A stretch of DNA of 34,772 bases from a virus: positions 1 through 34,772 of IMG/VR virus record IMGVR_UViG_3300044612_001367, one strand, 5' to 3'. Below the pieces are notes generated by a model. The model was not told where the DNA came from. It was given only the letters and a program-made list of their open reading frames with translations, and searched no databases. This document shows positions 1-34,772 of the stretch, piece after piece. Numbering within the stretch: position 1 is the stretch's first letter; every line of letters begins with the position of its first letter. The position numbers and the translations under genes were made by a program.

Positions 1-674
1 AGCTTTTTGTAGTAGTTGGCGTTGGCGTTGATCATCGCTTCGGCTGACTCTTGCAGGCGCTCTTCGCGTTTCTGGCCCTTGTCATCCAGCTGTGCAAAGA
101 ACCGGCGCAGCATGTCGCTGTAGCTCAGTTCACCCAGCGCTTCAGATGAATTGCCCAGCTCGGTGTAATCATTCGGCGCAGCTGTTGCCGTGCACAGCAG
201 CCGGTACGGCATCTTGGCCATGAAGCGAGTGATCGCCTTTCTGGTGGAGCCGCTAAACGATTTCAGGATGCTCGATTCGTCGCAGACAACCGCACCGAAA
301 TCAGCAGGATCAAACAGGTGGAGCCTGTCATAGTTCGTGATCACGATCCGTCTTATCACGCTGCCATCGCTGGAACGGTGAGCCTCAATGCCGAACTTTT
401 CACCCTCGCGGATGGTCTGCGCGGCGACGGCCAGCGGGGTCAGGATTAGCACCGGGCGGCCGGTGTGACGCGCCACGTTTTCAGCCCATGTGAGCTGCAT
501 GGCGGTTTTGCCCAGACCACAGTCAGCAAAGATTGCGGCGCGGCCCTTGCGGACAGCCCACTCGACTAGGGCTTGCTGGAAGTCAAACAGCTGCGGCGGC
601 ATGAACACTGGATCGAAGCCGTGGTCAGCGCCGGTGTGGAGCTTGCGATCTAAGAACTCGGCGTAGGTGGTCAT
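1..674 (-). CDS. SNF2/DEAD-like helicase, partial (C-terminus beyond window)
   Basis: Translating the minus strand from the ATG at 674 gives about 224 residues with no stop before the window edge. Superfamily 2 ATPase motifs are visible: a Walker A (ADCGLGKT), a motif II of the form DESSILKSF instead of DEAH, and a motif III-like CTATAAPNDY. The DESS variant followed by the APNDY block is known from phage SNF2-type helicases. The likely role is ATP-driven DNA remodelling or branch migration during replication and recombination. The ATG overlaps the stop of the upstream gene (ATGA, 671-674), supporting this start and coupling. The C-terminal RecA-like domain is not in view, so completeness cannot be judged. 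Confidence 0.85.
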   Translation of the reverse strand, partial: MTTYAEFLDRKLHTGADHGFDPVFMPPQLFDFQQALVEWAVRKGRAAIFADCGLGKTAMQLTWAENVARHTGRPVLILTPLAVAAQTIREGEKFGIEAHRSSDGSVIRRIVITNYDRLHLFDPADFGAVVCDESSILKSFSGSTRKAITRFMAKMPYRLLCTATAAPNDYTELGNSSEALGELSYSDMLRRFFAQLDDKGQKREERLQESAEAMINANANYYKK

Positions 675-886
675 CGCAGATCCTCCAGCAGCTGCTGCGC
701 TGCGTCGTGCGCAGACAGCTGGCCTTCATTTCGCTGGTGCATCACCAGCAGCTCAGCGGCCAGATGCTCGATCACGGCAGCCACGCCACGGCGGCGGGCG
801 GAGGCGTCGGGCCAGGCCTGCAGTGCATCGTTGAAGGCCTCTTCATAGGCCACGGCGCAGCGGCCTAGCAGGGTGTTATCAGGCAT
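671..886 (-). CDS. Small phage protein, unknown function
   Basis: A 71-residue soluble, mostly helical protein beginning MPDNTLLGRC. I recognise no family. The open frame extends upstream to 973, but that extension overlaps the small membrane gene at 879-1010. The ATG at 884-886 gives an 8-nt overlap with that gene's stop, matching the tight packing of this operon. It ends with an ATGA overlap onto the SNF2-like helicase gene. Its position suggests an accessory to the recombination cassette, but nothing in the sequence shows a function. Confidence 0.6.
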   Translation of the reverse strand: MPDNTLLGRCAVAYEEAFNDALQAWPDASARRRGVAAVIEHLAAELLVMHQRNEGQLSAHDAAQQLLEDLR

Positions 887-1010
887 CACTGGCCTCCCCC
901 ACCAACCGCTCACACAGCGCCCACCACAGCGACGTGGCCAGGGTGGCGGTGCCGACGATGGCAAGCACGGCAATGATCTCGATCATGCCGGCGAGGATGG
1001 AGAGGGTCAT
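879..1010 (-). CDS. Small single-pass membrane protein
   Basis: A 43-residue frame. After MTLSIL it contains one long hydrophobic stretch (about residues 3-32, rich in I, L, A, V and ending near SLWWAL), then a short charged tail. It is a predicted transmembrane segment with little else. Its ATG overlaps the stop of the upstream gene (ATGA at 1007-1010) and its stop overlaps the next start, so it sits exactly in the gap left by the two neighbours, which is the main argument that it is real. Function is unknown. Confidence 0.55.
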   Translation of the reverse strand: MTLSILAGMIEIIAVLAIVGTATLATSLWWALCERLVGEASDA

Positions 1011-1294
1011 GGCAGGAAGTCCTCCCGAATGCGCTGTGGGGGTGGAAATTGAGGCTTGGGCGTGGTGGGCCCGCCGTTGCTGTTGCCGCGTTGGGTGCGG
1101 CCTTCAGTAAGGCCTAGGGAATCGTTGATCCGCCGCTGAAACTCGCTTTCAAACGGGTTGTAGTCGCGGCGATACGGCGGCGCCGGGTCGCGCATTAGCT
1201 CGCGGCATGTGGGGCGACGGCGGCCCGCCACGGTGACACCTAAAAAGAAGCCCCAGACGCACCCGAGCATCCAAGCGGTGGTGAGTTCAGTCAC
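1007..1294 (-). CDS. Small membrane-anchored protein, unknown function
   Basis: A 95-residue protein. Residues about 5-23 (AWMLGCVWGFFLGVTVAG) form a hydrophobic helix, followed by an Arg-rich and Pro-rich cytoplasmic-looking tail. No family was recognised. It is coupled at both ends: its start overlaps the stop of the coiled-coil gene at 1291-1294, and its stop overlaps the start of the 43-residue membrane protein. Two consecutive small membrane proteins inside a recombination operon are unusual. They could anchor replication to the membrane or act against the host, but this is speculation. Confidence 0.6.
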   Translation of the reverse strand: MTELTTAWMLGCVWGFFLGVTVAGRRRPTCRELMRDPAPPYRRDYNPFESEFQRRINDSLGLTEGRTQRGNSNGGPTTPKPQFPPPQRIREDFLP

Positions 1295-1566
1295 GCCTCC
1301 ACCTCCCGCACCTGCTGCCGCAGCGCCCGCAGCACCACCGCCGTAGATGATTCCCTGAGCATCCCCAGTTGGTGGTCAATCAGCATCACCACCCGGCCGC
1401 GCATCAGCTCCTGGCCCTGGGATAGGGCAGCCTGCAGCGCTGGGGATTCGTGCAGGGCCTCGGTGGCACGGGCGACGGCGGCCTGTTCGGCGGCGAGAGC
1501 CTGTTGGTCGGTTTCGATTCGGGCTAGCAGGGTGTCGAGCTGCTGGCGGATGTCAGTGATCTGCAT
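1291..1566 (-). CDS. Coiled-coil small protein
   Basis: A 91-residue protein that is nearly all helix. Residues about 5-40 are rich in Q, A, E and L with heptad-like spacing (LLARIETDQQALAAEQAAV), suggesting a coiled coil and oligomerisation. It starts 3 nt after the SSB gene and overlaps the next gene by ATGA. I do not recognise a named family. Position between SSB and the small membrane proteins places it in the recombination/replication operon. Confidence 0.6.
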   Translation of the reverse strand: MQITDIRQQLDTLLARIETDQQALAAEQAAVARATEALHESPALQAALSQGQELMRGRVVMLIDHQLGMLRESSTAVVLRALRQQVREVEA

Positions 1567-1569
1567 GGG

Positions 1570-2013
1570 TCAGAAGGGCATGGCGTCTGAGCTGGTCCAG
1601 TCGGGCTGGGCTTTGGCGGGGGTGGCTGCGGGGGCCTGCTGCTGGGCCGGCGCACCATCGCGCTTCGCCTTCATCAACAGTTCCCACTTCTCCACCTGCA
1701 CAGTCCAAGCGCTGCGCTGTTCTCCGCTGGTGCGGTCTTGCCAGGTTTCGGACTTCACCTGGCCGGACACCTCCACCAAGTCGCCCTTAGCGCAGGTATC
1801 AACAAAGGCCTGAGCCCGTTCGTTCCACAGCACCAGCTTGAAGCTGTCAGGCTGGCTGCCGTCATCGCGCTTCGAGCCGGGCTGGTTGATCAGAAGGCGT
1901 GCATTGCAGACCATCAGGCCTGTGTCGAAAGTCTTAATCTCCGGCTCGAATCCCAGCCGGCCGATGAATCGGTGCTGGGAGGCGCGGAGCAGTTGAATCA
2001 GGAGTTCGTTCAC
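1570..2013 (-). CDS. ssb: Single-stranded DNA-binding protein (SSB)
   Basis: A 147-residue protein with an N-terminal OB-fold-like region (residues about 5-112). It includes the SSB-type stretch FKLVLWNERAQAFVDTCAKG and the later VSGQVKSETWQD strand. An Ala/Pro/Gln-rich linker follows, then an acidic tip ending SDAMPF. The terminal acidic-x-x-P-F tail is the hallmark of bacterial SSB and is used to recruit repair and replication proteins. The N-terminus diverges from cellular SSB. It lies just downstream of the RecT-like gene, the usual phage pairing of an annealing protein with SSB. It would coat single strands made by a recombination nuclease or helicase. Confidence 0.85.
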   Translation of the reverse strand: MNELLIQLLRASQHRFIGRLGFEPEIKTFDTGLMVCNARLLINQPGSKRDDGSQPDSFKLVLWNERAQAFVDTCAKGDLVEVSGQVKSETWQDRTSGEQRSAWTVQVEKWELLMKAKRDGAPAQQQAPAATPAKAQPDWTSSDAMPF

Positions 2014-2032
2014 GGATGTTCAGGGGATGGGG

Positions 2033-2878
2033 TTAGATGTTCCAGGCGGCGGGGAGATCGTCGGGGTCTTCGGCGGGTTCGGGGTCGGGGTCGGGCTCGG
2101 CGGCTGGGCCGTTGCACTTCGCCACGGTCTCGGCGCTGATGCCCTGTTGGATGATCCGGTCGAGCACCTTCGCCGGCAGGTCCGCCAGCGCGGCGATCTT
2201 CCCGCTGCTGACCATCAGGCAGAACGCCATCACGCCGTCTGAGGTCAGGCCGGCGGCATCGCAGACCTGCTGGGCATGCGGCAGGGCGGCGGCGGGATCA
2301 GAGACGCTCTCAGTCACAGTCACCGGCACCACCTCCCCGCCGATCTCGTCGGGGGTGTACGGGGTGTGGCCGCCGAGGGCGTCGGGGCAGTGCGTGCGCA
2401 TCCCGGCGGTGAGCGCCCGGCTGAACAGCATGGCCTCGGGGTAGGCCTTCCACGTGGGGTTCTTCAGCAGGCCGGCACGCTCAGCCATCTCGATGGTGAA
2501 GGTCTCCACGCCCATCGCTTCGCCGTTGGCGAGAAACCGGATCCGGCAGAGCTTGGCCGATTTCTCCAGCACCCGGTAGTCGTACACCGGATGCCGGCGC
2601 ACAGCCTGGGCCAGCAGGTTGGAGCTGAACGCCGGCCGGCCGTTGATGATGTGGACGCCGGTGGCGGAGGCGAACGGGGAAAACCCGGCCTCCATGCCGG
2701 CCATCAGTCGGATGGCGCACTCGGCGACCTGTGTTTCCTGATTGCCGTTGCGGCCAAACAAGCCGCTGGCAGCGAACACCCGGGCCAAGCGGGCCAGGTC
2801 ATCTACTGACTGGACCTGCAGGCTGAGGGCTGGTGTGGCGCTCGGCGCTGTGAGCGCTGAGCTGGTGTGGTCGGCCAT
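2033..2878 (-). CDS. RecT-like single-strand annealing protein
   Basis: A 281-residue protein. The core (about residues 25-165) contains VAECAIRLMAGMEAGFSPFA, a GVHIINGRPAFSSNLLAQAV block, and WKAYPEAMLFSRALTAG followed by HTPYTPDEIG. The pattern 'K-Y-P-x-x-M-L-x-x-R-A' then 'Y-T-P-x-E' is what I know from the phage RecT-like family. The C-terminus is a low-complexity acidic tail (DPDPEPAEDPDD) ending in WNI, which may contact SSB or other partners. It sits between a VRR-NUC nuclease and SSB, matching an exonuclease/annealase/SSB recombination module. Assignment to the broader annealase group is from motif memory; a profile search would settle the subfamily. Confidence 0.6.
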   Translation of the reverse strand: MADHTSSALTAPSATPALSLQVQSVDDLARLARVFAASGLFGRNGNQETQVAECAIRLMAGMEAGFSPFASATGVHIINGRPAFSSNLLAQAVRRHPVYDYRVLEKSAKLCRIRFLANGEAMGVETFTIEMAERAGLLKNPTWKAYPEAMLFSRALTAGMRTHCPDALGGHTPYTPDEIGGEVVPVTVTESVSDPAAALPHAQQVCDAAGLTSDGVMAFCLMVSSGKIAALADLPAKVLDRIIQQGISAETVAKCNGPAAEPDPDPEPAEDPDDLPAAWNI

Positions 2879-2905
2879 GGCGTCGAGCGGTTGGATGCCA
2901 GAATC

Positions 2906-3334
2906 CTAGCGGATGGGTTCCGGTTTCGCACCCGTTCGCAGTATTTCTCTCGCATCCTCCACACTGCGTACGATTCCGGCGCACCCACCAGCGGCGGCGA
3001 TGTGGTTGAGAAATGCGGTCTGCTGGGGGGTGGGCCTGCCGGTGGCCGATTTCACCTCAAGCGCCACGAACTGAGCCAGGCCGCCGACGCGGCGGTAACC
3101 AATCAGGTCGGAGCTGCCCACGCACAGGCCGGCGTGCAGGGGCCTGGCGTTGCGCACCACCACGTCGCCAGGGCGCAGGGTGTGGGCGATGGCCTGCAGA
3201 TTCCCAGCGGTGATGCGCGTGGCCTGGCCTGCCCAGCCGGTGCCGACGTTGTTCCTGAAGAGGCGGACCGGGCCTGAGCCGTGGGCCAGGAGGATCCGCT
3301 GCTGGGTGTCGTGTTCCGAGGGCATGGCTGGCAA
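2906..3334 (-). CDS. VRR-NUC domain nuclease
   Basis: A 142-residue protein. The nuclease core is visible as ...FVALEVKSATGRPTPQQ..., where E-V-K matches the catalytic E-x-K of the PD-(D/E)xK fold and D (SSDLIGYR) the upstream acidic residue. It is followed by QTAFLNHIAAAGGCAGIVRS, the typical VRR-NUC ending. Phage stand-alone VRR-NUC proteins are thought to cut branched or linear DNA in recombination. It is the first gene of the leftward operon, transcribed away from the divergent promoter region at about 3335-3430. The N-terminus (MPAMPSEHDTQQ) offers two starts; the second Met at 3325 is equally possible. Confidence 0.85.
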   Translation of the reverse strand: MPAMPSEHDTQQRILLAHGSGPVRLFRNNVGTGWAGQATRITAGNLQAIAHTLRPGDVVVRNARPLHAGLCVGSSDLIGYRRVGGLAQFVALEVKSATGRPTPQQTAFLNHIAAAGGCAGIVRSVEDAREILRTGAKPEPIR

Positions 3335-3364
3335 GTGGGGTTCCGGCAGTCAACGGACTGGTTT

Positions 3365-3427
3365 GTGACGTTGCGTGAACTGGCCTGGCGCGGGGGTGCC
3401 ATGCCGTAACGGATGCGCTAATGTATG
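3365..3427 (+). promoter_or_regulatory. Duplicated early promoter/operator element, copy 1
   Basis: This 63-bp stretch shares four blocks with 4110-4172 at identical spacing: GTGACG, then GTGAACTGG ten bases on, then a 25-base block (3403-3427) that differs at one base. The last block holds CCGTAACGG (3404-3412), an inverted repeat around one base, and TAATGT (3419-3424), a plausible -10 box. No -35 consensus lies 17 bp upstream, so activation by a bound factor is likely. It precedes a small plus-strand gene and shares the intergenic region with the leftward recombination operon. Promoter function is inferred; the duplication is seen. Confidence 0.65.
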
Positions 3428-3466
3428 GGCATCGGAGCCGAGAGGTTCCACCACTCACCGCCAGCC

Positions 3467-3631
3467 ATGACCCGCACTTTCTCTGTCTGCCAAACCCAGC
3501 CCGACGGAACCTCTGAGCGCCTTTACTGGGGCATCACTGAACAGGAAGCCCAAGCAGAGGCAGACCGGATCAACAGCCATCTCGCAGAGCGAGGTATCCC
3601 AAGCTGGGTGTCATCGGCCTACGTCGCCTAA
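3467..3631 (+). CDS. Small early protein, unknown function
   Basis: A 54-residue protein starting MTRTFSVCQTQ and ending AYVA. It contains a helical middle (QEAQAEADRINSHLAERG) and looks like a small alpha/beta domain. The frame is open from 3425, but that ATG lies at the predicted -10 box, so the ATG at 3467 is preferred. There is no clear Shine-Dalgarno sequence. It is the first gene after the duplicated promoter element, and its size and position suggest an early regulatory or host-takeover protein. No family was recognised. Confidence 0.6.
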   Translation: MTRTFSVCQTQPDGTSERLYWGITEQEAQAEADRINSHLAERGIPSWVSSAYVA

Positions 3632-3644
3632 CCCACCCCAGCCC

Positions 3645-3663
3645 GCCGGGGGCTCACCCCGGC
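3645..3663 (+). terminator. GC-rich hairpin after the first small gene
   Basis: Seven perfect base pairs (GCCGGGG with CCCCGGC) enclose a 5-nt loop between the gene ending at 3631 and the one starting at 3688. There is no U-run after it, so it may act as an RNA-stabilising or pause structure rather than as a full intrinsic terminator. Confidence 0.4.
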
Positions 3664-3687
3664 AACCACTCCACTGCATTACATGCC

Positions 3688-3906
3688 ATGAAAGACGAAA
3701 CAGGTAAATGGATCAGCGCCAAAGATATGATCGAAATCTTGCAGTCGCTTCCACTCGACGCCCGCATCTATCCGAACCAAGTTGGCAACCTAAACGTCAC
3801 AACAGGAGAAGGAAGCTCACTTACATGGACCGGCATCATCGACTTCATGTATGGAATTTACGAACCATGGAGCGAAGACGATGACGAAGAAAACGCCGAT
3901 GCCTGA
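3688..3906 (+). CDS. Small acidic protein, unknown function
   Basis: A 72-residue protein (MKDETGKWISAKDMIEILQS...) ending in a very acidic tail (WSEDDDEENADA). It has helix-forming ISAKDMIEILQSLP followed by strands. The sequence is noticeably less GC-rich than the neighbouring genes, and the codons look different. The acidic tail could mimic nucleic acid, as in some phage inhibitors, but nothing more specific supports that. Its 3' end overlaps the start of the next small gene. Family not recognised. Confidence 0.65.
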   Translation: MKDETGKWISAKDMIEILQSLPLDARIYPNQVGNLNVTTGEGSSLTWTGIIDFMYGIYEPWSEDDDEENADA

Positions 3907-4123
3907 CCCCACCAACGCCGACCGTCAGCGCCGCTGGCGAGAGCGCCAGGCCGGCCGCCTGTCAGCGGCACCCAAGCCCACGTGTGCAGCCTGCGGCATC
4001 ACCCACACCGGCGCACGAGGGCCGCTCTGCTCACGCTGCTGGACCCGGCTGACGCCTGAGGGCAAGGCCGATCGGGTCGAGCGAGTCAGGAGGGCACAGC
4101 GCCGGAAACGTGACGGATTGTGA
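3881..4123 (+). CDS. Small basic zinc-ribbon protein
   Basis: An 80-residue protein with a basic N-terminal helix (DRQRRWRERQAG), then CAACGITHTG and PLCSRCW, giving two CxxC pairs that would bind zinc, and a basic C-terminus (RVRRAQRRKRDGL). The architecture suggests nucleic-acid binding. The chosen ATG at 3881 overlaps the previous gene by 26 nt. A second ATG at 3899, overlapping the previous stop, is nearly as good and would begin MPDPTNADRQ. The gene runs into the second copy of the 63-bp promoter element, whose left end (4110) lies inside this coding sequence. Confidence 0.6.
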   Translation: MTKKTPMPDPTNADRQRRWRERQAGRLSAAPKPTCAACGITHTGARGPLCSRCWTRLTPEGKADRVERVRRAQRRKRDGL

Positions 4124-4172
4124 ACTGGTCGGGTGGTGGCACGCGGGGCCGTAACGGGTGCGCTAATGTATG
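4110..4172 (+). promoter_or_regulatory. Duplicated early promoter/operator element, copy 2
   Basis: It matches 3365-3427 block for block: GTGACG at 4110, GTGAACTGG at 4120-4128 and the 25-base block at 4148-4172. That block includes the CCGTAACGG inverted repeat at 4149-4157 and TAATGT at 4164-4169. Spacers between blocks have diverged in sequence but not in length, which points to selection on spacing. It drives the small gene at 4219. The two elements are the best-supported regulatory sites in the window; function remains inferred. Confidence 0.65.
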
Positions 4173-4218
4173 AACACAGGGGGAGACCCCACTCGGCAGC
4201 CCAGAGGCTGCACTGAAC

Positions 4219-4410
4219 ATGGCCGCCACCGCCGCCCACATCGAAGTCCTGACCGCTGGCCTTGAGTGCCATCGCGCTTCCCGCGACGAGCTGGCGGCGG
4301 CGCTGCGGTCCACCTACGCAATGCACGAGCGCAGCGAACTGCTCATCAAGCACGCTGAAATGTGCCGCTGCGTTACTGCCTTTGAAGCAGAGCTGGCACG
4401 GGTCGCCTGA
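4219..4410 (+). CDS. Small helical protein, unknown function
   Basis: A 63-residue, almost wholly helical protein (MAATAAHIEVLTAG... to ELARVA) with three Cys/His-containing spots (LECHRAS, KHAEMCRCV) but no clear metal-binding pattern. It has its own promoter element upstream and a strong intrinsic terminator 19 nt after the stop, so it forms a compact single-gene unit. That isolation, with a dedicated promoter and terminator, is typical of phage 'moron' or regulatory genes. Family not recognised. Confidence 0.6.
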   Translation: MAATAAHIEVLTAGLECHRASRDELAAALRSTYAMHERSELLIKHAEMCRCVTAFEAELARVA

Positions 4411-4428
4411 TCCCACCACCCCACCCCA

Positions 4429-4453
4429 CCCCGGCCCACCGCCGGGGTTTTTT
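4429..4453 (+). terminator. Intrinsic terminator
   Basis: A seven-base-pair GC stem (CCCCGGC with GCCGGGG) with a 5-nt loop is followed directly by six T residues. It ends the plus-strand small-gene block, just before the convergent minus-strand operon stops at 4460. Confidence 0.9.
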
Positions 4454-4459
4454 CATGCC

Positions 4460-5086
4460 CTACGCCACCTCCCGCAACGCCTCAAACGTCATGGCCAGCA
4501 CCCACACCGGGCGGGACTGCCGCATCGCCAGGGTGATGGCTGCCTGGGATACGTGCAGCTCTCTGGCCGCGGCCACCGCACTGGGCCAGACCTGGCCGGT
4601 CTCAACGCAGCGCACGCGCCAGTCACCACGGGGCCTGGGATACCGTGCGGCGATCTGCTCAGCCAGCTCGCGATCCTCCAGCAGGGCGAACAGGCGATCG
4701 GCATCGAATCCACCGAGGGCCTGCGGGCGTTGGCTGGCCAGTCGCCGCCAGTTCTGACGGGAAACGTACCGGAACGCACCGCGCCAGACCGGCTGGAGAA
4801 TCTCCTGTGTGGTGCGCCGCCTCAGCCAGGCTTCAACCCTGGTGCACGGGCAGCCAAGGATCTCGGCCGCGCCGCCGGTGGTGACCCACTCGCCAGCACG
4901 GACTCTGGTGTGGTGGCCCATGCGAACGAGCTTCAGGTGGATGGCATTCGCTGAGCGCTCCGGCCATTTCATCTGGCCAGCCTTGCGGCGGTAGCGGTTG
5001 GCGATCTCGCGGACGGGGAACGACTCGGCCAGGGATTCGAGGAACTCGGATTCGGGGCGGGTCCAGCGTGTGTGCTGAGTGCTCAC
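4460..5086 (-). CDS. Multi-helix-turn-helix DNA-binding protein
   Basis: A 208-residue protein from a GTG start that overlaps the upstream stop (GTGA, 5083-5086); the open frame extends five codons further, but this start gives coupling. Three DNA-binding-like parts are seen. Residues 7-57 resemble a Myb/SANT-type helical domain (RWTRPESEFLESLAESF, then WPERSANAIHLKL). Residues 67-92 look like a MerR/excisionase-type HTH (WVTTGGAAEILGCPCTRVEA). Residues 167-190 resemble a NUMOD-type HTH (SAVAAARELHVSQAAITLAM). No nuclease motif is visible. It is last in the five-gene operon and could be its regulator or a DNA-targeting subunit. Confidence 0.65.
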   Translation of the reverse strand: MSTQHTRWTRPESEFLESLAESFPVREIANRYRRKAGQMKWPERSANAIHLKLVRMGHHTRVRAGEWVTTGGAAEILGCPCTRVEAWLRRRTTQEILQPVWRGAFRYVSRQNWRRLASQRPQALGGFDADRLFALLEDRELAEQIAARYPRPRGDWRVRCVETGQVWPSAVAAARELHVSQAAITLAMRQSRPVWVLAMTFEALREVA

Positions 5087-6468
5087 GCCACCTTCCTCCA
5101 CTGACCCTTCGCCTGCCGAGCGGCGATCACGTGCCGGGCCCAGCCGCGGGGGTTCTTCATGCCCCGGCGCTTCCCGATCTGGATCAGGTCTTCGACGGTC
5201 TGGGCCTGGCCCTGCTCACGCTTGGCTTCCCGCCGCTGCACTTCCACAAGGTCACCGTCCACGTGCTGCAGCTCTCGCCGCTCAGGGGTGAACTGGTGGC
5301 CGCAGTCGGGGCAGGTCTGGCGGGCGCTGGACATGGCGGCGAAGCACTGGGGGCAAACTTTCACGGAGGGGGCTTTCTCTCGGTCGCGCTTCGGTGTGCC
5401 CTCCAGCGTCCACTCCCGCTCTTCAAGGTGGTGGCCCAGCCTCACCACGTTGCCCACGTGGTCGAGGATCACCGCCTGCTTCCCGGGCTGGGGCCTCAGG
5501 CAGCGGCCGATCATCTGCAGGTGCAGGCTTACGCTCTGGGTCGGCCTCAGCAGGATGCAACCCGCCACGCTGGGCACGTCCACACCCTCGCCGATCAGTG
5601 CGCAGCTGGTGAGCACCTTTAGCCGGCCGGCGCCTAGCTCTGCAAGGAGATACTCCCGGTTCGCCGGGCCCATTCGGCCGTCGATTGATGCCGCGGCCAC
5701 GCCGTTGCGCTGGAACAGGTCGGCCACCGCTTCGGCGTGCGCGACGCTGCAGCAGAACGCGATCGCCGTCTGCCCGTCCAGATACCGCCGGTAATGCGCC
5801 AGGCAGTCGCCCATGGCCTGGCCTGCCTGCAGGGCCTGCCCGGCCTGGCTCATGTCGAAGTCGCCCATGCGCCGACGCAGCCCCGTGGTGTCGAATCCGA
5901 TCGGCGGGGCCAGCACGCGGGCCGGGGCCAGGAATCCGGCCTCGGTGAGCTCGGCGGGGGTGGGGCCCATCACCATCGCTGAGTACCACTCACCCAGGCC
6001 GCGGCCATCACAACGGATCGGCGTGGCGGTCACACCCAGCACCCGGGCGGCGCGGCAGTGCTGCAGCACCTTCGCCCAAGTGCCGGCATTGCTGTGGTGG
6101 GCCTCATCGATCACCAGCAGGTCGAAGAACTCCGGCGGGATGTGGTGCAGCCGCCTCGCCAGGGTCTGCACTGAGGCGACCTGCACCGGGCGGGATAGGT
6201 CCATGCTCCGGTTGGCAGCGATCAGCCCATGCGACACGTCGAGGGCGTCGAGGCTGGCGCTGGCCTGGCGGAGCAGCTCGGCGCGGTGGACCAGGATGCA
6301 CACCCGGTTGCCACGGGCGGCGGTCTCGCGGGTGATGTGGCTGAAGAGAACGGTCTTGCCCCCGCCAGTGGGCAGCACAAACAGCACCGAGCGGTGCCGG
6401 GCCTGGTAGGCCTCGCGGATCTCGGCGACGGCTTGGAGTTGGTAGGGGCGGAGGGTGGGGGTGGTCAT
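5083..6468 (-). CDS. SF2 DEAH helicase with C-terminal zinc ribbon
   Basis: A 461-residue protein with a complete SF2 set: Walker A PTGGGKT (33-39), DEAH (121-124), TATP (147-150), a C-terminal RecA lobe with GEGVDVPS (293-300), and motif VI QMIGRCLRP (318-326). A zinc ribbon follows with cysteines at 372, 375, 386 and 389, then a basic helical tail. This layout is that of the phage and plasmid UvsW/SSL2-like helicases that unwind branched DNA or R-loops. The start overlaps the stop of the ribbon-helix-helix gene (ATGA), and its stop overlaps the GTG of the HTH gene. It is a second SF2 helicase besides the one at the left edge. Confidence 0.88.
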   Translation of the reverse strand: MTTPTLRPYQLQAVAEIREAYQARHRSVLFVLPTGGGKTVLFSHITRETAARGNRVCILVHRAELLRQASASLDALDVSHGLIAANRSMDLSRPVQVASVQTLARRLHHIPPEFFDLLVIDEAHHSNAGTWAKVLQHCRAARVLGVTATPIRCDGRGLGEWYSAMVMGPTPAELTEAGFLAPARVLAPPIGFDTTGLRRRMGDFDMSQAGQALQAGQAMGDCLAHYRRYLDGQTAIAFCCSVAHAEAVADLFQRNGVAAASIDGRMGPANREYLLAELGAGRLKVLTSCALIGEGVDVPSVAGCILLRPTQSVSLHLQMIGRCLRPQPGKQAVILDHVGNVVRLGHHLEEREWTLEGTPKRDREKAPSVKVCPQCFAAMSSARQTCPDCGHQFTPERRELQHVDGDLVEVQRREAKREQGQAQTVEDLIQIGKRRGMKNPRGWARHVIAARQAKGQWRKVA

Positions 6469-6629
6469 GGCTCCCGCCCCGGCTCAGGCGGCAGCGCCGC
6501 CTTGATCGCCTCCCGTACAAACACCGTAATGGGCCTGTCCAGCTCCCTGCAGCGTGCATAGAGTTGATCGTAGAGATCGGGTTGCATCGTCACCGAGATC
6601 ACTCGGCGGCCGTCGGATCGGAGGGTCAT
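6465..6629 (-). CDS. Ribbon-helix-helix (CopG/Arc-type) DNA-binding protein
   Basis: A 54-residue protein. RRVISVTMQPDLYDQLYARC supplies the beta-strand and first helix, and DRPITVFVREAIKAAL the second helix, as in CopG/Arc/MetJ repressors. Such proteins dimerise and bind short inverted repeats, often autoregulating their operon. The frame is open further upstream, but the ATG at 6629 makes an ATGA overlap with the ParB-radical SAM gene. The natural target would be near the operon promoter at about 9016-9199, which contains a 14-bp palindrome. Confidence 0.75.
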   Translation of the reverse strand: MTLRSDGRRVISVTMQPDLYDQLYARCRELDRPITVFVREAIKAALPPEPGREP

Positions 6630-8095
6630 GCCGGTACCTCCTGTGGCATGTTCATTCCAGGCCACTGGCCGTCAACCGTTCCAAGCAGGTTGGTCTTGAG
6701 CCAGACCTTGCAGCCATCGCGGCGAGCAGTGGCCACCAGATCGGCCACCCACTCAAACGGCGGAGAGAATGAGCTGTTCTGGCCGATGTTCTCCGACTGA
6801 GCGCCGATCACGATCATGTCAATTCCCTCCAGCGTGGAGAACTTGATCGGCTCAAGCAGCGGCTCCAGCGACAGCCACTTCACCTTGACGCCAGAGACCT
6901 TGCGCATGGCGGCCAGTGTCGGCTCAGCGCGATGTTGCTCATCTACGGATGCCCCGATCCAGCCGCTGGCGGGGAGATTGAGTCGGTCGTAACGCTGCGG
7001 GAACTTCGTCAGGTACAGATACTCCCACTGAGGGTTGGCCACGGTGGATGCGACGACCTGATCAATCCACTCTTGCGGCACCCAAGCGCCAAACAGATCA
7101 GCCATGGAACAGACGAACACTCGGCCATGTGCCGGATCGGCGGCTGCTCGCGCAGGTACCGGCGTGTTGAGTGGTGCGTCAAGCCGCTCATGGTGGAATA
7201 GCGGCGTGAACCCTGCCGGGTAGTAGGCGGCCATGTCGCGACTGGTTGCGATGGCGCGGGCGTAGCAGTAGTCGCACCCGTGGTTGCATCCAGTGACTGG
7301 GTTCCAGCTCCACATAGCCCAGCCGATCTCGGTGCCCTTCTGCTGGTTAAAGGTGGCCTTGCCCTTGGGCTTCGGATACTCGTAGGGGTTGCCCTTGTGA
7401 TCAAGCAGCGTGATCGTCTGCTTTTCATCCAGCTTGGGAGCTTCAGGAGCTGGGCGGCTGGCGGCCATCTGCCGCTCGCGGTGCTGCGCCTCGCGGTGCG
7501 CCTTGTCGAGCGCCATGGTGCCGGCCTGCACCTGGGGCAGTAGATCAGGGGCGACCTTCGCCACGCGGGCGGCCTGTTCAACGGCGCGGGGGCTGGCGCC
7601 AACAGCCTTGGCGGCCTGGGCTGTGGTCTTGCGCTGCTCAGATGCTTGCGGCGGAGACACAGCAGGAGCAGTCGCCCGTTCGCGCAGATCTGCGCTAACG
7701 GTGACTGGCTCGCGGTTCTGTTTGAGCTCGGCGACTTGCCGCTCCCTCGCCGCCGGCTGCAGCAGCTCGCGCACCTTCAGGGCAACGATTGCCCGCTGGC
7801 CTGGGTTCAGGTGCCGCCGATGCAGGTTCGCGCTCAGGCTGAACTGGACCGGGTCGTCGCCTTCGTACGTCTCCAGCACCACCTCCTGGTTGGTGCGGTA
7901 ACAGGCCACTAGGCGATTCCTTCCGTCGAGCAGCGTGCCATCACGCCACACGATGATCGGCTGCTGCAGGCCGCGTTCTTTGATGTCTGCGCACAACTCG
8001 CGCAGCTCATCGCCTTCGACCATCGGGAACAGATCAGCGGCTGGGTGAATGCCACTGATTTCGTCGTAGTGACGCAGGATTTCAGACCAATCCAT
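6626..8095 (-). CDS. ParB-like domain fused to Gp37/Gp68-type radical SAM domain
   Basis: A 489-residue, two-part protein. Residues about 17-115 are ParB/sulfiredoxin-like: LRELCADIKERGLQQPIIVW, then LLDGRNRLVAC (57-61 = DGRNR), then NLHRRHLNPGQRA (90-102). A helical HTH-like stretch follows (161-180). From about 254 to the end it matches the phage Gp37/Gp68 (DUF5131) family: WSWNPVTGCNHGCDYCYAR, where C270, C274 and C277 form the radical SAM CxxxCxxC motif. It would bind a 4Fe-4S cluster and S-adenosylmethionine, but the reaction is unknown. The ParB part might provide DNA or nucleotide binding. The ATG at 8095 overlaps the stop of the TcmP-like gene; a GTG at 8098 is the alternative. Confidence 0.82.
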   Translation of the reverse strand: MDWSEILRHYDEISGIHPAADLFPMVEGDELRELCADIKERGLQQPIIVWRDGTLLDGRNRLVACYRTNQEVVLETYEGDDPVQFSLSANLHRRHLNPGQRAIVALKVRELLQPAARERQVAELKQNREPVTVSADLRERATAPAVSPPQASEQRKTTAQAAKAVGASPRAVEQAARVAKVAPDLLPQVQAGTMALDKAHREAQHRERQMAASRPAPEAPKLDEKQTITLLDHKGNPYEYPKPKGKATFNQQKGTEIGWAMWSWNPVTGCNHGCDYCYARAIATSRDMAAYYPAGFTPLFHHERLDAPLNTPVPARAAADPAHGRVFVCSMADLFGAWVPQEWIDQVVASTVANPQWEYLYLTKFPQRYDRLNLPASGWIGASVDEQHRAEPTLAAMRKVSGVKVKWLSLEPLLEPIKFSTLEGIDMIVIGAQSENIGQNSSFSPPFEWVADLVATARRDGCKVWLKTNLLGTVDGQWPGMNMPQEVPA

Positions 8096-9015
8096 CACAG
8101 CTCCACTCCACGGTTGAACTCTTCACGTGTCAGGAACAGGAAGCGCTGCAGCTCATAGAACGCACCGGGATCCTGTTTGCGCCACACCACCTGAGGCGGC
8201 GCCGTGATCTTTTTCTCCAATTTCCGAGCGGCTTGGATGCACTCCGCAGTGATCTCATCACGCCACTTGGCCGGGGCCGTGATCAGATACGCCCACTGAT
8301 CAGCACCACCAACGGAAAAAAGGCAGGCGTCGTGCCAGCTCTGCAGCAGCGATTCGCACAGCACCTCAACGCGCATAAACCACTCGCGCCGCTTTCCCTC
8401 ATCAATGCGCTTCAATCCGCCGACGTTGCAGCCAAGCGTCGAAAGCGAAGTGGTGAACTTTGGGCAGTTGCGGACGAACTCAGGCGTTAGGCTCCAGTCT
8501 TCGATGTGGTTGGGATCGTTGTAGATGAAGCAGGCAGCGTCTCGATTGATCAGCGGCGGCTGCAAGTCTTGGGAGTTGGCGTGTAGGTAGCGCACCTCTC
8601 CGTAGCCCTTGGCATGCACACCTCGGGACACCTCCGTCCAGTCATTGGCTGCCAGCCAGCGACCAGTGTTCTTAAGCAGCTCTGAATGAGTGATGGCCTG
8701 TTTCTCGCAACCGGTCAGCTGCACTGGCAGGCGATTGCGCTGAACAAGCCAATCCGCATGACGCAGGAAGATTCCAGGGGAACAACCATCACGAAATGCA
8801 GCCTGAGGCAGCAGCTCTGCCTGCTCGGCGGGGATGTATGGCACAGCGTCCCCGGCGGTCAGGTCGTACAGCAGCACCTCACTAACTGGAGGCATGCCGC
8901 GGCCGAGAACTCCCATTTCCCTGCCAAGCAATCGGTTCAACAGAAAGTGCTTGCATGGCGTGATACCTGATTTGCCAACTTGCGCCCCTTTTCTTTGAGG
9001 CGGTGAGCTAATCAT
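8095..9015 (-). CDS. TcmP-like (three-Cys-motif partner) protein, putative methyltransferase fold
   Basis: A 306-residue protein, first gene of the leftward operon. It shows TPCKHFLLNRLLG near the N-terminus, then VLLYDLTAGDAVP (resembling the D-x-x-A-G-x-G SAM-binding loop), CSPGIFLRHADWL, a middle block with YNDPNHIEDW (a motif IV-like D-P-N), and LSTLGCNVGGLKR. The TcmP family is defined by genomic pairing with Gp37/Gp68-type three-cysteine proteins, and this gene lies immediately upstream of one, with a 1-nt overlap. Assignment rests on the motifs plus that pairing; overall similarity to the family looks modest. Methyltransferase activity is inferred, and the substrate is unknown. Confidence 0.55.
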   Translation of the reverse strand: MISSPPQRKGAQVGKSGITPCKHFLLNRLLGREMGVLGRGMPPVSEVLLYDLTAGDAVPYIPAEQAELLPQAAFRDGCSPGIFLRHADWLVQRNRLPVQLTGCEKQAITHSELLKNTGRWLAANDWTEVSRGVHAKGYGEVRYLHANSQDLQPPLINRDAACFIYNDPNHIEDWSLTPEFVRNCPKFTTSLSTLGCNVGGLKRIDEGKRREWFMRVEVLCESLLQSWHDACLFSVGGADQWAYLITAPAKWRDEITAECIQAARKLEKKITAPPQVVWRKQDPGAFYELQRFLFLTREEFNRGVEL

Positions 9016-9055
9016 TCAGAATCCCGGCAACCAGGCCGGTCGATAGAACGAGGGG

Positions 9056-9069
9056 CTGGCCATGGCCAG
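9056..9069. promoter_or_regulatory. 14-bp perfect palindrome in divergent intergenic region
   Basis: CTGGCCATGGCCAG lies 41 bp upstream of the start of the leftward TcmP-like operon, in the 184-bp region between divergent genes. It would suit a dimeric repressor such as one of the two flanking ribbon-helix-helix proteins. No other copy was noticed. No convincing -10/-35 pair was found in this region; TAGGAT at 9172-9177 is a weak rightward -10 candidate. Confidence 0.35.
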
Positions 9070-9199
9070 GAGCGGGGGCAGCTGGCACTGCCCTGGTTCC
9101 GCTTGACGAAATCCTAAGGGACCGCTTCCATTTCAGCAAGACCAGCTCTAAGGTACCGGTTCAGCACCCCCTAGGATGGGAACACCCACACCCGACCCC

Positions 9200-9382
9200 A
9201 TGCCCACCTGGCCAGTCCCTGAAGGCAAGCGCTGCATCACCATCGAGCTGGATGAGGCCTTCGTCTCCCACCTCGATGGGCAGGCCTCCTACTACGGCAC
9301 GACCAGGGCAGCGTTCCTGCGGCTGCTGATCCGTAAGGACATGGATCGGCTGGCCCCATCCAAGGCTCGCCGCGCCGGCTGA
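9200..9382 (+). CDS. Small ribbon-helix-helix-like protein
   Basis: A 60-residue protein: MPTWPVPEGKRC, then ITIELDEAFVSHLDGQASYY (strand and first helix) and TTRAAFLRLLIRKDMDRL (second helix), the arrangement of CopG/Arc-type DNA-binding proteins. An ATG at 9176 in the same frame is possible, but it lies within the candidate -10 hexamer; neither start has a clear Shine-Dalgarno sequence. It is separated from the primase-helicase gene by 4 nt, so the two are co-transcribed. It is a candidate regulator of replication or of the divergent leftward operon. Confidence 0.65.
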   Translation: MPTWPVPEGKRCITIELDEAFVSHLDGQASYYGTTRAAFLRLLIRKDMDRLAPSKARRAG

Positions 9383-9386
9383 CCCC

Positions 9387-11993
9387 ATGCCTCTAGATGC
9401 AGCGGACGGCAGCTGGCCTCGGCTGCTGATGGAGCTGGGCGGCCTATCGCCTGAGCAGCTCACCGACACTCACCAGCCCTGCCCGAACTGCGGCGGTGAG
9501 GATCGCTACCGGTGGGACCAGGACGACGGGCCTGGCGGCTGGTTCTGCAATCAATGCGGCGGCAAGGACCGCATGGGTGGCGGCGGCAATGGCATGGACC
9601 TGCTGATGCGGGTCAAGGGCTGGGAGTTCAAGGACGCCTGCCGCCGGGTGGAGGAACACCTGGGCCTGCCGCAGCCGCAGGCCGCCAAGCCAAAGGCCAA
9701 GGGCCGGCCGCATCGCATCCCCGATCAGCCGCCAGCCGATGCCGCCCCGCCTGCGCTGGGCCGGGCCACCGCCCAGTGGTGCTACCGCAACGCAGCCGGT
9801 GAGCAGCTGTTCTGGGTGCAGCGCATCCCTCAGCCCGACGGCAAGCTGTTCGTGCACCGGACCTGGCTGGACGGTGGCTGGCACTACCCCAGCAAGCGCG
9901 ACCCGTTCAAGTCCGAATGGCCCACACCCCGGCCGCTCTACCGCCTGCCGGATCTGACGGATAGACCCGATGCCCCGGTACTGATCACCGAGGGCGAGAA
10001 GGCCGCCGACGCTGCAGCTGAGCTGTTCCCTGATCACGCATGCCTGGCCTGGTGCGGCGGCACCGGTGGGGTCAACACCGTGGACTGGCAGGCCCTCGCC
10101 GGCCGCAACGTGACGCTCTGGCCCGATGCCGATGAGCCCGGCCGAGCGTGCATGGCGAAGGTCGCCGCCAAGCTGCTGCCCGTCGCCGCATCGGTGGCCA
10201 TCGTTGCCCCGCCGGAATCTGCGCCCGAAGGCTGGGACCTGGCCGATGCCACCGACTGGACCCAGCGCCAGGCCATCAACGCCCTGCGGAAGTTCGCCAA
10301 GGCTGTGGAGGCGACGGTTGTGCCTGAACCTCCCGCACCCACACCCCCAGCACCAACACCCGCGCCCCCGGCCGACCTCCCGACATCCCGCCCGTTCCTC
10401 TGCCTGGGATTCGACGAAGGCGTCTTCTACTACCAGCCCCGCAGCACCGGCCAGGTGGTGGCCATCGCCCGCGGCAGCCACACCGGCACCAACCTGGTGC
10501 AGCTCGCTGAGCTGTCCTACTGGGAGGCGCTCTACCCGTCGAAGACCGGCGTGAACTGGCTGGCCGCGGCATCCTCGCTGTTCGCCGAGCAGGCCCGGGT
10601 GGGAATCTTCAGCCCAGACCGGATTCGTGGCCGCGGCGCCTGGTGGGACGCTGGCAGGTCGGTCCTGCACCTGGGGGACCGCCTGCTGATCGATGGCACT
10701 CAGCACCCGATCACCAAGGCCCCCAGCTCACGTTTCCACTACCAGCGCCTGGCATCGATCGACCTGCCTGAGCACCTGCAGCCGCTCAACGATGAGCTGG
10801 GCATGGAGCTGATCGACATCGCCTCGCGCTTCCACTGGGAGGTGCCGGCATCGGGCCTGCTGCTGGCGGGATGGATCGCGCTGGCTCCGATCTGCGGCGC
10901 CCTCCAGTGGCGCCCGCACATCTGGCTGACCGCATCGGCTGGCTCGGGCAAGTCGGCCATCCTCGATCGCCTCATTGGCCCGCTGATCGAATCGCTGGCG
11001 CTGTTCCCGGAAGGCAACACTACCGAGGCATTCATTCGCCAGCAGCTCCGCTCCGATGCCGTCCCCGTCGTGTTCGATGAGGCCGAATCCAATGAGAAGG
11101 CCGACCGCCAGCGGATTCAGAACATCCTCTCGCTGGCCCGGGTGAGCTCCAGTTCAGGCCGCGGCGTGATCGGTAAGGGTGGCGCCGATGGCACCGCGCA
11201 GAGCTTCACCATCCGATCCATGTTCCTGCTGTGCTCGATTTCCACAGCCTTGAAACAGGGTGCTGATCAGTCGCGGTTCGCTCAGCTCACCCTGCGCAAC
11301 CCGTCATTCATGCCCAAGCCTGAGCGCCTGGCGCACTGGTCGGCGCTCGACGCGGACATCACCAGGGTCTGCACCGTGGAGCTTGGCCAGCGGATGATGC
11401 TCCGCATGGTGCAGCAGATCCCGATCATCCGGGATTCGGTCGCCGTGTTCCGCAGGGCCGCGGCCGAGCGCTTCGACTCCCAGCGCCAGGGTGATCAGTA
11501 CGGCACCCTGCTGGCCGGCGCCTGGTCGCTGATGAACTCCAAGCCCGCCACCATCGAAGACGCCTATTACCTCATCGATGCCAACAACTGGGACGCCTAC
11601 AAGGAGCAGTCCGAGGCCGATGAGGAACGCTGCCTGCAGCACATCCTGCAGCACCAGATCAGGGTGGAGGGCGATCGCGGCACCGGCTACAACCGGACCA
11701 TCTGGGAGCTGGTCGAGCTCGCTCGCGGCAGCGCCGCATCGATGGAGATCGGGCCCGGCGCTGCTGAGTCGCACCTGGGCCGCATCGGCGTGAAGGTCGA
11801 GGGCGAGCGGCTGGTGATCAGCAACACGGCCAAGGCGCTGCGGCGCATCCTCGACGGCACGCCATGGATGGACTGTTACGCCACCGTGCTCACCAGGCTG
11901 CCTGGCGCGAAGAAAGCCGGCGTCGTGCGGTTCAAGGGCATGGCTGGTGTCAGTAGGGCCGTTTCATTGGCCATTCCAGGCTCCGAGGCGTAA
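9387..11993 (+). CDS. Primase-helicase (zinc ribbon, TOPRIM, DUF927-like ATPase)
   Basis: An 868-residue multidomain replication protein. A zinc ribbon at the N-terminus has C32, C35, C54 and C57 (PCPNCGG ... WFCNQCGG), as in phage P4/T7-type primases. A TOPRIM-like domain follows, with LITEGEKAADAA (E202) and LWPDADEPG (245-252). After a Pro/Ala-rich linker (313-329) the C-terminal half resembles DUF927 ATPases: Walker A TASAGSGKS (515-523) and Walker B VVFDEAES (561-568). It would make primers and unwind DNA at the phage origin. Repeats typical of an origin start at its stop codon and continue downstream, as expected if it recognises its own origin like the P4 alpha protein. Confidence 0.88.
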   Translation: MPLDAADGSWPRLLMELGGLSPEQLTDTHQPCPNCGGEDRYRWDQDDGPGGWFCNQCGGKDRMGGGGNGMDLLMRVKGWEFKDACRRVEEHLGLPQPQAAKPKAKGRPHRIPDQPPADAAPPALGRATAQWCYRNAAGEQLFWVQRIPQPDGKLFVHRTWLDGGWHYPSKRDPFKSEWPTPRPLYRLPDLTDRPDAPVLITEGEKAADAAAELFPDHACLAWCGGTGGVNTVDWQALAGRNVTLWPDADEPGRACMAKVAAKLLPVAASVAIVAPPESAPEGWDLADATDWTQRQAINALRKFAKAVEATVVPEPPAPTPPAPTPAPPADLPTSRPFLCLGFDEGVFYYQPRSTGQVVAIARGSHTGTNLVQLAELSYWEALYPSKTGVNWLAAASSLFAEQARVGIFSPDRIRGRGAWWDAGRSVLHLGDRLLIDGTQHPITKAPSSRFHYQRLASIDLPEHLQPLNDELGMELIDIASRFHWEVPASGLLLAGWIALAPICGALQWRPHIWLTASAGSGKSAILDRLIGPLIESLALFPEGNTTEAFIRQQLRSDAVPVVFDEAESNEKADRQRIQNILSLARVSSSSGRGVIGKGGADGTAQSFTIRSMFLLCSISTALKQGADQSRFAQLTLRNPSFMPKPERLAHWSALDADITRVCTVELGQRMMLRMVQQIPIIRDSVAVFRRAAAERFDSQRQGDQYGTLLAGAWSLMNSKPATIEDAYYLIDANNWDAYKEQSEADEERCLQHILQHQIRVEGDRGTGYNRTIWELVELARGSAASMEIGPGAAESHLGRIGVKVEGERLVISNTAKALRRILDGTPWMDCYATVLTRLPGAKKAGVVRFKGMAGVSRAVSLAIPGSEA

Positions 11994-12253
11994 CAGTAAC
12001 GCCAGGCGTAACGCTCAGATCGCGGTCGTGGAGCGGGTGTTACGCCGTTACGGTCATTTGGGGGGTAGATACCCCCCTATAGAGAAAAGCACCTTGCTGC
12101 AGGCATGCACCCTGCTACGCCTTGGCCTTTCCCCTTCTTCTTCTATCTCTTCTAATAGAGGTGTAACAACGTAACAAGAGGGCCGAGACTGCCCGTGGCC
12201 CGGTCGATCTCGGGTGTTACGGTCGCTGTTACACCGGCGTAACACCCGTAACG
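11989..12253. other. Putative replication origin with GTAAC/GTTAC repeats
   Basis: Eleven copies of GTAAC or its complement GTTAC lie in 263 bp: starts at 11990, 11996, 12008, 12039, 12047, 12163, 12171, 12216, 12228, 12239 and 12248. Eight extend to CGTAAC/GTTACG. Pairs at 12039/12047 and 12163/12171 are spaced 8 bp apart. Between the two clusters are a hairpin (12060-12077) and an AT-rich and pyrimidine-rich stretch (12126-12160) that could unwind. No gene fits here. The position directly after the primase-helicase gene matches an iteron-type phage origin. The repeats are seen; origin function is inferred. Confidence 0.6.
12060..12077. repeat. Perfect inverted repeat inside the putative origin
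   Basis: GGGGGGTA and TACCCCCC are separated by only GA, giving a compact eight-base-pair arm palindrome between the two GTAAC/GTTAC clusters. It could extrude as a cruciform or form a priming hairpin on single strands. It is not followed by a T-run, so it is not a terminator. Confidence 0.6.
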
Positions 12254-12314
12254 CCTGCAGGCCCTCCCTACCCTGCCCATGGGCGTGGCAGCCTTGACGT
12301 GATGAGTGGTCTGA

Positions 12315-12339
12315 CCCCGCCCTGGCCGGCGGGGTTTTT
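12315..12339 (+). terminator. Intrinsic terminator after the origin region
   Basis: CCCCGCC pairs with GGCGGGG across a 6-nt loop, followed by five T residues. It ends transcription from the primase-helicase/origin unit before the late region. It also argues that the next gene starts at 12377, downstream of the hairpin, and not at the earlier ATG at 12299. Confidence 0.85.
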
Positions 12340-12376
12340 CATCGGCCCACAGACTGAGGCAACCGCCGACCTGGTG

Positions 12377-12592
12377 ATGAAACGCGCCACCAGCCTGAGC
12401 CTGCTCCTCAGTCGCGAGACGCCCTGGCTCAGGTGGTGGCAGGAGCTCATCCTGAACTGGGTGGCGAGCTGGAGCACCGTGGGCGACCTGACCGTCTCAT
12501 CGGCCGATGGTGAGGACTACACGGCGTGGGAGCTGCCGACCGACCTGGATCTGAAGCGGCTGGAGCTGGAGGAGCTGCTGGAATCTCAATAG
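12377..12592 (+). CDS. Small protein, unknown function
   Basis: A 71-residue protein starting MKRATSLSLLLSRETPWLRW and ending with an acidic, leucine-rich helix (DLKRLELEELLESQ). An upstream extension of the frame to 12299 would translate through a terminator hairpin, so the ATG at 12377 is preferred. A weakly hydrophobic, Trp-rich middle (LRWWQELILNWVASW) could be amphipathic. It lies 20 nt before the structural gene at 12613. Its Trp-rich stretch and acidic end are the only distinctive marks, and no family was recognised. Confidence 0.55.
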   Translation: MKRATSLSLLLSRETPWLRWWQELILNWVASWSTVGDLTVSSADGEDYTAWELPTDLDLKRLELEELLESQ

Positions 12593-12612
12593 GCCCCCGA
12601 CAGACTGGGGGC
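12593..12612 (+). promoter_or_regulatory. Hairpin abutting the start codon of the next gene
   Basis: GCCCCC (12593-12598) pairs with GGGGGC (12607-12612). The stem begins right after the TAG at 12590-12592 and ends one base before the ATG at 12613. It would occupy the ribosome-binding region of the 12613 gene and could limit its translation unless it is opened by ribosomes from upstream. Confidence 0.45.
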
Positions 12613-13494
12613 ATGGCTGGCGTCGTCTTCACTGTTGACACATCCGAGCTGAATCAGCTCCACGTCCAGCTGAGCCGGATGATGGGCCAGTTCGAGTGGA
12701 TCACCGCTCGGGCCATGACAACGGCCGCCAAGGCCTCCCGTGAGGCCATCAGGCGCGAGATCCTGCCGATGGTGAAGGGCGGCGCCACGGCCTGGACCAG
12801 GAAGGGCCTCATTGTTTCCTTCGCCAAGCCTGATCAGCTGCGGGCCATGGCTGGCTTTCAGTACGGCGGCGGTGAGTGGAGCGACACAGCCCTCACCCGC
12901 AAGGCCGGCGGCGTGCCTGCTGGCCGCTACATGGGCATCAACGCCAGCGGCGGTGATCGCAGGCCCAAGGGATTCGAGCTGCAGCTGAGACGGGCCGGGC
13001 AGATCGGCAGGGGGGATTTCGTGGTGCCCCGCTCCAGATGGGGCGCGCTGAATGCCCAGGGGAATGTCTCGGGTGGCAAGTACCAGCAGATCCTGTCCCG
13101 GGTTCGTGCGCTGCCAAGCGGGATTGGGAATGCCCCGCGGGGGGCTGGGAGTCGCGGGAGGTCGGGCAGGGCCAGGGCCAGCCTCGACTACTTCGTGGCC
13201 CGCGGGGATGACTCAGGCATCAGCCGCTGGCAGCCCGGCTCACGCCCGCTGATGATCGCGGAACGTGCGGGCAAGGGGCCGAAGGGTGGCACCGGCAAAG
13301 GTTCAGGCAAGCGCGGCAGACCGCAGACCGTTGGCTATCGCCGTGGCTTTGTGCCTGCGATGAGCATCGTCAACGATGCGCCGAACTACGAACGACGTTT
13401 CCCGATCCAATCTGTTGCGATGCGTGAGTATCGACGCGTCTTCCCCACCGCCTGGCGAGACGGATTCATTCGCGAAGCAAACCGCAGACGGTGA
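12613..13494 (+). CDS. Putative virion protein, possibly minor tail protein Z (gpZ)-like
   Basis: A 293-residue basic protein. It starts MAGVVFTVDTSELNQLHVQL and continues with a helical WITARAMTTAAKASREAIRR and a strand-rich middle (GLIVSFAKPDQLRAMAGF), then a Gly/Arg-rich loop (about 205-260) and a conserved-looking end (RREYRRVFPTAWRDGFIREA is approximate). The 'V-D-x-S-E-L ... A-L-N' style start and the Arg-rich helix recall prophage minor tail protein Z, which completes the head-proximal tail end. In lambda Z lies between FII and U; here the gene precedes terminase and no other Z-like gene was found. An upstream in-frame ATG exists at 12526 but overlaps the previous gene. Family assignment is tentative. 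Confidence 0.4.
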   Translation: MAGVVFTVDTSELNQLHVQLSRMMGQFEWITARAMTTAAKASREAIRREILPMVKGGATAWTRKGLIVSFAKPDQLRAMAGFQYGGGEWSDTALTRKAGGVPAGRYMGINASGGDRRPKGFELQLRRAGQIGRGDFVVPRSRWGALNAQGNVSGGKYQQILSRVRALPSGIGNAPRGAGSRGRSGRARASLDYFVARGDDSGISRWQPGSRPLMIAERAGKGPKGGTGKGSGKRGRPQTVGYRRGFVPAMSIVNDAPNYERRFPIQSVAMREYRRVFPTAWRDGFIREANRRR

Positions 13495-13519
13495 CGGGGG
13501 CAGCGCCGGGCGCGATCGG

Positions 13520-13669
13520 TTCTCAACTGCGCTGGCCTGTTGAGAATCAATAGGCAGGGCGGCGGGTCCTCCCCCAGTGCCTATTTTGAGGGTGTATTCG
13601 AACCACGGTTTTTCGCTAGCGGGACCCATCAAACATGCTTGATCTCAAAGTCTCGTTGTTGAGAATTAA
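13520..13669. repeat. GTTGAGAA repeats upstream of terminase, candidate cos/pac region
   Basis: In the 266-bp gene-free stretch before the small terminase gene, TTCTCAAC (13520-13527) and GTTGAGAA (13539-13546) form an inverted repeat with an 11-bp spacer. A third copy lies at 13658-13665; with flanks, GTTGAGAATCAA and GTTGAGAATTAA are near-identical direct repeats. The stretch is more AT-rich than its surroundings. In lambda the small terminase binds repeated sites just upstream of its own gene, so this is the natural place for a packaging signal. A late promoter is an equally possible reading. Confidence 0.45.
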
Positions 13670-13760
13670 GCACGCAAGCCAGCGAAACCCCCTCCCCGCC
13701 TGACCTTTTAAGGGGATCCGTAGCCTCAAGTTAAACGCTTAAAGGCCCGGACGCTGCCTG

Positions 13761-14342
13761 ATGCTGGTCACCTTCAGCAAGTTCGCCGAGATCAAGGGTG
13801 TGTCTCCAGCAGCGGTGAGCATCGCCTGCAAATCCCGCATCAAAGACGCCATCGTCGAGCGCAACGGGAAGCGCATGCTCGACCGTGACAAGGCGTTGGA
13901 GCTGTGGGACCGCAACACCAAGCGCAACGGCTCAGAGCGTGTTTCGGCCGATGCTAAGCAGCGCGACCGCAAGCCACTGGAGCCGGGCGCCGATCCACCA
14001 CCCCCGGCCCAGGCGTTTGCCGCCACCGGTGAGCAGCTGAAGACCCTGATCATGGGCCTGCCTGAGGATCAGATTCCCGGCCTGGACGTGAGCCGAGAGC
14101 GGAAGGAGCACTACAACGCTGAGATTGCTCGGCTGCAGGCCCTGAAGGAACGCGAGGAACTGGTGCCCACCGCGGACGTGAAGCGGATGGCCAGCACGCT
14201 GGGCCGGCAGATCCGCGACAACATCCTCTCGATCCCGAACCGCGTGGCCCCCCTGCTGGCTGCAGCCCAAGACAGCGGCGAAGTGCACCGGCTGCTGAGC
14301 GAAGAATTGCGCACGGCCTTGCGGGTGCTGGCCGATGGCTGA
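13761..14342 (+). CDS. Terminase small subunit (Nu1-like)
   Basis: A 193-residue protein. The N-terminal winged HTH-like part (TFSKFAEIKGVSPAAVSIAC, then GKRMLDRDKALELWDRNT) is followed by a Pro-rich linker (about 74-82) and a long helical region (YNAEIARLQALKEREELVPT, then RMASTLGRQIRDNILSIPNR). This matches lambda Nu1-type small terminases: DNA binding at the N-terminus, and oligomerisation and large-subunit contact at the C-terminus. It would recognise the packaging site, which likely lies just upstream. Its stop overlaps the large-subunit start by 8 nt. Confidence 0.85.
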   Translation: MLVTFSKFAEIKGVSPAAVSIACKSRIKDAIVERNGKRMLDRDKALELWDRNTKRNGSERVSADAKQRDRKPLEPGADPPPPAQAFAATGEQLKTLIMGLPEDQIPGLDVSRERKEHYNAEIARLQALKEREELVPTADVKRMASTLGRQIRDNILSIPNRVAPLLAAAQDSGEVHRLLSEELRTALRVLADG

Positions 14343-16185
14343 CGGCGCGCTGCTCTACCGGGATGCCCTGCTGGCGGCACTGGCCCCGCCGTCAGCCACG
14401 ACGGTGAGCGAGTGGGCTGATCAGCACCGGATCCTGAGCGGCAAGGGTGCCGCGGAGAAAGGCCCCTGGCGAACCGAGCGCACGCCCTACCTGCGCGAGC
14501 CCATGGACTGCCTGAGCCCCAGCAGCGCGACCCGGCGGGTGGTGCTGATGTTCGGCAGCCAGATGGGCAAGACCGAGGTGATCCTGAACTGGCTGGGATC
14601 GATCATCGATCTGTGGCCAGGCCCCACCCTGCTGGTTCAGCCGACGCTGGACATGGCCAAGCGCCTCAACCGCCAACGGCTGGATCCGCTGCTGCGCGAG
14701 ACGCCCCAGCTGGTGGAGAAGATCGCCCCGGCCCGGTCCAGGGATTCGGGGAACACCATGTTCCTAAAGGAGTTCGACGGCGGCCTGTTCGTGCTCACCG
14801 GCGCCAACAGCGGCAGCGGCTTGCAGTCCATGCCGGCGGCCTACCTGGCGGCTGATGAGGTGAGCTCCTACCCGATGGAAGCGGACGACAAGGGCGACCC
14901 GCTGGAAAACGCAGAAGCCCGCACGTCCACGTTTCCGATGGGCAAGGTGCTGATCACCAGCACCCCGGGCAGCCGCGGCGCCTGCCGGATCACTCAAGAG
15001 TTTGAGACGCGATCCGATCGCCGGTACTACCACGCATGGATGCCCTGCTGCGGCGCCAACGAGGTGATCCGCTGGCGAGAGCACATGGTCTGGGATCGGC
15101 CGGATGGTGAGGTGTTCTGCCAGTGCCCGGCCTGCGGCGAACGGGTGGCCCAGTACCACAAGCAGCAGATGCTGAGCAAAGCGATCTGGACGCCCACCGC
15201 CAAGGGCGACGGCATGACGGCAGGGTTTCACCTGCCGGGCTGGTACGCGCCGCTGGGCTGGACCAGCTGGGAGCAGATCCGCGACGAGTTCCTGCGGGCC
15301 AAGGGTGATCCTTTGCTCCTCAAGGGCTGGGTCAACAAGCGCGCCGCTGAGGCCTGGGAGGATGAGAGTCTGGCGAAGGTCTCGGCCGATGGACTGATGG
15401 CCCGGGTGGGCGGCTACGACCACGGCACCTGCCCGGCTGGTGTGCTGGCGGTGGTGATGGCCGTGGACGTGCAGGATTCCTGGCTGGAGGTGTCCGTGTG
15501 GGGCTACGGCAAGGGCGAGGAGTCCTGGCGGATCTGGCACCAGAAGATCGACGGCGACCCCAGCATGGATGAGCCGTGGGAGCAGGTGACCACCATCCGC
15601 GAGATCGACTGGCCCCGGCAGGGCGGCGGCACGATGCGGGCCACACTCTGCGCGGTGGACACCGGCGGCCACCGCACCAACGAGGGCTACGAATACTGCC
15701 GGCAGCATGCCCGCGAGGGCGTGGTTGCGATCAAGGGCGCCAGCAACCGTGGCGCGCCGGTGCTGGGCAAGCCCTCCAAACAGGACGTGACGTTCCGCGG
15801 GCGCACGATCAAAAACGGCGTGACGCTCTACCTGGTGGGCACGCACGGCCTGAAGCGCACGATCTACAGCCGCCTGAAGGTTGAGGAACCGGGCCCCGGC
15901 TGCATCCACTTCGACAACGCCACCACAGAGGACTACCTGCAGGGCCTCACGTGCGAGCGGCTGCAGCCACGCTACGTCAAAGGGTTCCAGGTGCTGGAGT
16001 GGGTCAAGCCCTCCGGCGCCCGCAACGAGCCCCTCGACCTGAAGGTGTACTGCCTGGCGATGCTTGAGCTGCTGAAGCGCAAGTACAACCGGGCGACGAT
16101 GTGGGAGCAGCTAGAAGCCCAGCTCACCGCCCCTGCCGCCCCTGCCGCCGTCGAGCGCCGCAAGGGAACCTGGCTGAGTCGGTAG
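14335..16185 (+). CDS. Terminase large subunit (lambda GpA family)
   Basis: A 616-residue packaging motor. Walker A is FGSQMGKTEV (GSQMGKT, 74-80), Walker B AAYLAADEVSSYP (DE at 174-175), and a coupling motif follows as LITSTPGSRG (207-214). A cysteine cluster (C238, C239 and FCQCPACGE at 261-269) is a zinc-finger insertion usual in this family. The nuclease domain starts near AVVMAVDVQDSWLEV with catalytic D378. Length and order match lambda GpA (641 aa). It pumps DNA into the procapsid and cuts concatemers; GpA relatives usually produce cohesive ends. Confidence 0.95.
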   Translation: MADGALLYRDALLAALAPPSATTVSEWADQHRILSGKGAAEKGPWRTERTPYLREPMDCLSPSSATRRVVLMFGSQMGKTEVILNWLGSIIDLWPGPTLLVQPTLDMAKRLNRQRLDPLLRETPQLVEKIAPARSRDSGNTMFLKEFDGGLFVLTGANSGSGLQSMPAAYLAADEVSSYPMEADDKGDPLENAEARTSTFPMGKVLITSTPGSRGACRITQEFETRSDRRYYHAWMPCCGANEVIRWREHMVWDRPDGEVFCQCPACGERVAQYHKQQMLSKAIWTPTAKGDGMTAGFHLPGWYAPLGWTSWEQIRDEFLRAKGDPLLLKGWVNKRAAEAWEDESLAKVSADGLMARVGGYDHGTCPAGVLAVVMAVDVQDSWLEVSVWGYGKGEESWRIWHQKIDGDPSMDEPWEQVTTIREIDWPRQGGGTMRATLCAVDTGGHRTNEGYEYCRQHAREGVVAIKGASNRGAPVLGKPSKQDVTFRGRTIKNGVTLYLVGTHGLKRTIYSRLKVEEPGPGCIHFDNATTEDYLQGLTCERLQPRYVKGFQVLEWVKPSGARNEPLDLKVYCLAMLELLKRKYNRATMWEQLEAQLTAPAAPAAVERRKGTWLSR

Positions 16186-16208
16186 CCTGAACCGGGGAGG
16201 TGTCGCCA

Positions 16209-16406
16209 ATGGCATTTACGCAGCAGCAGTACGACGACCTGGTGGCTGCGATTGCCGAGGGCGTTACCACCGTCAGCAGCAACGGCCGGCAGGTCAGCTA
16301 CCGGAACCTGACCGACATGATGAAGCTGAAGTCCACGATGGAAGAGGAACTCGGCATCACCGGCGCCGGCCGCCGCCGGCACTACGCCAGCTTCAAGAGG
16401 GACTGA
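16209..16406 (+). CDS. Head-tail joining protein gpW
   Basis: A 65-residue protein: N-terminal helix (TQQQYDDLVAAIAEGVTTV), a short hairpin (SSNGRQVSYR), a second helix (LTDMMKLKSTMEEELG) and a basic tail (AGRRRHYASFKRD). This is the alpha-beta-beta-alpha pattern and size of lambda gpW (68 aa), which binds the portal to close the filled head. A strong Shine-Dalgarno (GGGGAGGTG, 16194-16202) sits 6 nt before the ATG at 16209, which decides the start over the GTG at 16200. It lies between terminase and portal exactly as in lambda. Confidence 0.9.
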   Translation: MAFTQQQYDDLVAAIAEGVTTVSSNGRQVSYRNLTDMMKLKSTMEEELGITGAGRRRHYASFKRD

Positions 16407-17839
16407 TGGCCAAGCGACCCACCCGCGATCAGCTGGAGCTGGCGCTGAAGTCCGCGCAGAAAGAGCTGGCGGTCACCCATTTGCGGGCGTTTGAGTCGGC
16501 AAAGGAGAGCCGCAGAACGGAGAACTGGTACACCCGCAACGGCGGACCCAATGCCGACATCCGCACCGCCTGGCGGCTGCTGACGCGGCGGCATCAGGAT
16601 CTGGTGGACAGCAACCCCTGGGCCAACCGCGCCGTGCGGGTGATCGTCAACAACTGGGTTGGAGATGGCATCATCGGCAGCCCGCAGGGCGGCAGCCGCC
16701 GGTATGAGCAGGCCTGGAACGACTGGGCGGACACGATCGAGTGCGACTACGCCGGGAAATTGAACTGGTACGGCCTGCAGTCGCTGATCGCGAGAACGAC
16801 CGCCGTGCGCGGCAGCTGCCTGATCCGGCGGCGATTGGATGAGCGGCTGGCCGATCAGGGACTAGTGGGCCTGCGGCTGCAGGTGATGGAGCCCGACATG
16901 CTGGATTTCAGCCGGGACGACGGCAGCCGGATCAAGTTCGGCCAGCAGTACGACCGCGACGGCCGACTGGAGGGCTACTGGATCCGGCAGACCCACCCGG
17001 GCGAGACCGAATGGAACGGGGTGAAGATCCAGAGCGACTTCGTGCCAGTCAGCGAGATCATCCACACCTACGAGGTGAACCGGGCCGGCCAGGCGATCGG
17101 CGTGCCATTCGGCTCAGCGGTGCTGCTGCACCTGCGGGATATTGACGACATCACCCAGGCGATGCTGCTGAAAACGAAGATCGCGGCCTGTTTCACAGCG
17201 TTTGTCTATTCCAACGAGCCCAGTGACCTGGCCAGCACCACAGCGCTCACTGAAACACTGGAGCCGGGCGCGATCGAGATCCTGCCCGATGGCAAGCAGA
17301 TCACCTTCGCCAATCCGCCCCAGTCGCCGGATTACGTGAGCCACCAGAAACACCACCTCCACGCGGTGGCGGCGGGCTACGGCATCACCTTCGAAGCCCT
17401 GACCGGCATCTTGTCGGACGTGAACTTCAGCAGCGCCCGCATGGGGTGGCTGGAGTTCCACCGCAACGTCGCAGCCTGGCGCTGGAACATCACCATCCCG
17501 CAGGTGCTCGACCCGGTGCATCGCTGGTTCAACGAGGCCGCCCGACTGGCCCAGGTGCGCGGCCCGCGCCGCATGATCTGGACCCCGCCCCGCCGCGAAC
17601 TGGTGGACCCGGCCAAGGAGATCACCGCGCTGATTGAGGGCGTGAAGGCTGGGTTTATGAGCCTGAGCGAAGTGCAGCGGAGCCTCGGATTCATCCCCGC
17701 CGAAGTGATGGCCGAACTGCAGGCCGACATGGCCGACGCCCGCGGCAAGGGCCTGGCGCTCAGCGTGGATGGCATGACGGCTGCAGCCGGTCGATCTGCA
17801 GCGCCTGCCGAGGGTGAGGAACCGGAAGCTCAGGAGTAG
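16406..17839 (+). CDS. Portal protein (lambda GpB family)
   Basis: A 477-residue protein with family landmarks: RRHQDLVDSNPWANRAVRVI near residue 65, VNNWVGDGIIGSP just after, and in the C-terminal half ITFEALTGILSDVNFSSARM followed by WNITIPQVLDPVHRWFNEA. Twelve copies form the ring through which DNA enters and leaves the head. The start overlaps the gpW stop (TGATG at 16404-16408). The C-terminus ends in an acidic, Ala-rich tail (APAEGEEPEAQE). Length is slightly shorter than lambda GpB (533 aa), as is common in prophage relatives. Confidence 0.93.
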   Translation: MAKRPTRDQLELALKSAQKELAVTHLRAFESAKESRRTENWYTRNGGPNADIRTAWRLLTRRHQDLVDSNPWANRAVRVIVNNWVGDGIIGSPQGGSRRYEQAWNDWADTIECDYAGKLNWYGLQSLIARTTAVRGSCLIRRRLDERLADQGLVGLRLQVMEPDMLDFSRDDGSRIKFGQQYDRDGRLEGYWIRQTHPGETEWNGVKIQSDFVPVSEIIHTYEVNRAGQAIGVPFGSAVLLHLRDIDDITQAMLLKTKIAACFTAFVYSNEPSDLASTTALTETLEPGAIEILPDGKQITFANPPQSPDYVSHQKHHLHAVAAGYGITFEALTGILSDVNFSSARMGWLEFHRNVAAWRWNITIPQVLDPVHRWFNEAARLAQVRGPRRMIWTPPRRELVDPAKEITALIEGVKAGFMSLSEVQRSLGFIPAEVMAELQADMADARGKGLALSVDGMTAAAGRSAAPAEGEEPEAQE

Positions 17840-17855
17840 TCCATAGCCTGAGGGC

Positions 17856-19835
17856 ATGGAGTACCAACACCCCCAGCCCGGTGACATGCGGCGTGCGGCT
17901 TTTCAGCCCGCGACGCTGAATCCTGATGCTCGCACCATCGAGCTGACCTGGACCACGGGCGCCCGGGGGCGGCGTGCTTCCTGGTTCGACGGCGATTGGT
18001 TTGAGGAGCTCGACATGAGCACCGATGCCGTGCGCCTCGACCGGCTGAACAACGGCGCTGCGCTGTTGAACAGCCATCAATCCGCCGACCTGTCCAACAT
18101 CCTCGGGGTGGTGGAGCGGGCCTGGATTGAAAACGGAGAGGGCCGAGCCCGCGTCCGCTTTTCGGAGCGTGCGGAGGTGGAGCCGATCTTCCGTGATGTG
18201 GCGAGTGGAATCATCCGCAACGTCTCGGTTGGGTATCAGGTCCACAGGTGGTCTGATCCGATCCGCAGCGCCGATGGCCAACCGCCGACCTACCGCGCAC
18301 TGGACTGGGAGCCAATGGAGCTCAGCCTGGTGGGCGTGCCCTTCGACGCGAAAGCGCAAACCCGCAATCAATCATCCGCACCGGACACTTCCATGCCCGA
18401 CAACCTGAACAGCCAGGCCGGAGGTGATCCGGCTGAGCAGCAGCCTGCAACCCAGGCCCGCGCTGCCGATCCTTCCCCTTCCCCCGCCCCCGTGGCCGCC
18501 GCAGACACCGAGCTGCAGCGCACCGCTTCCGAACTCCGCCGCGAGCGCGATCTGCTCCGCCTCGGCCAGGACGCCGGCCTGACCGCCGAGCAGACTGACG
18601 AACTGATTCGCTCCGGCAAGACCGTGACCGAGTGCAGCCGTGAGGCCGTGCGCCTGATGCGCCTGCGCCTTGAGGGCGGCGACACCCGCGCCGCTGACGG
18701 CCCCGCCCCTCTGGGTCATCCCGCCCAGATCGCCGTCACCCGTGACAGCGGCGACACCCTGATGCGCGGCATCAGCTTGGGCCTGGAAGCCCGCATCCGT
18801 CCCGGCACCCTCAAGGGTGACGACGCCGACCTGGGCCGCGAGTTCCGCTCCTACACCCTGCTGGAGCTGACCCGCCAGTACCTGGAATCCCGCGGCACCA
18901 ACACCCGGGGCATGAGCAAGACCGAACTGGTCAGCCGTGGCTTCCACAGCAGCAGCGACTTCCCGTTGCTGTTCTCCAACCTGGCCGGCAAGACTCTCGA
19001 CGCTGCCTATCAGGAGGAGCCCCACACCTGGCGGCCGATCGCCCGTCAGCGCAACCTGCCCGACTTTAAAAACGCCAACGATTTGATCGTGGCTGGCGCA
19101 CTCACCCCTGAGGCATTGCTCGAAGGTGGCGAGTACAAGGCCGGCACTCTGGTTGAGGCTCAGCACACTTGGAAGCTGGCCACCTACGCCCGCAAGGTGA
19201 CTGTTACCCGCCAAGCCATCATCAACGATGATCTGAGCGCTCTGGAGCGTGTTCCTGAGATGCTCGGCCGCGGATTCCGTCGCCTTGAGAGCAACATCAT
19301 TTGGGGCCTGATCACCGGCAACGCCGTGACCAGCGTGGACAACGTGGCGCTGTTCAATGCAGCCCACAACAACATGGGCGGCTCCACCGGCCTGGCGATT
19401 ACCACCAGCGGGTTCAACACCGCGAAGAAGGCCATGCGCAAGCAGACCGACCTGGCTGGCAACACCATCAACCTCACGCCGTCCTATCTGATGGTGCCCA
19501 CGGATCTGGAGAGCACTGCTCTGCAGTTCCTGTTCCCGTCCGGTTTCGCACCTTCCGCCCGCACCGGCGACAACGGCCCTGTGGTGAATGCCCAGACCGC
19601 CAACATGGAGCTGATCGTTGAGCCTCGCCTCGACGGTGCTGCCGATGTGTGGTATCTGGCCGTGAGCCCCGGCGCTGTGGAGGGCATCGTGTACGGCTAC
19701 CTGGCCGGCGAAGAGGGCCCGACTGTCACCACGACTGAGAAGCGCGACCCCGATGGTGTGGAACTGCTGGCCCGATTTGACTTCGGCGCGGCGGTGAAGG
19801 ACTTCCGCGGGTTCTACCGCTCCAAGAACGTCTGA
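17856..19835 (+). CDS. Prohead protease-scaffold-major capsid fusion protein
   Basis: A 659-residue polyprotein-like gene. Residues about 1-175 are an HK97-type prohead serine protease: LLNSHQSADLSNILG supplies H74, and RNVSVGYQVH supplies S124. A Pro/Ala-rich linker and a charged coiled coil (about 215-275, ELRRERDLLRLGQDAG...) look like a scaffold (delta) domain. From about 340 the major capsid fold follows (GKTLDAAYQEEPHTWRPIA ... TVTRQAIINDDLSALE ... LFNAAHNNMGG). Such fusions are known in phages and are presumably processed by the protease. An internal ATG at 18393 (SMPDNLN) could yield a separate scaffold-capsid product, but no clear ribosome-binding site precedes it. Confidence 0.92.
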   Translation: MEYQHPQPGDMRRAAFQPATLNPDARTIELTWTTGARGRRASWFDGDWFEELDMSTDAVRLDRLNNGAALLNSHQSADLSNILGVVERAWIENGEGRARVRFSERAEVEPIFRDVASGIIRNVSVGYQVHRWSDPIRSADGQPPTYRALDWEPMELSLVGVPFDAKAQTRNQSSAPDTSMPDNLNSQAGGDPAEQQPATQARAADPSPSPAPVAAADTELQRTASELRRERDLLRLGQDAGLTAEQTDELIRSGKTVTECSREAVRLMRLRLEGGDTRAADGPAPLGHPAQIAVTRDSGDTLMRGISLGLEARIRPGTLKGDDADLGREFRSYTLLELTRQYLESRGTNTRGMSKTELVSRGFHSSSDFPLLFSNLAGKTLDAAYQEEPHTWRPIARQRNLPDFKNANDLIVAGALTPEALLEGGEYKAGTLVEAQHTWKLATYARKVTVTRQAIINDDLSALERVPEMLGRGFRRLESNIIWGLITGNAVTSVDNVALFNAAHNNMGGSTGLAITTSGFNTAKKAMRKQTDLAGNTINLTPSYLMVPTDLESTALQFLFPSGFAPSARTGDNGPVVNAQTANMELIVEPRLDGAADVWYLAVSPGAVEGIVYGYLAGEEGPTVTTTEKRDPDGVELLARFDFGAAVKDFRGFYRSKNV

Positions 19836-19865
19836 TTCCATTTCTAACCCCATCGCATTGATCCC

Positions 19866-20573
19866 ATGAAGAACTTTGTCCAAGAGGGTGATTACCTCGA
19901 CATCACCGCACCCGCCGAGATCGAATCCGGCGAAGGCGTCCTGATCGGCGACCTGTTCGGTGTCGCCGTGACCGACATCGCCAACGGCGCCAAAGGCGTC
20001 CTGGCTGTGAAGGGCGTCTACTCCATCGCCAAGGTCACCTCTGACGGTGGCGCTGCCGCGTGGGCTCCGGCCTACTGGGACGCCACCGCCAAGAAGGTGA
20101 CCGGCGTGGCCAGCGGCAATGTGCAGGTGGGCCTCTTCACTGAGGCCAACCTGACCGCCGACGCCACAGCCCGGGTGCTGCTCAATCCGCAGACCGGCGA
20201 GAAGGACGAGATGGTGGTGAGCTACGCCAGCTATGGCGCCGGGCTCACCGATCAGGCGTTCTTCGTCGCTCCCGTGGCGATGCGCGTGCTGAAGGTCTCG
20301 GAGGTGCACGGCACCGCCGAGACCACTGCCGCCACTCTCACCGGCGACATCACCAAGGAGACCGGCACCGAGGCCCCCGCGGCCGGCGTGTCCGTGCTCG
20401 GGTCTACCAAGGCCAACCTCAAGGGCGCTGCCAACACCGTGCAGAGCCCCGCTCTGACCGGCACCGCCGCCAACCTGGTGCTGGCCGCTGGTGACCGTCT
20501 GAGCTTCAAGCGCAGCGCTGCAGGCACGGAGATCGCCAACGTGGTGGTCACCGTTCACCTGGCCCGCGCCTGA
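19866..20573 (+). CDS. Capsid decoration/cement protein (DUF2190-like N-terminus)
   Basis: A 235-residue protein. The N-terminal half (MKNFVQEGDYLDITAPAEIE, GEGVLIGDLFGVAVTDIANG, ending VGLFTEANLTADATARVLLN) fits DUF2190, small proteins that sit on capsids of lambda-like and HK97-like phages. The C-terminal half (about 125-235) is a second beta-rich domain ending VVVTVHLARA that is extra to the basic family and may face outward. It directly follows the capsid gene, where lambda has decoration gene D. No catalytic residues are expected. The extra domain's role is unknown. Confidence 0.75.
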   Translation: MKNFVQEGDYLDITAPAEIESGEGVLIGDLFGVAVTDIANGAKGVLAVKGVYSIAKVTSDGGAAAWAPAYWDATAKKVTGVASGNVQVGLFTEANLTADATARVLLNPQTGEKDEMVVSYASYGAGLTDQAFFVAPVAMRVLKVSEVHGTAETTAATLTGDITKETGTEAPAAGVSVLGSTKANLKGAANTVQSPALTGTAANLVLAAGDRLSFKRSAAGTEIANVVVTVHLARA

Positions 20574-20581
20574 CCCTCTCT

Positions 20582-20601
20582 GGCCCCGCTCAGGCGGGGC
20601 C
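20582..20601 (+). terminator. Strong hairpin between decoration and connector genes
   Basis: GGCCCCGC (20582-20589) pairs with GCGGGGCC (20594-20601) over a TCAG loop. No U-run follows, so partial termination or mRNA 3'-end protection is more likely than full stop. It would lower expression of the connector relative to the abundant capsid proteins. Confidence 0.5.
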
Positions 20602-20615
20602 TCTGACTTTCTGAC

Positions 20616-20996
20616 ATGGCCAACCCCTGGGACAGGTTGCATCTGCGGATGTGGGAGGCCACATCCAGGCGGCTGGGCCGAGTGGTGGTTCAGTTCGGCG
20701 CGGTAAGCACCTTCGGCATGTTTGACCGCAAGACGGAGATCACGCTGGATGAACAGGTGCTGAGCCTGGAGAACGCCCTGACCATCAAAACCTCCGAACT
20801 GGGCAGCCTGGCCTACGGCGACCAGGTGACCGTGGACGGCGGGCTGTACAAGGTGCGGCACGAGCCGATGCGGATGGCTGACGGGCTGCTGTCGATCGTG
20901 CTGCTGGAGCAGATTGAGGCCGTGGCCACCTACCTGGTGACGCTGAGCGGCCTGCGGATCACGACCCTGAACAACCAGCAACTCCGCATTCTGTAG
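20616..20996 (+). CDS. Head-tail joining/connector protein (gpFII-like)
   Basis: A 126-residue protein. The middle and end (GDQVTVDGGLYKVRHEPMRM then GLLSIVLLEQ) match the small beta-barrel head-tail attachment proteins of the lambda gpFII/Gifsy-2 type. The C-terminus adds about 25 residues (TYLVTLSGLRITTLNNQQLRIL) beyond the usual fold; this extra end is unexplained. It would form the ring between the portal/gpW and the tail. It lies after the decoration gene, in the order expected for a lambda-like head module. Confidence 0.7.
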   Translation: MANPWDRLHLRMWEATSRRLGRVVVQFGAVSTFGMFDRKTEITLDEQVLSLENALTIKTSELGSLAYGDQVTVDGGLYKVRHEPMRMADGLLSIVLLEQIEAVATYLVTLSGLRITTLNNQQLRIL

Positions 20997-20998
20997 GT

Positions 20999-22483
20999 AT
21001 GGCTGAAACCACGATTACAGGCCTGCCGAACGCCACGACCCCGCTCGACGGAACCGAGCGGGTGCCGATGGATCAGGCTGGGGCGACAAAGGACGCCACC
21101 ACCCAAGATATTGCGAATCTGGCGGCTGGCACAGACCTGAGTTACACCGCCGCCACCCGGACGCTGGCGAGCTCCACGGGTGCTGATGTGGCGCTGCCCG
21201 TGGCAACCACCAGTGCGGCCGGCCTGATGGCCTCAGCCGACAAGACCAAGCTCGACGGTATCGAGGCCGGCGCCCAGGTGAATGTGGGCACAGATCTGAG
21301 CTACACCGCCTCCAGCAGGCTGCTTGCCAGCAGCACAGGGGCGGATGTGACGCTGCCTGAAGCCACTACCACTCTGGCGGGCCTGCAGAGTGCTGCGGAC
21401 AAAACCCGCATTGACGAACTAGGCGCGGAGGATTCCCCTAGCTTTACCGGCCTAACGATCACCGGCACGGCGCCGGTCGTCATTCCGCACATCCACGGCA
21501 GCATCGCCGGTGATTTTTACGTCCACGTCCGCAACACCAGCGGCGGCTCCCTAGCGGCGGGCACGGCGGTCTATGCGACCGGCAGCGTGGGCAGCACCGA
21601 CCGGATCACAGTGGCGGCCTGCGACCCGACCGATCCGCTCAAAATGCCAGCGATCGGGCTGATTGAGACCACCCTTGCCAACAACGGCGATGGCGACGCC
21701 GTGGTACTGGGCGAGCTGAGGCCGTTCAATACCAACAGCTACCAGCTGGGCGATCAGCTCTATGTCGGCGCTGGCGGCGCCATGGTGGCCACCCCCTCGG
21801 CCAGCGGATTGGTGCAGGCCGTGGGCAGCGTGGCACGGGTGAACAGCAACACCGGCACCATCCTGGTAAACATCGGCGCGGCGATGGCCCGGGTGGGCTT
21901 CACTGGGGCCTATGGCGATCTCTCAGGCCGGCCCACCCTGGGCACCGCAGCAGCAGCCAACACCGGCGACTTCGCCCCCGCAGCGCAAGGCGTCACGAAC
22001 GGCAACAGCCACAACCACGACGGCGGCGATGGGGCGCAGATCGCTTACGGCAGCCTGTCGGGGTTGCCGTCGATTCCCAGCACATACTCCGACCTGGGGC
22101 CTCTCGGTGACGGCCTAATACTGGTGCTCAGCAACAAGGGCGAAACAGCAACCGCCGGGACTAACTATGTCGAGTGGCCTGTGCCTGTGCCATCGGGCAA
22201 CTTTACGCTGACAGCGGTGCGGTTTGGCAGCCATATCGACAACACCGGCAGCAGCAGCAGCACCTTCAATGCCTACAAACGCACGGCCGCCGGCGCCAAG
22301 ACATCAGTGCTGACCGGCAACGCCACGTTGGCATCCGGCGCAAGCTTGGTGGATGCCTCCGCCTCGCTGATCGCCAGTCCGACATTTACCGCCGGCGACC
22401 GGATCGGCGTCGATCTGGTTGGCGTCGGCACTGGGGCCCAAGGCCTCTTCGCTCAATTTCTGTTTACCCGTTCTGCTGTCTAA
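20999..22483 (+). CDS. Tail fibre/appendage protein
   Basis: A 494-residue beta-rich protein. It begins TTITGLPNATTPLDGTERVP, a start common in phage fibre proteins. Two tandem repeats of about 50 residues follow (residues 44-96 and 97-142), each with GTDLSYTA, LASSTGADV and ADKT(K/R)(L/I)D; the first ends in GIEAGAQVN, a frequent fibre-shaft motif. Residues about 165-290 form another domain with alternating strands (AGDFYVHVRNTSGG ... GTILVNIGAAM). The C-terminal about 150 residues may be a tip. Its location between the connector and the tail terminator is unusual for a fibre gene and marks an inserted module. Confidence 0.7.
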   Translation: MAETTITGLPNATTPLDGTERVPMDQAGATKDATTQDIANLAAGTDLSYTAATRTLASSTGADVALPVATTSAAGLMASADKTKLDGIEAGAQVNVGTDLSYTASSRLLASSTGADVTLPEATTTLAGLQSAADKTRIDELGAEDSPSFTGLTITGTAPVVIPHIHGSIAGDFYVHVRNTSGGSLAAGTAVYATGSVGSTDRITVAACDPTDPLKMPAIGLIETTLANNGDGDAVVLGELRPFNTNSYQLGDQLYVGAGGAMVATPSASGLVQAVGSVARVNSNTGTILVNIGAAMARVGFTGAYGDLSGRPTLGTAAAANTGDFAPAAQGVTNGNSHNHDGGDGAQIAYGSLSGLPSIPSTYSDLGPLGDGLILVLSNKGETATAGTNYVEWPVPVPSGNFTLTAVRFGSHIDNTGSSSSTFNAYKRTAAGAKTSVLTGNATLASGASLVDASASLIASPTFTAGDRIGVDLVGVGTGAQGLFAQFLFTRSAV

Positions 22484-22485
22484 CC

Positions 22486-23100
22486 ATGACTGACACCATC
22501 AAGACCAATCTCGACACCGGCATTCGGTACTACGACGAGCAAGGCCCGCGCGAGGGCCAAAGCGTCGATCTGTTTGTGCCGATGAGGAGCAATGTACCCA
22601 CCAACCCAGCCGGCGCCAGGTGGCCCAACCTGTTCGGGCTGCCCTACGACGGCACCCAGATTAAGTTCTACCTGAGGGGCGAACCTCAGGTGCGCGAGTA
22701 CGACTCTCAGATTTTCTACGAGGTGGCCAACTGGGGGCCTGTGGACTATCCGAACCCGAAGGTCGGAGGCCCTGCCGGGACGTGGGAAGAGACGTTGGAG
22801 GTGCTCCGTCGGCCAGAGGAGGAGCTGCTCAATCAGGTGGAGGCAGCGCGCCTGCAGGCTAACGCCAGGCTGTATCCCTCTAGCGAAGATCCGATGCTGG
22901 CCGTGCTGCTGGCTGAGGCCATCCGGCGCGATCAGGAGGGCACGGCAACGGCCACCATGATCGACCTGCTGCAGCGGCATCAGTCGCTGGTCGAGGCGGG
23001 CTACAGCAACATGGAGCGGGCGGCGGAACTGCGCCAGCAGATCGAGGCAGGCCAGCCGTTTGACCTCTCTGCTGGATGGATCAATGAGCTGCCAGCATGA
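22486..23100 (+). CDS. Fibre-module protein, possibly assembly or spacer protein
   Basis: A 204-residue protein (MTDTIKTNLDTGIRYYDEQG...) with a mixed N-terminal half and a long helical C-terminal half (EELLNQVEAARLQANARLYP, then MLAVLLAEAIRRDQEG, ending WINELPA). The frame is open upstream inside the fibre gene, but the ATG at 22486, two bases after that gene's stop, is natural. It is a soluble helical protein between two fibre-like genes, so a chaperone, adaptor or minor fibre component is plausible. I do not recognise a family. Confidence 0.6.
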   Translation: MTDTIKTNLDTGIRYYDEQGPREGQSVDLFVPMRSNVPTNPAGARWPNLFGLPYDGTQIKFYLRGEPQVREYDSQIFYEVANWGPVDYPNPKVGGPAGTWEETLEVLRRPEEELLNQVEAARLQANARLYPSSEDPMLAVLLAEAIRRDQEGTATATMIDLLQRHQSLVEAGYSNMERAAELRQQIEAGQPFDLSAGWINELPA

Positions 23101-23134
23101 GTGGCGCAGGGGGCCTTATGCAGGAGGGAATCGG

Positions 23135-23962
23135 ATGCTGATTGTTCAAAGACGGAGGTTGCTTCTCTATCCTTCCTATGTCCAAGATTATCTAGACAGA
23201 GTGACTGCTGCGGATGTTACCGCAGGGAATACTCAAGGCTTGGAGCTTGGTGTAACGGATGCGTTCAACACCACGCTGCAGGATCTTGTGGGAGATAGTG
23301 TTCTGGGGGTCAGCGGCGGTGTTATTACGCAGCCTGCGAGCACCATTAAAGCCATGCCTTTCATGGTCGGCGCCCGCACGCTGCAGGGCTGCTTGGTTCC
23401 GGTGGTGGGGACGGCGCCGACAAACTTTGGCTTTGTGGCGGAGGATTACAACCGCAAGACTGGGCTTGTTGGGAATGGGAGCACAAAGTATCTGAACAGC
23501 AACAGGAACAACAATGCTGATCCGCAGGATAGTCAGCACATGGGAGTATTTCCAACTACAGTCAACTCAGTAGATCAAGATCGGGTCTACATGGGCGCGG
23601 GCCTGAATGATACTGGGTCTACCTACTTCTTTACTCGTACAGCAGATGCCGCAGTTAGGAATAGAAGCGCCACCGCAAACATTGGGCTAACAAGAGGCGT
23701 GGCTAATTCTTTAATAGGCATGAATAGAAGTTTGTCAACCGAATTTGTTTACAGGCAAAGCGGTGCGTCTCAGACTATTTCCAGAAATTCTGAGACACCT
23801 CTAAACGGGAATATATTTGTATTTCGAGGTGCTGGTTTTACCCCAGGTGCTCTTTCCAACGCCCGCCTAGCCTTCTACTCCATCGGCGAATCCCTAGACC
23901 TCGCCCTGCTCGACGCCCGCGTGACCGCTCTGATCAACGCCATCGCGGCGGCGATCCCATGA
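23135..23962 (+). CDS. Tail fibre/receptor-binding-like protein, low-GC insert
   Basis: A 275-residue beta-rich protein. The start at 23135 is decided by an excellent Shine-Dalgarno (AGGAGGG, 23122-23128) 6 nt upstream; the frame is open to 23060 inside the previous gene. The middle (KTGLVGNGSTKYLNSNRNN, TGSTYFFTRTADAAVRNRS) looks like a lectin-type carbohydrate-binding fold, and the end (FYSIGESLDLALLDARVTAL) is a helix typical of phage structural proteins. GC falls sharply inside the gene: I count 21 G/C of 60 at 23701-23760. The last 90 bases return to the phage average, so the domain was probably swapped in. Confidence 0.65.
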   Translation: MLIVQRRRLLLYPSYVQDYLDRVTAADVTAGNTQGLELGVTDAFNTTLQDLVGDSVLGVSGGVITQPASTIKAMPFMVGARTLQGCLVPVVGTAPTNFGFVAEDYNRKTGLVGNGSTKYLNSNRNNNADPQDSQHMGVFPTTVNSVDQDRVYMGAGLNDTGSTYFFTRTADAAVRNRSATANIGLTRGVANSLIGMNRSLSTEFVYRQSGASQTISRNSETPLNGNIFVFRGAGFTPGALSNARLAFYSIGESLDLALLDARVTALINAIAAAIP

Positions 23963-24390
23963 CCACCACCAAACGCGAACAAATCCTCGCCCAAGTCGCC
24001 ACCACCCTGGCGGCCACCAGTGGGGCGACGGGCAGGGTGTACCGCTCTAGGCAAGAGCCCCTCAGCCGCAACGAGTCGCCGGCCGTGGTGATCCAGCCAG
24101 GGCCAGAGTCAAAATCCGCCGAGCCGGTGAGCACCTGCAAGATCGATCACGCGTTCACGCTGGTGGTGGCCGTGTACGCCCGCGGCGCGATCCCTGACCA
24201 GGTGGCCGATCCGGTTGTGAAGTCCGTGCACAACCTGCTGATGGCAGACCGCACCATCGGCGGCCTGGCGATGGATATCTGGCCCCTGGACCGCGATCCG
24301 CAGTTCTCCGAGGCCGACCTGGCCGCCGTGTGGGAGGTGCTCACGTACCGGATCCGCTACCGCACCAGCGTGACGGATCTGGGTGCATAG
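23959..24390 (+). CDS. Tail terminator protein (gpU-like)
   Basis: A 143-residue alpha/beta protein (TKREQILAQVATTLAATSG ... FTLVVAVYARG ... MADRTIGGLAMDIWPLDRDP ... VLTYRIRYRTSVTD). The long N-terminal helix, the central strand pair and the closing 'Y-R-I-x-Y-R-T' strand match phage tail terminators of the lambda gpU type, which cap the tail tube at the head-facing end and fix tail length. The start overlaps the fibre gene's stop (ATGA at 23959-23962). It comes shortly before the tail tube gene, as in lambda (U then V). Confidence 0.7.
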   Translation: MTTTKREQILAQVATTLAATSGATGRVYRSRQEPLSRNESPAVVIQPGPESKSAEPVSTCKIDHAFTLVVAVYARGAIPDQVADPVVKSVHNLLMADRTIGGLAMDIWPLDRDPQFSEADLAAVWEVLTYRIRYRTSVTDLGA

Positions 24391-24419
24391 GCTGCAAGTA
24401 CGGAACCTCACCCCTCCGC

Positions 24420-24581
24420 ATGGCGCGATCCAAACCTGAGCCTGACCCCCGGCCGACCGATGGCGGCAGCTATCTGCTGGACGAGGCCACCGGCAAGTGG
24501 ATCAACCAGGACTGCAAGCCCGCTGAGTGCGTGATGCCCACCCCTGCCCCCGCTTTGAGCAATGACGAAATCGACGCATAG
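24420..24581 (+). CDS. Small protein before tail tube gene
   Basis: A 53-residue, Pro-rich acidic protein (MARSKPEPDPRPTDGGSYLL ... ALSNDEIDA). It contains LLDEATGKWIN and two cysteines. It overlaps the tail tube start by 20 nt, which argues for translational coupling. Small proteins at this position are common in siphophages, but I cannot assign a function. Confidence 0.55.
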   Translation: MARSKPEPDPRPTDGGSYLLDEATGKWINQDCKPAECVMPTPAPALSNDEIDA

Positions 24582-25506
24582 GCGCCTTCTGCTGGCGGCA
24601 GTGGAGGCGAGCTACGGCACCTTCGAGACGGTCGCCGGCACCGATGCCCTGTTGGTGCAGAACCTGGACTGTCAGCCCCTCGACGCAGGCCTGATCGATC
24701 GCGAGCTGGTGCTGCCGTATTTCGGCAACCGGCCCAAGATCGTCGGCCAGCGGGTGGGCACGGTCACCTTTGACGTGGAGCTGGCGGGCAGCGGTACGGC
24801 CGGCACTGCCCCCCGCTGGGGCCGATTGCTGCGGGCCTGCGGGTTCGGCGAGACGGTGGTGGCCACCACCTCAGTGACCTACGCCCCGGCAATGACCGGG
24901 ATCGTTGGCGTCAGCTTCGACTTCAACAACGACGGCAACCGCCACCGCCTGAAGGGCTGCCGTGGCAACGCCACCTTCAACCTGGCGGCCGGCGAGATTC
25001 CCCGCATCTCGTTTGAGTTCTTCGGTGAGTACGTGGCTGCGGCCGCCGAGGCCCAACTGACCCCGACCTTCGGCGGCCAAGCGACGCCGGCCATCGTCAA
25101 CAGCGCCAACACCACCGGCGTGAACATCCTGGGCCTTACCACGGCCTGCATGGAGTCCTTCACCCTGAACCTGGGCAACGAGATCCCCCTCCGTCCGCTG
25201 GCGGGCTGCACGCAGCAGTACCCGATCACCAACCGCCTGCCCTCTGGCGAAGCGGTGATCGAGGCCCCGGTGATCGGCTCCGGTTCTGGTGAGAAGGACT
25301 ACTTCGCCCAGGTGATCAGCCAGGCCACCGGCACCATCGCCTGGCAGCACGGCCAGACCGCAGGGAACATCGTGACCCTGAGCATGGGCCAGTGCAACAT
25401 CGATTCCCCGACCTACGCAGACAGCGACGGGATCCAGATGCTCAACGTGCCCTACATGGCGCAGGCGACTGCAGCCAACAACGAGATGAGCCTGGTGCTC
25501 ACCTGA
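24562..25506 (+). CDS. Major tail tube protein
   Basis: A 314-residue protein. It begins RRLLLAAVEASYGTFETVAG, a signature start for the tail tube family (Phage_tube_2 type). It continues as alternating strands (VGTVTFDVELAGSG, PRWGRLLRACGFGE, GVSFDFNNDGNRHRLKGCRG). Rings of this protein stack around the tape measure to form the tail tube. It is longer than the lambda gpV core (246 aa), with extra loops in the last third. Neighbours (terminator upstream, chaperones downstream) agree. Confidence 0.85.
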   Translation: MTKSTHRRLLLAAVEASYGTFETVAGTDALLVQNLDCQPLDAGLIDRELVLPYFGNRPKIVGQRVGTVTFDVELAGSGTAGTAPRWGRLLRACGFGETVVATTSVTYAPAMTGIVGVSFDFNNDGNRHRLKGCRGNATFNLAAGEIPRISFEFFGEYVAAAAEAQLTPTFGGQATPAIVNSANTTGVNILGLTTACMESFTLNLGNEIPLRPLAGCTQQYPITNRLPSGEAVIEAPVIGSGSGEKDYFAQVISQATGTIAWQHGQTAGNIVTLSMGQCNIDSPTYADSDGIQMLNVPYMAQATAANNEMSLVLT

Positions 25507-25532
25507 TCTTCACCACCACTCACTGAACACCC

Positions 25533-25904
25533 ATGTCCTTCGTTCTGAAGCAGTCGGCTTCGTACACCTGGCCGGTGCCCCTGCTGATCCCCGTTGATGG
25601 CGGCCGGCGGGAGAAACACTCGTTCGATGCTGAGTTCAAGCGCCTCCCCCAGAGCCGAATCAACGAGATCGCCAAGCTGGCCCGGGCCACCGAGCTGGGC
25701 CGCGCCGGTGATGATGAGCTGCTGGACGACAAGACCGCCGCACGGGAGATCCTGATCGGCTGGGCCGGCATCACTGACGACGCCGGCAAAGATGTGCCAT
25801 TCTCTGAGGCTGCGCTGGATCAGCTGCTGGAGATCCCCACCATCGCCGGGCAGATCATCAAGGCCTGGTATGGCTCGATGGAGGTGGCCAAGAAGGGAAA
25901 CTGA
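25533..25904 (+). CDS. Tail assembly chaperone (gpG-like)
   Basis: A 123-residue protein: beta-rich start (SFVLKQSASYTWPVPLLIPV), then KHSFDAEFKRLPQSRINEIA and helices to AKKGN. In lambda the two genes after the tail tube encode chaperone gpG and, by -1 frameshift, gpGT, which bind the tape measure during tail assembly. Here the last codons read AAG GGA AAC TGA, so the stop follows directly on a slippery heptamer, and the -1 frame stays open for another 122 codons. That context supports the assignment more strongly than sequence similarity alone. Confidence 0.85.
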   Translation: MSFVLKQSASYTWPVPLLIPVDGGRREKHSFDAEFKRLPQSRINEIAKLARATELGRAGDDELLDDKTAAREILIGWAGITDDAGKDVPFSEAALDQLLEIPTIAGQIIKAWYGSMEVAKKGN

Positions 25905-25945
25905 CCGGCGCCGTCGATCACTGGTGGCACGGTGACGGCGGCGCC
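25895..25945 (+). promoter_or_regulatory. Programmed -1 ribosomal frameshift signal
   Basis: The heptamer G GGA AAC (25895-25901) fits X-XXY-YYZ in the reading frame of the gpG-like gene and ends just before its TGA. After a 5-nt spacer, GGCGCCGTC (25907-25915) can pair with GACGGCGGCGCC (25934-25945) with a small bulge, forming a stimulatory stem-loop. Lambda uses the near-identical GGGAAAG at the same place. Confidence 0.85.
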
Positions 25946-26269
25946 AATGATGACCTGCTGGCGGACCTGAAGGCCTACGGCGCGGACGTGACCTGCCTGC
26001 CAGAGGTGGTGCAGAACCCGAAGCGCTTTGAGGTGTGGCCTGAGCATGAAGACGCCGTGATGCTGTTCCTGCAGTGCCAGACCCAGTGGCGCGTTGGCGG
26101 CTCCGGTGTGATAGGCCTGGACTATGGCGTGGTGCTCCAGATAATGGATCTTTACGCTGTGGGTAACCGGCGCCAGGCTCTGGAGGACCTGCAGATCATG
26201 GAGAGCCGCGCTAAGGAACTGATCAACAAGGCCGCCGAACCGAAGCAGCCGAAAGGGAGGCGCCGCTGA
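25901..26269 (+). CDS. Tail assembly chaperone T extension, made by -1 frameshift
   Basis: After the slip the frame reads LTGAVDHWWHGDGG, then LADLKAYGADVTCLPEVVQ, FEVWPEHEDAVMLFLQCQTQ and ends KPKQPKGRRR-like (AEPKQPKGRRR). It continues 122 codons without a stop, giving a G-T fusion of about 245 residues. The first in-frame ATG is only at 25988 or later, and a start there would lose conserved-looking sequence, so independent translation is unlikely. The T part binds the tape measure and tail tube subunits in lambda. The stop overlaps the tape measure ATG (TGATG, 26267-26271). Confidence 0.85.
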   Translation: MTGAVDHWWHGDGGANDDLLADLKAYGADVTCLPEVVQNPKRFEVWPEHEDAVMLFLQCQTQWRVGGSGVIGLDYGVVLQIMDLYAVGNRRQALEDLQIMESRAKELINKAAEPKQPKGRRR

Positions 26270-28620
26270 TGGCGATGAACATGGAGGCGGTCCTGAGGAT
26301 CGCGGCGAAGGTTGTAGGGCTTGAGGAAGTCACGAAGCTGGAGCGGGGCATCGCTGGCGCTGAGAAGGTGGCGAAGGATGCCAAGACGTCATTTGCCGCT
26401 GTGGTCAACTCGTCCACTTGGCAGGCCGCCGCTGCTGGCGCTGCAGGCATCGGCGTTGCGCTGGGCACCAGCGTTCGGGCTGCGATTGATTTTGAGAGCG
26501 CCATGGCCGACGTGCGCAAGGTGGTGCCCGGCCTGGAGTCAGCCGAGGGCCTGAAGGAAATGAAGCAGGAGATCATCGGCCTCAGCAAAGAGCTGCCGGT
26601 GAGCGCCGAGGGCCTGGCCGCAATCATGGCCGCAGCCGGTCAGTCAGGCATCCCCCGTGAGGAGCTGGCGGAGTTCACCAGGCAGGCGGCACAGATGGGA
26701 GTGGCCTTTGACATCACCGCCGATGAGGCCGGCACGGCGATGGCCAAGCTCCGCACCAGCCTGGGCCTGAGTCAGCCGGAGGTTGTGAATCTGGCGGATG
26801 CCATGAACTACCTCAGCAACAACATGGCCAGCTCGGCCGCCGAAGTCAATCAGTTCATGCTGATGGCCGGCGCGGTCGGCAAACAGGTTGCGATGACCAC
26901 GGAGCAGACCGCCGCATTGGGTTCATCCATGATCGCCGCCGGTGCGGCGCCTGAGGTGGCCGCCACCAGCTTCCGCAACCTGATCAGGGCACTCACCAAA
27001 GGCGAATCTGCGACGGCGAAACAGGCGGCAGCGTTCAAGTCGCTAGGCCTCGACGCCAATCAAGTGGCCAAGGATATGCAGGTGAACGCGGTGGGCACCA
27101 TCCGTGATGTGTTCCAGCGCATCTCGCAGATGCCGGCTGAAATGCGTGTTTCAACGATCAGTGAAATCTTCGGTGACGAGGCCCGGGCCCTGACGCCGCT
27201 GATTACCAATATGAAACTGTTTGATCAGGCGATCGGGTTGGTCGGCGATCAGAGCAAGTACGCGGGATCAATGCTCGCTGAGTTCCAGGCCAGGGCGGGC
27301 ACGTCGGCCAACAATTTCCAGCTGCTGCAGAACAACATCAAGGCGCTCCAGATCGCCATTGGCGAGGGCCTTCTGCCTGCTCTGAATCTGATGCTCGGCA
27401 CCTTGGCGCCAGTGCTGTCCGTCGTGGCGGATCTCGCCGGGCGGTTCCCGCTGCTGACTGCCGTAGTGGTGAGCCTCACCGCTGCGCTGGCTGGACTGGT
27501 CATCCTGGCGCCAGCGATCGTGTCCTTTATCACCCTGCTGGGCAGCCTCAAGGCGGTGCTCGCGATCTCATCCCTAGCGGTGGGCTGGGCCGGCCTGCAG
27601 ACCGTGGTGATCGTTGCGGTGGCCGCGATGAAAGGCGCCCTGCTGGGATTCATCGGCTGGGTCGGCAGCGTGTTCATTCCTGGCTTGCTGGCCTTCTTGG
27701 GCCCTGTTGGCTGGACCGTGCTGGCCATCGCCGCCGTGGTGGCCATGGCGATTGCATTCCGTGAGCCCCTGACGCAGTTTGTCTCCTGGCTGTGGAAGTG
27801 GACGGAGTTCGCCCGCGAGCCGTTCGTGCGACTGTGGGATGCGGTGGTGGGCATCGTCACCGCCAGCCTGAACACCCTCACCGGCGCAATTAAGGCATGG
27901 GGCAATGAAATCCGCAAGATCTGGAGCGGCGATTTCTCCACCCTGCAAGGCATCGTCGATACGTGGCGTGATGCGGTGGTGGGTATTTGGACTGCCATGG
28001 GTGAAGCGTTCAAAACCTATCTGGTCGAACCGATCCGCAACGCTTGGTCAACCCTGACCGAGTTCCTGCCCCGGGCAATGGAAACCGTGCGCAATCGGGT
28101 GGTGGGCGTCTGGACCTATGTGATCGACGTGATCCGCAACGTGTTCCGCAGTGTGATGCAGTTCATCGCCAACGGGATCAATTCCCTGATCGACAGGGTG
28201 AACTATGTGATCCGGGGCTACAACAGCATTCCCGTCGCCCCAGACATTCCCCAGCTCGGCTACGTCTCCGTCCCCGCCTTCGCTCAAGGCGCCGTTGTGA
28301 CCCGCCCCACCCTGGCAATGGTGGGCGAGGGTGGAGAGGATGAGTACATTATCCCCGCCAGCAAGATGCAGGCCGCCAGCTCCCGCTTCCTGGCAGGCGC
28401 CCGGGGCGCTGACGTGATCCCTTCGCGTGCCTCCAGCCGCGCCGAATCCGGTTCTGCATCCCCACAGATCAACGTGACCACGGGCCCGGTGATGCAGCAG
28501 CAGGACGGCTCCCGCTGGGTCTCGATGGATGATTTCGAACGGGGCCTGCAGCAGGTCGCTGAGCAGGTGGTGGGCACCCTGCGCACACCACAGGCGCGCA
28601 CCGCGCTGGGGTGGAGCTGA
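26269..28620 (+). CDS. Tail tape measure protein
   Basis: A 783-residue protein. The N-terminal half has the TP901-type tape measure core: IDFESAMADVRKVVPGLES, SAEGLAAIMAAAGQSGIP, GVAFDITADEAGTAMAKLRT, and DVFQRISQMPAEM. Residues about 375-500 contain several hydrophobic helices that could insert into the host membrane during DNA injection. The C-terminal part is mixed, with helical repeats (WTAMGEAFKTYLVEPIRNAW). At about 1.5 angstrom per residue it predicts a tail near 115-120 nm. A Shine-Dalgarno (GGGAGG, about 26255-26260) precedes the ATG. Confidence 0.93.
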   Translation: MAMNMEAVLRIAAKVVGLEEVTKLERGIAGAEKVAKDAKTSFAAVVNSSTWQAAAAGAAGIGVALGTSVRAAIDFESAMADVRKVVPGLESAEGLKEMKQEIIGLSKELPVSAEGLAAIMAAAGQSGIPREELAEFTRQAAQMGVAFDITADEAGTAMAKLRTSLGLSQPEVVNLADAMNYLSNNMASSAAEVNQFMLMAGAVGKQVAMTTEQTAALGSSMIAAGAAPEVAATSFRNLIRALTKGESATAKQAAAFKSLGLDANQVAKDMQVNAVGTIRDVFQRISQMPAEMRVSTISEIFGDEARALTPLITNMKLFDQAIGLVGDQSKYAGSMLAEFQARAGTSANNFQLLQNNIKALQIAIGEGLLPALNLMLGTLAPVLSVVADLAGRFPLLTAVVVSLTAALAGLVILAPAIVSFITLLGSLKAVLAISSLAVGWAGLQTVVIVAVAAMKGALLGFIGWVGSVFIPGLLAFLGPVGWTVLAIAAVVAMAIAFREPLTQFVSWLWKWTEFAREPFVRLWDAVVGIVTASLNTLTGAIKAWGNEIRKIWSGDFSTLQGIVDTWRDAVVGIWTAMGEAFKTYLVEPIRNAWSTLTEFLPRAMETVRNRVVGVWTYVIDVIRNVFRSVMQFIANGINSLIDRVNYVIRGYNSIPVAPDIPQLGYVSVPAFAQGAVVTRPTLAMVGEGGEDEYIIPASKMQAASSRFLAGARGADVIPSRASSRAESGSASPQINVTTGPVMQQQDGSRWVSMDDFERGLQQVAEQVVGTLRTPQARTALGWS

Positions 28621-28623
28621 GCG

Positions 28624-29081
28624 ATGGCCAGGGCACAAGCACAGTTCCTCAAGCTCACCGACGCATCGGGAACCGTGCGTGAGCGCTGGCAGTCCTACTG
28701 GGCCACGCAGGTCACCTGGAGCTCGGCGCAGTGGGACTACGTGGCGTTGATCGCTGACGGGTTCGTGGAGGGCGACAGCGGCACGGAGCAGGCGATCAGC
28801 GTCCGACTCCCCGCCACACCCCGGGCCGTGGTGGTGTGCGAGAGGGCGCTGGCGGCAGGGTGGGTCGCTGAGCTGCAGATCTACCAGTTCGATGATTTCG
28901 CTGCAGCTGCTGGCCCAGTGGCGGATCAAGAGCTGATCGCCCAGTTCAACGGCCAGGTGGTGGGTGCTGCCGCCACGGTCACGTCGTTCACCCTGGAGCT
29001 CGGCAGCTCGCTGGCCCCGGTCGGCGCAACAGTGCCGCCCCGCACACTGACGACAGCGCTCATGGGCGTGGGGTGCCGGTT

Positions 29082-29085
<4 letters not shown>
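28624..29085 (+). CDS. Minor tail protein, unknown type
   Basis: A 153-residue beta-rich protein: ARAQAQFLKLTDASGTVRER, then VSVRLPATPRAVVVCERALA-like segments (AISVRLPATPRAVVVCERAL), and GSSLAPVGATVPPRTLTTAL at the end. It occupies the place between tape measure and tail-tip protein that lambda fills with M, L, K and I, so the tail tip is built from fewer genes here, or this protein combines roles. No catalytic motifs are seen. It overlaps the next start by 4 nt (ATGA). Family not recognised. Confidence 0.6.
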
Positions 29086-31421
<2,336 letters not shown>

Positions 31422-32924
31422 ATGTCTACCTTCCCCGCCCTAGTCCCCAGCTCTCGCACCTTCACCCCTGGCGAGTATCCCGCCACGGCATTCGCGGGCT
31501 ACAGCGGCGCTCAGAATCGGGTCAGGCATAGCAATGTTTTTCTGTCGGCACAACTGCGGCTCACCTTCCTGGGCCTGGATGAAGCCGAGATGCTCGACAT
31601 CTGGAATCACTACAGCAACAGGCGGGGAGAGTTCAGGTCGTTTGATCTGCCGACTGAAGTGGTGAGCTACGGCAGCATCACCGACTACGTGCCAGGCAAC
31701 TACCTGTGGCGGTACGCAGGGCCAGGCTCGGTGGAGGATCTCCCTTGTGGTGGCCACAACGTCAGCTTGACGCTTGAGACAGTGCCGCCTGTTGCCGCCA
31801 GTGTGGTTGGTGCTGATCTGTTACTGCGGCTGCGGCTGAGAGCTGGAGTGGCCACTGGCGGCGAGTACGTGCCAGGGATCAGCGAAACCATCACGATGTC
31901 CGTGACCGGGGGTGATGCGTTTGCTGCACTGAACGGAATAAACGAAACTATTGTGCTATCGCTAGATCCCGGCGTGGTAATTGGTGACGCAAGCGTCAGC
32001 GGTGTCGATCTTGCGTTTGGCTTGACTCTAGATGTTGGCGATGTCTTAAATGCGGGGAGAGATGGCATCAATGAAACTATTACGCTATCGCTGGTCGCTG
32101 GCGTGGCTACCAACGGCGATATTGAATATGAGTACGAAGTCTTCCTCTCCAGCGGCACATGGGACTGGACTGCCGCAGGCAGCCCCAGCACGGTTGATGT
32201 GTTACTGGTGGCGGGTGGTGGCGGGGGTGGATCGCGTTCGGGTGGTGGCGGTGGTGGTGCTGGGGGGTTGCGTGTTGTCACTGGTGCAAGCGTCAGTGGA
32301 AACGTCACGGTGACAGTTGGATCTGGAGGCGCTGGGGCGTCAAACGCAGCACTCGGCCAAGGATCAGACGGTGCGGCAAGTTCCTTCGGCGCCGAATCTG
32401 CCGCCGGTGGTGGTGGCGGTGGGGAGGCAAATATAACAAACACCGCAGGAACTGCCGGCCGCTTAGGTGGTAGCGGTGGCGGCGGCGGTCGCAATGATGC
32501 GGCGACATCCAACGGTGGCGCGGCAAGCCCAACAGGTCAAGGCAACGCAGGCGGAATAGGCGGCGGCGGAGTCGCATTCGGCGGTGGCGGTGGCGGCGGA
32601 GCTGGTGGAGCTGGTGGCAATAGAGAGGCAGCATCCAACGGGTTAGGAGGACTTGGCGGGCTAGGGATAGCGCTGGAATCGCTTGGATGGACGCCTGAAT
32701 CAGGCCCTGCAACTGTTTGCATTGGCGGCCAAGGTGGCAGAACTTCAGCGGCAACTGCGGGAGGCCAAGGCGGCGGCGGAGATGCTCCGACTGGCTCAAG
32801 CGGCACCAACGGCGCATCAAACACCGGCGGCGGCGGTGGCGGTGGCGGGTCTCCGCTTTCAGGCGTATTCGGCTCCGGCGGCTCCGGCGGCTCCGGTCTA
32901 GTAATCGTCCGCTGGATAGCCTGA
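31422..32924 (+). CDS. Glycine-rich receptor-binding tail protein
   Basis: A 500-residue protein in three parts. Residues about 3-125 form a virion-attachment-like domain (FPALVPSSRTFTPGEYPATA ... WNHYSNRRGEFRSFDLPTEV) related to the protein encoded at 33360. Residues about 128-233 carry five approximate 21-residue beta repeats, three with GI(N/S)ETI(T/V) and two with G(A/V)DL. Residues about 259-500 are dominated by glycine runs (VDVLLVAGGGGGGSRSGGG) and end GSGGSGLVIVRWIA, a typical end of the Gly-rich tail protein family. Such regions fold as packed polyglycine-II helices in phage S16-type adhesins, with loops contacting the receptor. It is the best candidate for host specificity. Confidence 0.75.
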   Translation: MSTFPALVPSSRTFTPGEYPATAFAGYSGAQNRVRHSNVFLSAQLRLTFLGLDEAEMLDIWNHYSNRRGEFRSFDLPTEVVSYGSITDYVPGNYLWRYAGPGSVEDLPCGGHNVSLTLETVPPVAASVVGADLLLRLRLRAGVATGGEYVPGISETITMSVTGGDAFAALNGINETIVLSLDPGVVIGDASVSGVDLAFGLTLDVGDVLNAGRDGINETITLSLVAGVATNGDIEYEYEVFLSSGTWDWTAAGSPSTVDVLLVAGGGGGGSRSGGGGGGAGGLRVVTGASVSGNVTVTVGSGGAGASNAALGQGSDGAASSFGAESAAGGGGGGEANITNTAGTAGRLGGSGGGGGRNDAATSNGGAASPTGQGNAGGIGGGGVAFGGGGGGGAGGAGGNREAASNGLGGLGGLGIALESLGWTPESGPATVCIGGQGGRTSAATAGGQGGGGDAPTGSSGTNGASNTGGGGGGGGSPLSGVFGSGGSGGSGLVIVRWIA

Positions 32925-32939
32925 CGGAAAACCCGTCAG
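32921..32939 (+). terminator. Hairpin spanning the stop codon of the glycine-rich gene
   Basis: CTGACGG (32921-32927) pairs perfectly with CCGTCAG (32933-32939) over a 5-nt loop; the TGA stop is within the stem. No U-run follows. It may stabilise the upstream transcript or mark a module boundary. Confidence 0.4.
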
Positions 32940-32943
32940 CGCC

Positions 32944-33360
32944 ATGGCATCCCTGATCTACAACTCCTTCCACGAGGATCTGGCCAGGGGGAACATCGAT
33001 CTGGACACTGACACGTTCAAGATGATGCTGGTGACCAGCAGCTACACCCCGAACAAGGACACGCACGCCGACCGGGCCGACGTGACCAACGAGGTGGCCG
33101 CATCGGGCGGATACACCGCAGGCGGCAAGACCGTAGCCTGCACCGTCGCCCGCGACAACACCAACGACCGCACCACGCTCACCTTTGCCGCCGAATCCTG
33201 GGCCAGCTCCACGATCACCGCTGCCGGCGCCGTGGTCTACAAGTCCACCGGGACCGCGGCCAATGACCTGCTGGTGTTCTACAACGACTTCGGCGGGAAC
33301 GTCGCCACCAGTGGCACCACCTTCAGCGTCGGCAGCAGCGTGATCACCCTGCAGAACTGA
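32944..33360 (+). CDS. Conserved virion structural protein, possibly fibre or tail-associated
   Basis: A 138-residue beta-rich protein: SLIYNSFHEDLARGNIDLDT, then DTFKMMLVTSSYTPNKDTHA, repeated strand segments (TVACTVARDN, RTTLTFAAESWASS) and a C-terminal strand (VGSSVITLQN). The start 'N-S-F-x-E-D-L' followed by 'D-x-F-K-x-x-L-x-T-S' is one I recognise from uncharacterised phage structural proteins found near tail genes. It overlaps the next gene by one base (TGATG). It may serve as a trimeric base for the adhesin. Function not established. Confidence 0.6.
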   Translation: MASLIYNSFHEDLARGNIDLDTDTFKMMLVTSSYTPNKDTHADRADVTNEVAASGGYTAGGKTVACTVARDNTNDRTTLTFAAESWASSTITAAGAVVYKSTGTAANDLLVFYNDFGGNVATSGTTFSVGSSVITLQN

Positions 33361-33731
33361 TGGCCAGCTTCCCGGCGGTTCGCCCCTCCAAGCGCCGCTA
33401 CGGCTTCGGCCTGTTCCCCGTCACCACCGAGACGGGCTTCGGCGGCGGCTCGGTGCGGTTCCTGCATGGCGATACGCGCTACGGCGTGAACCTGGAGCTG
33501 GTCTACGAAACGATCGGCCAGGCCGAGGCCCTGCAGATCCGCGATCACTACCGCGGGCAGAACGGTGGCGCACGTTCATTCCTGCTGCCAAACGCGATCT
33601 GGGCGGGTCAGAGCAACCCCGACAACATCGTGCCGCTTGGCACTGCCTGGGTCTATGCCGCTGAGCCTGCGGAGACCCACCGCAGCGGCTTGCTGTTCGA
33701 TGTGACGGTGCAGCTACTGCAGGTGATCTAG
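33360..33731 (+). CDS. Tail-associated protein related to the N-terminus of the glycine-rich protein
   Basis: A 123-residue protein (MASFPAVRPSKRRYGFGLFP ...). It aligns by eye with residues about 3-78 of the glycine-rich protein: 'F-P-A-(L/V)-x-P-S-x-R', then G-x-x-V-R-x-x..., 'L-x-x-x-Y/F-x-x-x-x-x-x-E-A-x-x-I-x-x-H-Y' and 'R-S-F-x-L-P'. The single-domain form here suggests that the domain attaches to the virion and that the larger protein carries it as an anchor. It is the last tail-type gene before the lysis genes. No enzymatic residues are evident. Confidence 0.65.
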   Translation: MASFPAVRPSKRRYGFGLFPVTTETGFGGGSVRFLHGDTRYGVNLELVYETIGQAEALQIRDHYRGQNGGARSFLLPNAIWAGQSNPDNIVPLGTAWVYAAEPAETHRSGLLFDVTVQLLQVI

Positions 33732-33768
33732 GGCGAGGTCCGCAGACTGAGGCAGACACCCCAAGGCC

Positions 33769-34035
33769 GTGACGCCGCCACCTGACCGCCGCAGGTTCTC
33801 AAAGATCCAAGTGCTCGAAGCGACCGCGGCGTCGCTGATGGCCGCGGCGATCCTGGCCACTGCCGGCGGCATGGGCTGGCTGGTGGTGAGCCTGCCGAAC
33901 AGGCTGCAGCAGCTGGAAACGCAGATCACGCAGATCCTGAGCAATCAGAACCAGTTTGGTCTGAGGTTCCAGGAGCTTGAGAAGGCGGTAACCGATCTAG
34001 ACCGGCGCACGATCCGGCTGGAGCTGAACCGATGA
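33769..34035 (+). CDS. Small membrane protein with coiled coil (spanin/holin-type candidate)
   Basis: An 88-residue protein from a GTG start: basic N-terminus (TPPPDRRRFSKIQ), one hydrophobic span (about residues 21-43, ASLMAAAILATAGGMGWLVV), then a coiled coil (RLQQLETQITQILSNQNQFG ... DLDRRTIRLELN). One transmembrane segment followed by a periplasmic coiled coil recalls i-spanins; holin accessory proteins are also possible. It begins the lysis cluster and overlaps the next gene by 4 nt (ATGA). Confidence 0.6.
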   Translation: MTPPPDRRRFSKIQVLEATAASLMAAAILATAGGMGWLVVSLPNRLQQLETQITQILSNQNQFGLRFQELEKAVTDLDRRTIRLELNR

Positions 34036-34298
34036 AACCCGACATGACCCGCCAAGCGCCCGCGTGGCTGGGAGCCGTGACAGCCGGCCTGGCGATCGTC
34101 GGCGGCGTCGGCTACATCATCGATTGCCGTGTGGCTGGCAAGGATCTGGACAGCTGTTGGATGACCGGCCACAGCATGATCACCCGCGCCTCCGACCTGG
34201 CCCTGGGCGCGGCTGCGGGCGGAGTCGTGGGGTACTGGACCAAGAACCCGGCCCTCCACCGCCGCGAATCCAGCCGACCCACCGACCCCGACGCATGA
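34032..34298 (+). CDS. Small membrane protein, holin candidate
   Basis: An 88-residue protein with two hydrophobic spans (about 11-30, WLGAVTAGLAIVGGVGYIID; and about 54-68, ASDLALGAAAGGVVGYW) and a charged C-terminus (HRRESSRPTDPDA). The two-span layout, small size and position before an endolysin fit a class II-like holin. No sequence family is recognised, so the call rests on topology and context. Start and stop both overlap neighbouring genes by 4 nt. Confidence 0.55.
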   Translation: MKPDMTRQAPAWLGAVTAGLAIVGGVGYIIDCRVAGKDLDSCWMTGHSMITRASDLALGAAAGGVVGYWTKNPALHRRESSRPTDPDA

Positions 34299-34447
34299 CG
34301 CTGCACCCGAGCGCTGACCTGCTGCTGGGGCTGGCGGTGTGGCTGCTCACCACCGGCTTTGCAGAGCTGGTCGTCAAGCCCGCCTGGCGCCGGCTCTACC
34401 GCCGCGCTGATCACGCCACTGGCGACCGCCTGCCCGATCTGAAATGA
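34295..34447 (+). CDS. Small membrane protein in lysis cluster
   Basis: A 50-residue protein (MTLHPSADLLLGLAVWLLTT...). It has one hydrophobic span (about residues 8-27) and a basic C-terminus (KPAWRRLYRRADHATGDRLP). It fits a pinholin, holin partner or antiholin by size and topology. It is locked between neighbours by ATGA overlaps at both ends (34295-34298 and 34444-34447). Confidence 0.55.
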   Translation: MTLHPSADLLLGLAVWLLTTGFAELVVKPAWRRLYRRADHATGDRLPDLK

Positions 34448-34772
34448 CCTTCGCCACCTTCCGCGCCGCCGCCGAACACGTCGCCCGTGCCGGCGCAATG
34501 ACCCCCCACCAGCTGGCCGCGTGGGAAGCCGCGTGGGAACGTGCGACCACTGAGCAGCGCCAGGAGTTCACCGACCTCTGGCGGGCACAGGGGAGCCCTG
34601 CAGCGCCGGCACCGCCCGCCGAGCTGGTGACAATGGCCCAGGCCACGGCGGTGTTCACCAGATCGCCCAGCGCGTCGCAGCTGGCGGATCTCAACTCCTG
34701 CCTGCGGAGATTCGCGATCAACACCCCGGCGAGGATCCGGCACTTCCTGGCCCAGGTCGGCCACGAATCCGG
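34444..34772 (+). CDS. Endolysin, GH19 chitinase/lysozyme-like, partial (C-terminus beyond window)
   Basis: About 109 residues are visible. A helical N-terminal region (TFRAAAEHVARAGAMTPHQL ... TEQRQEFTDLWRAQGSP) is followed by a Pro/Ala linker. The start of a glycoside hydrolase family 19 domain is then seen: RFAINTPARIRHFLAQVGHE, where H-F-L-A-Q-x-x-H-E-S is the first catalytic-Glu block of the family. The enzyme cuts cell-wall glycan to release progeny. The frame runs off the right edge, so the rest of the active site cannot be checked. It is coupled to the preceding membrane protein. Confidence 0.85.
   Translation, partial: MTFATFRAAAEHVARAGAMTPHQLAAWEAAWERATTEQRQEFTDLWRAQGSPAAPAPPAELVTMAQATAVFTRSPSASQLADLNSCLRRFAINTPARIRHFLAQVGHES

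Follow-up and report, generated by a model that had tools for sequence, protein, structure and literature searches.

A gene pair at the head of a phage replication operon

We analyzed a 34,772-base stretch of viral DNA (positions 1-34,772 of virus record IMGVR_UViG_3300044612_001367), referred to here as the window. Judged by sequence, the window virus is a relative of cyanobacterial phages; its terminase gene has about 74% DNA identity to Synechococcus phages S-CBS1 and S-CBS3. The genes and domains of interest are as follows:

9387 (start), divergent from the P0002/P0001 operon: primase gene
8095-9015, minus strand: P0002, 306 aa, a divergent TcmP-like protein with a predicted RlmJ-like class I methyltransferase fold
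6626-8098, minus strand: P0001, 490 aa from GTG at 8098, comprising ParB_N, a helical HTH-like region and DUF5131
7808-8071, minus strand: ParB_N-like domain of P0001 (residues 10-97), with DGRNR at the GERR position and S-A-N-L-H-R-R-H-L at the ENLQR position
7457-7804, minus strand: helical HTH-like region of P0001 (residues 99-214; 134-145 disordered)
6692-7330, minus strand: DUF5131 domain of P0001 (residues 257-469), with a predicted radical SAM fold like that of spore photoproduct lyase (SPL)
7265-7288, minus strand: cluster motif C271-x3-C275-x2-C278 (GTG numbering)
6465-6665, minus strand: small RHH-like ORF, the next operon gene, overlapping the 3' end of P0001 (PF01402, E 8e-4, just under the cut-off)
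5083-6468, minus strand: DNA helicase (ResIII/Helicase_C, phrog_16), in the leftward operon of P0001 and P0002
2906-3334, minus strand, as the pair: VRR-nuclease/Holliday-resolvase-like ORF
2033-2878, minus strand, as the pair: RecT
1570-2013, minus strand, as the pair: SSB

The P0002 and P0001 ORFs overlap as TGATG and together head the leftward gene run. Their coordinates and strand agree with an earlier annotation made without database searches (the sequence-only reading). For P0001, the listed start is the GTG at 8098, but an ATG at 8095 fits better, being preceded by GGAG at a distance of about 5 nt; a protein of 489 aa is more likely. The cluster cysteines had been placed at C270, C274 and C277, which is correct from this ATG and corresponds to 271, 275 and 278 in GTG numbering.

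The pair sits in a replication operon, with the RHH-like, helicase, nuclease/resolvase, RecT and SSB genes on the same strand. No consensus promoters or terminators scored above chance. Among the window genes scanned, we saw neither a lysogeny gene nor a ParA partner for the ParB-like domain. S-CBS3, with its related terminase, has a comparable leftward operon. There, gp40 joins a helicase homologous to that of the window to an N6_N4 DNA methylase, whereas the window helicase lacks the methylase domain and stands alone beside the ParB-DUF5131/TcmP pair. This single comparison is consistent with the pair standing in for the S-CBS3 methylase as a DNA-modifying module.

The N-terminal part of P0001 resembles ParB CTPases

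P0001 had been described from its sequence as a ParB domain fused to a Gp37/Gp68 (DUF5131) domain, and both parts of this description are borne out. The N-terminal 215 residues are ParB-like, with matches to TIGR00180 (E 2e-7), phrog_4715 (E 1e-11) and phrog_12047 (E 5e-10); phage ParB annotations likewise support this assignment. P0001 falls below the cut-off of Pfam ParB_N itself. Compared with solved structures, the whole-protein profile of P0001 found only ParB/Noc chains (E 5e-9) and KorB along with chance matches. In the predicted structure, residues 10-94 align with M. xanthus ParB (7o0n; Z 10.8, 83 aligned, 2.0 A), and the alignment to pNOB8 ParB-N covers residues 9-215 (Z 10.2). The modeled helices of residues 99-214 are comparable to the HTH/linker part of ParB; an HTH-like linker had been noted in the sequence-only reading.

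Both fold and motifs of this part are those of the ParB CTPase family. P0001 has in common with ParB CTPases the ParB_N fold and the Gly and Arg of the GERR box, but differs from them in that its ParB part is fused to an enzyme domain. In B. subtilis ParB, CTP hydrolysis requires Glu78 (GERR) and Glu111 (ENLQR), and the substitutions G77S and R80A impair CTP binding (PMC8494293). PadC, which is without both Glu residues, binds CTP and does not hydrolyze it (PMC8494293). With the residue register taken from the alignment to solved ParB structures, the CTP-binding Gly (Gly59 in P0001) is kept in 31/31 rows with a residue at that position and the CTP-binding Arg (Arg62) in 30/30, while Glu is never found at either hydrolytic position (the Glu78 and Glu111 equivalents) in the aligned rows. 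The ParB part of P0001 therefore shares with PadC the absence of both hydrolytic Glu residues, and it is predicted to bind nucleotide without turnover.

The DUF5131 domain has a predicted radical SAM fold closest to SPL

The C-terminal domain of P0001 matches PF07505 over residues 256-468 (E 3.4e-35; 122.2 bits against a cut-off of 28.9). CxxxCxxC is invariant in 41/41 aligned relatives, down to about 32% identity, and K365, E412 and P413 are likewise invariant. PF04055 (radical SAM) scores 18.4 bits against a cut-off of 29.5; by sequence, P0001 is at best a divergent member of the radical SAM superfamily.

The AlphaFold model of P0001 has a pLDDT of 89.6 (whole model) and a pTM of 0.60, so the relative placement of its domains is unreliable. 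Within the model, the DUF5131 domain forms the partial TIM barrel of radical SAM enzymes and carries CxxxCxxC. Residues 233-469 are closest to SPL (six entries, Z 13.5-14.4, 216-222 aligned, 3.4-4.1 A), the best structure being 4fhf (Z 14.4, 216 aligned). The next fold family is RlmN (Z 11.1). Lipoyl synthase, viperin and NifB are also among the matches, the first two about three Z units below SPL. Two outcomes had been set beforehand as counting against a radical SAM site: a modeled fold lacking a SAM or cluster site, and loss of the three cysteines in close homologues. Such a site is not missing from the modeled fold, and all 41 relatives keep the cysteines.

Comparison of a profile of 29 DUF5131 domains with one of 15 SPLs gave E 1e-4 (probability 55) and lined up the cluster motif and a T-K-F block. 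PF20903 (SPL family) is absent from the Pfam matches of P0001 up to E 1, and a solved-structure sequence search with the DUF5131 domain alone returned no radical SAM entry. Overall, P0001 and SPL (PDB 4fhf) have in common the predicted fold, the cluster motif, the T-K-F block and a Cys after strand 2; P0001 differs in its ParB fusion and methyltransferase-like partner, and its sequence lies below PF20903 detection. The Cys in question, C330 (VCSMAD), falls in the segment equivalent to the H-donor Cys of SPL and is present in 30/41 rows. In the profile alignment, the H-donor Cys (C141 in B. subtilis) lies opposite S331, one residue from C330, and canonical DUF5131 has Asn at residue 330. We considered C330 as the H-donor Cys and do not claim it, as a profile alignment cannot fix the position of the SPL Cys.

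P0002 has an RlmJ-like fold and is a remote TcmP homologue

P0002 carries motif I (D51-L-T-A-G-D56), a motif II acid (E104) and motif IV (N166-D-P-N169). The D-x-x-A-G-D loop, which had been likened to that of a methyltransferase, is invariant or nearly so and follows the first strand, as methyltransferase motif I does; D51, A54, G55 and E104 are invariant in the P0002 alignment. STxGCN and QWAYL blocks are also conserved in the family. The AlphaFold model (pLDDT 84.9, pTM 0.86) has the features of a class I methyltransferase fold: a Rossmann-type arrangement, the Gly-rich loop of motif I and the motif II acid. It is closest to RlmJ (Z 15-17 over residues 10-283, 217-224 aligned), followed by Trm1 (12.2).

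RlmJ is the 23S rRNA A2030-N6 methyltransferase (PDB 6qe0, 4blv; PF04378). P0002 has the same fold over its full length, as well as the N-terminal K-H element and the D-x-x-A-G loop, and the GSP-like block of RlmJ is found in TcmP too. However, identity to RlmJ is only 12-13%, a PF04378 match is absent, and P0002 has N-D-P-N in place of the catalytic DPPY. Since P0002 is without the DPPY of adenine-N6 methyltransferases (DPN instead), methyl transfer itself is uncertain. The sequence profiles of canonical TcmP and RlmJ match each other (E 3e-6, probability 88), which supports a common origin. When the P0002 family profile was compared directly with RlmJ, nothing was found, so what links the two is the shared fold together with the match of canonical TcmP.

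Neither P0002 nor any of the 23 members of its family scored above noise in direct family scans, and there was no match of P0002 to TIGR04474 (TcmP, three-Cys-motif partner; cut-off 53 bits). "Folate receptor" and "Zorya" matches were dismissed as chance. Because the P0002 family and canonical TcmP matched only weakly when their profiles were compared directly (P 14), we used a two-step chain: the P0002 family matches the TcmPs that adjoin ParB-DUF5131 genes (E 9e-11, P 97), and these in turn match canonical TcmP (E 9e-12). Given these profile chains and the presence of TcmPs in the place of P0002 at distant loci, P0002 is by sequence a distant homologue of TcmP that does not reach the membership score of that family. 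The sequence-only label of a TcmP-like partner is supported by the profile chains and the gene order; direct family scans do not recover it. P0002 had no match in 50,697 phage records, and hence no cultured phage with this variant of the pair was found there.

The pairing is conserved and both genes are under purifying selection

A search with the P0002 profile alone found 23 viral loci, and a DUF5131 gene lies downstream in 23/23. At one locus (L060), the DUF5131 gene is apparently split by a frameshift. At more distant ParB-DUF5131 loci, TcmP-matching proteins occupy the place of P0002, and at two of them (L024 and L025) the partner proteins exceed the TIGR04474 cut-off. Dozens of viral contigs and some bacterial genomes carry the ParB-DUF5131 fusion as well.

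Purifying selection on both genes is strong (dN/dS against close relatives of 0.06-0.12 for P0001 and 0.05-0.10 for P0002). In sister contigs the DUF5131 domain is 84-96% identical, and P0002 identity falls to 44-56% in four of them. Variation within P0002 is greatest at residues 76-150, which lie between motifs I and IV; stretches of its C-terminal half are conserved. A constant radical core with a fast-changing P0002 is what we would expect if the partner were the specificity determinant. Gene replacement by recombination would give an identical pattern of P0002 variation.

Comparison with known TcmP/DUF5131 pairs

The sequence-only reading ranked the pair as a candidate undescribed system. 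This needs qualification, as NCBIfam already has a name for the canonical pair (TIGR04474), PADLOC counts it among its candidate defense systems (PDC-M30/M41), and the ParB fusion is recurrent. TcmP/DUF5131 pairs are found across bacteria, archaea and phages, many bacterial pairs being without the ParB part, and the DUF5131 family is common among bacteria of the gut and soil as well as in their phages. With canonical DUF5131/Gp37-Gp68 (PF07505, phrog_2045) and TcmP (TIGR04474), the window pair has in common the CxxxCxxC domain and the two-gene pairing. It differs in the ParB-HTH fusion, in its placement in a phage replication operon and in P0002, which lies below every family cut-off and forms a family of its own. 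PADLOC asks for both components of PDC-M41/M30: P0001 matches the B component (DUF5131) at 2e-32 and 1e-31, and P0002 does not match the A component (TcmP).

Ssp-JY39 has a canonical pair without ParB in convergent order. Gordonia phage Fairfaxidum likewise has convergent DUF5131 (gp42) and TcmP (gp43) genes without ParB, and since these sit between the integrase and the immunity repressor, a lysogen role is favored there. The neighbors of canonical bacterial pairs include no consistent third component. The one Pfam domain that recurs around them, GMT-wHTH, probably belongs to the TcmPs themselves. Our literature search found no experiments on the TcmP/DUF5131 pair, no paper on DUF5131 and no paper on TcmP function.

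Possible functions of the pair

The ParB-HTH region, radical SAM domain and methyltransferase fold make joint action on DNA, RNA or a nucleotide, as the sequence-only reading had proposed, the most economical interpretation. Our preferred version, to which we give somewhat less than an even chance, is that a nucleotide-gated, ParB-type DNA tether brings both the radical SAM enzyme and the partner with the methyltransferase fold to bases in DNA, which probably serves to protect the DNA of the phage. The two genes would form a phage module that chemically modifies nucleic acid, most likely the bases of the phage's own DNA. P0002 would be a SAM-dependent protein with a methyltransferase fold of the RlmJ/TcmP type, and P0001 an SPL-type radical SAM enzyme carried on a ParB-like domain; the substrate of SPL is thymine in DNA (PMC3742179). 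The ParB-like domain would probably bind CTP (or another nucleotide) unhydrolyzed, so that the clamp or tether on DNA would persist instead of cycling. With the two proteins acting as a complex, P0002 would probably select the base and methylate or otherwise prepare it, and the 5'-deoxyadenosyl radical of P0001 would then act on the prepared base or on the methyl group. As an early gene set of the replication operon, the module would guard the phage's DNA against restriction by the host. The analysis shows the domains, their predicted folds, the invariant cluster motif, the constant pairing, the purifying selection, the lost hydrolytic residues of ParB and the setting in the replication operon; what we infer is that a complex forms, that it acts on DNA, the reaction order, the binding of a nucleotide, expression early in infection and the role in protection. 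Against it, RlmJ and RlmN, the best fold for P0002 and the second for the radical domain, act on RNA. It should also be noted that the basic reaction does not require tethering to DNA, since many bacterial pairs are without the ParB part.

Alternatively, the pair could be a defense module that protects its cell, whether infected or lysogenic, from competing phages by a restriction-like or toxic-nucleotide route, with the ParB part as sensor or effector. An antiviral role as nucleotide-degrading effectors has been proposed for proteins of the ParB family (PMC10853773), among sister phages the partner is far more variable than the radical SAM domain, and the Fairfaxidum pair lies beside the immunity repressor and integrase genes. 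PDC-M30 was predicted in 32/100 P. aeruginosa strains, 68.8% of which were phage-resistant (PMC10855318). However, the PADLOC listing is an association only, few other defense genes lie near canonical bacterial pairs, and no nuclease or toxin gene consistently accompanies the pair. The replication-operon setting, with no lysogeny gene among those scanned, also speaks against defense, which we consider doubtful. RNA modification is less probable, and we think it unlikely. In that case P0002 would be an RlmJ-like methyltransferase and DUF5131 an RlmN-like radical modifier of host or phage rRNA, tRNA or mRNA, as suggested by the rRNA and tRNA methyltransferases that head the P0002 fold matches and by RlmN as second family for the radical domain. 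Yet SPL clearly outranks RlmN, the ParB-HTH fusion and the operon context point to DNA, and P0002 is without DPPY.

The likeness to SPL could also mean DNA repair, that is, ParB-clamp-loaded, SPL-type reversal of ultraviolet or alkylation lesions in the phage DNA of a sunlit cyanobacterial virus. Besides the fold, the presence of a cysteine (C330) in the segment of the SPL H-donor Cys and the Synechococcus hosts of the terminase relatives fit such a role. SPL repair has no place for a methyltransferase-like partner, though; residue 330 is Asn in canonical DUF5131, the SPL Cys aligns opposite S331, and the gut and soil bacteria and phages in which the family is common have no obvious UV exposure. 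We therefore regard repair as quite improbable. Free-nucleotide chemistry, in which a viperin-like modified nucleotide is made and the ParB part binds nucleotide, seems very improbable. Viperins do occur among the fold matches (Z about 10-10.8) and there is a weak PADLOC pVip match (E 0.05), but viperin lies three to four Z units under SPL, and the HTH and ParB parts suggest polynucleotide binding.

Returning to the preferred reading of DNA-base modification on a ParB-type tether, a stronger form of it would have a nucleotide-locked clamp move both enzymes along phage DNA, carrying out a methyl-radical base modification new to DNA, with a core reaction common to bacterial TcmP/DUF5131 pairs. 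We consider this form rather doubtful.

The window pair is a variant of the widespread, uncharacterized TcmP/DUF5131 family and not a new category. The links to SPL, to RlmJ and to a non-hydrolyzing CTP clamp make the function of TcmP/DUF5131 pairs concretely testable. If the proposal is true, the pair would be a radical-chemistry DNA modification or defense module with a built-in clamp.

P0002, the TcmP-like partner of the ParB-DUF5131 protein (window 8095-9015, minus strand), is just 44-56% identical to its homologues in four sister loci, and the DUF5131 domains adjoining these homologues are 84-90% identical. The differences among the partner proteins cluster in the stretch that separates methyltransferase motifs I and IV.

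P0002 homologues:
L003:517-1344
L004:896-1717
L009:2938-3831
L010:4708-5559

In two ParB-DUF5131 loci from Deltaproteobacteria/Syntrophales genomes (L065:3119-3961 and L066:3092-3961), the upstream gene did not align as TcmP. The ParB-DUF5131 gene is apparently split in two frames, 3' of an intact P0002 homologue, at L060:3625-6601 and L064:2430-5406; these represent one Actinomadura contig. The Gordonia phage Fairfaxidum carries canonical DUF5131 and TcmP genes in convergent orientation (gp42/gp43, L174:3480-5421), adjoining the immunity repressor and with a serine integrase nearby. Its TcmP has a GSPGI block resembling the CSPGI block of P0002.

Elsewhere in the window, the helicase (5083-6468) has no N6_N4 DNA methylase domain; gp40 of Synechococcus phage S-CBS3 (L166:26317-28581) joins such a domain to the homologous helicase. 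A minor-tail-like gene (phrog_1924; 12526-13494) lies between primase and terminase (accompanying range 9387-11993, with the primase starting at 9387). In S-CBS1 and S-CBS3, too, an ORF adjoining the replication genes carries a minor tail protein annotation.

Three close DUF5131 relatives have a short N-terminus or one that is not scored as ParB:
L014:5683-6906
L016:5344-6825
L017:5992-6831

The DNA-binding part therefore seems to be exchangeable.
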